Shown here piece after piece: positions 1 through 47,015 of a stretch of 47,015 nt of DNA. Position numbers and translations under genes: made by a program. Position 1 is the first letter of the stretch. Every line of letters starts with the position of its first letter. The notes beneath the pieces are model-generated. The model was given only the letters and a program-made list of their open reading frames with translations. It searched no databases and was not told the DNA's origin. Source of the stretch: a virus; IMG/VR virus record IMGVR_UViG_3300042876_000641, positions 1 to 47,015 of that record, one strand, 5' to 3'.

Positions 1-360
1 GAGGGAGCCACCAACAGTCAGGTTATCCGGTAATGCGGTGATCTGTGTTCCACTGAGGTCGAGGGAGCCACCAACAGTCAGGTTATCCGGTAAGGATGTG
101 ATCTGTGTTCCACTGAGGTCGAGGTAGCCACCAACAGTCAGGTTATCCGGTAAGGATGTGATCTGTGTTCCACTGAGGTAGAGGGAGCCACCAACAGTCA
201 GGTTATCCGGTAATGCGGTGATCTGTGTTCCACTGAGGTCGAGGGAGCCACCAACAGTCAGGTTATCCGGTAAGGATGTGATCTGTGTTCCACTGAGGTC
301 GAGGTAGCCACCAACAGTCAGGTTATCCGGTAAGGATGTGATCTGTGTTCCACTGAGGTC
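1..360 (-). repeat. Six tandem 60-bp repeats coding for LRR units, with 180-bp higher-order period
   Basis: Six 60-bp units follow each other without gaps. The variable codon is Ala in units 1 and 4 and Ser in units 2, 3, 5 and 6. Units 3 and 6 also share a gaggtagcc start. The array is therefore two nearly identical 180-bp blocks of three units each, which points to recent block duplication. It continues beyond base 1. Every unit is 60 bp and stays in frame, so copy number can change without breaking the protein. The contig edge inside the array may be an assembly break. Confidence 0.95.
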
Positions 361-438
361 GAGGGAGCCACCGTAATGAAGTTTGCCGTCCTTTTCTTCA
401 AGTTTAATTCGTGTGATTTTTTCTAGTTCTGTTTTCAT
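1..438 (-). CDS. Leucine-rich-repeat protein, C-terminus outside window
   Basis: Reading leftward from ATG at 438, a short charged leader (begins MKTELEKITRIKLEEKDG) runs into six or more exact 20-residue repeats of the form DLSGTQIT-A/S-LPDNLTVGGSL. This is a leucine-rich repeat of a kind often seen in Bacteroidota phages and prophages. No stop codon is reached before the window edge, so the gene is partial at its C-terminus. It is the last visible gene of the leftward early operon. LRR solenoids usually bind proteins; the target here is unknown. The lack of a signal peptide argues for a cytoplasmic or virion-associated protein. The LRR identity is clear; the function is not. Confidence 0.85.
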   Translation of the reverse strand, partial: MKTELEKITRIKLEEKDGKLHYGGSLDLSGTQITSLPDNLTVGGYLDLSGTQITSLPDNLTVGGSLDLSGTQITALPDNLTVGGSLYLSGTQITSLPDNLTVGGYLDLSGTQITSLPDNLTVGGSLDLSGTQITALPDNLTVGGSL

Positions 439-488
439 TTCACTTTTTTATTTATGCTATTGTTAGTTATTTCCCCTTTCAGGCGGGT

Positions 489-734
489 TTATCCTATAAA
501 TTCCTTAAAAGCAAGATTGTAAACATCGAAAGTGACTGCTATGACATGAAAAGCAATCAGAGAACAGGTGTGACCAACGTCATCTATTAAAAGAATTGGA
601 TAACGTCCTCCGTCATGAATGTCAAGTGGCTTATTGTCGCTAAACTGTTTTTTTAGAGACTTAAGAATCCTTTCAAGAATTTCAGGAGAATACGCTTCAG
701 AAATTTTCTTTTGATTTCTAAGTGCAAATCTCAT
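489..734 (-). CDS. Small protein of unknown function, 81 aa
   Basis: An 81-residue ORF starts (MRFALRNQKK) two bases after the stop of the upstream ATPase gene, so it is very likely co-translated with it. The N-terminal half is basic and helical; the second half contains an IDDVGH motif and a hydrophobic stretch (LIAFHVIAVTFDVY). I do not recognise a family. Its tight coupling to the SMC-like ATPase suggests a partner role, which is inference only. It is followed by about 50 bases and then the LRR gene. Confidence 0.6.
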   Translation of the reverse strand: MRFALRNQKKISEAYSPEILERILKSLKKQFSDNKPLDIHDGGRYPILLIDDVGHTCSLIAFHVIAVTFDVYNLAFKEFIG

Positions 735-736
735 AA

Positions 737-2659
737 CTATGCTATTGTCAGTTCTTTATCCAAAGTCACATACAACCGGATTAACTGAGAGTCAGTTTCC
801 GGAAATGAAGTACAACTCTCCGCATTATCAATTATGCAGGGTGCGGATACACCGTAGAATCCACTCAGGGCGTTTTTAATGTCAATACCCGCTTGTAGTT
901 GCCCTGCATGATTCAGGTCGCCAAACTCCACATTGTTCATCGTGGTTACACAACAAGGCTCTTCTCCACCATTAACCAGCGTGCGGAAGAGTTTAAATTT
1001 GACCAACTTGAATTTGTCGTTCACCGACTGCTCAACTACCTCCATTTTTTTCTTTTGGAAAGATTCAATGGCGAAGTCTGACTTTTCAAGTGATGCCAAA
1101 TCTTTGGACATTCTTTTTTCGTCAGCTTTTAACTCTTCGATACGGGCATTATTCTGATTGATTGTTGTCCGGGTGGCCAGTAGTTTATTGAGTTCGTTTA
1201 TACCGTCCTGAAGGGCTTGTTTCATCTCATTCAGATCAGATGTATCAACTGTTTTAACTGCGGGGACTGTCTGCTCGGAAATTTTCTTCCAATTTTTATA
1301 TTCAACGCTTGATTCCAGATCGATAGGTTCCGGTTGTTGAAGTGGTTGTGAGGAAGTGACAAGTAGTTCGGCTTCTTTGGCTTTGAGTTCTATAATCTTC
1401 CCCTCAATCTCAATGATCTGTTTCTCTTTTTCCTCTGATTGCTCCTTGTAGTGAATACCACGCTTTTGAATTGAATCAAGGAGTTCATTTTTATGGGTAT
1501 TGAAAGATGCCTCGGCTTCTTCTTTCTTAGAATCAGCTTCCGGCAACGGACAAGACTTAATGAACACCGGGCAAATAAATTTTTTAGCATCAACCGAAAG
1601 GGTTTTTGCATTCTCTGTTTGCCATTCTGCCCGAAGGTCTGATCTGTATTTATCAAACCTTTCAATATCTTCTTTCAGGCTTTCTTTGCTGGATTCAAGG
1701 CGTTTGATATTCCCGGACACTTGGGATAGTTCGAATCGAGCATTATTAATTCCTATATTAGCCCTGTTTGCTTCGTTCTCTGCGTCGCCTTTGAGTTTCA
1801 TTTCAATACGCTGCATTTCCCGGTTGGCCGCCAATATCTCGTTGTGAATCCTAATGGCTTCTTTGTTGCTGTTTTCAAGAGTAGCAGAAAGCCCGGAAAT
1901 CTCTTCATCAATATCTTTTATGGCTTTTACCTTCTCGGCTACTTCGTTTTCAAGATCCTGCCAATTCTGTTGTTTCGGCATATTGCGAAGAATCTCGTCA
2001 ATGCGTGGACCAATTTCTGCAAGCGACTTCTTTAGTCCTGATTTTTCGTAGGCAATTTCTTTGCGGTATTCGTCAATAGTTTTTTGGCCTTTGATTTTTT
2101 CAAAGAGTTCAACAAGCATCGGTGTACCGTTGATAATCTTTTCGTCCGGGATGGGTCCGGCCATCTTAATGAGCGTATCCCTGCGGTCAACCTCTTTAAG
2201 ATTTACATTGAAATACAGTGGGTTGGTCAGTAGTTTGAATAATTGCTCTTCAATGACCTCGGATACCTTTATCTTGTACTCTTTCTGTGAGCAAGGCACG
2301 TTATTCCAAAAATAAAGGGTTTCATGTCCGGTAAATACGGTTTGATCTGTTCCCTGACGTTTGGTCCACTTCTCATGGTAGATACATTTGGCTGTAATTT
2401 GTGCCTCATCCACCAATAGGGAAAGTTCTACAATATGGTCAGCCCGGTTGAGTTCGGTGCGAACGGTATTTTTTATTCCAAAATCGGAATCGTTGTGACT
2501 GTTTTTACCGAACAAGCACCAGTTAATCGCATCATACAAGGTGCTTTTACCTGTTCCGTTGTCACCTTTAATGATGGTGTCGTTGGAAAAATCAACTTCA
2601 AAGGATTCAATGCCTTTGAAATTTGTGATCTTTAGTTTTGTGAAGGTTACTTTTTTCAT
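737..2659 (-). CDS. SMC/RecF/SbcC-like coiled-coil ATPase, 640 aa
   Basis: The protein starts MKKVTFTKLKITNFKGIESF, the usual N-terminus of RecF/SMC-type ATPases, and has a Walker A motif GDNGTGKST at residues 32-40. A long coiled coil follows (about 190-560) with a hook-like CPVFIKSC segment in the middle that resembles the Zn-hook position of Rad50/SbcC. Near the C-terminus APCIIDNAES looks like Walker B, followed by SQLIRLYVT as the D-loop region. Phage members of this family act in DNA end processing or recombination, often with a nuclease; no SbcD-like nuclease lies beside it here. I chose ATG at 2659 over one 18 codons upstream because a 42-codon gene ends just before it and alignment to the family starts here. 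Confidence 0.85.
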   Translation of the reverse strand: MKKVTFTKLKITNFKGIESFEVDFSNDTIIKGDNGTGKSTLYDAINWCLFGKNSHNDSDFGIKNTVRTELNRADHIVELSLLVDEAQITAKCIYHEKWTKRQGTDQTVFTGHETLYFWNNVPCSQKEYKIKVSEVIEEQLFKLLTNPLYFNVNLKEVDRRDTLIKMAGPIPDEKIINGTPMLVELFEKIKGQKTIDEYRKEIAYEKSGLKKSLAEIGPRIDEILRNMPKQQNWQDLENEVAEKVKAIKDIDEEISGLSATLENSNKEAIRIHNEILAANREMQRIEMKLKGDAENEANRANIGINNARFELSQVSGNIKRLESSKESLKEDIERFDKYRSDLRAEWQTENAKTLSVDAKKFICPVFIKSCPLPEADSKKEEAEASFNTHKNELLDSIQKRGIHYKEQSEEKEKQIIEIEGKIIELKAKEAELLVTSSQPLQQPEPIDLESSVEYKNWKKISEQTVPAVKTVDTSDLNEMKQALQDGINELNKLLATRTTINQNNARIEELKADEKRMSKDLASLEKSDFAIESFQKKKMEVVEQSVNDKFKLVKFKLFRTLVNGGEEPCCVTTMNNVEFGDLNHAGQLQAGIDIKNALSGFYGVSAPCIIDNAESCTSFPETDSQLIRLYVTLDKELTIA

Positions 2660-2666
2660 GCAGTAT

Positions 2667-2795
2667 TTAATTTGTAGCGGTTTCAATAGCAACTTCATGC
2701 GCTGTCCATCCATCTATAAAGGCAAGAATCTCACACGGGCCAGCTTTTTGATTGCGCTTTTTAAATTCAAGTGTTGCCTCAGCAATTGTTTCCAT
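2667..2795 (-). CDS. Small hypothetical protein, 42 aa
   Basis: An ORF of 42 codons (begins METIAEATLEFKKRNQK) fills the gap between the membrane protein upstream and the ATPase, ending seven bases before the ATPase start. Its position and tight spacing in the leftward operon support it being real. The composition is that of a soluble helical peptide with one Cys and one Trp. No family is recognised. Confidence 0.5.
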   Translation of the reverse strand: METIAEATLEFKKRNQKAGPCEILAFIDGWTAHEVAIETATN

Positions 2796-2820
2796 AGTTT
2801 TGGTAAAGGATTACGAATGT

Positions 2821-3015
2821 TTAACGTTGGTCGTATTGACAATCCTGTTCCATGCTTTTCATCATGCGACTATTCCGCTCAGTCTCGGTAAGTCTTTCCT
2901 GATTTTTTGCATCGTAGTGGCGGATGTAAGCTCTGATAAGATGGTACAAAAGGAAGATTCCAATTGCACACCATAGAGCCTCGGACCAGTCTGTGGGATA
3001 AATTTGTTCGTTCAT
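2821..3015 (-). CDS. Small single-pass membrane protein, 64 aa
   Basis: The protein has one clear membrane segment near residues 12-29 (EALWCAIGIFLLYHLIRAY), followed by a basic, charged C-terminal tail. It lies two bases after the stop of the winged-helix gene and is in the same leftward operon. The topology is short N-terminus outside, charged tail in the cytoplasm by the positive-inside rule. Function unknown; a membrane-anchored early phage protein is all that can be said. Confidence 0.6.
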   Translation of the reverse strand: MNEQIYPTDWSEALWCAIGIFLLYHLIRAYIRHYDAKNQERLTETERNSRMMKSMEQDCQYDQR

Positions 3016-3017
3016 CG

Positions 3018-3278
3018 TTATTTGGTTTTATTGATCCAGTTTAAAAAATCACTTCTTCTAATTCCGGTCTTACCCCCTATGGTGGTAAGTTCTAATTCTC
3101 CTTTTTTCAGCGCGGCAGTCACCATCTGTTGACTTATACCCTTTTGCTGGTAGCATTGCCTTTGGCTCATTAATGCCGGCAAATCTTCGGTCGTGTCTTT
3201 CACGGCCTCCTTGAACATGTCCCGGATAAACCGGCGCAATTCAGGTTCATTTTCGATGATTAGTGGGAAGTTTATCAT
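3018..3278 (-). CDS. Excisionase-like winged-helix DNA-binding protein, 86 aa
   Basis: The C-terminal half (residues 37-82) reads as a MerR/excisionase-type winged helix: a helix-turn-helix (SQRQCYQQKGISQQMVTAAL) followed by a wing ending GIRRSDFLNWI, the usual end of excisionase-family domains in Bacteroidota elements. The N-terminal 35 residues are helical (LRRFIRDMFKEAV), possibly for dimerisation. It starts three bases after the upstream regulator. It could be the recombination directionality factor for the integrase or a transcription regulator of the early operon; the sequence does not separate these. Confidence 0.7.
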   Translation of the reverse strand: MINFPLIIENEPELRRFIRDMFKEAVKDTTEDLPALMSQRQCYQQKGISQQMVTAALKKGELELTTIGGKTGIRRSDFLNWINKTK

Positions 3279-3281
3279 AGC

Positions 3282-3518
3282 CTAAATTGTTTCCCCGGTC
3301 CATGCGTCAAGGTGAAACGCGCGGAATGTTGTCTCAATAATGGCAACTTCGTCTACGTTTTTTTCGCTTTTTTCCGAAATTGGACGATCTCCACGCTTCT
3401 TTGCATAGAAAAGCTGGGGACTTCCCCACTTACAGAGTTTTGTTATAACCTCTTTAACCACAAGCGCTTGGGTCTTGTTTAGCTTGTCAAAAGCCTTCAA
3501 AAAATTATTTTTTTCCAT
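3282..3518 (-). CDS. Small phage regulator-like protein, 78 aa
   Basis: This is the first sizeable gene of the leftward operon, transcribed away from the repressor gene at 3882, the usual Cro or early-activator position. The sequence begins MEKNNFLKAFDKLNKTQALV and holds a helical segment with FYAKKRGDRPIS that resembles small DNA-binding regulators of Bacteroidota phages, but no classical helix-turn-helix stands out. The role is inferred mainly from position. Confidence 0.55.
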   Translation of the reverse strand: MEKNNFLKAFDKLNKTQALVVKEVITKLCKWGSPQLFYAKKRGDRPISEKSEKNVDEVAIIETTFRAFHLDAWTGETI

Positions 3519-3534
3519 TTTACTAAAAATTTAT

Positions 3535-3864
3535 TGCAAAATACTTGTTTATTAATGTAAACGTGTTTATCTTTAGTGTGCGTTAACTATGTGTGTAAAT
3601 GGGCCTTATAGCACGCATTGATTAATTAGTGTACTCTTTTAGTAGCCTTATTTTGAAGAGTAATAATAAGGTGCTGATGGGCGATGGCTTCTTCAAGTGC
3701 TGAGATTAACTCAAATTGAAGGATGATGGTTTTTGCTTTTGATGTCATGTATTTCCATTAATGGGTTAGTTTATGATTACAAACCTAAACAATGTTTAAG
3801 TAAAATGCAAGTACTGAAAGCAAAAAATAATGATTTTTATGCAAAATACTTTAATATATACTCA
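3535..3864. promoter_or_regulatory. Divergent early/repressor control region with repeated operator-like sites
   Basis: Between the leftward regulator (starts 3518) and the rightward repressor (starts 3882), TGCAAAATACTT occurs exactly at 3535-3546 and 3840-3851, and a related TGCAAGTACT lies at 3806-3815. A palindrome ATACT-C-AGTAT follows at about 3858-3868, just before the repressor start. Two identical 12-mers placed near the first codon of each divergent gene fit operators for the XRE repressor. No footprint is possible here, so this is pattern plus position. Apart from the 40-codon ORF above, I see no gene in this stretch. Confidence 0.5.
3626..3748 (-). CDS. Possible small ORF in the control region, 40 aa
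   Basis: An ORF of 40 codons (begins MTSKAKTIILQFELISALEE) lies between the early operon and the repressor, on the strand of the early operon. A GGAAAT stretch sits about six bases before the ATG. The peptide is helical and amphipathic. It could be a small regulator or a chance ORF inside operator DNA. Confidence 0.4.
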   Translation of the reverse strand: MTSKAKTIILQFELISALEEAIAHQHLIITLQNKATKRVH

Positions 3865-3881
3865 GTATAAATAATGAAGAT

Positions 3882-4235
3882 ATGGGTTTAGGAAAAAGAG
3901 TCGAAGAACTAATTGAAAATAAGGGAGTTACTGCTTATGAGGTTTCGGTAAAGACTGGAATATCTCAGGCATCGTTAAGCCGTATCATTAATAATAATAC
4001 AGCAAAATTGAAAATTAGCAGTATAGACATTCTTGCAGATTACTTCAACGTAAGCCGAGATTGGTTAAAATCCGGAGTAGGTAATAAATTAGAAACTAAT
4101 AATGGAGACTCAAAAAGTGATGTTCAAATTGCATTTTTAAAAGAAAGGATCAGAGAACTTAATGCCGAACTTGAACAAAAATTAGAGAAAATTGCTGAGT
4201 TAAAGCATGAATTAAAAATGAATGAGAGAAAATAA
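3882..4235 (+). CDS. XRE-family repressor, 117 aa
   Basis: Residues 3-62 form a helix-turn-helix of the XRE/cI type (GKRVEELIENKGVTAYEVS, then TGISQASLSRIIN as recognition region, ending NVSRDWLKSG). A charged coiled coil occupies residues about 80-117, likely for oligomerisation. Standing first on the plus strand and divergent from the early operon, it is the best candidate for the lysogeny repressor. There is no LexA/cI-type peptidase domain, so induction would not be by RecA-driven self-cleavage. Confidence 0.8.
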   Translation: MGLGKRVEELIENKGVTAYEVSVKTGISQASLSRIINNNTAKLKISSIDILADYFNVSRDWLKSGVGNKLETNNGDSKSDVQIAFLKERIRELNAELEQKLEKIAELKHELKMNERK

Positions 4236-4296
4236 ATATTTATAGTACTAACCGACAGCTGTGACCATACCCCTGCCAAACAAATTAAATTACATC

Positions 4297-4512
4297 ATGC
4301 AGTTTTTAACATCTGCCCTTCCTGATGAGAAACAAATTTTAGAAAAAAGGGTAAAAAAATTAGAAAAACAACTTATGTTGGCCAACAAAAAACTTGAAAA
4401 ACTTCAAAAAATTAAAAATGGAAACAAATCTGAGAGAGTGGAGTATAATAAAATACTCCTTGATTTTGTCTATTGCTTTAGTATTATCGACTGCCTCTTG
4501 CCAAAAGGATGA
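4297..4512 (+). CDS. Doubtful coiled-coil ORF overlapping the lipoprotein gene
   Basis: An open frame with a strongly charged coiled coil (LEKRVKKLEKQLMLANKKLE) lies between the repressor and the lipoprotein gene, overlapping the latter by 95 bases. The coiled coil resembles the C-terminal tails of the two XRE proteins on either side, so it may be a leftover of a third regulator whose DNA-binding half was lost. The overlap and lack of a good start make expression uncertain. Confidence 0.25.
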   Translation: MQFLTSALPDEKQILEKRVKKLEKQLMLANKKLEKLQKIKNGNKSERVEYNKILLDFVYCFSIIDCLLPKG

Positions 4513-4858
4513 GAAGCTGCCTGTGTCAAAAAAAGATGCGTTAACATCTAATTCCTGGGGTGTTCAATCTGAGTTAAGAACACTTTTAGGGGTAAAAGTT
4601 ACCATGAAAGACTGCCGAAAAGACGATGTTTGGACGTTTTCCAAAAACGGAATATGGACCCGAGATCCAAAGGAGGCAAAATGCGACTCGGGAGACAGAA
4701 TATACACCAATACATGGGTATTATCCGGTGACGAAAAAACCATCTTATCTGACGGAGTATTTGTCTATACGATTAAGGAATTGACCGAAAGCAAATTGGT
4801 TTTATATTCTGAAGTACCTGACGAAACTATTGAAACAACTCTTTTTGCAATAAAATAA
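4418..4858 (+). CDS. Predicted surface lipoprotein in the lysogeny module, 146 aa
   Basis: A signal peptide (hydrophobic IIKYSLILSIALVLS) ends at a lipobox STASC with Cys at residue 28. The residues after it, QKDE, match the Bacteroidota surface-export signal (a Lys followed by two acidic residues). The mature part of about 118 residues contains NSWGVQSEL, WTFSKNGIW and NTWVLSGDEKTI, a layout typical of lipocalin-like small beta-barrel lipoproteins in Bacteroidota. It sits between two repressor genes, so it is probably expressed in the lysogen. That position suggests superinfection exclusion or another change of the host surface; this is inference. ATG at 4418 is chosen because it gives a proper signal peptide. 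Confidence 0.75.
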   Translation: METNLREWSIIKYSLILSIALVLSTASCQKDEKLPVSKKDALTSNSWGVQSELRTLLGVKVTMKDCRKDDVWTFSKNGIWTRDPKEAKCDSGDRIYTNTWVLSGDEKTILSDGVFVYTIKELTESKLVLYSEVPDETIETTLFAIK

Positions 4859-4862
4859 TGTC

Positions 4863-5249
4863 ATGTTGACTCCAGGCGATAGATTAAAGCGCACGATCCT
4901 TTGGTTAAAAAGCCAGGGGTTCATCAAAGAGCAGAACGATGTTGCCATTTACTTGGGGATTAATAAAAGCTATTTATCCCAATTGGTCAACAATCAAAAG
5001 CCGGTCAGCGAAAAATTTGTAACCCGATACAAGGAAGTATTCGATGTCATAAATGTAGATTACCTGATACCCGGGAAAGGTAAGATGGTAAACATTGGGC
5101 AGGTACGCTACCACAGCGATCTGGTTATGGTAATGCAAAAAAAGCAAATTGAACAGCTTGAAAAGATTCAGGTTTTACAGGCCAAAATTATTGAGCTACA
5201 AAACAAATTAGGCGCAAATCCGGCGCAAAAAAATAAAGACAGCAAGTAA
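4863..5249 (+). CDS. Second XRE-like regulator, 128 aa
   Basis: Residues 5-65 resemble an XRE helix-turn-helix (FIKEQNDVAIYLGINKSYLS, then QLVNNQKPVSEKFVTRYKEV and a final YLIPGKG). A coiled coil at residues 88-115 (QKKQIEQLEKIQVLQAKIIE) would allow multimer formation. It begins four bases after the lipoprotein stop and so shares its message. The end of the gene overlaps a direct repeat that also occurs just before the integrase start, so DNA here probably serves both as code and as a binding site. Confidence 0.75.
   Translation: MLTPGDRLKRTILWLKSQGFIKEQNDVAIYLGINKSYLSQLVNNQKPVSEKFVTRYKEVFDVINVDYLIPGKGKMVNIGQVRYHSDLVMVMQKKQIEQLEKIQVLQAKIIELQNKLGANPAQKNKDSK
5211..5230. repeat. Left arm-type repeat of the attachment region
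   Basis: Contains AAATCCGGCGC at 5216-5226, repeated twice on the other side of the attP core. The identity between the two sides extends over about two dozen bases, from GGCGC before the 11-mer to AAAAAAT after it. It lies inside the end of the second XRE gene. Probable integrase arm-binding site, by position. Confidence 0.5.
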
Positions 5250-5284
5250 CATTCTGATAATTAACACGTAACAAAGACCGAAAC

Positions 5285-5331
5285 GCTCATTCGTAATGAG
5301 CAGGTCGTGGGTTCGAGTCCCATGAGTGGCT
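5285..5331 (+). other. attP core: 3' half of a tRNA-Thr(CGT)
   Basis: The stretch reads as a tRNA from the anticodon stem to the discriminator base: GCTCA / TTCGTAA loop / TGAGC, then AGGTC, a T-arm GTGGG-TTCGAGT-CCCAT, and acceptor strand GAGTGGC plus T. The anticodon is CGT (Thr). The 5' half (D-arm, first acceptor strand) is missing. A tRNA 3' half directly beside a tyrosine integrase is the usual form of an attachment site that restores the host tRNA gene on integration. Phage-like genes on both sides indicate attP of the free or circular form rather than a prophage edge. Confidence 0.85.
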
Positions 5332-5354
5332 CGAAAGGTAAGTTAATGTAAATC

Positions 5355-5398
5355 AGAGGGTTTCAAGGGTTAATCAGAACTTTTAGGCCCTCTTTTTT
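5355..5398 (+). terminator. Terminator after the attP tRNA fragment
   Basis: AGAGGG (5355-5360) pairs with CCCTCT (5388-5393), followed by TTTTTT. It would end transcripts of the repressor-lipoprotein operon or, after integration, of the host tRNA. Confidence 0.55.
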
Positions 5399-5405
5399 AT
5401 AAATT

Positions 5406-5427
5406 TATTACTTGCGTATTACTTGCA
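5406..5427. repeat. Tandem 11-bp direct repeat between attP core and integrase
   Basis: TATTACTTGC followed by G (5406-5416) and then by A (5417-5427): two abutting 11-mers differing at the last base. They lie between the attP terminator and the integrase gene and may be another set of protein-binding sites (integrase, excisionase or IHF-type), or part of the integrase promoter. Confidence 0.45.
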
Positions 5428-5456
5428 TATTAATACAACAACTGATTCTAAAATAC

Positions 5457-5483
5457 AAATCCGGCGCAAATCCGGCGCAAAAA
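5457..5483. repeat. Right arm-type repeats of the attachment region
   Basis: AAATCCGGCGC occurs at 5457-5467 and again at 5468-5478, directly before the integrase ATG at 5489. With the copy at 5216-5226 this gives three copies bracketing the attP core in the same orientation, as expected for arm sites of a tyrosine integrase. Confidence 0.5.
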
Positions 5484-5488
5484 ATATC

Positions 5489-6775
5489 ATGGCAAATGTA
5501 AAATTGGTGATTAGTGAAGGGAAAGTATCCCGAAAAGGAGAATGCGAGATCTACATAAAGATCACAGCGCATAATTCAAGGGTGATGCACCCGACCGGGA
5601 AAAAGGTGCGTCCAGAGCATTGGATTAACTCCCTGGTGGTCGGCGGAAAGAAGGGAGATGAAAAGGCCCAGGAAAAAAACCTCTACATAAACCGAGTACT
5701 AAACGATTGTCAGCAGAAAATTGCCGACAATCCGGAGATTGTAAAACAGATGGACGTAAAATCCCTGGAAAGATTTCTTTTTACTGAAGAGTTAAGTCAT
5801 GACTTTTTCGCCTATTGCAAATCTCGTCAGAACCACTATGACAGCTTGGGTAAAACCAAAATGGCCAAATTATTTGGCTCCATGAGCAACAAGGTCCGTG
5901 ACTTTCACCCAGGCCATCTTGACCTGCGTAAAATCAATGTAGATTTTTTAGAGTTATTCGAAGGATTTTGCCGAACTTCTCCCGGGAAGAAGGGACCAAT
6001 GAAAGTAAACGGCATCGCCACCTATTTACGCTACCTGAGAATAGTCCTGAATGATGCGATAGACGACAAGCTGATAATTGATTACCCATTCAGAAAGTTT
6101 GAAATAAAGACTGAGAAAACCAAAAATAGAAACTTGGCTGTCGAAGTGGTCCGAAAAATCCGTGACTACCAACCACAAACCAGACGAGAGAAGTTTGCCC
6201 GAGATATCACCATGATACAGCTTTATCTTTTCGGATTGAACATCATTGACCTTTTTTATCTAAGGCCATTCAATATTGTTGACAATCGGCTGCAGTTTAA
6301 GAGGACAAAAACAGATAAAGACTTGAGTATATTACTTGAACCGGAGGCAAAACGTTTACTGGAGGCATATAAAGGTGAAAAATACCTACTTTGGTTCGCT
6401 GACAATTGCTCAGACGAAAGAAAACCAGGCAGGAAGCCACGCACGCGAGAGAAAATAGATCAGTGGGCCAATAACGAGTCATTCAACCGCATGATCAACC
6501 ATAATTTGCAGAAGATCCACGACAATCTCAAATTAAATCTTCCGATACCGTTAACCAGTTACGCCAGCCGGCATACTTTCGCAACCTTAATGCACGAGAT
6601 TGGAATAGTAAAGGATACGATTTCAATGTGCCTTTCCCATTCGGATCCGGAACAGAACCTAAAGACCACCGGCATTTACATCAAGCTGGACTACGATAAA
6701 TGTGATAAAGCAAACCGGAGTCTAATTGACTTTATAAATGAGGATCAGAAAGATGTGATCGAATACTCGATCTGA
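5489..6775 (+). CDS. int: Tyrosine-recombinase integrase, Bacteroidota type, 428 aa
   Basis: Domains in order: an arm-binding domain (residues 1-75), a SAM-like core-binding domain (about 100-200) and a catalytic domain (about 215-410). In the catalytic part Arg361 lies in SYASRHTFAT, His384 in LSHSD and the nucleophile Tyr397 in TTGIYIK; Lys277 is a plausible catalytic lysine. The first catalytic Arg position reads GLNIID (249-254), an Asn variant seen in one subfamily of Bacteroidota integrases. Start: an upstream in-frame ATG at 5423 would make the attP direct repeats part of the protein, so ATG 5489 (MANVKLV) is preferred. It would act on the adjacent tRNA-Thr attP. Confidence 0.93.
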   Translation: MANVKLVISEGKVSRKGECEIYIKITAHNSRVMHPTGKKVRPEHWINSLVVGGKKGDEKAQEKNLYINRVLNDCQQKIADNPEIVKQMDVKSLERFLFTEELSHDFFAYCKSRQNHYDSLGKTKMAKLFGSMSNKVRDFHPGHLDLRKINVDFLELFEGFCRTSPGKKGPMKVNGIATYLRYLRIVLNDAIDDKLIIDYPFRKFEIKTEKTKNRNLAVEVVRKIRDYQPQTRREKFARDITMIQLYLFGLNIIDLFYLRPFNIVDNRLQFKRTKTDKDLSILLEPEAKRLLEAYKGEKYLLWFADNCSDERKPGRKPRTREKIDQWANNESFNRMINHNLQKIHDNLKLNLPIPLTSYASRHTFATLMHEIGIVKDTISMCLSHSDPEQNLKTTGIYIKLDYDKCDKANRSLIDFINEDQKDVIEYSI

Positions 6776-6883
6776 AAAACTTCGCCAACGTTTATTGAAT
6801 CGAAATGTAAAGAAATCCGCAAAATCTATATACGTCAGGTGAAATGTGTAAAAAAATTCACAAATCTTTACTAAATATGTTAC

Positions 6884-6908
6884 AAAAAAACCCGATCAAA
6901 AGACCGGG
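6884..6908 (-). terminator. Terminator of the leftward small-gene operon
   Basis: On the minus strand CCCGGTC (6908-6902), a TTTT loop and GATCGGG (6897-6891) are followed by seven T. This is a textbook intrinsic terminator for the operon reading from about 8383 to 6936, and it shields the integrase from opposing transcription. Confidence 0.85.
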
Positions 6909-6935
6909 CCGGGGGAGTAATGATCTCGCAGACGT

Positions 6936-7088
6936 TTATTGCTTAGTCTGCCAAGAAACAAACTTTTGTTGGTCATCGTGTGAAAGGTTTAACATTGCCC
7001 TGTTCATCACAGATTTTTTGCCGGCCAGAGTTTTGGCCCGTTTATACTGAGATTTAAAATAAGAAAAGTCTTTCATTTCACTAATCAT
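6936..7088 (-). CDS. Small basic protein, 50 aa
   Basis: A 50-codon ORF (begins MISEMKDFSYFKSQYKRAKT) ends 27 bases before the strong terminator at 6908. It is basic, rich in Lys and Gln, and ends in a helical segment with LSHDDQQKFVSW. Such small proteins are frequent in Bacteroidota phages; I do not know the function. Position directly before the terminator supports it as the last gene of the operon. Confidence 0.6.
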   Translation of the reverse strand: MISEMKDFSYFKSQYKRAKTLAGKKSVMNRAMLNLSHDDQQKFVSWQTKQ

Positions 7089-7097
7089 AAGTTATTT

Positions 7098-7349
7098 TCA
7101 AACATTTTCGCCGTCGTTTATTGTTTTACCGTAATTGATTTTCAGATGGTAGATTGTAAATCCTCCCGGCATATAAACCGGGAAAGGTTTCTCTATTACC
7201 GTGAAGTAAGACCACTTATGAGCCCTACAGGCTACTTTAATATTGCTGAATGCCTCAATGTTGCCATCAATGTCCATCACGAGGGTAATATTTAACCGGG
7301 AAGGGCCGCCCGGCGGTTTTGGTGACTCAGATTTTTTCGGCTGTTTCAT
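7098..7349 (-). CDS. Small hypothetical protein, 83 aa
   Basis: Starts MKQPKKSESPKPPGGPSRLN, a Pro/Lys-rich leader, followed by a beta-type domain (ITLVMDIDGNIEAF, then a segment with VACRAHKWSYFTVI). The ATG at 7349 is preferred over a much longer upstream frame because that extension would cover a separate 46-codon membrane gene region and the junction repeat at 7379. No family recognised. The C-terminal codons contain one copy of the junction repeat. Confidence 0.55.
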   Translation of the reverse strand: MKQPKKSESPKPPGGPSRLNITLVMDIDGNIEAFSNIKVACRAHKWSYFTVIEKPFPVYMPGGFTIYHLKINYGKTINDGENV

Positions 7350-7449
7350 GGGTAAATTATTATTGAAATTTGTAATTTTTCGCCGTCGTTTATTGTTTAC
7401 AAAAGTCACACAGCGCATAAATAGCGCCACGGTACATTTGTAAATCACC

Positions 7450-7590
7450 TCAGATGTGTTTACGCTTGTATCTGATCGTTGGAAGAAGCAGACAAAAAGC
7501 AAGGACCACAGCCACACAAACCCCGGAAAAGATTAAACCTGGAACCGGGTGAATAGTGGCGTTTTCAATTTGGTAGATTAAATTTTGCAT
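7450..7590 (-). CDS. Small single-pass membrane protein, 46 aa
   Basis: A 46-codon ORF (begins MQNLIYQIENATIHPVPG) has one hydrophobic segment (LIFSGVCVAVVLAFCLLLP) followed by a basic tail (TIRYKRKHI), the classic N-out single-pass arrangement. Too small and featureless to assign as a holin. It lies in line with the other leftward small genes. Confidence 0.55.
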   Translation of the reverse strand: MQNLIYQIENATIHPVPGLIFSGVCVAVVLAFCLLLPTIRYKRKHI

Positions 7591-7678
7591 GATAAAAAGG
7601 TATTAAGTTTGATTTTCTGTTCATTTGTCCCGCCCGGTTTGCGAGTCACCGGTAAACGCGTTGCGGGGAGTTTTATTG

Positions 7679-8023
7679 TTAATTATATTTTTCGATTCTA
7701 AAACAGTTATCTTTAATCAGTCTTTCACATTCCCTCCATGAAAGCAGGTATTTTTCACCGCGATCAAATTTTTCGTCTTTAATAGAATCGGCGTGCCACC
7801 ATATTTTATATCGTTTTTCTGTCGATTCAGTCACGCCGTCGGGTAATTTATCAACTTTTTCGAAAGAGTGGAATGAAAATGTGTGAAATGGGGCAATTAC
7901 TTTTTGATCTGCTAAAAATTTAACTTCAGAATAAAATTTAAACTGTTTACCGTCTGAAATCCTTACAATATCACCTTCATTTAATTCTGTGCCATTACGG
8001 TCGCAAAGTGTTAGTTTAAACAT
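7679..8023 (-). CDS. YopX-like small protein, 114 aa
   Basis: Begins MFKLTLCDRNGTELNEGDIV, close to the N-terminal signature of the YopX family (a DxxGxEIYEGDIV pattern) found in many phages. The middle part has FHTFSFHSFEKV and the C-terminus ends SWRECERLIKDN. YopX proteins are small beta-rich phage proteins of unknown biochemical role. The family call rests on the N-terminal pattern only. Confidence 0.5.
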   Translation of the reverse strand: MFKLTLCDRNGTELNEGDIVRISDGKQFKFYSEVKFLADQKVIAPFHTFSFHSFEKVDKLPDGVTESTEKRYKIWWHADSIKDEKFDRGEKYLLSWRECERLIKDNCFRIEKYN

Positions 8024-8086
8024 GGTTTTTATTTTTTAGATTAAGACGCCAAATCAATGGCGTTTCGGCTCCTAAAGCCTCATCAG

Positions 8087-8383
8087 TTAATCTTTGAGTG
8101 ATTCACACAACTGGCGCGCAGCTTCTTTTAAAATACAAACACTACCGGCAAGAGTCCGAAATTCTCCGTAATCCTTCATGTCTGGGAATGATATAGAATG
8201 GCTCATATTATCCCAAATAGCCAAAGGGATAGTATTTAAATTCTGGTCTTCTTTAAATGCCTGTTTAAGCCTCTCAACTCCTATGTTTCTACCAATAGCA
8301 TTTTTCATTGATTCTCTTACAAATTGTGCGTAATATTCAGAATGTGTGCAATTCCCATTCAGATAATCTTGTCTTGTTTTCAT
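8087..8383 (-). CDS. Conserved small phage protein, 98 aa
   Basis: With start at 8383 the protein begins MKTRQDYLNGNCTHSEYYAQ. This opening (Lys-Thr-Arg, Asp-Tyr, C-T-H, E-Y-Y) is one I recognise from small accessory proteins of Bacteroidota phages and plasmids, function unknown. The remainder is helical with PLAIWDNM and an EAARQLCESL tail. The longer frame upstream would run into the promoter at 8445-8477, so the shorter start is chosen. It is the first gene of the leftward small-gene cluster. Confidence 0.7.
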   Translation of the reverse strand: MKTRQDYLNGNCTHSEYYAQFVRESMKNAIGRNIGVERLKQAFKEDQNLNTIPLAIWDNMSHSISFPDMKDYGEFRTLAGSVCILKEAARQLCESLKD

Positions 8384-8444
8384 TGTCTTTTGTTTTTTAT
8401 ACCCTTTCAGGTGGTTAATGATTAATTGTTCCAGTTTGTTAACA

Positions 8445-8477
8445 CAAATATAGTAAATATAATTGTGTAAAAGCAAA
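8445..8477 (-). promoter_or_regulatory. Bacteroidota-type promoter for the leftward small-gene operon
   Basis: On the minus strand TTTG (8477-8474), 21 bases, then TATATTTG (8452-8445). This matches the Bacteroidota consensus (-33 TTTG, -7 TAnnTTTG) exactly in both boxes and spacing. It lies about 60 bases upstream of the ATG at 8383. Confidence 0.75.
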
Positions 8478-9290
8478 TAAATTTAGTTAATAAATGTTAA
8501 CGCGATCAAAAATAATTAATATTATTGTGTCGTGGTGATACTAATGCGCTTTAAAGTGATAGTAAAGCGATTTAAATTTATGGGGTTAGTAACTGAACGG
8601 AAGAAATTTTCGGATAGATGGCTGATTATCAGGGGGGATTTTTACATCTTGTCTGAAGTGGTTTTTTAGGCTTCCCGGCTTCTGTCCTCTTTTTGCTGTC
8701 CGACCTGGTGTTTTTCACTCGTAAGAATAGTCCTGGAATAGTGTCAAAACATGGTTAAAATAGCGTCAGAATGACCGATTTATGTTAAATAGAGTGAAAA
8801 ATAAAGATAACTGCCTGATTTACAGCTATCCTCTATTGAACATAATAAATACTATAAGACAAGTTATTTGAATGCCTGGATTTTGGCCGGTGTGCTTCCT
8901 GTCTCACTCAATGGCAGGGAAGAATCAGGATTAAAGCGCGCACAACAGTACCCCGATCTGTTTTTATTCGCCATGATCCGCTTTAAATGCCGGCTATTGC
9001 CCTCTAAGAGTCTGCGTAAAATGATTCGCGCGCACGTGTAGCCGCTTAAACTGCAACCACACAGGGCAAAGAGCGCACAATTTTACAGGCGGGAGGGGTA
9101 TGGGGCACGACCGGGGGACCCGACCACCTTTCACGCCACTACTACTCAGGCAAAAGTAACATAAATACTCCTTTTTTACTCAACACTAAGCACCTTTAAT
9201 TAAAGAATCATTCCAAATAAGCGCAATTCATATCTGCAATGACCTATATTATATTAATTTTACATGGCAAATCAATTAAAATAAGACTTA
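8478..9290. other. Non-coding region with inverted repeats, candidate origin or control region
   Basis: No ORF longer than about 30 codons is convincing on either strand. The region holds CGCTTTA (8547-8553) and its inverse TAAAGCG (8563-8569), TTAAAGCGC again at 8932-8940 and CCGCTTTAAA at 8979-8987, so one short motif recurs in both orientations. The right half is markedly richer in G and C than the phage genes around it and ends in a G-tract cluster. This could be a replication origin or a remnant of another mobile element. Confidence 0.4.
9090..9117 (+). other. G-quadruplex motif
   Basis: Four G-tracts (GGG 9091-9093, GGGG 9095-9098, GGGG 9102-9105, GGGGG 9113-9117) are separated by loops of 1, 3 and 7 bases. 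A further run of eight G followed by TACCCC lies near 9510. Such clusters are unlikely by chance in this AT-leaning genome. Confidence 0.6.
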
Positions 9291-9470
9291 ATGAAATACC
9301 CCCACATTAAACTCCTGAAACTCTCCCATGAAAAAATCGCCAAGATGTTGGGATATAAAAACCGGAGTGCCTTCAGAACTTCCACTGCGCATCAAAGACT
9401 CATGCAGTACACAGATGACCTCATTGCGCTAACAATTAAGAGTCGGGGGCAGAAAGATACCACTGAGTAA
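9291..9470 (+). CDS. Small HTH-like protein, 59 aa
   Basis: A 59-codon ORF begins MKYPHIKLLKLSHEKIAKML. The segment LSHEKIAKMLGYKNRSAFRT reads as a helix-turn-helix (helix, GYKN turn, recognition helix starting RSAFRT). A tiny upstream frame of six codons (9264-9284) precedes it and might couple its translation. A DNA-binding regulator or replication-control protein next to the repeat region is plausible. Confidence 0.6.
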   Translation: MKYPHIKLLKLSHEKIAKMLGYKNRSAFRTSTAHQRLMQYTDDLIALTIKSRGQKDTTE

Positions 9471-9617
9471 TTATACTGTCTTAAACGGGCTTATTTGAGT
9501 AAGTGGCATAGGGGGGGGTACCCCACGATTTTCAATACCATTTTCCAAAATATCCGAAGTCAAATTTTATAATTTTCAAAAAAATTCGCTTTTCAAGTGA
9601 AATTAAGCGTGTTATGT

Positions 9618-9648
9618 GTTGTACGAATCTAAACTTTTCATATATTTG
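9618..9648 (+). promoter_or_regulatory. Bacteroidota-type promoter upstream of 9678
   Basis: GTTG (9618-9621), 19 bases, TATATTTG (9641-9648): a good match to TTTG / TAnnTTTG, about 30 bases before the ATG at 9678. Confidence 0.65.
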
Positions 9649-9677
9649 TTGGACTAAAGTTTATATTTTAACCTGAT

Positions 9678-9890
9678 ATGAAACCAATCGAACCCCTCAA
9701 GCAATGGATCATCGCCAATAAGTACTTCTTCAGTATTGGTTCAGCCTTTTTGTTGGGGTGCTTTATATGGTCTCTCATTTTCCGGATGGGAGCAGCGAGT
9801 AAGATTCTTTTCACCCTTGTGCTGATCTTTGGCTGCACTGTTTACTGGCTGGTCCGGGGAGGTCACTATGGGGATATGGGGTGTGAGTAA
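9678..9890 (+). CDS. Two-pass small membrane protein, 70 aa
   Basis: Two hydrophobic segments (residues 19-35, FFSIGSAFLLGCFIWSLIF, and 41-58, KILFTLVLIFGCTVYWLV) flank a short basic loop (RMGAASK). The size and two-helix hairpin form would suit a class II holin, but no lysin is nearby, so this is only one possibility. It has its own promoter and starts the small gene group before the RNA cluster. Confidence 0.6.
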   Translation: MKPIEPLKQWIIANKYFFSIGSAFLLGCFIWSLIFRMGAASKILFTLVLIFGCTVYWLVRGGHYGDMGCE

Positions 9891-9901
9891 ATGACAATAT
9901 C

Positions 9902-10120
9902 ATGAAAGAACCTAAAATTATTTACATCACCGAAAGCGGAGTTGAAGATTTGGATCGCGGATTTATTACAGACGCATCAATTTTTGAGGGCGAGAATGAT
10001 GCTAAATACATATCTGTAAACCACTTAATTGACTTCGTTAATGAAAACTCTGAAATGACAAATAAGTGGTCTGGAGGAGTTCAGACAAGAGATCTGTTGA
10101 AGTTTATCAAGGAAGAATAA
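9902..10120 (+). CDS. Small hypothetical protein, 72 aa
   Basis: Begins MKEPKIIYITESGVEDLDRG, acidic, with a C-terminal helix (RDLLKFIKEE). It follows the membrane protein by 11 bases and is probably on the same message. Downstream a structured stretch (AATGAG at 10125 pairing with CTCATT, enclosing TGGGCA/TGCCCA) may end or stabilise this transcript. I do not recognise the family. Confidence 0.55.
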   Translation: MKEPKIIYITESGVEDLDRGFITDASIFEGENDAKYISVNHLIDFVNENSEMTNKWSGGVQTRDLLKFIKEE

Positions 10121-10213
10121 CATAATGAGCTGGGCACCTCGATAAACTGCCCATTGTTATTACTCATTGAGTATTTAACGTGGCATTCCGGATGCCGTAA
10201 TTCTGGAGAATTT

Positions 10214-10294
10214 GGGAGTATTGAGCAATTGGCTGGCTCGCTTGACTGTAAATCAGGTTCGAAAGACGTATAGGTTCGAGTCCTTTTGCTCCCA
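10214..10294 (+). tRNA. tRNA-Tyr (anticodon GTA)
   Basis: Acceptor GGGAGTA pairs with TGCTCCC (one G-T), D-stem GAGC/GCTC with a GG-containing loop, anticodon stem CTTGA/TCAGG with loop CTGTAAA, a 12-base variable arm as expected for Tyr, and T-arm ATAGG-TTCGAGT-CCTTT with one mismatch. Discriminator A at 10294; CCA is not encoded. The long variable arm and GTA anticodon agree on Tyr. Confidence 0.85.
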
Positions 10295-10735
10295 CGATGT
10301 TTCAATGACGTTCTTAGACAGGTTGTTTGGACGCGGGTTCGACTCCCGCCAGCTCCACATACGGGGAAGTAGGCAGGTTACATTAAGAGGCGCAATTCTG
10401 GTGTAAAGTGAGTGAAATGACTGCCGAGTAAGCTCAGTTCTTCCCCACCCATACTTAACGCCAATTAAGAAGCTGTTGGAAGTAAGTGGCCAACTGATTT
10501 TAGGAGATTCGAGGTAGCCTAAAAAAGAATGACAAAAATATTTGCAAGAGGGTACGTGCTCGAGACCCGTTTGATTGCATTTGCTCGACCAGGGGCTGAC
10601 CGGTTTTGACTATGATTCTGTAGATTAACCGAGAAGCATCAAGCCATAACAGGCAAAACAATTACAATGGTTCCACAGCCGCTAAGAGCAGTTGCGTAAC
10701 ACGAAACTAATCCCCACCGATAAAGGGGATTACAT
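10295..10735 (+). ncRNA. ssrA: Circularly permuted (two-piece) tmRNA
   Basis: tmRNA rescues stalled ribosomes by adding a degradation tag. The 3' tRNA-like end comes first: GGAC, T-arm GCGGG-TTCGACT-CCCGC (10333-10349), acceptor CAGCTCC (10350-10356), A. Its 5' end lies 234 bases further on: GGGGCTG (10592-10598) pairs with CAGCTCC over 7 bp, followed by the tmRNA-typical GGTTTTGAC. A P2-like helix can be drawn between the parts: GATTAACC/GAGAA/GCATC (10623-10640) with GGTTGTTT (10321-10328), TTCTT (10311-10315) and GATGT (10296-10300). A tag frame, GKTITMVPQPLRAVA then TAA, runs 10652-10699; a P5-like hairpin (AATCCCC/GGGGATT) follows at 10709-10731. No PK1 is evident. SmpB would come from the host. 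Confidence 0.72.
10363..10591 (+). other. Structured intervening segment inside the permuted tmRNA
   Basis: Between the two tmRNA parts GGGGAAG (10363-10369) pairs with CTTCCCC (10440-10446) and encloses GGCAG/CTGCC. Further on, TTTTAGG pairs with CCTAAAA around 10498-10525 and GGGT with ACCC around 10551-10568. The segment ends TTGCTCG-A-CCA immediately before the tmRNA 5' end. I could not fold any part into a proper tRNA. It is far longer than typical intervening segments of permuted tmRNAs. Confidence 0.45.
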
Positions 10736-10808
10736 GCCGGATTAGCTCAGTTGATAGAGCATCTGTTTTGTACTCAGAAAGTCAGCGGTTTGAATCCGTT
10801 ATCCGGCT
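10736..10808 (+). tRNA. tRNA-Thr (anticodon TGT)
   Basis: 73 bases: acceptor GCCGGAT/ATCCGGC, D-arm GCTC-AGTTGATA-GAGC, anticodon stem TCTGT/TCAGA (one T-T mismatch) with loop TTTGTAC giving TGT at 10769-10771, T-arm AGCGG-TTTGAAT-CCGTT. It abuts the tmRNA coding part upstream. It differs from the tRNA-Thr(CGT) fragment of attP, so it is a phage-carried tRNA. Confidence 0.9.
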
Positions 10809-10844
10809 CTGAAAATGTTCTTTGCAGAAACCAAACTAATTGTA

Positions 10845-12368
10845 ATGACTTTAACTGAAAAAGTAATTAGGCAGTGCATTGAAAATGGTGTGACCGACAT
10901 TAGGAAAATGGCAAGGGTTATTTGCGAACAAGACCCTAAGGCTACAGTAGAAAGTGCCCGATTTAGAATAAGGCGTATGCTGGGTAGGGCCGGAAACCAG
11001 GTACCGCAAAAACATCAGGAACTTTACGCTCTCTACCTTGAAGCTACAAGCAAATCTAACCACTACTCTTCTGCCGCCAACAAAGAACTGAAAAAATCCA
11101 AAGTTTACATTGTCACTACCGCACTTAACAGCACTCCAGTCCACAAATCTTTTTGGGAAAACATACTCAGGTATGCAGCTTTTTTAGGTGCCGAAATTCA
11201 TGTTGTGGCAAGCAGATATAAAAATCCAACCTCAGTATTCAGCGATGTAAAAGAAGATGTCTGGTGCGCCGAGGTGTTACCTTATCTTGATGCTGCCCGG
11301 CATGAACTGTTCCCCGGGATCCAACTTCTTTCGGATGTGAAGATTTCTCCGACAGCAATAACTCCCCTGACCGGACTAAACGGAATGACAGGTGATGCGT
11401 CCTGTATTTTGGGACACCCTCGAGTCCACATGATGGTTATGCCAACACCAAAGGATTGTCCGGCCAAAATAATGATGACTACCGGATGCTGCACACAACC
11501 AAATTACACCGACTCAAAAACGGGTAAGAAAGGAATGTTTCATCACACCTACGGTTTTGTCATAGCAACCGAAAGAGGATTCCATTACGTCACAGCAAAA
11601 GATAACGGAGACTTCATTGATTATGACTGGATGGTAACCAGTGAAGGTGTAACCAAAGCACCACCAGTTGAAGCACTTGTCTTTGGGGATATTCATTGCG
11701 CCAAACTATCGCAGGAAAGCAGGGAAAGTATTGACAGAGAGATTAAGTTGACTAACCCAAAGATGGTTGTGCTGCATGATGTTTTTGACGGAGAATCAAT
11801 AAATCCACACGAAGAAAAGGATCCGCTTAAAAAAGTCAGAAGATTCGAGTCTGGCAGGAATAATTTGGGTGAAGAAATTAAAGAGGCATTGGAATTTTTA
11901 TCTCACGTGAAATCTCTTTGCCCGAATGTGCTTGTCGTCCCAAGTAACCACGACAACTTCCTTGACAGGTATATCGCCAACATGGATTGGCGAAAAGATA
12001 TTTCCAATGCTTTAATGTACGCTGAACTTCTACCTATTGCCCTAAAAGAGGATGGAGTATTCCGAACACTGGCCAACAGAATTGGCGTAAACGCTACAAA
12101 AATTGACGATAGCGTTAAGGTTTGCGGGATTGAGTTGAACACTCACGGAGACAAAGGCGCCAACGGTAGCAAAGGCTCGTCAGTTCAGTACAAAAATATG
12201 TCATTCAAACTGGTTAAGGGACACGACCACTCGCCTTCACGGTTGGATGGTTGTCTCTCTGTTGGAGCGCAGGACTTAGATCAGGGATATAATGAAGGTC
12301 TTTCTTCGTGGGCCAGAGCAAATGTTGCTATTGATGTTTTTGGTAAAACGCAACATAGGTTTTTATGA
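10845..12368 (+). CDS. Phage T5 A1-like metallophosphoesterase, 507 aa
   Basis: Metal-binding motifs of the calcineurin-like phosphoesterase fold appear in order: GDIH (281-284), HDVFDG (311-316), SNHD (367-370), THGDKGANG (433-441) and GHDH (459-462). The set THGDxGxNGxxG plus GHDH is characteristic of the T5 pre-early protein A1 family. In T5, A1 is needed for the second step of DNA transfer and for host DNA breakdown. An N-terminal helix-turn-helix-like region (residues 1-48) and a middle domain (85-270) precede it. Start 10845 is chosen over 10815 because the latter begins six bases after the tRNA. It heads a short operon and overlaps the next gene by four bases. Confidence 0.8.
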   Translation: MTLTEKVIRQCIENGVTDIRKMARVICEQDPKATVESARFRIRRMLGRAGNQVPQKHQELYALYLEATSKSNHYSSAANKELKKSKVYIVTTALNSTPVHKSFWENILRYAAFLGAEIHVVASRYKNPTSVFSDVKEDVWCAEVLPYLDAARHELFPGIQLLSDVKISPTAITPLTGLNGMTGDASCILGHPRVHMMVMPTPKDCPAKIMMTTGCCTQPNYTDSKTGKKGMFHHTYGFVIATERGFHYVTAKDNGDFIDYDWMVTSEGVTKAPPVEALVFGDIHCAKLSQESRESIDREIKLTNPKMVVLHDVFDGESINPHEEKDPLKKVRRFESGRNNLGEEIKEALEFLSHVKSLCPNVLVVPSNHDNFLDRYIANMDWRKDISNALMYAELLPIALKEDGVFRTLANRIGVNATKIDDSVKVCGIELNTHGDKGANGSKGSSVQYKNMSFKLVKGHDHSPSRLDGCLSVGAQDLDQGYNEGLSSWARANVAIDVFGKTQHRFL

Positions 12369-12739
12369 AAAGTAAAGTTAAAGTGCATGAGTTTGATCCG
12401 GTGATTTATCCTGTGAAATTGTGGGTAGTAAATCAGGATGTTTACCATAAATTTGAGCATCTTGACGGGAGTCCACTAAATTCTTTTGTCTCAGATACGA
12501 GTATATGTAGTTCTTACAATAGGTGTATTATGAGAAAGTGTTCTAAAAATTACGGGTTTTTAGTGACAATTCAGAAAATTAATGATTTGCAGGTTAGTAA
12601 TATTGCACATGAAGCTGCGCACATAGCAAGATTTATGTGGGAGCATTTAGGTGAAGAATATACTGGAAAAGAGGCTGACGCGTATCTGATAGGATGGATT
12701 GCGGGATGTATTGAGAAAGTGAAATTAGGAAAAACATAG
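12365..12739 (+). CDS. HExxH-motif phage protein, 124 aa
   Basis: The motif AHEAAHIARF places H82, E83 and H86 in a zincin-like HExxH helix, and E103 in GKEADAYLIGWI could be the third ligand. The N-terminus (KVKVHEFDPVIYPVKLWVV) is one I know from a widespread, uncharacterised Bacteroidota phage family. It overlaps the A1-like gene (ATGA) and is co-translated. A small zinc protease is possible, but catalytic activity of this family is not established to my knowledge. Confidence 0.7.
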   Translation: MKSKVKVHEFDPVIYPVKLWVVNQDVYHKFEHLDGSPLNSFVSDTSICSSYNRCIMRKCSKNYGFLVTIQKINDLQVSNIAHEAAHIARFMWEHLGEEYTGKEADAYLIGWIAGCIEKVKLGKT

Positions 12740-12772
12740 TTCTGGGCGGACTTTATAAAACCCGAAAATATT

Positions 12773-13141
12773 ATGGATACTCAACAAAGAAGGTCAAGAC
12801 TTGATCTTTTAACTCCGGCAGAACTTTCAATCGTGAAAGTCGTGGAAGAAATTGAAAAATTAGGAGCAGACATAAATCTGACCAATGCTGTTAACCACCT
12901 GCATATGGCAAAGAATTGTGTGTCGGATTTTGTGGACGGTATTCCCCCAAAAGGATTTTACGAACGTCTTCTCGATGAAAAAAATGAAGTCGATTCTCGT
13001 TCTGCAAAACTTGAAATGTTTTTAAGGACAGATAAGGCAAAAGAAATTGACCCAGTTCAGTTGTCGCTACTGAATGTTCAGTTGCTGGCAATGCAGGCAT
13101 ACAGCAGGTGCCTGCTTGAAAGGCTTGTTTATCTGCAATAG
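12773..13141 (+). CDS. Hypothetical protein, 122 aa
   Basis: Wholly helical in appearance (LTPAELSIVKVVEEIEKLGA; later SAKLEMFLRTDKAKEIDPVQ), with no recognised motif. It lies 33 bases after the HEAAH gene in the same direction. The helical, charged character and phage early/middle context suggest a small binding protein. Confidence 0.6.
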   Translation: MDTQQRRSRLDLLTPAELSIVKVVEEIEKLGADINLTNAVNHLHMAKNCVSDFVDGIPPKGFYERLLDEKNEVDSRSAKLEMFLRTDKAKEIDPVQLSLLNVQLLAMQAYSRCLLERLVYLQ

Positions 13142-13162
13142 TAAAATATGTTTCCGAAGTAT

Positions 13163-13197
13163 AGGGGGTGAACCCACCTACCAAAGTGGCACCCCCT
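13163..13197 (+). terminator. Hairpin between hypothetical gene and exonuclease gene
   Basis: AGGGGGTG (13163-13170) pairs with CACCCCCT (13190-13197), with inner CCAC/GTGG. There is no T-run, so it may be an attenuator or message-stabilising hairpin rather than a full terminator. Confidence 0.45.
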
Positions 13198-13232
13198 TAA
13201 ATTTATTCACATAAAATTGAAACCATTAACAC

Positions 13233-13925
13233 ATGAAACCAACATTGAATTTATTTTTTGACATGGAGTTCACTTCATTGTCACCGGATGCACAGATTAT
13301 TTCATTAGGGATAGTGAGCGATGAATGGAATGGTGGAGTTTATCAGGCAATAAAGGGTTTACCCATGAGACTTGAGTCTAAATCCTTTTACGCCGAGTTC
13401 TCAGACTTTCAGATTGACCTATGCGACGATTGGGTGAAAGAGAATGTGGTGGGGAAACTGAAGTACTTTAATGTTGCCGATGCCAACTCCCACGACTATC
13501 TTAATCTTCAAGTTAAAAGTAATACTGCTGAAATTGAGAAATGTTTAACAGAATGGTTATCCCAATTCTCCGACTACAACCTGCAATTTGTAGGGGATTG
13601 TGCCACTTTTGATTGGTACCATTTGTTGCATCTGATTGGGGGATGGGAAAGACAAATATATGTTGATGAATCAAAACTTAGGTTTCAGGGATATGAACCG
13701 GAATATTTTAAAATTGGTCTCCCTAAACTTCCCGACAACATCTCTCCGGTACCACAAGATTTGAATGACCTTATTGCGATAAAGAAAGGGATTTCTGTGC
13801 GAGAAGCGTTTGATCTGGACAGAGAATGTGAAGCCGCCGTGGATGGAGAAGTATATCCCGACGAAAAGCACAACAGCCTTTGGGACGCCAAAGTTATCAA
13901 AGCAATTTACAATAATCTCAAATAG
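13233..13925 (+). CDS. DEDDh 3'-5' exonuclease, 230 aa
   Basis: Exonuclease motif I is FFDMEFTS (D10, E12), motif II lies in VGDCATFDWYH (D122 or D127), and motif III is HNSLWDAKV (H213, D218), giving the DEDDh set of two-metal-ion exonucleases. The overall layout fits the Rv2179c-like 3'-5' exoribonuclease family common in phages of Bacteroidota. It could act in RNA turnover or DNA end trimming; the sequence does not decide. It is followed by a strong terminator. Confidence 0.8.
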   Translation: MKPTLNLFFDMEFTSLSPDAQIISLGIVSDEWNGGVYQAIKGLPMRLESKSFYAEFSDFQIDLCDDWVKENVVGKLKYFNVADANSHDYLNLQVKSNTAEIEKCLTEWLSQFSDYNLQFVGDCATFDWYHLLHLIGGWERQIYVDESKLRFQGYEPEYFKIGLPKLPDNISPVPQDLNDLIAIKKGISVREAFDLDRECEAAVDGEVYPDEKHNSLWDAKVIKAIYNNLK

Positions 13926-14006
13926 TATTTTGTAGTCCCGATAATTTTCCGTATATTCGAGTCACTTTTGTTTTGGTTTCAAATTGTTTCCAGGTTTAGG
14001 TTAGTA

Positions 14007-14041
14007 AAAACCCTCGGAGTTATTCGGGGGTTTTCTTTTTT
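14007..14041 (+). terminator. Intrinsic terminator after the exonuclease gene
   Basis: AAAACCCTCG (14007-14016) pairs with CGGGGGTTTT (14025-14034) over 10 bp, then CTTTTTT. A-run upstream makes it potentially bidirectional. Confidence 0.85.
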
Positions 14042-14045
14042 GTGC

Positions 14046-14081
14046 AAAAAAAGGGTGACATCTTGACGGACTATCACCCTT
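14046..14081 (-). terminator. Intrinsic terminator of the leftward tail operon
   Basis: On the minus strand AAGGGTGA pairs with TCACCCTT and is followed by a run of T. It ends the operon that begins at 18696. Confidence 0.8.
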
Positions 14082-14122
14082 GCGAAACCTGAGTTTTGTG
14101 CTTTTTTAAACAATAGAGGTTC

Positions 14123-14395
14123 TTAATCACCCAACTCCTTCGGCGAAATGTTTGAAAAAGTTTTCCCTTCGCTTGTCATAATATAATAAGAACTCCCTGA
14201 GTATAGAGGCATGACAAGATCAATATCTTCCACGCATACAAGTCCGTATACGGACTTCAGGTCATCCTCACTCCACAATTTAGTGGCCTCGTCGAACACT
14301 GCTTTGTGTTTTTCCTTTAATACTAGTGTGTAGTAAACATCTAGATAGGTGTTTGTTTCTACCTTGTCTGGATCAATTCTTCTTAAGATAAACAT
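14123..14395 (-). CDS. Hypothetical protein, 90 aa
   Basis: Begins MFILRRIDPDKVETNTYLDV; acidic, mixed alpha/beta in character, ending GKTFSNISPKELGD. It is the last gene of the leftward tail operon and directly precedes the terminator at 14081. No family recognised. Confidence 0.55.
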   Translation of the reverse strand: MFILRRIDPDKVETNTYLDVYYTLVLKEKHKAVFDEATKLWSEDDLKSVYGLVCVEDIDLVMPLYSGSSYYIMTSEGKTFSNISPKELGD

Positions 14396-14481
14396 TTGTG
14401 TATGTATTTATGTATTGGCTACTCTTTTAAAGGTTTTCGCCATCCCCTCTTAATTTTACCACTCAATTATGTCTTTCATAA

Positions 14482-17364
14482 CTAACTTTTTACCTGATTA
14501 AACTTTGTCTTAGTATTCAATGAAATCATCGGTGCAATCCACGAATCATAGTCACAAATTGAAGTAATAAGCACGATAATTTCCTGCACCTTCATACGGG
14601 AAATAGTATTTGTTCTGTAAACATTCATCGGTTGTGCCGTCTGGGTACCACCGAGCAAAAACCACTTGTCGGCTTTCTTTGCTTCGTTTCCGAAGACTAC
14701 TATTCCGGTGTATTTTCCGGCGCTTGCGGTCAACTCAGTCAGGATCTCAATGTCATTAATAGCCAATTCCCTGCCAAAATTAATCGGTTTTGTCTGAAGC
14801 ATAATCTTAACAGGATTCCCGGATTCCTCACTTTGGTTTTGGCCTAAGTCACCACTGTTTGAGCAGATGTAAACCAATTTCCCTTGATCAGTCAGGGCAA
14901 AATGCTCTGAATAGGTGTCGCAAGTTGAGATAAACTTCTCGTCCGCAAAGGAGAAACACTTGCTTTCCATTGAGTAGTAGATGTGCTTCGCCCATGCAGG
15001 ATCAGAAATGATAATCTCATTACGTGCCCGGTCAAAAGCCAGTGACGTGTTAGCTGTGATTAGAGAGCGGATATCCTTCAGGACATACTCGAAGTTATCC
15101 ATGCCAAATAACTGTGCGTGCGAGGTCATTTGGCCATAAATATCCATGCCCCTGAGTGGGTTCGGAGTGAGTGAATCCGACACAATGGTATTCAGTGGGT
15201 GCGAAAGAATGGAAACTTCTTTTCCGGATAAAGCTGCAATGCCTCTTTCCGAAATAAAAATGATGGATCCGTGAATAGGCAGGGTATTTCTTCCAACACA
15301 TACTTCTGAGTTCATCGGTACTATTGCTGAGAACAGAACATTGCCGTCACCCTGCATCAAAGCGTAAATTCCTTCCGTGGTAAACACGTTCATCGGGTAC
15401 TGACCGAACTGTCCGGTTGAAACTGTCTCGGTAGTGGAGTCCATAGCGACAATCTTTCCGCTTCCCACCCGGTAAGAGTGTTTTGAAAGGAAAGTAAACG
15501 GATTATCCACCTCAGAAACGATGATCCGGTTTTGGTCAATGTAACTATTCAGTGTATTTGGAGCAGAAAACAGTGTTAGGCCCGGCAGTGTTTCTCCGGC
15601 GTGCTGAATTATGACCGTTGTGAAGTTGAAATACTTGTAAGTGGAAAACATGGATGCGGACCATGCCGGATTGGAAGCAAAACCATTCTCCCTTGCCTGT
15701 CCCCAAGATACATTGACGTATTGGGCAAAGTTGCTGTTGACCGAACTTGTCAAAGCCACTTCTTTGAGGAACATTTCCGCATCATTAGATGGTTGAATGA
15801 TGGTAAATACCATTTTGTACGCTCGTCTATCCGGGTAACCTATCTGCCCGGGCAGTGCAATCAGCCTGTCATTGCTTGGGGATAGCGTGTAAACGCCTCC
15901 GTTGTATGAATATTTCTTGTACGTCTTGTAGGTTTGCGGTGTCCGGATGATTCTTTCACCGTCCGAGGTTTTCAGGTAAGCGTAAGAATAGCCTGAGAAA
16001 TTCTCTGATCCTGCCGAACGAAAAACATTGTCCCCGTTATTCACACCTTTGACGATGGAATCAAAAATTGCATCCACCGGTTGTTGAAGCAGGTACCCGT
16101 CACTCAGGTTTACTTTGATATCTCCCAGGAGTAACCTGGAATTGTAAACTTTTGATGCTTTCGGGACTGAAACGTGCCATGACTCATCCGCCAAAGAGAA
16201 TGTTTCCCTTGTAGCGTAGTTATTCCAATAGTTTTTCAGGTCGATTTTCATGTTGTAGAATCCACCCGAACCTTGCATATTGACAATATCTTCAAGGTTA
16301 TGGGTGCCTACTTTGTACCAGATTTCGGGGTCGTTGCCTTTGTCCCGGAAGAGTTCGTTGAGTGCGAAGATTTTTGAGTAGGCATAAGGCGAGTCATTCA
16401 CTGCCAGTCTCAGGGAATCACTCTTTTGCAGTTTACCCTTATCTAAATCAAAAACTCTTTGTGGCGCCGAAGCGAAAACCTCAATACCCTTGATGAAGTT
16501 TTTCACATTACAGGTGTTCCCGGCTACCGTGTTGTCAGTCAGAAGTGTGTCAATAACTGAGGACTGTACTGATAAAGAGTAAAGATTTGAGTAAAGTTTT
16601 GGCCGGTAGTTCATGATAGAGTTACCACCCTCCCCTGTTGTGCTTGACTTGTAAAGACTGTTGTCCACCTTTGCACCCCATGAGAAAATTGGTTGAGTTG
16701 GGAAAAGTATCGTATCGTCAAAAAGTCTCAGGCCAATCCTAAACCAGCATACCCCCGGTAACCCACCCTGCTCGGCAGACATTTTGCTTTCCAATTTGTA
16801 AATATCATCCAAAATGGCAATGTCGAAATCATCAACAAATGAGTGAGTGTGAAGAAGGTAGTATTCATGGTTCACTCCCTCGAAAACAGTAGGGTTATCA
16901 CTCGGGCATACCCTGAAATCAATCTTCCTAAAGTCATAAACATTGGCTCTCTTATAGGTGATCCGGTCGTTATCGTCCGTATACCCAAAGTAAACCCTGA
17001 GTTGAGACGAAGTAATCACGTACAGGTAATTTTTGAACGAGCGAATCTCGAGCAATGTACTTCCGTCCGAGCAAACAGAAGAATCGAAAGCGGTAACAGT
17101 GGATTCACTGGCCGTGCCTTTCCCTCCGAAGTTTGACAGTACCCCATTGTCAAGTTTAATCCATGACTCCCACTCTGCTGTTTTGTGCAGAAAGGTTTTA
17201 GTCACTGTTCCGGCCATAGTCAAAGGGTGTGCTGACCGCTTCTTTCCAATGGGTCGAAGTACATTACCCTCATGTCGAAGGTTAATCAAATGGGACAGTG
17301 TACCGTTCTTTGAAATTGAGGTAAAGTCTGTCGTTGTCAGGGGTATGTCAATTCTATTCTCCAT
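14482..17364 (-). CDS. Large tail or tail-stabilisation protein, 960 aa
   Basis: A long protein rich in beta-strand repeats, with no signal peptide or membrane segment. Segments such as LFSAIVPMNSEVCVGRNTLP, FISERGIAALSGKEVSIL and SMESKCFSFADEKFISTCD have the repetitive look of beta-propeller blades (short Gly/Asp turns, IYALMQGDG). Large propeller-like proteins of this kind act as tail-hub or head-tail stabilisation proteins in short-tailed phages of Bacteroidota. The call rests on fold impression, size and late gene context, not on a specific signature. Overlaps the preceding 62-codon gene by 11 bases. Confidence 0.55.
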   Translation of the reverse strand: MENRIDIPLTTTDFTSISKNGTLSHLINLRHEGNVLRPIGKKRSAHPLTMAGTVTKTFLHKTAEWESWIKLDNGVLSNFGGKGTASESTVTAFDSSVCSDGSTLLEIRSFKNYLYVITSSQLRVYFGYTDDNDRITYKRANVYDFRKIDFRVCPSDNPTVFEGVNHEYYLLHTHSFVDDFDIAILDDIYKLESKMSAEQGGLPGVCWFRIGLRLFDDTILFPTQPIFSWGAKVDNSLYKSSTTGEGGNSIMNYRPKLYSNLYSLSVQSSVIDTLLTDNTVAGNTCNVKNFIKGIEVFASAPQRVFDLDKGKLQKSDSLRLAVNDSPYAYSKIFALNELFRDKGNDPEIWYKVGTHNLEDIVNMQGSGGFYNMKIDLKNYWNNYATRETFSLADESWHVSVPKASKVYNSRLLLGDIKVNLSDGYLLQQPVDAIFDSIVKGVNNGDNVFRSAGSENFSGYSYAYLKTSDGERIIRTPQTYKTYKKYSYNGGVYTLSPSNDRLIALPGQIGYPDRRAYKMVFTIIQPSNDAEMFLKEVALTSSVNSNFAQYVNVSWGQARENGFASNPAWSASMFSTYKYFNFTTVIIQHAGETLPGLTLFSAPNTLNSYIDQNRIIVSEVDNPFTFLSKHSYRVGSGKIVAMDSTTETVSTGQFGQYPMNVFTTEGIYALMQGDGNVLFSAIVPMNSEVCVGRNTLPIHGSIIFISERGIAALSGKEVSILSHPLNTIVSDSLTPNPLRGMDIYGQMTSHAQLFGMDNFEYVLKDIRSLITANTSLAFDRARNEIIISDPAWAKHIYYSMESKCFSFADEKFISTCDTYSEHFALTDQGKLVYICSNSGDLGQNQSEESGNPVKIMLQTKPINFGRELAINDIEILTELTASAGKYTGIVVFGNEAKKADKWFLLGGTQTAQPMNVYRTNTISRMKVQEIIVLITSICDYDSWIAPMISLNTKTKFNQVKS

Positions 17365-17542
17365 TTCCGTCCATTATTAAATTATCTTCCTCAGTTAAAA
17401 TAACTCCTTTGCCACAGGCAAGGACTACAACAGCATTTGCAAATTCAAAGTATCCTGTTATTTGAGTCTGCTTGTTGTTCAAATAAACCTTTCCGGCTTT
17501 AATCCGGCGGTCAAGTGCGGTGCGGTATTGTTCGTTACTCAT
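17354..17542 (-). CDS. Small hypothetical protein, 62 aa
   Basis: Begins MSNEQYRTALDRRIKAGKVY and overlaps the genes on both sides (8 bases upstream, 11 downstream), so it is translationally coupled between the conserved 157-aa protein and the large tail protein. Contains a hydrophobic strand (FANAVVVLACGKGVILT). Function unknown. Confidence 0.6.
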   Translation of the reverse strand: MSNEQYRTALDRRIKAGKVYLNNKQTQITGYFEFANAVVVLACGKGVILTEEDNLIMDGNGE

Positions 17543-18008
17543 TGGGTAAAAGTTCTTCGTTGATTAAGGCGTAATAAAGGTTTTGCCACTCATGAACGAA
17601 CATCCCGCGCCTCTTGAAGTCGTTGTTCCAAAGAGTGCAAATATTATCTTCCATGCTTTCAGAACCATCCATTCTTTCAATATCTCGCAGATAGATATAA
17701 TCTCCCGAAAAAACAATCTTCTTTCTGTGGGTTAAATGGTATTCGTGATTACCAAAACCATTCTTTTGTGACCCTAATTTATTATGCCATTCTTCGGTTA
17801 ATGGGATTGGCTCAAAACGATCCATTGAAAATGCCACATAAAGATTTTTGTTATCAGCATCAACATATTGCGTCGTTCCACAATACAGTTTATCACGAAA
17901 TGCTCTTACTGTAACCTCAATCTTTGTGCCATCATCTGAAATAAAGTAAATTGAATTTCCAATTCTACACTCTTTCGCTTCCATTTCACTCAGTTTTAGC
18001 TTCTTCAA
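17535..18008 (-). CDS. Conserved Bacteroidota phage protein, 157 aa
   Basis: The pattern CRIGNSIYF at the start, FEPIPLTEEWHNKLG in the middle and HEWQNLYYALINEEL at the end is one I recognise from a very common but uncharacterised protein of Bacteroidota phages. It is beta-rich with conserved aromatic residues. Overlaps the HTH protein gene by 23 bases. Confidence 0.7.
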   Translation of the reverse strand: MKKLKLSEMEAKECRIGNSIYFISDDGTKIEVTVRAFRDKLYCGTTQYVDADNKNLYVAFSMDRFEPIPLTEEWHNKLGSQKNGFGNHEYHLTHRKKIVFSGDYIYLRDIERMDGSESMEDNICTLWNNDFKRRGMFVHEWQNLYYALINEELLPNE

Positions 18009-18696
18009 TTACTACTTCCACATCTTCTGTTGTATCTTTCTGATAATTATTTATTTGTATAAAACTACTCTGGTTTAATTTACCCATAATGGAGGCCATC
18101 ATTTCCTCTTGGTTAATGCTCGCTCCATTCGCCATTTTTTGAAGCGCCGGAAGAATACTTCCTCCACCCTCCTTGATCTGGTCACTGTCATTTTGAATAA
18201 GAATGTTCATTTCCTTAATGACAGAAAGAAGGTTGTCAACTCTTTTTTCTTGGGGAATAATCTCTAAAATTCGGTCAATAGCCAATGTTCGGGCACTGAC
18301 AGCCTTGTCAATGATTTTATCCACCCCCATATCAATTCTTTCCATTGCCTGAGTGACGTTTGGAATGACAACTACGCCATCCTCGGGGTGCGTACCCGCT
18401 ATTCGAATGACAAGTTGGTCAATAACTGCTTTGGCCGTGGAGTCAATTTCTTCCGTAAAGGTATCGTACCTCCACATTTTCAATGTTTTGGGATTCATTC
18501 CCACCATTTTTCCGGTTAGATTGTAGTCCCAACCATTTGCCCTGCAAAGCTGGTTAATGACAGCCCTCTCCTTTGGTGAAAACACTTTTTTGGGATTGGA
18601 CATTAATCTTCCTACCCTCTGACTGACTATGGTTTCAATCTTCATCCCCTGTCTTCCGGTAATTCTTGTGCCGTCCGGTCTACGTTTTGATGCCAT
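17986..18696 (-). CDS. HTH protein, possible terminase small subunit, 236 aa
   Basis: Residues about 42-78 form a helix-turn-helix (KERAVINQLCRANGWDYNLT, then MVGMNPKTLKMWRYDTF). A long helical part (85-190) would mediate oligomerisation. This layout, DNA-binding domain followed by helices, is that of terminase small subunits. The large subunit lies 17 kb away with another small gene beside it, so the assignment is uncertain; a late transcription regulator is the alternative. First gene of the leftward tail operon. Confidence 0.45.
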   Translation of the reverse strand: MASKRRPDGTRITGRQGMKIETIVSQRVGRLMSNPKKVFSPKERAVINQLCRANGWDYNLTGKMVGMNPKTLKMWRYDTFTEEIDSTAKAVIDQLVIRIAGTHPEDGVVVIPNVTQAMERIDMGVDKIIDKAVSARTLAIDRILEIIPQEKRVDNLLSVIKEMNILIQNDSDQIKEGGGSILPALQKMANGASINQEEMMASIMGKLNQSSFIQINNYQKDTTEDVEVVIEEAKTE

Positions 18697-18829
18697 AAGA
18701 TAAAATATAAACTCTTACCAAAGATAATTGATTTTTTCAAAATATATCCACTTTACTGCTAAATAGTTGGGTATTTTCACTTTGTCAAAATATAAATTGA
18801 CGTATGCTAAAGATTAGATTCTTAAAACT
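18697..18829. promoter_or_regulatory. Divergent late promoter region
   Basis: Plus strand: TTTG (18781-18784), 18 bases, TATGCTAAAG (18803-18812), a weak match to the Bacteroidota consensus, before ATG 18830. Minus strand: an AGTTTATATTTT box lies about 10 bases upstream of the ATG at 18696; CAAAATATAAA recurs at 18786. The same A/T motif occurs before the terminase operon and before 9678. Confidence 0.45.
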
Positions 18830-19318
18830 ATGGCAGAATCAGCAATTAAGAGGGTTAACGATGACAGGATAGACGAATTGGAGGCCATTATGGTAAACAA
18901 TATGCCACCTGTCGAACTGCCCTTGAAGCACATTTTCTGCAAGGGAATGTACCTAAGAGAAATATCCTGTCCTGCCGGGACATTAATCACCACCAAAATT
19001 CACAAACAGGAGCATCCTTTTACAGTTTCAAAAGGCAAATGCCTGGTATGTATTGACGGAAAAGATTGGGTTGAAATATCAGCACCCTACACCGGAATAA
19101 CAAAAGTTGGTACCCGAAGAGTAGTATTTGTCGTGGAAGATTGTGTTTGGACAACATACCATAGGTACCACACTATCAAAGGTTCAGAAAACGAACTGAC
19201 CGAAGAGGAAAAACAGAAAATTGTTGACCGGATTGAAAGCCGGATTATTGAAAAGCATCACAACGCACTAATGTATAGGAGAACCTGTTATGAAAAGAGT
19301 ATTCCAGAGCAGAATTGA
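18830..19318 (+). CDS. Cupin-like phage protein, 162 aa
   Basis: The core (residues 40-105) has the cupin-like pattern IHKQEHPFTVSKGKCLVCID, then APYTGITKVGTRRVVFV and WTTYHRYH. This family, with HPF, APYTG and TRR landmarks, is widespread in tailed phages of many hosts, without a fixed function to my knowledge. N-terminal and C-terminal parts are helical. First gene of the rightward late operon; its end overlaps the next gene by 29 bases. Confidence 0.65.
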   Translation: MAESAIKRVNDDRIDELEAIMVNNMPPVELPLKHIFCKGMYLREISCPAGTLITTKIHKQEHPFTVSKGKCLVCIDGKDWVEISAPYTGITKVGTRRVVFVVEDCVWTTYHRYHTIKGSENELTEEEKQKIVDRIESRIIEKHHNALMYRRTCYEKSIPEQN

Positions 19319-19748
19319 AAAAAAGCATGGAACCTGCGAGCAGGCCGCCGTTGCATCTTTATTTGAAATGTTTATTGATGATGTGCCCAATTTTATTGAA
19401 CTTGGTGATAAATGGTATTATGCTCTTGTTAATTTTTATAATGACAAGGGCTATGGACATATATGCGAGTTTAATCCAAAGGGAAGATCCCATTTAGTAA
19501 AACAGGTTTTAGAACACGATGGTGGAGTTAATGGATATTGGGAGGCAACAGTAGAAAGTATTTGTCTTGGACCCGGTACAACTCACGCCGTTATCATTGA
19601 CAAGGATATGAATGTTGTACATGATCCTAATCCAAACAATTTTGGGCATACGTATAAGCCCGAGGATATAATATCAATTTGCACCGTAAAAGATGATTGG
19701 CATATTGATCTTGACGGACAATTAAAGATCGAAGAAAAGGAGGACTAA
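19290..19748 (+). CDS. C39-like papain-fold protein, 152 aa
   Basis: Possible catalytic triad: Cys16 in HGTCEQAAVASLF, His99 in GTTHAVII and Asp112 in VVHDPNP. The spacing and the HAV / HDPN landmarks are those of the C39/papain-like peptidase fold found in Bacteroidota phage late operons. It may process virion proteins or cut peptide cross-links during entry; the substrate is unknown. It overlaps the cupin-like gene and is followed three bases later by the internal virion protein. Confidence 0.6.
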   Translation: MKRVFQSRIEKKHGTCEQAAVASLFEMFIDDVPNFIELGDKWYYALVNFYNDKGYGHICEFNPKGRSHLVKQVLEHDGGVNGYWEATVESICLGPGTTHAVIIDKDMNVVHDPNPNNFGHTYKPEDIISICTVKDDWHIDLDGQLKIEEKED

Positions 19749-19751
19749 GTT

Positions 19752-20339
19752 ATGGCATGGGTAGCAGTAGGCGTATCGGCAGCATCGGGAGTTTACGGAC
19801 TCATAAAGAGCGCACAGGCCAACAAGAAAAATAAGTCGTTGGTGAAAAAACAACAGGGACTTCTTGATCAGGAATATTTACCAGACATGAACAGAAGATA
19901 CCTTGAAACAGAACAGGGATCTTCGTTTCTGTCCACGATGAGGGATAAGTTAAAGGAGAATAACCAACAGGCACTTGACCGTTCAGCTATTACTGGAGGA
20001 ACAGATGAAGCAGCACTGGCCGCCCGTGACAATAATGTGCGTTCTTACGGTGACTACCTGAACAAACTGCAAGGTTACGGCACTCAGTACACGCAAGGAC
20101 TGAAAGATCGCTACATATCAGGAAAGAATCAGTTGTTCGGCACTGAATTGAATCAGAACGCTTCCGATTCGGCTTCCGGTGCAAATGTGTTTGGTAACTC
20201 AATGAGCAGTATAGGGGATGTCGCCCTAAGATCAATGTTTGATGGAAGTAAAGTGCCGGGAACAGGGGCCGGGTTTGCATTAGACCCTACGTTAATGTCA
20301 GGAAAGACACCGAAACTGAACTTTACCCCTAAATTCTAA
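19752..20339 (+). CDS. Internal virion / ejection-type protein, 195 aa
   Basis: A short hydrophobic N-terminus (WVAVGVSAASGVYGLI, residues 3-18) is followed by a basic helical stretch (KSAQANKKNKSLVKKQQ) and long amphipathic helices, ending in a Gly/Ser-rich tail. This is the form of T7 gp14-like ejected proteins: small, one membrane-active helix, in front of larger internal proteins. The N-terminal helix has no cleavage site, so it is not a secretion signal. Confidence 0.6.
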   Translation: MAWVAVGVSAASGVYGLIKSAQANKKNKSLVKKQQGLLDQEYLPDMNRRYLETEQGSSFLSTMRDKLKENNQQALDRSAITGGTDEAALAARDNNVRSYGDYLNKLQGYGTQYTQGLKDRYISGKNQLFGTELNQNASDSASGANVFGNSMSSIGDVALRSMFDGSKVPGTGAGFALDPTLMSGKTPKLNFTPKF

Positions 20340-20344
20340 CCGCC

Positions 20345-20650
20345 ATGAACCTATACGATGATCCGTTTGTAAGGAAAATGCTCGATGGCACCGATGGCCC
20401 TGATCCTAATTTAACTCAGGACCAGTCCGGATTAAATATGCAGACTCAGCAGTTTGTACCTAACTCGGTATTCCCGGAACATCAGCAAAGAGTAGCGGAT
20501 GATCCGGCCCTGATGGATACCCCGGCCAATACTACCATCCCTGACCCTACAATTCAGCCGGCCACAGCCCAGCCGCCGAAAATACAATCCATTCTTGACC
20601 TTATAAGGGAAACTAAGCCTGTTCAAGACCCAACTCTTGACGATCTGTAA
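20345..20650 (+). CDS. Disordered Pro/Gln/Asp-rich protein, 101 aa
   Basis: Begins MNLYDDPFVRKMLDGTDGPD and is dominated by Pro, Gln, Asp and Thr with few hydrophobic residues except the last helix (IQSILDLIRETKP). Likely a disordered virion-associated protein. The ATG follows CCGCC, a start context shared with several late genes of this phage that lack Shine-Dalgarno sequences. Confidence 0.55.
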   Translation: MNLYDDPFVRKMLDGTDGPDPNLTQDQSGLNMQTQQFVPNSVFPEHQQRVADDPALMDTPANTTIPDPTIQPATAQPPKIQSILDLIRETKPVQDPTLDDL

Positions 20651-20662
20651 AAAAAAGCAGCC

Positions 20663-21535
20663 ATGTTGGACTCTCTTGGACAGGCATTTGGAAATTTAGC
20701 CGGAGCAGTGGGTGTAGGAATGGGTGCAACAGTTCCGAAACTTGCGCCAAACAACAATATTGCAAGGCTTTATGGTATGAGGGATGCCGAAAAACAAAGG
20801 TACTTGCAACAAAAACGTGATTGGGACAGGCAGATGCTTCAAGGCAAGATTCAGGAAATGGGAATGGATGCACAGGCAAGGAAAGATAAGGAAACGGCAG
20901 ACCGTTGGAATGAAGATTATGCCCTTAAGGCCGAGAAAAATAAGCAGGACTACGAAATCGCATTAGGCAAAGCAACAACCGCAGCAGAACAGCAGAAAAT
21001 TACCAATGATTTCAAGAAAATAGGACTTGAACTAGAAGCTGAAAGGAATAGAATTGCACTGATTCGTGCAAACAAACCTTCCGCCTCGGAGACGGCAAAC
21101 GACCCGAATAAAATTATTTACACATGGAGAAATCCATACACGCAAAAATTGGAGCAATACAATTCTGCCGACTTTGCAAATTTGTTTGATTCCGCAAAGC
21201 TGAACAAGTCAACCGATGACATTAAAACCATAATGTCAAACTACCAAAATAATACAAAGGACGGGCAAAAGGAGATTGTTACAAGAATGCTCAACGAGAG
21301 AGCAAAGTCAGAAAAAGAATTATCAGACAGGGCAAGTTACATGGTAGGTTCTGCCGATATGGACAAAAAACCACAGGCATATCCAACACCTACAGGTAAA
21401 CCATTAACCGCAGAACAGTTAGGCAATCACACTCAACCGGACCCCGCCCCGCCTGTTCCCGGAACTATTACTGGTCCGGCGGTAGGTTCTCATGCAACCA
21501 CAAAAAAGGATTGGAGTAAATACAAAAGAAACTAA
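20663..21535 (+). CDS. Internal virion-type coiled-coil protein, 290 aa
   Basis: A Gly/Ala-rich hydrophobic N-terminus (FGNLAGAVGVGMGATV, residues 9-24) is followed by a long charged coiled coil (about 38-145) and a Pro/Thr-rich disordered tail. It stands between the smaller ejection-type protein and the giant polyvalent protein, the order seen for internal core genes in short-tailed phages. I infer a role in DNA ejection. Confidence 0.55.
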   Translation: MLDSLGQAFGNLAGAVGVGMGATVPKLAPNNNIARLYGMRDAEKQRYLQQKRDWDRQMLQGKIQEMGMDAQARKDKETADRWNEDYALKAEKNKQDYEIALGKATTAAEQQKITNDFKKIGLELEAERNRIALIRANKPSASETANDPNKIIYTWRNPYTQKLEQYNSADFANLFDSAKLNKSTDDIKTIMSNYQNNTKDGQKEIVTRMLNERAKSEKELSDRASYMVGSADMDKKPQAYPTPTGKPLTAEQLGNHTQPDPAPPVPGTITGPAVGSHATTKKDWSKYKRN

Positions 21536-21537
21536 TT

Positions 21538-24500
21538 ATGGCTGATCCGCAATTTATACGGTCATTCAAAGATGCTGATGGCAAAACATACGATATACCT
21601 TCTGATGAGGCCAATGACTTTGTGAAAGAATTTCCCAAAGCACAGGAGATTCATTCTTTTGTAGTCGGTAAAGATACCCTTGATATTCCAAAAGAAGAAG
21701 TCGCTGATTTTGTAAAGGATATACCGGAAGCAAAACCGCTTCAAAACTATGATTTGGGCCAACCTGTTCCTGTTCAACCAAAACCCTTAATAGCAGAACC
21801 AGAGACAGGCAAAGACACAAAGCCCGATCACGGCTACCTTATGTCAAATATCCTTCAGGGGATTACTTCGACCGAGAAATGGATTTACGATCTCCCGAAG
21901 CTTCTTTACAAAACAGCAGCACTTCCCTTTGAAGGGCTTGCCAATGTTACCGGATTCGAAGCGCTCAGGCCACCTTCCACAGAACAAATTAATAAGGGTT
22001 ATGAAAAGATCCCCGGAGTAGGTAATATCAGTAAAATGCTCGGTGATTATTCGGACTACCTGCAAAACAACATAGAGGCCGATCCTGACGCAAAGAAAAA
22101 CGTTATAGATACTTTCACCAACGGGATAAGGAATGGTGACATTAAAGAAATAGGCACCGGATTTAAGCTCTTAGGTGGTCAGTTATTGCAGTCTCTTCCT
22201 TCAACCATACTTGCCGGAGCAGCCGGAATGAAAGCGGTTGATACCGGACTGAAAATGACACCTTACCTGAAAGAATTAGCGAAGTCATACGCACCCCTTA
22301 CGGCGGTATTTGCGGAAGGCAAACTTGATGAGATTGAAAAGAATGCACCGGATCTGCCTAACGCCGAAAAGCTGACTATTGCATGGGCCAACGGATTCTT
22401 TGAGAACCTTTTTGAAAGAGAACTCGGAGCCGGAGCAGTGGCACAGTCTTTGGCCGGAATCATAAAGAATGCCGGAAAAGAAGAAGGCGCAAAAATTGTT
22501 AAGCAAGGCTTTAAGAAAACTTTTGCCGAAATGCTTACCGATAAACCCTGGATGGCACCATTTGGGGAAATGTTTGAAGAAATGGGTACGCAGATTTCCG
22601 AAAATGCCTTTGACAAATACTTTGGGTACAGACCCGAAATGAGTCTCATGGATGGAGTGGCCACGGCCGGACTTGCCGGATTAACGATGGGTGGCGCTTT
22701 CGGTGGAGTTATCTCAGGAACAAAATACGGTGTCGAAAAAGTCAATCAGGCCGCTTACAACAAAAGAAAGTCAGACCTAATCAATCAGGCCGGAACACAC
22801 ATTGATGAAAACGTTATTCCCCTGATTAAACACGACACTTCAGACCAAATTATTGAAGTAAATCATAAAGGTAAAGGCTGGTTTGTGGTCAGTGGTGATG
22901 TCAACGACCCATCATCCATGCTTATCCTTGCCAACAAAGAGAATCCACAGGAAAGGATTACTCCAAGCAGGGCCGAAATTGACACCAAGGATATTCTTTA
23001 CATACCAACTTCCGAGTTTCGTGACTCACAACTGCAAGATCTTAAAGATCAATTTGCAGAAATTGAGGCAAAGAAGAAGCAGAAAGTCCAACAGGAAGAT
23101 CATGCCGCATCATTCACGCTTAATGACCCCGTAACCATGCCAGATGGCAGAACCGGAAAAATAATCCGTATTGAGGGCCGCGACCAATTCTTTGTCGTTC
23201 CAGATGAAAACGAAGGTCGGGAAGTCAACCCAATGCTGTTTAGTCCGGCAGAACTCACAAAGATTCAACCCCCAACAGATCAATCCACCATTGAACCAGT
23301 AACAGACCAACAAAATGAGCAACCATCAAACACCAATCCAGTTGAGACAAAGCCAAAAGAGCAGCTTATCAACATCGGAACTCAAGCAGAACCTCAAAAT
23401 ACGAGGCTTATCACCGACCCGGATGGGATCAAACGAGTTGATGCGAAGTTCGATGACCAAGCCTCCGCTAATAAAGCTGCTGAAATTATTCGTACAAAAG
23501 GTAAAGTATCAGCTAACTACGATGTAACAGTTGACAGAGTTGAATTAAATCCTGACGATGAATTTACTGATGTAATCTATACCGTCACACTTCGCCCAAA
23601 GGTGGCCGTAAGTTCCCAAATATCTCCTAATTCTGAACAAATTGGGAATAATTTGGAATCAAAGGTTTCAGAAACAGCCGTTACCCCCACGGTTGAGGTG
23701 ACACAGGAGCAAGCCCCAAAGACCTCTACTCCTGTTGAGCCTGAAAATGGGAATATTCTCAATTCGCAAATTGCAAATGTTTCAGAAAATGTTAACAATA
23801 ATTTAATACAAACTGAAAATGTTTCCGAAATAAAGCCACAAGAAACTAATATTGAGACTATTACTGAAACTATACCGACTGAAAGTTTACAGAAAAGTTC
23901 AACTCAAAAAGTAAAAAAAGAAAAAAGTGCACCGAAAATTCAAACCGAAGCCTACAATACAGAAACTCACCCAAGAGATGTAAGGGCAATTGTCCTGAAA
24001 CACTTCATCGGTGGAGGCAAGATAAATAAGTCTGCACTTCAAGAACTGTTTGGAAAGAAAAACAGCACCAATAGGGACGCTGCGGTTGAGGCTGAACGCA
24101 AACCAAGATTCACATGGGTTTCAGATTCAGAAGGTTCAAGTATTGCACAAATAGCGCACTCTCTTTGGGAAGAACACGGCCTTGACTCGGAAGGAAACAC
24201 TATTGAAGGAATGAGTGACCAGGACTTCCGCAACGAAATTGAAGATGTAATCAAGAGTTATTCTTCCCCTGTTCAAATGGCTAAAGACCTTCTTTCAGTA
24301 AATAAGGCCAAAGAAAGCCAATATACTGACGAGCAAATCCTTGAAATGGAAAAATTAGGGATAACAAATGAACCATTGTCAGAAGAAGATGCTATATTTG
24401 TAAATAGTGCACCACAAGATGATGCTGAATACATTAACGCTCTTAATGAATACTACGGGTTATCAGCCGAAGATCAAACAGCACTAAATAATTTATACCA

Positions 24501-27500
24501 TGAGTCTTACACAGGAACAGAGAATGGAGTTAGCCAAAGCAGCCCGAAACCTGAAAGCAATGGAACAAGCCAAGCAGAGAACAGGCCAGTCTCACCCGAA
24601 AGAGAAAAAATCGAATCCGAAATAACTCAGGTTAAGTCCGATTTAAAGAAGGCAAAATCCCTTGCCACAAAAGCATCATCCCTTTACAATAAGTTAAAGA
24701 AATCGCCTGAATTTGGCGGAAAAGGTCAAATATCCCAAGACGGAACAGTTGCGGGAAGTGAAGCTATTGATTTTGGTAATGATGCAATTTTAAACGGTGC
24801 GAAGAAAAAAGTAACCGAAGCTAATCAGGCTGTTTCTGAACTCGAAAAGAAACATGCCAAACTTGAAGATTCCCTTGTAAATGTAGTGCATAATCAACAG
24901 GAATTGTTTGTTTCTCCCCTCACCGACCTTATTGACCAATCTAAAAAGAAATCAAATACTGTTGACTCTCAACTCAAAGGTCAAGACATTAACCTCAATC
25001 CAACAGAAGGTCAAAAAGAAGCCGGAAATTACGCTAAAGGCCATGTAGTAGTTCGGGGAATGAATATTACCATTGAAAATCCAATTGGTTCAGTCCGAAA
25101 AGGTATAGACGAAGATGGTAAAGCATGGGAACACACCATGAAATCCCATTATGGCTACTTCAAGCAAACCGAAGGAAAGGACGGTGACCATATTGACACA
25201 TTCATTGGCCCTAATCCCGAAAGTGAAAAAGTATTTGTAGCTGACCAAATCAATCCAAGTACCGGAAATTTCGATGAAAGTAAGGTGATGATTGGTTATA
25301 ACACCGTTGAAGAGGCACATCAAGCCTATTCCGAGAATTACGACAAGGATTGGAATGGGTTAAAGTCCATCACGGAGGTTGGTATAGTTCCTTTCAAAGA
25401 ATGGCTAAATGACGGCAAAAAACAGCACAAACCCTTTGCGGAGTACAAAGAGACTCCTGACCCAACAATAATTGTTCCACTTAACACCCAACCCAATGAA
25501 AGCGAAAAAGTGCAAGCCGAAGGTGGTAAAACCGCCAAAGAAGAAGTAAAATCTGAACAACCAAGTGTTGAAACAGTTAAGAAACCGTCTTTGGAAACGG
25601 AGGCGGTTTCAGTTTCTCCCCTTGAATCACTTATCGCTACCTCTCAAAAGAAAACAAGTGTAAAAGTTACTTCTCAGGCCGCAAAAGTCTTTGAACCCGG
25701 CACAAAAGTCAACACAAAGTTCTTAGGTCAACCACTTAGGGCGACCGTACTTGATTCCCCAAGAATATCCGAAGGAAAACTGAAAGTTAAGTCAAGTGAT
25801 GGAGTTATCTATACCGTGAAGGTGAGTGATACAAGCGTGGCTGAATCAAGATATTCAATGTTGGATGATATGATTTCTCCTTTCCTTGATTTAGTTCAGG
25901 GGAAACAGTCTCAAAAAGCAATTGCAAGAGCGATTCTTTCAATATCAAAGACCAAACAAAAAATTCTTTTCCTAAATAAAGAGGATGCCGCTAATAATAT
26001 GGTACAAAATGGAGTTAGTCCGGCAGACGCAAAAGAAACACGGATAAAAAATTATCAGGCAGTTCAGATAAAAGGAAGAATTTATATAAAGCCCGAAATT
26101 ACTGACCCAAGAGAAGTTGGACGACTTATTATACATGAATTAATACATGGTAAAATAGAGTCACAATTTCCCAACCTATTAGATAGGAAAGCGTACTGCG
26201 AAGATATTTATCTTGCGTTGGGTAAAAACGAGATTGAATCCGTTGTTCCGGAAGGATATTGGTCTGACCCAATACGGATTCAAGGAGAAGAATACTTCTC
26301 TCATAAAGTCGAACAAATAATAGAAAGATTACTTTTTAGTCCACAAAAATCTGCCGAACAGATATTTGACGAAATATTGTCAACAGTTCCAGATAATTCA
26401 ATTAAAAACGCTATCTTAGAAACAGTAAATCAAACCATTGAACTTAATAAATTAAGAGATGTTATCAACACCCATATTACAGGAAATAGTGTTAGTAAAC
26501 AAAAGCGATCTATCACCAAAGGAGAAACAGTTAGTAATAGACTGTCTGAACCAAGACACTCCGTGGACCCCAGAAGCGGAGGAACTTCTGAACAAGGTCT
26601 ACGATACGGTGGGAAAAGAACCCCTATTCAACAGGTAACCCATGCCTACGACATACTTAATCCGGGAGATAAAACGGTATCTGAGGGTACTAAAAAGATT
26701 GGCAACAAGAAAGAAAAGCCAGCCAACAATTGGATTTCCCAACGGCAGGAAGTACCGGAAATGGGACAAGTTCATGGAAACCCCGTACATGAAGGCGAAA
26801 ATGGAAGAAGAAATGGCAATTCCATACCAAAAGAGAGTAAGAAATCCGCTCCCCCAGCAATTAAAATAGATGGAGTTGACCAACCCACTCACGCCTTAGA
26901 TATTCTCAACGGAACAGCAATGTTCTCCCGTGATGCGAAACCCCTGACAGTTGAAGAAAAAAGGGCACAGCAAAAAGCCGAGATCACAGAAATTGAATGG
27001 GTAAAGACTGCTGGAGAAAGACTCAGAAGAGGCATGCAGGATGCGGAACTCTCCGCAAAGTTAATGCAGGAATTTATTGAAAAGGCCACAGGGGAGAAAT
27101 TACCAAGCCACATGGACGGTTACAAGTCCCAAAACCTTGAATCTTCCAAAAATGCCTATGCCATAAAGCAACTTGAAGAGACTATTGTAAAACCTTTAGT
27201 CCGGGCGCAGCTTGACCTAAAAAATAACTACAAGGTTTCCGATGAAGAAATTGCCGACTATGTTATGGCCTCCCATGCACCGGAACGGAACTTAACAGAA
27301 CGAGCAAAACGGGTTAATGCAGATTATAGCAAGGTAGAAAACTCAGTAGGCACAACAGAACAGGTGGTCAATTTAATGGATGACCTGAAAGCCCAAAACA
27401 AATACAAGGAGCAAGTCACCAATATGTCTGCCGATGAGTTTAGGGCCTGGTACCTGGAAAAGAAAAAAGCCCAACTCGAAAAGAAATATGCCGAAAATGA

Positions 27501-30153
27501 CTATGCTGGACTGACCGAATGGATGAATGAAGAAGTTGATAAAGGTCTTTATCACCCAAGCAACAGAGAGGAATCGCGAGAAAAATGGTCTGTTGACGAA
27601 TTTGCCAACTTCAAAATCAAGCAGTTTGAGGATAAAGTCACGGATAAAAAGCATCTGAAAGAACTTTGGCACCAGGTTAACCGGTTGACAAAATTTTCAC
27701 TCGATGAAGATTTAAGAAGCGGAAGAATCAATCAGCAGATGTACGATTTTTTACTCAACAGGTGGAAAAAATACGTGCCATTAAGAGGTTTTGAAAACAT
27801 TACCGCCGGAGACGTATTCGACTACACAACTGGAGAAACTAACGGGATGATTCAGCCCATGAAAAGAATTGAGGGCCGCAGATCAAAAGCCGATGATCCG
27901 TTTGCCAACATGGTCAGTATGGCCCAATCCTCAATCATTCAGGGGAACAAAAACAGAACAGCACTGAGCGCACTGTATATGGTTCGTGCTTATCCACAAT
28001 TTCAAGCGAAAAACGATAAGGCAAGTGGACTGTTTCGTTTGGCAAAAACCGTACTCAGAAAAGACACCGTAACGGGTAGTTGGTTTGAATATGACGAAAA
28101 CGACGGAGTTGTTCCGCAGGAAGATTTTGACAAAGGTCTCGCCAAGCGAGTTAGCGACCCTTCATCTTTCCTTTTGAGAAGGACAAATCTTCAAGACAAA
28201 GAAAGTCAGGTTGTGGCCGTTGAGGACGGAGTACGAAAAGTAATGTATTTCGCAGACCCGGACGTTGCCCGGTCTTATAAAGGAATCAATAAGGAAAGCA
28301 CCGAGAAAGTTGTTAAGGCTTACACAGCAGTTATAGGGAAACCCACAAGGATAATTACCCGGCTCTGGACAACATACAGCCCAAAATTCATCCTGAGCAA
28401 CACTCCGGTTGACTTACTGTTCTCTGAGTTTAATCACATGATTAACAGCAACGGAAACTTCATCGGTTTCAATCAGGCGCTTCCCGGATCCGCAAAAGTC
28501 CTTTCTAAATATGTTTGGGGTGGTAGGGAATCGCTTAAACCCGAATACGACTCCAATGGTGTCCCGACAAATATGGATGGATTCATGGTGGAGTTTTTGG
28601 AGAATGGAGCAGAAACCGGATTTTCACACCAAATGAGCATAGCACAACACAGAATAGCAATCAACAAGTTGCAAAAAGAGTTAAGTGGAGATGCCCTGTA
28701 TGCGCCTAAAAAAGTTCTCGATGTTGTAATTGACCAAATTCAGCACACGGCAGAACTTTCAGAAGGACTTTCAAGACTTTCAACTTATGTCGCCTCGAGA
28801 AAATCTGGAAAGACAAAACAACAGTCCGCTTTTGATGCCCACGAGATAACTGTGAACTTTACCAAGTCCGGTAAATATACCTCTGTATTCAGTCCTTTGT
28901 ACGGATTCTTTAATGTAGGGTTTCAGTCTTTAAAGACCGGAGCAACACTGATTAATCAAAATAAAGGTAAAGGAATAGCAGCTTTGGCCGCACTGGTTGC
29001 ACTCGGTTATGCAACGGCGGCGGTACTCTCAGCCACAGGGCCGGAAGATGACAAAGACAAGTCACTCTATTACTCGCTTTCGGACTATGACAGGTTCAAT
29101 AAATTCATAATTCGTAACGGAAAAGGATTTATCGTCATTACAGTTCCTCACTTTTTCAGGGCTTTCTACGCTTTGGGGGTAGGCATTCACGACATAACAT
29201 CCGGCCACAAAAATATGATGGACGGTGTTTTGGATGTTTCGGGGAATATGCTTTCCACCCTCTCACCCATAAATATGCAAGGATCAGGATTCACTAAAGA
29301 TGGAGCGAGCGCAAGGTTTGTTGTTCCGACCGCACTACAACCCGTTTTAGACCTAAAAACCAATAGTGATGCTTTCGGTTCAAAAGTATATAAAGAGCCT
29401 TTCCTTCCGGCCATGAACGGTGTTGATCCGGCTTATACAATGTCCATGCCTTATGTGAACCCCACTTTAAAAGAGGCATCCCGTAAATGGAACAACCTAT
29501 GGGGTGGTGACGACAACAGATCAATGGAAATGGTTGTCAATCCCAAAACGCAGGAATGGGAACACAACAAACTTAAGGGTATGATAGACTGGAACCCCTC
29601 TCAGGTTGAACACGTTTTTGAATATATGGGTGGCGGTGCGGCGAGATCATTCAACGAGCTTGCCAAAACAGTAAACTACCTGATTGATAAAAGTAACGGA
29701 AAGGATGTTCCACTTGAACCAAGAAGTACTCCAGTTTTAAGCACCTTCTATCGGGAGCCAAAATCGGTAAATGATATTTCTAAAAGCTACAACCTTCTTA
29801 AAAGCAGGATGCAAACACAGGATTTCATGACCGCAAAGGCTAAAGAAGAAATGATTACCAATAAAAATTCAAGTCCTTTCATTAAGGAAATGAGCAATAT
29901 CTACACACGAAGAAGGATGGCTGCGTACGACATAGCCGAAAAACAGTTGGATGCCCTTAACAAGTCATTCAAGTACGATCCTTCCATGAAAAATGCAGAA
30001 ATGATGGATAGGGTCAACCAGATTAAAAAAACAGCAGTGGATGAAGTTTTGAAGATCGACAAAAATCTTGAAGAACTCTATAAAACCGGATCAAACGAAG
30101 ATACCCGTAATAAATCTTCTGCCGATAACCTATTAAAATACCTTCATAAATAA
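21538..30153 (+). CDS. Giant polyvalent protein with pyrophosphatase-like, zincin and C-terminal LPD-type domains, 2871 aa
   Basis: Order: two N-terminal repeats with DIPxxEVxDFVKDxPEA (1-62); weak membrane helices (about 210-225 and 380-405); low-complexity Pro/Thr linkers; a helical domain (about 800-925); a coiled coil (1020-1065); an InPase-type domain (about 1160-1300) with GHVVVRGMNITIENPIGSVR and GDHIDTFIGPNPES; an HExxH zincin motif IIHELIHGKIE (H1533, E1534, H1537); and a C-terminal region (about 1790-2800) resembling the large polyvalent associated domains, with a membrane helix at 2479-2501. Polyvalent proteins are injected with phage DNA and carry several effector activities. It stands two bases after an internal virion gene and five before the portal, so it is probably packaged. 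Domain names beyond InPase and zincin are tentative. Confidence 0.75.
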   Translation: MADPQFIRSFKDADGKTYDIPSDEANDFVKEFPKAQEIHSFVVGKDTLDIPKEEVADFVKDIPEAKPLQNYDLGQPVPVQPKPLIAEPETGKDTKPDHGYLMSNILQGITSTEKWIYDLPKLLYKTAALPFEGLANVTGFEALRPPSTEQINKGYEKIPGVGNISKMLGDYSDYLQNNIEADPDAKKNVIDTFTNGIRNGDIKEIGTGFKLLGGQLLQSLPSTILAGAAGMKAVDTGLKMTPYLKELAKSYAPLTAVFAEGKLDEIEKNAPDLPNAEKLTIAWANGFFENLFERELGAGAVAQSLAGIIKNAGKEEGAKIVKQGFKKTFAEMLTDKPWMAPFGEMFEEMGTQISENAFDKYFGYRPEMSLMDGVATAGLAGLTMGGAFGGVISGTKYGVEKVNQAAYNKRKSDLINQAGTHIDENVIPLIKHDTSDQIIEVNHKGKGWFVVSGDVNDPSSMLILANKENPQERITPSRAEIDTKDILYIPTSEFRDSQLQDLKDQFAEIEAKKKQKVQQEDHAASFTLNDPVTMPDGRTGKIIRIEGRDQFFVVPDENEGREVNPMLFSPAELTKIQPPTDQSTIEPVTDQQNEQPSNTNPVETKPKEQLINIGTQAEPQNTRLITDPDGIKRVDAKFDDQASANKAAEIIRTKGKVSANYDVTVDRVELNPDDEFTDVIYTVTLRPKVAVSSQISPNSEQIGNNLESKVSETAVTPTVEVTQEQAPKTSTPVEPENGNILNSQIANVSENVNNNLIQTENVSEIKPQETNIETITETIPTESLQKSSTQKVKKEKSAPKIQTEAYNTETHPRDVRAIVLKHFIGGGKINKSALQELFGKKNSTNRDAAVEAERKPRFTWVSDSEGSSIAQIAHSLWEEHGLDSEGNTIEGMSDQDFRNEIEDVIKSYSSPVQMAKDLLSVNKAKESQYTDEQILEMEKLGITNEPLSEEDAIFVNSAPQDDAEYINALNEYYGLSAEDQTALNNLYHESYTGTENGVSQSSPKPESNGTSQAENRPVSPEREKIESEITQVKSDLKKAKSLATKASSLYNKLKKSPEFGGKGQISQDGTVAGSEAIDFGNDAILNGAKKKVTEANQAVSELEKKHAKLEDSLVNVVHNQQELFVSPLTDLIDQSKKKSNTVDSQLKGQDINLNPTEGQKEAGNYAKGHVVVRGMNITIENPIGSVRKGIDEDGKAWEHTMKSHYGYFKQTEGKDGDHIDTFIGPNPESEKVFVADQINPSTGNFDESKVMIGYNTVEEAHQAYSENYDKDWNGLKSITEVGIVPFKEWLNDGKKQHKPFAEYKETPDPTIIVPLNTQPNESEKVQAEGGKTAKEEVKSEQPSVETVKKPSLETEAVSVSPLESLIATSQKKTSVKVTSQAAKVFEPGTKVNTKFLGQPLRATVLDSPRISEGKLKVKSSDGVIYTVKVSDTSVAESRYSMLDDMISPFLDLVQGKQSQKAIARAILSISKTKQKILFLNKEDAANNMVQNGVSPADAKETRIKNYQAVQIKGRIYIKPEITDPREVGRLIIHELIHGKIESQFPNLLDRKAYCEDIYLALGKNEIESVVPEGYWSDPIRIQGEEYFSHKVEQIIERLLFSPQKSAEQIFDEILSTVPDNSIKNAILETVNQTIELNKLRDVINTHITGNSVSKQKRSITKGETVSNRLSEPRHSVDPRSGGTSEQGLRYGGKRTPIQQVTHAYDILNPGDKTVSEGTKKIGNKKEKPANNWISQRQEVPEMGQVHGNPVHEGENGRRNGNSIPKESKKSAPPAIKIDGVDQPTHALDILNGTAMFSRDAKPLTVEEKRAQQKAEITEIEWVKTAGERLRRGMQDAELSAKLMQEFIEKATGEKLPSHMDGYKSQNLESSKNAYAIKQLEETIVKPLVRAQLDLKNNYKVSDEEIADYVMASHAPERNLTERAKRVNADYSKVENSVGTTEQVVNLMDDLKAQNKYKEQVTNMSADEFRAWYLEKKKAQLEKKYAENDYAGLTEWMNEEVDKGLYHPSNREESREKWSVDEFANFKIKQFEDKVTDKKHLKELWHQVNRLTKFSLDEDLRSGRINQQMYDFLLNRWKKYVPLRGFENITAGDVFDYTTGETNGMIQPMKRIEGRRSKADDPFANMVSMAQSSIIQGNKNRTALSALYMVRAYPQFQAKNDKASGLFRLAKTVLRKDTVTGSWFEYDENDGVVPQEDFDKGLAKRVSDPSSFLLRRTNLQDKESQVVAVEDGVRKVMYFADPDVARSYKGINKESTEKVVKAYTAVIGKPTRIITRLWTTYSPKFILSNTPVDLLFSEFNHMINSNGNFIGFNQALPGSAKVLSKYVWGGRESLKPEYDSNGVPTNMDGFMVEFLENGAETGFSHQMSIAQHRIAINKLQKELSGDALYAPKKVLDVVIDQIQHTAELSEGLSRLSTYVASRKSGKTKQQSAFDAHEITVNFTKSGKYTSVFSPLYGFFNVGFQSLKTGATLINQNKGKGIAALAALVALGYATAAVLSATGPEDDKDKSLYYSLSDYDRFNKFIIRNGKGFIVITVPHFFRAFYALGVGIHDITSGHKNMMDGVLDVSGNMLSTLSPINMQGSGFTKDGASARFVVPTALQPVLDLKTNSDAFGSKVYKEPFLPAMNGVDPAYTMSMPYVNPTLKEASRKWNNLWGGDDNRSMEMVVNPKTQEWEHNKLKGMIDWNPSQVEHVFEYMGGGAARSFNELAKTVNYLIDKSNGKDVPLEPRSTPVLSTFYREPKSVNDISKSYNLLKSRMQTQDFMTAKAKEEMITNKNSSPFIKEMSNIYTRRRMAAYDIAEKQLDALNKSFKYDPSMKNAEMMDRVNQIKKTAVDEVLKIDKNLEELYKTGSNEDTRNKSSADNLLKYLHK

Positions 30154-30158
30154 ACGCC

Positions 30159-32096
30159 ATGACAGACTTTGCTATTAAAACCGACTACCGGAAATTCAAC
30201 AAAACCTCTTTAGGTATTGAAGATACTCCACCGGAACCACAGATACTTCCCTTGGATCAAAATGTTCAGTTGGGAGAAGAGCTGATTCAGAAAGCATGGC
30301 GATACTATTCTGCCATGCAAGACTTCCGCACAAGAAGGAAGCGGGCCAGAATGTACCTTCGAGGAGACCAATGGGGAGAACCTGTAATTGTCAACGGCAA
30401 GCAAATGACCGAAGGAGAATACATAACCCTTCAGGGAAAGACTCCATTGAAAAATAATAAACTCCAGCAGATCCGCAAAAATGTCATCGGCCAGTGGCGG
30501 GGTAACGAAAGTAAACCTGTGGTGCAAGCCATTCAAAAAAGGGATGCCTTTGCCGAAGAAATGCTCACCAATGCTATCTACAAGGTTTACGACATAAACA
30601 ACATCGCAGAACTCGACACAAGGGCCTTTGATGAATTTACCTTGTCGGGTGCAATTGTCTGTAAGGTCACCTATGAATACTGTAAAGAGCGCAACCACAA
30701 CGAGATTTACAACGGACTTATCAACGTAAACCGATGGTTTCAGGATACCGATGTTGAAGATGTACGGATGCACGGACTGAAATTCTGTGGTCACTTCATG
30801 GATTTGGAGCGTGACCAGGTTATTTCTGCCTTTGCCAAAACCCAGGAAGATATTGACAGGATAGAAGCGATTTACACGAATAAAAACATGGATTCCCAGC
30901 CTAATAGCAGGGCCTTTTCTTCGGCAGCTGTGGACAACATTTCTTTTCTCACCGCTAACGATGCCAGTAAATGCAGGGTATTTGAGATTTGGCAGGAAAA
31001 GTTAATTCCCGTACTTCATTGTCACGACACCCTCACAGGTAAGAAAATCAGCACCCGCCGCCCAAAAGAAGAAATTGATGAAGTGAACAGAAAAAGGATG
31101 GCCGAAGCTATTGCTCAAGGTGTGCCGCCGGAGGCCGTCCCGATAGTCTATTACGAAAAGGCTTTTGAACAAGTTTGGGAGTGTTACTTTGTTTCACCTT
31201 ACGGACATATTCTCTATCAGGGAGAAACACCATATACCCACGAATCCCACCCTTTCATCGTTTTGATGTACCCATTAATTGACGGTGAAGTTTGGGGTAT
31301 GTATGAAGATATTATCGACCAACAACGGTATATCAACCGAATGATTATCCTGTATGACTTCATCATTTCAGCCTCAGCTAAAGGGGTTTTAATTGTGGAT
31401 GAAGCAAGTATAGCAGACGATTTTGATTTGGACGCAATTGCTGAAGAGTGGGTAAAATACAATGGCGTTATCAAAATGAAGTTAAAGGCTGGTGCGGTTG
31501 CTCCAAAACAGGTGTCGGCCAACTCAACCAATGTAGGACTTCAGGAAATGATCGCGCTTCAGATGCGTGACCTTCAGGAAATATCCGGCGTACACGGAGC
31601 ATCGCAGGGAGCCGAAGCTAAGTCAGGAACAGCAGCTTCACTTTACGCTCAACAGGCACAGAACGCAGCTACTAACCTCAGAGACCTGTTTGAAACTTTT
31701 GTGAACAACTATAAGCAAGCAAGGGATACCAAGATAATGAAGTTGATCCTTCAATATTACAATGAACCTCGGTCAATTTCTTCATCCAAAGTCAGTGTAC
31801 GGGCAGGACAAACAGATATGTTCGACCCTGACGTTATCCGTGACATGGAATTTGATTTGCATATTACCCAAAGCTCCGACACCCCTGTTTACCGTCAAAT
31901 GATGGAGACAACGCTTGTCAGACTTTTGGAATTACAGGCTATTGATGTTGAGTCGTATCTTGAAAACAGTTCTGTCCCATTTGCTCAGAATCTTTTGGAG
32001 TCAATTCAAAAGAAAAAAGCTGAGTTTGCTGCACAGCAACAAGCCCTTGCAGCAGCCAATCCGCAAGCAGTAGCACAACCCCAAGAAGCGCAGTAG
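30159..32096 (+). CDS. Portal protein, P22-like, 645 aa
   Basis: The N-terminal part (residues 35-120: WRYYSAMQDFRTRRKRARMY, YLRGDQWG, LKNNKLQQIRKNVIGQWRGN) and the middle part (GEVWGMYEDIIDQQRYINRM) have the usual order of P22-type portals of Bacteroidota phages. The C-terminal tail is Gln/Ala-rich and probably forms the barrel. The portal is the dodecameric DNA gate of the head. It is last in its operon, followed by a strong bidirectional terminator, whereas terminase is on the other strand. Confidence 0.88.
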   Translation: MTDFAIKTDYRKFNKTSLGIEDTPPEPQILPLDQNVQLGEELIQKAWRYYSAMQDFRTRRKRARMYLRGDQWGEPVIVNGKQMTEGEYITLQGKTPLKNNKLQQIRKNVIGQWRGNESKPVVQAIQKRDAFAEEMLTNAIYKVYDINNIAELDTRAFDEFTLSGAIVCKVTYEYCKERNHNEIYNGLINVNRWFQDTDVEDVRMHGLKFCGHFMDLERDQVISAFAKTQEDIDRIEAIYTNKNMDSQPNSRAFSSAAVDNISFLTANDASKCRVFEIWQEKLIPVLHCHDTLTGKKISTRRPKEEIDEVNRKRMAEAIAQGVPPEAVPIVYYEKAFEQVWECYFVSPYGHILYQGETPYTHESHPFIVLMYPLIDGEVWGMYEDIIDQQRYINRMIILYDFIISASAKGVLIVDEASIADDFDLDAIAEEWVKYNGVIKMKLKAGAVAPKQVSANSTNVGLQEMIALQMRDLQEISGVHGASQGAEAKSGTAASLYAQQAQNAATNLRDLFETFVNNYKQARDTKIMKLILQYYNEPRSISSSKVSVRAGQTDMFDPDVIRDMEFDLHITQSSDTPVYRQMMETTLVRLLELQAIDVESYLENSSVPFAQNLLESIQKKKAEFAAQQQALAAANPQAVAQPQEAQ

Positions 32097-32130
32097 TGGT
32101 TTTCATAGTTAGTTTAGTTAGTGGTTGAAG

Positions 32131-32159
32131 AAAAGCCGGGTATTTTAGCCCGGCTTTTT
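32131..32159. terminator. Bidirectional intrinsic terminator
   Basis: AAAAGCCGGG (32131-32140), loop TATTTTAG, CCCGGCTTTTT (32149-32159). Perfect stem with A-run and T-run, so it serves both the portal operon and the convergent terminase operon, which end on either side. Confidence 0.92.
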
Positions 32160-32163
32160 GAAT

Positions 32164-32415
32164 TTAATTAATCCAAGAATTTGTAATCCACTTATAAGCA
32201 GGTTTCTTAACCCACTTCATAACCATTTTTCCTGTTTTGGGATCTTTTACCCAAATAGAAGAACGGTTTATGGAGTCCATGTGCTTGCAGAAATTATCAA
32301 GAATTTCTTTGGTCTGGTCATTGAGTTGCGACTTAGGAACACAAACAGTTTTATTTTGTCCACAAAATTTTACTCCCGGAATGGCTTTTCTTAATTCATT
32401 TTTTGTTGTAATCAT
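32164..32415 (-). CDS. Small basic protein, 83 aa
   Basis: Begins MITTKNELRKAIPGVKFCGQ; basic, with CGQNKTVCVP and a C-terminal KWVKKPAYKWITNSW. It is the last gene of the leftward terminase operon; its stop lies almost against the terminator. No family recognised. Confidence 0.6.
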   Translation of the reverse strand: MITTKNELRKAIPGVKFCGQNKTVCVPKSQLNDQTKEILDNFCKHMDSINRSSIWVKDPKTGKMVMKWVKKPAYKWITNSWIN

Positions 32416-32426
32416 AGCTATCTGAT

Positions 32427-33041
32427 TTAGTTCGTTTCAATTATCCCCTCCTCCACCAACCATCTTTCCCAAAAATCATTCCAATTGGCTTTACGATTTT
32501 TAATGAGGCAGATTTTATCTCGATAAATTATTTTAGGCTCATCTTTATTTGCATCACGCTGGTATGTAAGTGTACCTGAATACCCCCATGTGTTTCCAGA
32601 TGAATCCACGGTGAAAAAAGGCCCCGAACTACCCCATGAATTACTCATTAATTTATATTCTGCACAACTCTGCTTACTCCAAACTGTGTCTTTCGGTACT
32701 CGCTTGTAGGCAATAATCTGACCATTAACTTTTACCGGAATGCCTTTAGTATGGATTATTCCGACTTCCTTCACGGTATCAGCCACAAGTTTGTTGCAGT
32801 CTGCAAGATATTTCTCCCAAAAATATAATATCGAATTTGTTGGTGGGGCGTTATAGTCCAAGTGAGTGATTGGAGTATTCCAGTCAAACTTTGGTGGATA
32901 AACATGAACGGTGTCGCCATTTTCTTTTGCCATTATTACCTGACCTGTAATACCTTTTGCTTGGTCTACAAGTCCCAAGTAGGTATCCTGACTGAATCCC
33001 AATATTGGGATAAAAAGCATAATAAAAAGTAGTTTTTTCAT
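32427..33041 (-). CDS. Secreted protein, 204 aa
   Basis: A clear signal peptide (MKKLLFIMLFIPILGFSQD; cleavage probably before QDT) precedes about 185 residues with aromatic-rich beta segments (FDWNTPITHLDYNAPPTNSI; SNSWGSSGPFFTVDSSGNTW). The last part (WNDFWERWLVEEG) is helical. The target of secretion in a phage context is unclear: periplasmic, surface or virion-attached. No catalytic motif recognised. Confidence 0.65.
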   Translation of the reverse strand: MKKLLFIMLFIPILGFSQDTYLGLVDQAKGITGQVIMAKENGDTVHVYPPKFDWNTPITHLDYNAPPTNSILYFWEKYLADCNKLVADTVKEVGIIHTKGIPVKVNGQIIAYKRVPKDTVWSKQSCAEYKLMSNSWGSSGPFFTVDSSGNTWGYSGTLTYQRDANKDEPKIIYRDKICLIKNRKANWNDFWERWLVEEGIIETN

Positions 33042-33065
33042 TTTGAATTTGTTTTTACTGGTTAT

Positions 33066-33383
33066 TTATCCGTGTGACTGAACAGGTTTCCGAGGACACA
33101 AATCACTGTTTTCATCACAACAGTGCAATATTTTTTTGAAAATAACCCCGTTTGCCTCATATCGTGGACAGTCGATGTTATTTGGGTAACATACTTTCTT
33201 TGGATTTGGGCCTTCTTGCAAAAATCCTTCGGTTTCACTAAAGTCAGGTTCATCTATAGTCGAATCTGTGAGAAAGGTATGTATTACCATTGCGTCTGAC
33301 ACAAGTTTTTCAGCACCGCACTTGTCGGCACTGCAATTGTATGCCATCCTTATGCAAAACTGCCTGAGTTTAATGTCTTTCAT
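33066..33383 (-). CDS. Cysteine-rich hypothetical protein, 105 aa
   Basis: Starts MKDIKLRQFCIRMAYNCSAD at 33383, where the ATG overlaps the stop of the upstream gene (ATGA). About nine Cys residues occur (CSADKCG, CYPNNIDCPRY, HCCDENSDLC), suggesting metal binding or disulfides. No signal peptide, so a zinc-binding cytoplasmic protein is likelier. Function unknown. Confidence 0.55.
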   Translation of the reverse strand: MKDIKLRQFCIRMAYNCSADKCGAEKLVSDAMVIHTFLTDSTIDEPDFSETEGFLQEGPNPKKVCYPNNIDCPRYEANGVIFKKILHCCDENSDLCPRKPVQSHG

Positions 33384-33793
33384 TCTTTCGGACATTTAAC
33401 GATTTGAATAAACCCAATCATATCATTTTGGTCATATGGTGTTTCGTAGGAAGAGCCTTCGGTGAAGTGCGGAAGTTGACTTTTCCACATTTCAAGTTCA
33501 ATCTCTGCTTTGTAGCCTGGGAGAATTACTTTTGGTGCATTGGCTGAAATAAGTCCTGTTTTGTGGATATTGTTGATTGGTGAAACAATTCCACAGTAGC
33601 CGGGCTGAATATCCAAGCCTATGCCTGTTTGCAGCTTCAACAAGCCAATAGAATTGGGAGCGCATGACTTTATCCCTCTGCGGTAGATAATGACCGTAGA
33701 GCCGTTTTCTACGTCAAATTTGGAGTCATTGTGAAGAACTCTAACCATGAATGGTTTTTTCTTCTTTAGGAATTTGGGTAAGGTGAATTTCAT
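33380..33793 (-). CDS. dUTPase-fold protein with degenerate active site, 137 aa
   Basis: The segment LKLQTGIGLDIQPGYCGIVS followed by SPINNIHKTGLISANAPKV and ILPGYKAEIELEMW follows the trimeric dUTPase core: TGI-x-L-x-IPxGY, then motif II (PRSS; here SPINN), GL-xx-AN, and motif III (GVID-xx-YRGEI). The Asp of motif III is replaced (VILPGYKAEI), and the PRSS Arg/Ser are lost. I infer a dUTPase fold that probably cannot hydrolyse dUTP and may act as a binding or structural protein. The N-terminus is basic (KFLKKKKPF). Confidence 0.55.
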   Translation of the reverse strand: MKFTLPKFLKKKKPFMVRVLHNDSKFDVENGSTVIIYRRGIKSCAPNSIGLLKLQTGIGLDIQPGYCGIVSPINNIHKTGLISANAPKVILPGYKAEIELEMWKSQLPHFTEGSSYETPYDQNDMIGFIQIVKCPKE

Positions 33794-33796
33794 AGT

Positions 33797-34054
33797 TTAT
33801 CCGATTATAATATTTGCAAGTTCTCTTTTGATTAGTCTCTCCATTAACAATGAAGCACTTGTTCCTTCAAGTGTGCATCCACATGACTTCATCACCATAC
33901 AGGTGCCAAACTCAAATTTGTATCTGTCGCCTCGCCACGTGAAATAAATTGCACCATCTTTTTCAAGGTCGATTTCTTTCATTTGCTCAGGATATGGCAA
34001 CGCCCTATTCAGAACTTCCATTGCCGCACCTTTTGATGTGGTTAAGTTCCTCAT
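33797..34054 (-). CDS. Small hypothetical protein, 85 aa
   Basis: Begins MRNLTTSKGAAMEVLNRALP; contains TWRGDRYKFEFGTCMVMKSC and a C-terminal amphipathic helix (LLMERLIKRELANIIIG). Start overlaps the stop of the upstream gene (ATGA), so it is translationally coupled. No family recognised. Confidence 0.55.
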   Translation of the reverse strand: MRNLTTSKGAAMEVLNRALPYPEQMKEIDLEKDGAIYFTWRGDRYKFEFGTCMVMKSCGCTLEGTSASLLMERLIKRELANIIIG

Positions 34055-34587
34055 TTCGCAAAAGTTAATCGTTGATAGTGGTCATTCCCCAAAGGACACG
34101 TTGCCCCAATCCTGAAACAGCAAATCTCATTCAGCCTTTTGGCATCAAGATTCTTTTCAAAGACTCTGATTTTCCTGAGTTTTGCAATTTCGTTCACGTT
34201 CCCAACGAAGAAAGTTGCACCTTCTCCTTCGATTACGTAGTAGGTCTTGTTATCGACCTTAAACCTTCTTTTAGCGAGGTTTTTAGCACGGGTGTAAGAA
34301 AGGTACTTCCAATTGTAAACCATTGCTTCCTTCACTCCCGAGAACCAAATGGACAAATACCCGACCAACCACTTTATCAGGAACATAAAAGTGTTGTGAT
34401 TACTTTTTGCTCCTTTCAAAATGGCGTTTCTTTGTTCTCTGAGAATAGCATCAACGTCCCTTGTCCAAATGGTGAAGAAATACTGCCATCTTCCATCCTC
34501 AAAAATTCGGTCACGAAAACGGTATTCTCCGTTTCTGCTTTGAATTTCAAACTTCTTTCTGAGTTTTCTTAGTAGTTCTGCTTTCAT
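34051..34587 (-). CDS. Basic hypothetical protein, 178 aa
   Basis: Start at 34587 (MKAELLRKLRKKFEIQSRNG) overlaps the stop of the upstream gene (CCATGA). The protein is strongly basic, with a possible membrane-interacting segment (FMFLIKWLVGYLSIWFSGV). The C-terminus has a cysteine pair (EICCFR). Some resemblance to small late Bacteroidota phage proteins but no function known. The upstream ATG at 34632 is less likely. Confidence 0.6.
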   Translation of the reverse strand: MKAELLRKLRKKFEIQSRNGEYRFRDRIFEDGRWQYFFTIWTRDVDAILREQRNAILKGAKSNHNTFMFLIKWLVGYLSIWFSGVKEAMVYNWKYLSYTRAKNLAKRRFKVDNKTYYVIEGEGATFFVGNVNEIAKLRKIRVFEKNLDAKRLNEICCFRIGATCPLGNDHYQRLTFAK

Positions 34588-34997
34588 GGGTTTATTAATA
34601 ATGGGTTTAGTTTTGATACTGCAATTTCCCAATCTTCCCGATCAATAATAACATGGTTTACATCGAGTTGATTTACCTTCTCCATTTTTGGGTGCGTATG
34701 TAGAAATGAATTTCCAAAAGGTATGTATGTGGGATCATCTGAGTTTACACCTTTCACATCCTTTGGCGTATGTTTTTCATTTTCACTATCGCGCTTCTCC
34801 GAACGTCTTTTTTTTCTGAGATCAACGTACCATTTAAGAATAACTTGTTCTTGTTCAGATTCTTTCTTATCTCCGTAAGCGGAAACAAACGCCTCAATCA
34901 CCCTAATCCTTTTTTCTTGCCGAATAATCATAGCCCATTGTTGAATAAGCACCAACAAACATCCAATTCCCAGAATCCAATAAAATAAGTGTTCCAT
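34584..34997 (-). CDS. Membrane-anchored protein, 137 aa
   Basis: One N-terminal membrane segment (HLFYWILGIGCLLVLIQQWA, residues 3-22) is followed by a charged, partly coiled-coil cytoplasmic or periplasmic part (RKKRRSEKRDSENEKHTPKD). This shape, membrane anchor and charged helix, is like an inner-membrane spanin, but no partner outer-membrane spanin was found. Lies 18 bases after the terminase stop. Confidence 0.55.
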   Translation of the reverse strand: MEHLFYWILGIGCLLVLIQQWAMIIRQEKRIRVIEAFVSAYGDKKESEQEQVILKWYVDLRKKRRSEKRDSENEKHTPKDVKGVNSDDPTYIPFGNSFLHTHPKMEKVNQLDVNHVIIDREDWEIAVSKLNPLLINP

Positions 34998-35015
34998 AAT
35001 AAAAATATTTAGTGG

Positions 35016-37052
35016 TTAAAATCTACTATCTACTGCCCCCGCTGTCTGCTGAAGCCTTCTCCCTGTGGAAAATTTAACTTCTGAAACCGGATCCATGTTG
35101 TTCATACAAACCCACAGTCCTATTGCGGTACACATAACCCTGTCGTCCCTTGCACCGTCAACGGCTCCATATTCTCCATTATCTTTTAACTCGTATTGGT
35201 CGCACTCCACAAGCGTTTCATCGTCATAGTCAACATATCCGCCAGTCCTGAGTGCTGTCCTCAGACCGGATATAGCCATAGGTTTTGTTTGTGTGTTGGT
35301 ATGAAATCCGTATTGTGCGGGTTTACCCTCCCTGATCTTATCAATGGAAGTCCGGCAATATAAATTATCGTAAATCTCTTTGATCTCATTCAGTACGGTT
35401 AGGAAGTGATCCCCTTCCCCTCTTTCGGTGCGAAGTGAATTACTCTCAACGACTAATAGTGCATTATCATATTGCATCGCTATCCTTGCGGCCATCCAAG
35501 CAATCATATCCTGTGGTAAGTGCCCTGCCCATGTAGCAACGGCTTCCGGTACACCTCCCGAAAGAATTGGAATCCTGTCAAAAACACGGATAACTGAGTT
35601 ATCTGAATCTTTTGTTGTTCCTCCAATATCCACCGAGACCAAATATCTGTTATTGTATCGCTTAGTCAGGTCGGGCATGGCCCAAACCTTAAAACAGCCC
35701 TGTTCGTTAGGTACAAAGCTTACTCCTTTCAAAGAATCTAAACCCGTGTCTGCATCCCCTGTAACATCACCGATAAAGGAAGGTTTACATACCCATGTTT
35801 TTCTCATTCTGTCAACATCTTCCGGCGGGAAAACACGGGAGCCTGTACTTTGAAATGCCTCCTCTGAAGTGGCCGGAAATTCCGACATCATGCGCCATTC
35901 ATCGTAATTCTCCCTCTTCATGAAGTTGAAATACCATTTTATTGCCTCCAAAGTAGCCCCAATAGACCATAGCCAAAGTGCCCTTTTACGCTTATCCGGC
36001 TCCCAACAATTCATCTCATGAATGAACTTTGAGTAGTTGGAAATAGGTTCTTCGTACAACTCAATTTCCCAAAAACCAATAAACAGAGGATAGTAACCTG
36101 ACTTTCCTGAAATTGACGCTTGCCACTCCTGATACCAAAAGTTTCCGGTGCCTTTTGCGGTGGATTCCTGTACGATTATGGTATTCTTTTTGTTTAAAAT
36201 GCCTGAACGAATAGATTGCACAACGTCTTTAGGCTCTTTCCCTTCGGTCTTTTTCCAAAATGCAAGCTCACTCAGGTGCGCCATCTGATACGCAAATGAC
36301 CTTGAAGCATTAGGCTTTTGCATGGAAGAGACAGTAATGTAGCAGTTCCTTCCCACAATAGTCCTGGTATTTGTCATTCGCTCATACGGTCTTAAAACTA
36401 CTTCACCGTAGGCTTTCGGGTAGTGTTCGGCTACCTTTGTGAGCATGGAAAGGATGTTTCTTGCCTGATCTTCAACATCGGTAGTAATAATTGAGTTCCA
36501 TCCGGTCAACCTACGAATCTGCATCCAATCAAAATAGATATGTACCAATGTTGACCCTCCCCACTGACGGGCTTTCAAAAGATTTATCCGTATAGGGAGA
36601 CTTTGCCACCGGTGTTCAACTTCCAAGACATAAAGTAGTCTTTTTTGAGCATACCGTAATTTAAACGGGACCATGCTTGCTGACTCTTTATCCTGAATCT
36701 TTACTGTCTCAATAGCCCAATATTCAAAATCCTCATCAAGCCTTATGTCGGTGAAAGTTTTGTAAACGTCAGCGATATTATTTGGGGTTGGCTTTACTCC
36801 CAATGCAATACAGGTCTGGTAGAAACTTCCATTGTGACAAATAAAGTTTATTACCGGATTCAGCATCATTGGTACCGGAAGCCAGAGATTACCTAAGTCA
36901 ATAATCTTCCCATCCTTATCTTTTTTCTCAAATTCAGCAATGCGCACTTCTATACGGGGAAGCAGACTACCTTTCCCTGTATGCTGATCGTAGGGATCAG
37001 TAAACTTTTTCTTTCGAAGATTATTCTCTTTTATGTATTCGGATGCAAGCAT
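35016..37052 (-). CDS. terL: Terminase large subunit, 678 aa
   Basis: ATPase Walker A variant LKARQWGGST at residues 159-168, typical of terminases of Bacteroidota podovirus-like phages. SIITTDVEDQARNILS follows and a coupling-type segment ESTAKGTGNFWY lies later. The nuclease part begins VSVDIGGTTKDSDNSVIRVF (first acidic residue), continues ALLVVESNSLR (second) and ends DGARDDRVMCTAIGLW (third Asp). Together these form the usual ATPase plus RNase H-fold nuclease of TerL, the DNA-packaging motor. It overlaps the preceding small gene by 32 bases. It is on the opposite strand from the portal. Confidence 0.92.
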   Translation of the reverse strand: MLASEYIKENNLRKKKFTDPYDQHTGKGSLLPRIEVRIAEFEKKDKDGKIIDLGNLWLPVPMMLNPVINFICHNGSFYQTCIALGVKPTPNNIADVYKTFTDIRLDEDFEYWAIETVKIQDKESASMVPFKLRYAQKRLLYVLEVEHRWQSLPIRINLLKARQWGGSTLVHIYFDWMQIRRLTGWNSIITTDVEDQARNILSMLTKVAEHYPKAYGEVVLRPYERMTNTRTIVGRNCYITVSSMQKPNASRSFAYQMAHLSELAFWKKTEGKEPKDVVQSIRSGILNKKNTIIVQESTAKGTGNFWYQEWQASISGKSGYYPLFIGFWEIELYEEPISNYSKFIHEMNCWEPDKRKRALWLWSIGATLEAIKWYFNFMKRENYDEWRMMSEFPATSEEAFQSTGSRVFPPEDVDRMRKTWVCKPSFIGDVTGDADTGLDSLKGVSFVPNEQGCFKVWAMPDLTKRYNNRYLVSVDIGGTTKDSDNSVIRVFDRIPILSGGVPEAVATWAGHLPQDMIAWMAARIAMQYDNALLVVESNSLRTERGEGDHFLTVLNEIKEIYDNLYCRTSIDKIREGKPAQYGFHTNTQTKPMAISGLRTALRTGGYVDYDDETLVECDQYELKDNGEYGAVDGARDDRVMCTAIGLWVCMNNMDPVSEVKFSTGRRLQQTAGAVDSRF

Positions 37053-37431
37053 TGCGCCTTGATATTATAAATGCTACCATTCTCCAATTGATGTAAAATC
37101 TCGGAGCCTCACTTTTAATTGTCTCTACAACCAGTTCCTTTTTGTCCTTCTCGGGGAATCTATTCTTAATCGACAGGTAAGAATCCAAAAAAGCATTGTC
37201 CCTCATTCGGGTTAAGTCCCTTGACCTTCTCCTACATCTTCCAGCTTCATGGTGAGAAATAATGCTCATTGCCTCATTGGTGGTCATAAAAAAACAGGGT
37301 GCCGGTGATTCTGCTGTGGCCTTGTAGATTTTGTCAATGCGGTGTGTACAGCCCATCTCCTTGATTTTTACATCAAAGATTTTCTTTACCTCATTGTACA
37401 TATCCACTGTAACCTGTAAATCTCTCGGCAT
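37021..37431 (-). CDS. Helical protein before terminase, possible small subunit, 136 aa
   Basis: Begins MPRDLQVTVDMYNEVKKIFD; mostly helical and basic. The segment IISHHEAGRCRRRSRDLTRM and the C-terminus (VAFIISRRNACIRIHKRE) could bind nucleic acid. Its overlap with terL suggests a direct partner, the usual position of the small terminase subunit. I see no clear helix-turn-helix, so the HTH protein at 17986-18696 competes for that role. Confidence 0.5.
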   Translation of the reverse strand: MPRDLQVTVDMYNEVKKIFDVKIKEMGCTHRIDKIYKATAESPAPCFFMTTNEAMSIISHHEAGRCRRRSRDLTRMRDNAFLDSYLSIKNRFPEKDKKELVVETIKSEAPRFYINWRMVAFIISRRNACIRIHKRE

Positions 37432-37551
37432 AAGACGATTTAAAAAGTAAACTACTACAAATATAAACTAATTATTTCAAAATATAAACTATTATTCTTA
37501 TGTTATTCAATGATATTTGGTTATGAATTATATTAACTAAATTATTGTGTT
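37432..37551. promoter_or_regulatory. Divergent promoter region between terminase and head operons
   Basis: Minus strand: TATATTTG (37465-37458) and TATATTTTG (37486-37478), both matching the Bacteroidota -7 box, upstream of 37431. Plus strand: TTTG at 37516-37519 with a TAAATTATTG element at 37538-37547, a weaker match, before ATG 37552. The motif AAATATAAACTA occurs twice here. Confidence 0.5.
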
Positions 37552-38454
37552 ATGTCAGAAGTTGCAACAGACGGTGGAAGCGCAGCAAGTACAGCACCAG
37601 CAGGTGATGTTCAGGTTGAATCTGCCGAAGTAACCCAACCGGTAGAAACCGCCGAAGAATCTGCTACCGAAGAATCTGATACCCCTGCCGCCGAAGAGGT
37701 TACGGAAGAATCAGAAGAGCCGAAAGAAGAAAAGCCTGCCCGAAAATCGGCTAAAGAATGGGCGAAAGAAACCCTTGAGAGAGACTTTGACGACGATGAG
37801 CAAGCCGATGAATTTGTTCGGGACTTTGCCGCAAAATCTCAAACGCTGAATAAACAACTGCTTAACTGGTTTACAAAAGAACCTGATGTAGCAGACATTG
37901 TATCTAAAACAGTTAAGGGCGGAGATTCATTTTGGGAGGTTATGGCTGAATACTTAACACCCGAAGAATATGCAGACCTGATTGACTCTACTGAAAAAGG
38001 CAAGGAGAATCGTGCAAACAGGCTTGCTAAGATCGAGGCAGACAAAAAAATGGCTGAGGCCATTAAAGTCAATACTGCTAAAAGCGAAAAAGCCCTTGTT
38101 GCTTTCATGGAAGAGAATAACATGGACGAAAAGGCTACAGGCGAGTTCTTTGACAAAACCGTCCTTCCGATCGTGAAAAGATTGGTTTCTCAGGACTTCG
38201 ACAAAGAGTTCTTCGATATGCTTTTAAAGTCTCACAACTACAAAAATGCCATCAAAGAGGCTTCGGAGGTAGCTGAGATAAAAGGCCGTAATGCAAAAAT
38301 TGTCACCGAGAAAGAAAAGACTCCGGCAGACGGACTCCCAAAAATAACCGGCGGTGGCATGGGTAAACCGGCAGAAGAAGTGGCACAAAAGCAAATGAGT
38401 TCCATTGCAAGAGTTGCCGCACAAAGTGAAGCAGAGCAAAAACGAATTAAGTAA
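37552..38454 (+). CDS. Scaffold-like protein, 300 aa
   Basis: An acidic, low-complexity N-terminus (residues 1-65, rich in Glu, Ala, Thr) is followed by a helical, charged body (KSAKEWAKETLERDFDDDEQ) and a basic C-terminus (RVAAQSEAEQKRIK). Standing just before the major capsid gene and of this composition, it is the capsid scaffold. The basic C-terminus would bind the capsid protein, as in other phages. First gene of the head operon. Confidence 0.7.
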   Translation: MSEVATDGGSAASTAPAGDVQVESAEVTQPVETAEESATEESDTPAAEEVTEESEEPKEEKPARKSAKEWAKETLERDFDDDEQADEFVRDFAAKSQTLNKQLLNWFTKEPDVADIVSKTVKGGDSFWEVMAEYLTPEEYADLIDSTEKGKENRANRLAKIEADKKMAEAIKVNTAKSEKALVAFMEENNMDEKATGEFFDKTVLPIVKRLVSQDFDKEFFDMLLKSHNYKNAIKEASEVAEIKGRNAKIVTEKEKTPADGLPKITGGGMGKPAEEVAQKQMSSIARVAAQSEAEQKRIK

Positions 38455-38460
38455 TCAGGA

Positions 38461-38595
38461 ATGAAAAAGATACGGCCCGATACGCCAAAGAGACCCCCAA
38501 GAATATGTTCGGAATGTGTCACAACACAGGCTACCGAAAGTATTGCACCGGGATTTAGCGCAAAAGCAACAATAGCAAGAGGAAAAAGTAAGTAA
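38461..38595 (+). CDS. Small basic protein before capsid gene, 44 aa
   Basis: A 44-codon ORF (begins MKKIRPDTPKRPPRICSECV) starts six bases after the scaffold stop with AGGA in front. It is basic and Pro-rich, with a single CSEC pair. It ends 17 bases before the capsid gene. Its place within the operon argues for expression; function unknown. Confidence 0.6.
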   Translation: MKKIRPDTPKRPPRICSECVTTQATESIAPGFSAKATIARGKSK

Positions 38596-38612
38596 TTAAA
38601 AACAAGAAAAAA

Positions 38613-39992
38613 ATGAAAATGAAAAGGTTTTTCGGGGTGATGGCAGTAGTAGCTATGCTCGCCCTTATTGTGGACTACTCCTTCGGTGTAAGAACATTCG
38701 GAGATGTAATGATTGCGGTGGCCCCGGCTGCTTCAATAGTTGATGGAACTGTAACTGTCGAGGAAGGACAGACAGCCGCCCCTACCCTGTATTTGGCAGA
38801 CATAGACCAGGAAGTTGTTAAAATTGACCCATCCCGATTCCCGCTCGACACGTGTTTACGGCAGATGGCAAAGAGTCGTAAGGTGCAGTCTCAGATTACC
38901 AAATTCTACACAAGGGACTACAAGGCATTCAGCGACACGGTACACGCTGCGGTAGTTGGAGCAGATCAGCACTCATTTGATGTTGTTGTTCACAACATTA
39001 CTACCTGGTCTTTGCATGACACTATTATGTTTGACGGCGTTCCGGCTTACGACCAAAAGGTAACCGTAAATGCTGTAAATGCCAATGCTTCTTTGGTTTG
39101 CTACATTAACAAAATCGCCAAAGGCACAAGTACCCTTACGGTTCAGCCTGCTAACGGGAAAATAGTTGGTGGCGTTATGGTTCTGCCAACCGGAGACGAT
39201 ATTGCTGCCGATACTAAGGTTATTCGTTTAGGAAGGGCCGAAGCCGAACTTTCCATGCAGACAAGTTCTTATGCTATCTTCCCCCAAAGTGAGACCAACA
39301 ACTGCCAGAACTTCATGGCACAGATCGAGCAATCAACTTTTGATGCGCTTACAAAGAAAGAGGTTAGCTGGAACTTCACCGACTTCGAAGAGGCCAATAT
39401 CAAGGACATGAAGGCCCAAAAAGAACTTTCTTTCTTATTTGGCGCGCGTTCCGAGATTCAAGACCACGAATCAGGTGATAGAATTTACACTTGCGGTGGA
39501 GCAACCGAGTTCTTGACTAAATCTTTGGAGTGGGACGATGCAGACTTTGATACTGCCGCACACGCAGACGCTTGGTTTGTCGCTTTGACCAAAAAGGTAT
39601 TCCAGGGTAACTCCGGCTCTCAATTACGTTACGCCTTCTTCGGGCCAGACTTAGTTGAAAAAATCAACGCCGTTCCGCTTGTACAGAAACAGCTTGACGC
39701 TAAAAATGTCGAGGTTAAATTTGGTCTTACCTTCAATGAGATTGTAACGAACTTTGGTATTCTGAGGGTTATGAAGCATGACCTTTTAGGAGAGATTGGT
39801 TATGGTGACAGGGGTTTCGTCTTTGACGTGGCCAAGATGGAATACCATAAATTCATCGCTCTGAAAGAGACTGAACTTGACCTTAAAACTTCCGGCCAGA
39901 AAAACGCTCAGGCAAAGGTTATCCAAGAGGTTTCCTGCCCTGTATTCAAATATCCGGATACTCACCTGTATCTGTTAAAAGCATCAGCTTAA
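38613..39992 (+). CDS. Major capsid protein, 459 aa, with hydrophobic N-terminus
   Basis: Size, position after the scaffold and sequence character (YLADIDQEVVKIDPSRFPLD; FMAQIEQSTFDALTKKEV; VMKHDLLGEIGYGDRGFVF) fit the HK97-fold major capsid protein of Bacteroidota phages. Odd feature: residues 1-25 (MKMKRFFGVMAVVAMLALIV, then DYSFG) look like a signal peptide or membrane anchor. A second in-frame ATG at 38709 (MIAVAPAASI) has GGAG six bases upstream and would remove it. Either the longer form is made and cut during head maturation, or translation starts at 38709. A stem-loop terminator follows. Confidence 0.85.
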   Translation: MKMKRFFGVMAVVAMLALIVDYSFGVRTFGDVMIAVAPAASIVDGTVTVEEGQTAAPTLYLADIDQEVVKIDPSRFPLDTCLRQMAKSRKVQSQITKFYTRDYKAFSDTVHAAVVGADQHSFDVVVHNITTWSLHDTIMFDGVPAYDQKVTVNAVNANASLVCYINKIAKGTSTLTVQPANGKIVGGVMVLPTGDDIAADTKVIRLGRAEAELSMQTSSYAIFPQSETNNCQNFMAQIEQSTFDALTKKEVSWNFTDFEEANIKDMKAQKELSFLFGARSEIQDHESGDRIYTCGGATEFLTKSLEWDDADFDTAAHADAWFVALTKKVFQGNSGSQLRYAFFGPDLVEKINAVPLVQKQLDAKNVEVKFGLTFNEIVTNFGILRVMKHDLLGEIGYGDRGFVFDVAKMEYHKFIALKETELDLKTSGQKNAQAKVIQEVSCPVFKYPDTHLYLLKASA

Positions 39993-40009
39993 TATTCTCA
40001 GTTTAAATC

Positions 40010-40036
40010 AAAGGAGAGGGACACCCCCTCTCCTTT
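40010..40036 (+). terminator. Strong hairpin after the capsid gene
   Basis: AAAGGAGAGGG (40010-40020) pairs over 11 bp with CCCTCTCCTTT (40026-40036), loop ACACC. The T-run is short (TTTAATT), so it may cut downstream expression rather than stop it, giving capsid excess over tail proteins. Confidence 0.7.
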
Positions 40037-40050
40037 AATTCCTCTTTGTT

Positions 40051-40461
40051 ATGCTTAAAATATACATCACCCCCAATAGAGTTGACTTCACTGTTGGTAT
40101 TAACGTTGGGAAAACAAGGCAACATATCAATTTCGCTCCCCGTCAGACCGCCGGAATAAGAACGGGTACATTCTCCACTTCGGACGAAGAAGTGCAAGAA
40201 GCACTTGAATCTCACCCAAATTTCGGAACCAAATGGGTCTTAGTGAAAGAAAAAGTTGTCAAAGAAGTTGCGCCGGAAGTAACCGTCACCGGACTTGTTG
40301 TTGTTCCAAAAAGTATTGTCAGTCATTTCCAGACGGCAAAAAAATATCTCATCGACAAGGGTCTTGCTACGGCAGAAGATGTTCGCACTAAAGAACAGGT
40401 TTTAGCTGTGGCAGAAAGTAACAAGATTGTATTTGCCGGATGGCTCAAAGACGCTAATTAA
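40051..40461 (+). CDS. Head-associated hypothetical protein, 136 aa
   Basis: Begins MLKIYITPNRVDFTVGINVG; N-terminal half beta-rich (RQHINFAPRQTAGIRTGTFS), C-terminal half with two helices separated by Lys-rich turns (FQTAKKYLIDKGLATAEDVR). Position directly after the capsid gene suggests a head-completion protein or a capsid decoration protein. The family is not recognised. Confidence 0.55.
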   Translation: MLKIYITPNRVDFTVGINVGKTRQHINFAPRQTAGIRTGTFSTSDEEVQEALESHPNFGTKWVLVKEKVVKEVAPEVTVTGLVVVPKSIVSHFQTAKKYLIDKGLATAEDVRTKEQVLAVAESNKIVFAGWLKDAN

Positions 40462-40468
40462 AATTGCC

Positions 40469-41101
40469 ATGTCAACAAGAAGTGAGATAATCCAAATGGT
40501 AATGAAGAAGATGGATGAGTTAACCCCTTATAATGAGGGGTTAGTCTTAACTCCGCTATCTTCACAAAAGCCAATTGAAAGCACCATAGAATCAATACTC
40601 GATGAGTGCGCAAGAGATATTCTTGTCTCTCATCCATTATCAAAACTTCCACTGACATCAATTATTCCTATCCCGATAGGACAACCGGACGGTTCAGGAT
40701 TTATAACTCTCCCATCCAATTATTTACGACTTGTATCTTTGCAGATTAAGGGATTTAAACGCGATGTGGTCAACCTGATCTCTCCGGAAGATCCTTTGTA
40801 TAAACTACAATCGAACCCTCACGTAAGAGGCTCCAAAAACAAGCCAGTAGCATTTTTAGCACAGAAGGTTGTGGGTGGCACTCCCCGGCAGGTAATTCAT
40901 TATTTCTCACTCAATGCAGGCGACACCCATACGACAGAGCAATTTATCTATGTGGCACTCATCCCGGCTGAAAACTTCAATTCCTACCTGCTTGATGGAT
41001 TAGGATGGCTGGCTGCATCAAAAGCCCTTGTGGCCCTCGGACACGTACCGGAAGGGGCAAAAGCGATGGAATTATTCTCACAATTTAATAGCAGAAGATA
41101 A
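40469..41101 (+). CDS. Head-to-tail adaptor-like protein, 210 aa
   Basis: The N-terminal helical part (STRSEIIQMVMKKMDELTPY, then ESTIESILDECARDILVSHP) and following beta segment (DGSGFITLPSNYLRLVSLQI) resemble the gp4/gp11-type adaptor proteins that join the portal to the tail in short-tailed phages. Start 40469 is preferred to the frame start at 40427, which lies inside the preceding gene. It overlaps the next gene by one base. Confidence 0.6.
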   Translation: MSTRSEIIQMVMKKMDELTPYNEGLVLTPLSSQKPIESTIESILDECARDILVSHPLSKLPLTSIIPIPIGQPDGSGFITLPSNYLRLVSLQIKGFKRDVVNLISPEDPLYKLQSNPHVRGSKNKPVAFLAQKVVGGTPRQVIHYFSLNAGDTHTTEQFIYVALIPAENFNSYLLDGLGWLAASKALVALGHVPEGAKAMELFSQFNSRR

Positions 41102-42354
41102 TGACACTTGCATTAATTGTAACCAGGATAGAAGAATTAGTCAATAAGTGCGTTGACGCTGTAATGGCCGGGTACGCCAAATCTACCGACCTTTTTTCAG
41201 GTGATCACAAAGACCTGACCAATATAGGCACTCGCACCCATGAGCAAATTGACGAGTTTATTGCCGGTGTTGAGGCTGGAAATGCAAACGTAGGCTCGCA
41301 CGCCGCTTCTCATGCTATTAATGGTAGTGATGAAATTACCCCTGAAAGTATCGGTGCAGCCCCGGCAGAACATTCTCATCCGGCCACCGCTCACGCACAC
41401 AGTTTCTCACAAATCGCAGGTGATGCAGCAGATAACGAAAGCCTTACGGCTTATGTCAATGAAGAAATTGCGGCACATGCCGGATACGGGAACCATGCCG
41501 CCAATCACTCAGAAGGAGGGAGCGACCAGCTTACTCCGGCCAATATAGGTGCGTCTCCTGATGACCACGTTCATACATGGGATGAAATAGAAGGCTCAGA
41601 CCCTTCGGCAAACTCGGTTTTGGACACCTACGTTAAGGGATTAATTACGGCAGGTGCAGAAGGAGTTCAGATTGAGACCTGTAAAGTTTCTGGGACAATG
41701 GTTCAAACTTCTGGACTCACCCATACCGTTTCGGCCCTCGAGTATAAAATATTAGGTGAGAACTATACCTCAGTCGGTGGAGAAGTAACATTTGACGCAG
41801 AAGCAAGCGACCTAAAGCGCATTGATCTGGTTTATGCAGATACCGCAGGATTGATTCACATTCTAAAAGGAACAGCGTCTGCTAATCCTATTAAGCCCGT
41901 ACTCGACAATTCTTATGTTGAGATAGCTTCAATTTTGATTGATGGCTCAAATACATCGGTAGGAAATAGAACTCGGGTATTCACCATTAAGTTACCGTCG
42001 GCCACAACAGTTGCGGGCAGATTGTCTGCCAATTGGGGTGCGGCATGGGATGGCGCTGGTGCGCCGATACAAGAAGGGGTGCACTTTCCATCCGGATGGG
42101 TACTGAGTGCATATTTTGCAGATCCAACTTCATTATTTATAAACCATTCTCTTGGATTACATATTGTGGATGTCAAGGTTTATTCCATCGCAGACACATT
42201 TGAAGCAATCAAAACAGAAAGGTTATTGATTGGTAGTGCAGCTTATTCCGGAATAATCGCTCCTGATGTAAACGGGGTAATTATAGAGTCGTTAGCCACA
42301 GTTCAAACAACCCTGTATATCCACATTACACTGTCTGACAGATCTAATGCCTAA
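41101..42354 (+). CDS. Tail fibre / collar-type protein, 417 aa
   Basis: Contains the phage tail-fibre repeat twice: SHAASHAINGSDEITPESIG and NHAANHSEGGSDQLTPANIG, with intervening HSHPATAHAHSF. The repeat (H-A-x-H plus GGSD plus LTPxxIG) is typical of fibre shafts. The C-terminal part (about 230-417) is beta-rich and may be the receptor- or virion-attached domain. It starts at the last base of the adaptor gene. Confidence 0.7.
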   Translation: MTLALIVTRIEELVNKCVDAVMAGYAKSTDLFSGDHKDLTNIGTRTHEQIDEFIAGVEAGNANVGSHAASHAINGSDEITPESIGAAPAEHSHPATAHAHSFSQIAGDAADNESLTAYVNEEIAAHAGYGNHAANHSEGGSDQLTPANIGASPDDHVHTWDEIEGSDPSANSVLDTYVKGLITAGAEGVQIETCKVSGTMVQTSGLTHTVSALEYKILGENYTSVGGEVTFDAEASDLKRIDLVYADTAGLIHILKGTASANPIKPVLDNSYVEIASILIDGSNTSVGNRTRVFTIKLPSATTVAGRLSANWGAAWDGAGAPIQEGVHFPSGWVLSAYFADPTSLFINHSLGLHIVDVKVYSIADTFEAIKTERLLIGSAAYSGIIAPDVNGVIIESLATVQTTLYIHITLSDRSNA

Positions 42355-42356
42355 CA

Positions 42357-43043
42357 ATGACACCGCAAATACCTATACAGGATTTTGAGTTGCACAAACC
42401 ACAAATAGCTTGGACTGCCATTGTCCGAAACATAGTGGTGCTTGGTAATTATCGGTATAGGTGTACTGTTACCCCGATTGACATTAACGAACCCGGTGGA
42501 GAGTTGGCCGAAAAAGAGGTGGGGTTCTTTCTTATAGACTTCATTGGCTCATTATATATCCTTGATACAATAAATGTCAATTCTGATCCAAATGTGATTG
42601 AGGTTGAGGACATATTCAATACTGGATTTTGCCCGCAGTCGGGTCAGATAGCAATAATATACAAGTCTGTTTGGGATGGGACATCCCCTTTTATTGCACC
42701 CGTAAAATTAGATAAACTCGACAAGTCGGCCAGAGACAATTACCAGACCATTGAAAAAAGTATTCTTTGGATCAGTCAGCAGCCTTTGGAGTTGGCATAC
42801 GAAAATACAAATCACCCATCTGTAACCTACACCGAATTATACAGAAAGATTTTTACCAACAACCCCAAAATAATGCTTGTTACTCCAGAATTTGATCCAG
42901 AGACAGGACAACCAACGGGCAATGAACTGGAAAACGTTTCCCGCCCAAGAAGGGTTATGGACAACGGGTTATTGGTCGCTATTGAATATGACTTGGCAGA
43001 CACGCCCGAATTACAGAGTGGTAAAATAATCATTTCACGATGA
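42357..43043 (+). CDS. Tail-associated protein, 228 aa
   Basis: Begins MTPQIPIQDFELHKPQIAWT; beta-rich without recognised motif (IDFIGSLYILDTINVNSDPN; IYKSVWDGTSPFIAPVKLDK). It lies between two fibre genes and overlaps the next one by four bases (ATGA), so it is probably a baseplate or tail-tip protein. Confidence 0.5.
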   Translation: MTPQIPIQDFELHKPQIAWTAIVRNIVVLGNYRYRCTVTPIDINEPGGELAEKEVGFFLIDFIGSLYILDTINVNSDPNVIEVEDIFNTGFCPQSGQIAIIYKSVWDGTSPFIAPVKLDKLDKSARDNYQTIEKSILWISQQPLELAYENTNHPSVTYTELYRKIFTNNPKIMLVTPEFDPETGQPTGNELENVSRPRRVMDNGLLVAIEYDLADTPELQSGKIIISR

Positions 43044-46000
43044 GAAACGCACTGATCATATTGTCTTTAATTATTTTCCTATTATCAGGAAAATGCTTTT
43101 CACAGGACACAAAACCGTTGACAAATTTTGTGACCATACCCGCCAATGTTTATTCATTCGGATACTATAAAACAGACAGTACGGTGTGGATATGGAAGGG
43201 AACAGTTCTTGGATGGACCCAACTTGCCAATAACAGGGATGGATGGTATGCTAAAACACTTGTAGGTACAGATACTATCGTTATTCGAATTGCACCAAAA
43301 GATACCTTAAATCTTGCAAAGTACATGCTTCACAATGACAGCATCGACGTAACAGGATATTTTACCAATAGAAAAGGGTTATTAAAAGTTGACAAAAATC
43401 CAGACATAACACCCGGGACACATACCAAAATCAGTTACGACGCCAAAGGATTAGTTACAGGCGGAGCGGATGCTACTACCGCCGATGTGGAACCAATAGG
43501 AAACAGGCAATATTTAACACCAGAAGATTCAATTCAACTTGACAATCTGGCGGCAAACCTCAATGCAAAGGTTGACAAGGTTGCCGGCAAATCCCTTGTT
43601 TATGACACGGAGATCGCCAAGATTCATGCGCTGCATGCAGATGATCAGGATCTGTCGAACCTGGTTGTTAAAAATGACAGCTCGAAATTTTACGAAAAGC
43701 TTGTAAACAAAACCACTTCAGTAAGCACTGACGGCGCAAGCGACATAAAATATCCAACCGCTAAAGCGGTAAAAACCTACGCCGATGCAAAGGTAGCGGA
43801 TGCCATCAACGACGGCACAACGACCGTGGCGCCCTCACAGAATGCTGTATTTGATGCACTGGCAGTAAAACAGCCATTAGCCACAGCATTGACTAATATT
43901 CAGGACTCGTTAAATAACAGATATAGAAGGCAGGATACTGCAACAGTATTATTAAGTAGATTAAGAGCTATAAACACTTATCAAACCAAATTAACTAATC
44001 CAATTTTAGGAACTGGAACAACAAATTATATTGCTAAATGGTTGACATCAAGCACACAAGGAGATAGTCCAATTAAATCAGAATCGGATAAACTTTCAAT
44101 ATTTGGTGATACGTATTCTCATTGTGTTGTTTCGCTTGGTTTAAATAGCATTAGTCCATTGAGTCAATTACATCAGGTAGGATTTTATTCTGCATTAAAT
44201 GGTAATTCATATGCAAATGGTGTAGGAAGTTTTATTGCAGGATTCGAGACGGCATTAGGAACTGCATCAGGAAGTCAAACAGTAGATCAGGTAACAAATT
44301 TTAGTGTTGGTGGAATTGCAAAGGGTTCAGGTACGTCAATAACTCGGACTATTGGGTATAGTGCTTATGATGAATCAGCCGGAACAAATAACGCAGCTAT
44401 TGCATTATTTGAATCTTCTTTTACAGGTAATTGGTGGATGTATTACCCGGGTTCAAGGCCATCATATTTAAATGGTAAATTACTGATTCAAGGAACCAAT
44501 CAGGTAGGAATGCTAAATGTTGGAACACTTTCGACAGGATGGGTTGGGAATAATATAGATATGGCTGTTAAGTTGGCTAATTCAAATTATGGAGCAATAT
44601 GGGAGGCGGATAACGATCAGAGCGCATTATTATTGACAAGCGCAACAGGTAAATTCAAATTTTCTACATCCTATGCTTCTACGGGAAGTTATAGAAAGAT
44701 AGATATTACGCCTGGCGGTAATCAGGATGTGTATTTACAATCATCAGGAACAGGGAAGGTGACAATAGGCGGAACGTCAGGAACAGGTAAGTTAACTATT
44801 GGAAATACTGCAACATCAGGATTTGGAACCAATGTATTAGATTTGGTTATTAAATTATCAAGTACTTATGGTAGTTATTTTGAGGCTGGAAATGATGACA
44901 GTGGATTAATGATTAAAGACGCATCCGGTATTTTTAATTTATCAACAACATATGGATCAACAGGTAGTTATAGAAAAATAGGAATAACACCTGGAGGTAA
45001 TGCTAATTTATTATTACAACAGTCAGGATCAGGATCGGTATTTGTTGGATATTCAGCAGACCCAACATCCGGAAATAAATTTGCAGTCAATGGTACTGGA
45101 TATTTTTCAGGAAATTTATATGCGCCAGCAATTAAATTATCAAATTCGACAGAAGGTTACGTACTTAAAATTCATTCAGACGGTACAGTTTATCCCGACT
45201 CACCTACTTCCGGAACTATCTACAATGGTGCATGGGATGCTTCAACAAATACACCAACTCTTGCAAATGGAGTAGGTACAACAGGAAGTTATTATCATTG
45301 TACAGTATCAGGAACTGTTAACTTTGGAGCCGGAAATATAACCTTCACAGCATATAGTGATGACGTGGCTTACAATGGATCAATTTGGCAGAAAATACCA
45401 CAGGCGCAATATTCTCCGGTAATTGCAACTGCTTCAAATTTAGGGGTGGTTAAAATTGGATCAGGAATTACGGTTGATTCAAACGGAATTATAGGTACTT
45501 CTCTTTCCGGATTAGGGGGAATTGGACTAACAAACTTAAGTTCTACCATGTCGGGTTTAACCTATACCAACACAACCGGAGTATTCAGTTTAACATCAGG
45601 TTACTATTTCCCAACAACAACAGATCAAACAAACTGGAATAAATACAATCAATGGGATGGAGGCAGTACTGGTTTAGTTGCAGCAACAGCACGCACTTCA
45701 TTAGGTCTTGGTTCTGCCGCATTATTAGATTCAACTCATTTTTCAATATTTAATCATGTTCATGGTAATATTACAAATACAGGATATTTAGGCACAACCG
45801 CAACGATCCCTTTAATAACCGGAACTGGAGGAATCATTCAGGCCGGAAGTTTTGGTACAACGGCCGGAACATTTGCGCAGGGAAATGATTCCCGAATAAA
45901 CAATGGACAGACGGCTTATGGCTGGGGGAATCATGCTTCCGCCGGATATGTTACTGGCACTCCGTGGACTGGTTATGGGTATCTCACTTCTGCTGACTTA

Positions 46001-46591
46001 AGTGGATATGCAACACAATCGTGGGTAAACTTACAAGGCTACGTTACTGGCACTCCTTGGACGGGCATGGGTTATCTCACCTCCAGTTCACTGACTGGCT
46101 ATGCAACGCAAACTTGGGTAGGACAGCAGGGTTTTGTAATAGGGGACTATCTCCCAATCTCGGGAGGAACCCTTACCGGAGCATTAAACGGTACTTCAGC
46201 AAGCTTCTCTTCGTCTGTGACAGCCTCCAATTTCTGCGATTCAGACATTCGGCTCAAAAACCTGCTTGGGTCGTTTGATATCACTGATTACAACAAGGTG
46301 TCTGCCATTAAGTTTCACAAATACAATTTTAAAGCGGATACAACCGCCACAACACGATATGGGGTCGTAGCGCAGGAGGTCGAAAAGGTATTACCTGAAC
46401 TTGTGCACACGGACGCCGACGGATTGAAGTCGGTTAACTACGTCGATATGTTGGTTTTGTTGGTGGCACAACAGAAGGAGGCAATAGAGAAATTGGAAAA
46501 GAGAATCTCGGAAATGGAAAATAGGACAGACGTAATTCAAGGAAAGAGATTCGAGATAGGAAATTCCCAAATTAATTATCTACCAAAATGA
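43040..46591 (+). CDS. Tail fibre with S74 chaperone domain and signal-like N-terminus, 1183 aa
   Basis: N-terminus (MRNALIILSLIIFLLSGKCF, then SQD) looks like a signal peptide. The middle holds two copies of a roughly 100-residue repeat (around 500-690; shared landmarks TGSYRKI-ITPGGN and SSGTG/GSGS), followed by a shaft with two GYVTGTPWTG units (around 960-1020). The C-terminus is an S74 intramolecular chaperone: SDIRLKNLLGS (S1068, K1073), YGVVAQEVEKVLPELV and a terminal coiled coil. S74 domains trimerise fibres and cut themselves off before the Ser. The middle part from about 43900 to 45200 is AT-richer than the flanks, which suggests domain exchange. Confidence 0.85.
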   Translation: MRNALIILSLIIFLLSGKCFSQDTKPLTNFVTIPANVYSFGYYKTDSTVWIWKGTVLGWTQLANNRDGWYAKTLVGTDTIVIRIAPKDTLNLAKYMLHNDSIDVTGYFTNRKGLLKVDKNPDITPGTHTKISYDAKGLVTGGADATTADVEPIGNRQYLTPEDSIQLDNLAANLNAKVDKVAGKSLVYDTEIAKIHALHADDQDLSNLVVKNDSSKFYEKLVNKTTSVSTDGASDIKYPTAKAVKTYADAKVADAINDGTTTVAPSQNAVFDALAVKQPLATALTNIQDSLNNRYRRQDTATVLLSRLRAINTYQTKLTNPILGTGTTNYIAKWLTSSTQGDSPIKSESDKLSIFGDTYSHCVVSLGLNSISPLSQLHQVGFYSALNGNSYANGVGSFIAGFETALGTASGSQTVDQVTNFSVGGIAKGSGTSITRTIGYSAYDESAGTNNAAIALFESSFTGNWWMYYPGSRPSYLNGKLLIQGTNQVGMLNVGTLSTGWVGNNIDMAVKLANSNYGAIWEADNDQSALLLTSATGKFKFSTSYASTGSYRKIDITPGGNQDVYLQSSGTGKVTIGGTSGTGKLTIGNTATSGFGTNVLDLVIKLSSTYGSYFEAGNDDSGLMIKDASGIFNLSTTYGSTGSYRKIGITPGGNANLLLQQSGSGSVFVGYSADPTSGNKFAVNGTGYFSGNLYAPAIKLSNSTEGYVLKIHSDGTVYPDSPTSGTIYNGAWDASTNTPTLANGVGTTGSYYHCTVSGTVNFGAGNITFTAYSDDVAYNGSIWQKIPQAQYSPVIATASNLGVVKIGSGITVDSNGIIGTSLSGLGGIGLTNLSSTMSGLTYTNTTGVFSLTSGYYFPTTTDQTNWNKYNQWDGGSTGLVAATARTSLGLGSAALLDSTHFSIFNHVHGNITNTGYLGTTATIPLITGTGGIIQAGSFGTTAGTFAQGNDSRINNGQTAYGWGNHASAGYVTGTPWTGYGYLTSADLSGYATQSWVNLQGYVTGTPWTGMGYLTSSSLTGYATQTWVGQQGFVIGDYLPISGGTLTGALNGTSASFSSSVTASNFCDSDIRLKNLLGSFDITDYNKVSAIKFHKYNFKADTTATTRYGVVAQEVEKVLPELVHTDADGLKSVNYVDMLVLLVAQQKEAIEKLEKRISEMENRTDVIQGKRFEIGNSQINYLPK

Positions 46592-47015
46592 AAGTAAAAC
46601 TATTATTTCTATTCCTGATCATGTGGGTTAATACCTACGCACAGAAACTGCCTATCAATGGCCTGTGCTGGTCGGACATTAAAGCAGCCGTTGGTGGAAG
46701 CTGTCTCGATGAAGCGTTTGCCAATGCCAACCCTGCATGGTTTGATACTACTTATAGTGAGAGCGGTAACTGCTTGATGGAGTTTCGTAATTATGGAGCA
46801 CCACCATGCACTCGTCCAAGTGGATTAACTGCTTGTAGTTTATGGTATGAAATGCAAAGTGGGTATAGTGTTACGTGTGACAATGTTTGCACTGCCGTAA
46901 CATTATCAGCCGTATATGGATTGGATGCTCAAGGGGCATTAACAGAAGGGTCAGATATTTATTTCAATTCACATTCGGATGATTGCACAAAAATAGATGA
47001 TGGTTGTTATGTGCT
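46588..47015 (+). CDS. Secreted or tail-associated protein, partial at its C-terminus
   Basis: Starts with ATGA overlap at the fibre stop. Signal peptide MKVKLLFLFLIMWVNTYAQ (cleavage probably after YAQ). The mature part is Cys-rich (GLCWSDI, GGSCLDE, GNCLMEF, PPCTRPS) with Trp and Tyr, then aromatic repeats (LWYEMQSGYSV). The frame is open to the window end (143 codons). Coupling to the fibre gene suggests a fibre-associated adhesin, but this is inference. Confidence 0.65.
   Translation, partial: MKVKLLFLFLIMWVNTYAQKLPINGLCWSDIKAAVGGSCLDEAFANANPAWFDTTYSESGNCLMEFRNYGAPPCTRPSGLTACSLWYEMQSGYSVTCDNVCTAVTLSAVYGLDAQGALTEGSDIYFNSHSDDCTKIDDGCYV

Follow-up and report, generated by a model that had tools for sequence, protein, structure and literature searches.

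A circularly permuted tmRNA gene between two tRNA genes in a Bacteroidota phage

Permuted tmRNA is known from alphaproteobacterial, betaproteobacterial, cyanobacterial and organelle lineages, and the locus described here raises the question of whether a phage of Bacteroidota also carries such a gene and what it could do in an infected host. The locus lies in a viral stretch of 47,015 nucleotides (IMG/VR record IMGVR_UViG_3300042876_000641), the whole of which is referred to as the window. Positions 10296-10735 hold a circularly permuted tmRNA gene bracketed by tRNA-Tyr and tRNA-Thr, in which the 3' tRNA-like half is encoded upstream of the 5' half on the same strand, as located by the positions of the elements (Table 1). 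An earlier, sequence-only reading had proposed a tmRNA-like 3' end placed before its own 5' end in one orientation, a 7-bp pairing of the two acceptor strands, and a tag frame ending in RAVA-stop; every element that it named was found in its place, all seven acceptor pairs form when the G3-U70 wobble is included, and the tag frame is the same as that given by ARAGORN.

Table 1. Features of the permuted tmRNA locus and the flanking tRNA genes (window coordinates)
Feature	Coordinates	Strand	Basis or remark
tRNA-Tyr (GTA), directly upstream	10214..10294 (to 10295 in ARAGORN)	+	ARAGORN; Rfam tRNA 47 bits
Acceptor piece: P2 3' strands, T-arm, acceptor 3' strand, discriminator A10357	10296..10357	+	RF04321, R1
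P2 distal 3' strand GATGTTTC	10296..10303	+	Pairs with 10633-10640
P2 proximal 3' strands TCT and ACAGG	10312..10314, 10318..10322	+	Predicted to pair with 10622-10624 and 10617-10621, respectively; duplex prediction
T-arm GCGGG-TTCGACT-CCCGC	10333..10349	+	R1; covariation of the T-stem among family members
Acceptor stem 3' strand CAGCTCC	10350..10356	+	7/7 pairs with 10592-10598, including G3-U70
Intervening sequence (IVS)	10358..10591	+	Between discriminator and G1; removal expected
IVS hairpin closed by GGGGAAG/CTTCCCC	10363..10446	+	Fold; closing stem of L058 similar by inspection
IVS core: CGCCAA-loop hairpin, GTTGG/CCAAC and TTTTAGG/CCTAAAA stems, block GTAGCCTAAAAAAGAATGACAAAA	10454..10591	+	
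Coding piece	10592..10735	+	ARAGORN, R1; 3' end inferred from tRNA-Thr start
Acceptor 5' strand GGGGCTG (10592-10598) and D-loop analogue ACCGGTTTTGAC	10592..10610	+	Common to Bacteroidia one-piece tmRNAs
P2 5' strands	10617..10640 (10617-10624, 10633-10640)	+	Cognate versus non-cognate pairing test
GCC-ATAACA-GGC hairpin with resume codon GGC (10652-10654)	10643..10654	+	Kept in most relatives
Tag frame GKTITMVPQPLRAVA-stop	10652..10699	+	ARAGORN; AA/VA-ending tags in the family
Post-tag hairpin TAATCCCC/GGGGATTA	10708..10732	+	Relatives: hairpin in the same place, often with a T-run
tRNA-Thr (TGT), directly downstream	10736..10808 (to 10809 in ARAGORN)	+	ARAGORN; Rfam 63 bits

ARAGORN independently reports a permuted tmRNA in the window with the tag GKTITMVPQPLRAVA, and covariance models also returned the locus. 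The Rfam model RF04321 (tmRNA_permuted) matched 10298-10699 with 46.6 bits (E 8.7e-8, 1.2 kb searched), in an alignment that spans the full model and treats most of the 234-nt IVS as inserted sequence. This score is 0.4 bit short of the gathering cut-off of 47 bits, which is a detection threshold and not a structural feature, and the IVS of the window is among the longer ones of the family; at gathering thresholds, only the two flanking tRNAs appear at the locus in Rfam. The covariance model R1, which was built from nine other viral loci with the window excluded, scored 92.3 bits (E 1.2e-19), and its second-best place in the window reached only 10 bits. The ARAGORN calls were not accepted unchecked: the permuted call in L191 proved false, and the tag of L054 was miscalled. 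A one-piece reading through RF00023 (10231-10360, 30 bits, the sole match of this model) was rejected as spurious, as it recruits tRNA-Tyr sequence; the standard order of 5' half, tag, pseudoknots and 3' half was not found, nor was any intact one-piece copy in the window. The blastn search against phage records gave mostly generic tRNA/tmRNA matches, and the promoter and terminator scan, with patterns of the sigma-70 type only, gave nothing informative.

The window itself is phage DNA, with portal, terminase, capsid and tail genes. Its integrase shows Phage_int_SAM_5 and a weak Arm-DNA-bind_5 match, domains usual in Bacteroidota phages, and the closest portal relative is in a Bacteroidetes genome (38%); because of these structural genes, integrase domains and portal relative, the phage was assigned to Bacteroidota. 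A second contig, G001 (IMGVR_UViG_3300044712_001199), is 99.985% identical and starts at window position 15132, so it does not include the tmRNA locus and speaks neither for nor against it, and a 60-bp tandem repeat array links window 1-372 to the right end of G001. G001 is the same phage, of which the window lacks about 16 kb, and the genome is probably about 63 kb. The tmRNA is absent from the relative G002. Elsewhere in the window, a single 2871-aa ORF (21538-30153) has inorganic-pyrophosphatase-like and LPD38 domains (large polyvalent protein) and matches DarB-like antirestriction and virion protein families.

Similar loci, at least 25 in all, were found in IMG/VR, in crAss-like phages, in the Maribacter phage Panino and in a phage region of one Bacteroidota genome. 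The IMG/VR scan with the 5' motif GGGGCTGAYYGGTTTTGAC gave 18 contigs, about half of which show the permuted order, with the 3' half first; a search with the 3'-end pattern brought additional loci, and R1 found further members including L133, L144, L085, L138, L061, L143 and the crAss-like cr7_1. RF04321 was above its cut-off in 8 of the 9 relatives tested, and the isolate Panino (PP540027) scored 101.8 bits with R1. The genes of Panino and of the crAss-like phages cr7_1, cr114_1, cr130_1 and cr273_1, which the records annotate only as 'SsrA', are of the same kind as that of the window: all were called permuted by ARAGORN, with GK, GN or DN tags and often with tRNA neighbours. With blastn, the Panino tmRNA stretch matched none of the other phage records.

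The pairings between the two halves persist across this family. Among the window and 22 relatives, the acceptor stem forms across the pieces with 7/7 pairs in 23/23 members, and G3-U70 and the discriminator A73 are invariant in the same 23. G3-U70 is the alanine identity element. Acceptor pair 5 changes from C-G to G-C in L143 and cr7_1, and pair 4 from G-C to C-G in cr7_1, with the stem kept each time. No CCA is encoded after A10357 in the acceptor piece of the window, and the same holds for nearly all members.

For P2, the 36 nt that follow the 5' tRNA-like domain (TLD) were paired with the 36 nt that precede the 3' TLD in 22 members. The results showed a mean of -16.6 kcal/mol for cognate halves in comparison to -9.6 kcal/mol for swapped partners, and the cognate total was not reached in any of 20,000 permutations; the window's own value was -14.6 kcal/mol. 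In a separate test against dinucleotide shuffles, P2 of the window alone is not significant (p about 0.2). The sequence-only reading had drawn P2 with up to 18 pairs. The distal half of that helix (10633-10640 with 10296-10303) is supported, and its equivalent is kept in L143 with changed bases, whereas the proximal half is not supported as drawn and is more likely formed by 10617-10621 with 10318-10322 and 10622-10624 with 10312-10314. This predicted proximal part, which requires a bulge and G-U pairs, is less certain than the distal helix. An asymmetric internal loop, whose coding-strand side is GGAGA-like and whose acceptor-strand side is TTCRTTGA-like, also recurs in P2 (noted in L083, L085, L138, L054, L133, L050, L060 and the window), and it is perhaps a kink-turn-like or protein-binding motif.

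These family tests of the acceptor stem and P2, along with ARAGORN, RF04321 and R1, support the presence of a permuted tmRNA in a Bacteroidota phage. We read the locus as a tmRNA gene because the gene order, the acceptor and P2 pairing, the alanine-identity elements and the tag frame are conserved, and it very probably encodes a two-piece permuted tmRNA which is matured by the host, tags stalled products with GKTITMVPQPLRAVA, and belongs to a lineage of Bacteroidota phages in which pseudoknot 1 (PK1) has been lost.

The tags end in AA or VA in 22 of 22 full-length members (that of L058 was read by inspection, and L133 is truncated), and most of them start with GK or GN and not with AND. K or R often stands just before the C-terminus (RAVA, RKAA, KLAA, KMAA, KVAA), in comparison to YALAA or YAMAA in host tags, and we speculate that a basic residue near the tag end could alter the choice or rate of protease. 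G1 and the resume codon lie 59 to 68 nt apart in nearly all members and 75 nt apart in L049; the corresponding spacing is 83 to 149 nt (median 92) in AND-tag permuted tmRNAs, and standard tmRNAs have a median of 95 nt. In 19 of 20 members, P2 ends 6 to 12 nt before the resume codon, and this gap within a total of about 60 nt leaves no room for PK1, so that the coding piece retains the short GCC..GGC hairpin in which the resume codon lies and a single post-tag hairpin. In known two-piece tmRNAs, PK1 and PK2 lie in the coding piece and PK1 is typical (PMC3985003); the absence of these pseudoknots was counted against the tmRNA explanation.

Such a reduced structure, in a phage whose records yielded no SmpB, would also suit a decoy, an expressed RNA whose tRNA-like domain, charged or bound to SmpB, would titrate SmpB and so weaken trans-translation in the host while tagging itself is unimportant, and the TLD-only tmRNA of mycobacteriophage DS6A has been reported to inhibit tmRNA (PMC4131195, PMC11915505). 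We consider a decoy unlikely, as every full-length member, however diverged, has retained a tag frame with its resume motif and a C-terminal AA or VA, and a decoy would need none of them.

Where the permuted form came from was assessed through comparison with known tmRNAs. The phage family shares with the permuted tmRNAs of alphaproteobacteria, betaproteobacteria and cyanobacteria (RF04321; RF01849-RF01851) the order of acceptor piece, IVS and coding piece, the joining by acceptor stem and P2, and the position of the tag frame in the coding piece. It differs from them in (i) the lack of PK1, with the resume codon only about 60 nt from G1; (ii) tags of the form GK.. or GN.. ending in RAVA, KLAA, KMAA and the like in place of AND..ALAA; (iii) a Bacteroidia-like TLD; and (iv) carriage by phages. 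The one-piece tmRNAs of Bacteroidia have nearly the same tRNA-like domain as the phage family (GGGGCTGACYGGTTTTGACAGC / TGGACGAGGGTTCGANTCCCTCCAGCTCCA), but they differ in their linear order, in the spacing to the resume codon (about 95 nt), and in their tags GENNYALAA and ANDYSYAMAA. The mean TLD identity of the family was 0.83 to Bacteroidia one-piece tmRNAs in comparison to 0.76 to AND-tag permuted tmRNAs, which over the approximately 50 nt compared weakly suggests a separate permutation event.

Horizontal acquisition of a permuted tmRNA of alphaproteobacterial, betaproteobacterial or cyanobacterial lineage would explain the shared gene order, and AND-tag permuted tmRNAs were also recovered in the present searches. 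Alphaproteobacterial-type two-piece tmRNAs are described from Melnitz/pelagimyophages, phages of OM43 and SAR11, in the accessible part of PMC9004378, which counts 53 two-piece calls in phages and makes no mention of the Bacteroidota-phage group; from what is given there, these tmRNAs are permuted and phage-borne like the gene in the window but of the alphaproteobacterial type. The nearer TLD identity to Bacteroidia, the shorter spacing to the resume codon, the mostly GK or GN tags and the unencoded CCA of nearly all members make such an acquisition very improbable.

The IVS varies from 41 to 266 nt among relatives. Its core in the window is almost identical in L143 and L049/L055, where P2 and the tag diverge. 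This element (window 10454-10591, L143:6496-6625, L055:1105-1235), with a CGCCAA-loop hairpin and the block TTTTAGGAGATT..GGTAGCCTAAAAAAGAATGACAAAA, is thus conserved above the flanking tmRNA halves in three phages, and (G)CCAA-loop hairpins were seen by eye in the IVSs of L050, L056, L058, L060, L070, L085, L105 and L138. A tRNA-His lies inside the IVS of L196 (NC_055897.1, crAss-like cr114_1) at nt 39-111 after GGAC, and the IVS of cr130_1 (L198) has an apparent tRNA-like sequence by eye which ARAGORN does not call. The IVS had no match in Rfam up to E 10, and its folding z-scores were ordinary. The near-identity of the core and the tRNA inside the IVS of a crAss-like relative could be taken to mean that selection acts on the IVS RNA as the product and that the tmRNA halves are chiefly processing sites, but the core is absent from most relatives and the IVS can be as short as 41 nt, which leaves little probability for this explanation.

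Three viral contigs (L091, L102 and L131) carry a tmRNA 3' end only (GCATGTAGAAAGC/GCATGTAGAAGGC...CAGCTCCAC) and are probably attachment sites of phages integrating into ssrA. That the window locus is likewise a relic, with host tmRNA fragments left by integration standing by chance near a 5'-end-like sequence, agrees with the existence of such fragments, with the false permuted call in L191 and with the integrase of the phage, but it is highly improbable and largely refuted already by covariation: P2 and acceptor pairing, compensatory changes, a conserved tag and constant spacing recur in more than 20 diverse loci, no CCA is encoded, the window has no intact one-piece copy, and the 3' end at this locus does not stand alone but has its pairing partner downstream.

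The sequence-only reading had also suggested that the phage gene might replace a lost host tmRNA, which is unsupported, as a standard tmRNA was present in 12 of 12 Bacteroidota genomes tested. RF04321 was above its cut-off in 1 of 395 Bacteroidota genomes, within a region of phage-type replication genes, and this genome also has a standard one-piece tmRNA; SmpB was present in the two hosts tested. Since the hosts keep the standard tmRNA, the permuted gene is an addition brought by the phage and not the host form. The accessible part of the Panino paper names one tmRNA, proposes that it may offset disruption of the host gene on integration, and does not mention permutation. The sequence-only reading knew of no case in a Bacteroidota phage; the family is a recurring one, some copies of which are auto-annotated as SsrA, but among open-access texts no paper was found that recognises this lineage or the absence of PK1.

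The preferred reading, a host-matured two-piece tmRNA, can be followed from the flanking genes. The acceptor half begins 1-2 nt past tRNA-Tyr and the coding half ends at the start of tRNA-Thr. Panino has a similar arrangement, with tRNA-Asp upstream (35 nt before GGAC in comparison to 33 in the window) and tRNA-Thr downstream (141 nt from G1 in comparison to 145 in the window), and the same tRNA bracket suggests that each of the four ends could be produced by the enzymes of tRNA processing. The tmRNA gene would be transcribed together with the flanking tRNAs, and host RNase P and tRNase Z would cut at the tRNA ends and the acceptor ends, so that the IVS is dropped; the acceptor piece would owe its 5' end to 3' processing of tRNA-Tyr, and the coding piece its 3' end to the RNase P cut at tRNA-Thr. 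Of the two expected products, joined by the acceptor stem and P2, the acceptor RNA would measure about 62 nt and the coding RNA about 144 nt. The host CCA-adding enzyme would then take part in supplying the phage tmRNA, host AlaRS would charge the two-piece RNA, and host SmpB would carry it to ribosomes stalled during infection, where the phage-specified tag would be added and the product sent to host proteases; the tagging would depend entirely on host factors.

More broadly, we lean towards the view that the family is a fourth independent permuted lineage, derived from Bacteroidia tmRNA and found mainly in Bacteroidota phages, which is free of PK1, matured through flanking tRNAs, and overlays host tagging with phage tags that are often basic near the C-terminus. 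If it is true, a separate origin in Bacteroidota phages would provide a further, independent case against which ideas on the permutation of tmRNA genes can be tested. A natural minimal tmRNA, with about 60 nt to the resume codon and no PK1, would indicate what trans-translation can do without, and the isolated pair of Panino and Maribacter makes it testable why phages add a tmRNA with a tag of their own where the host already has one.
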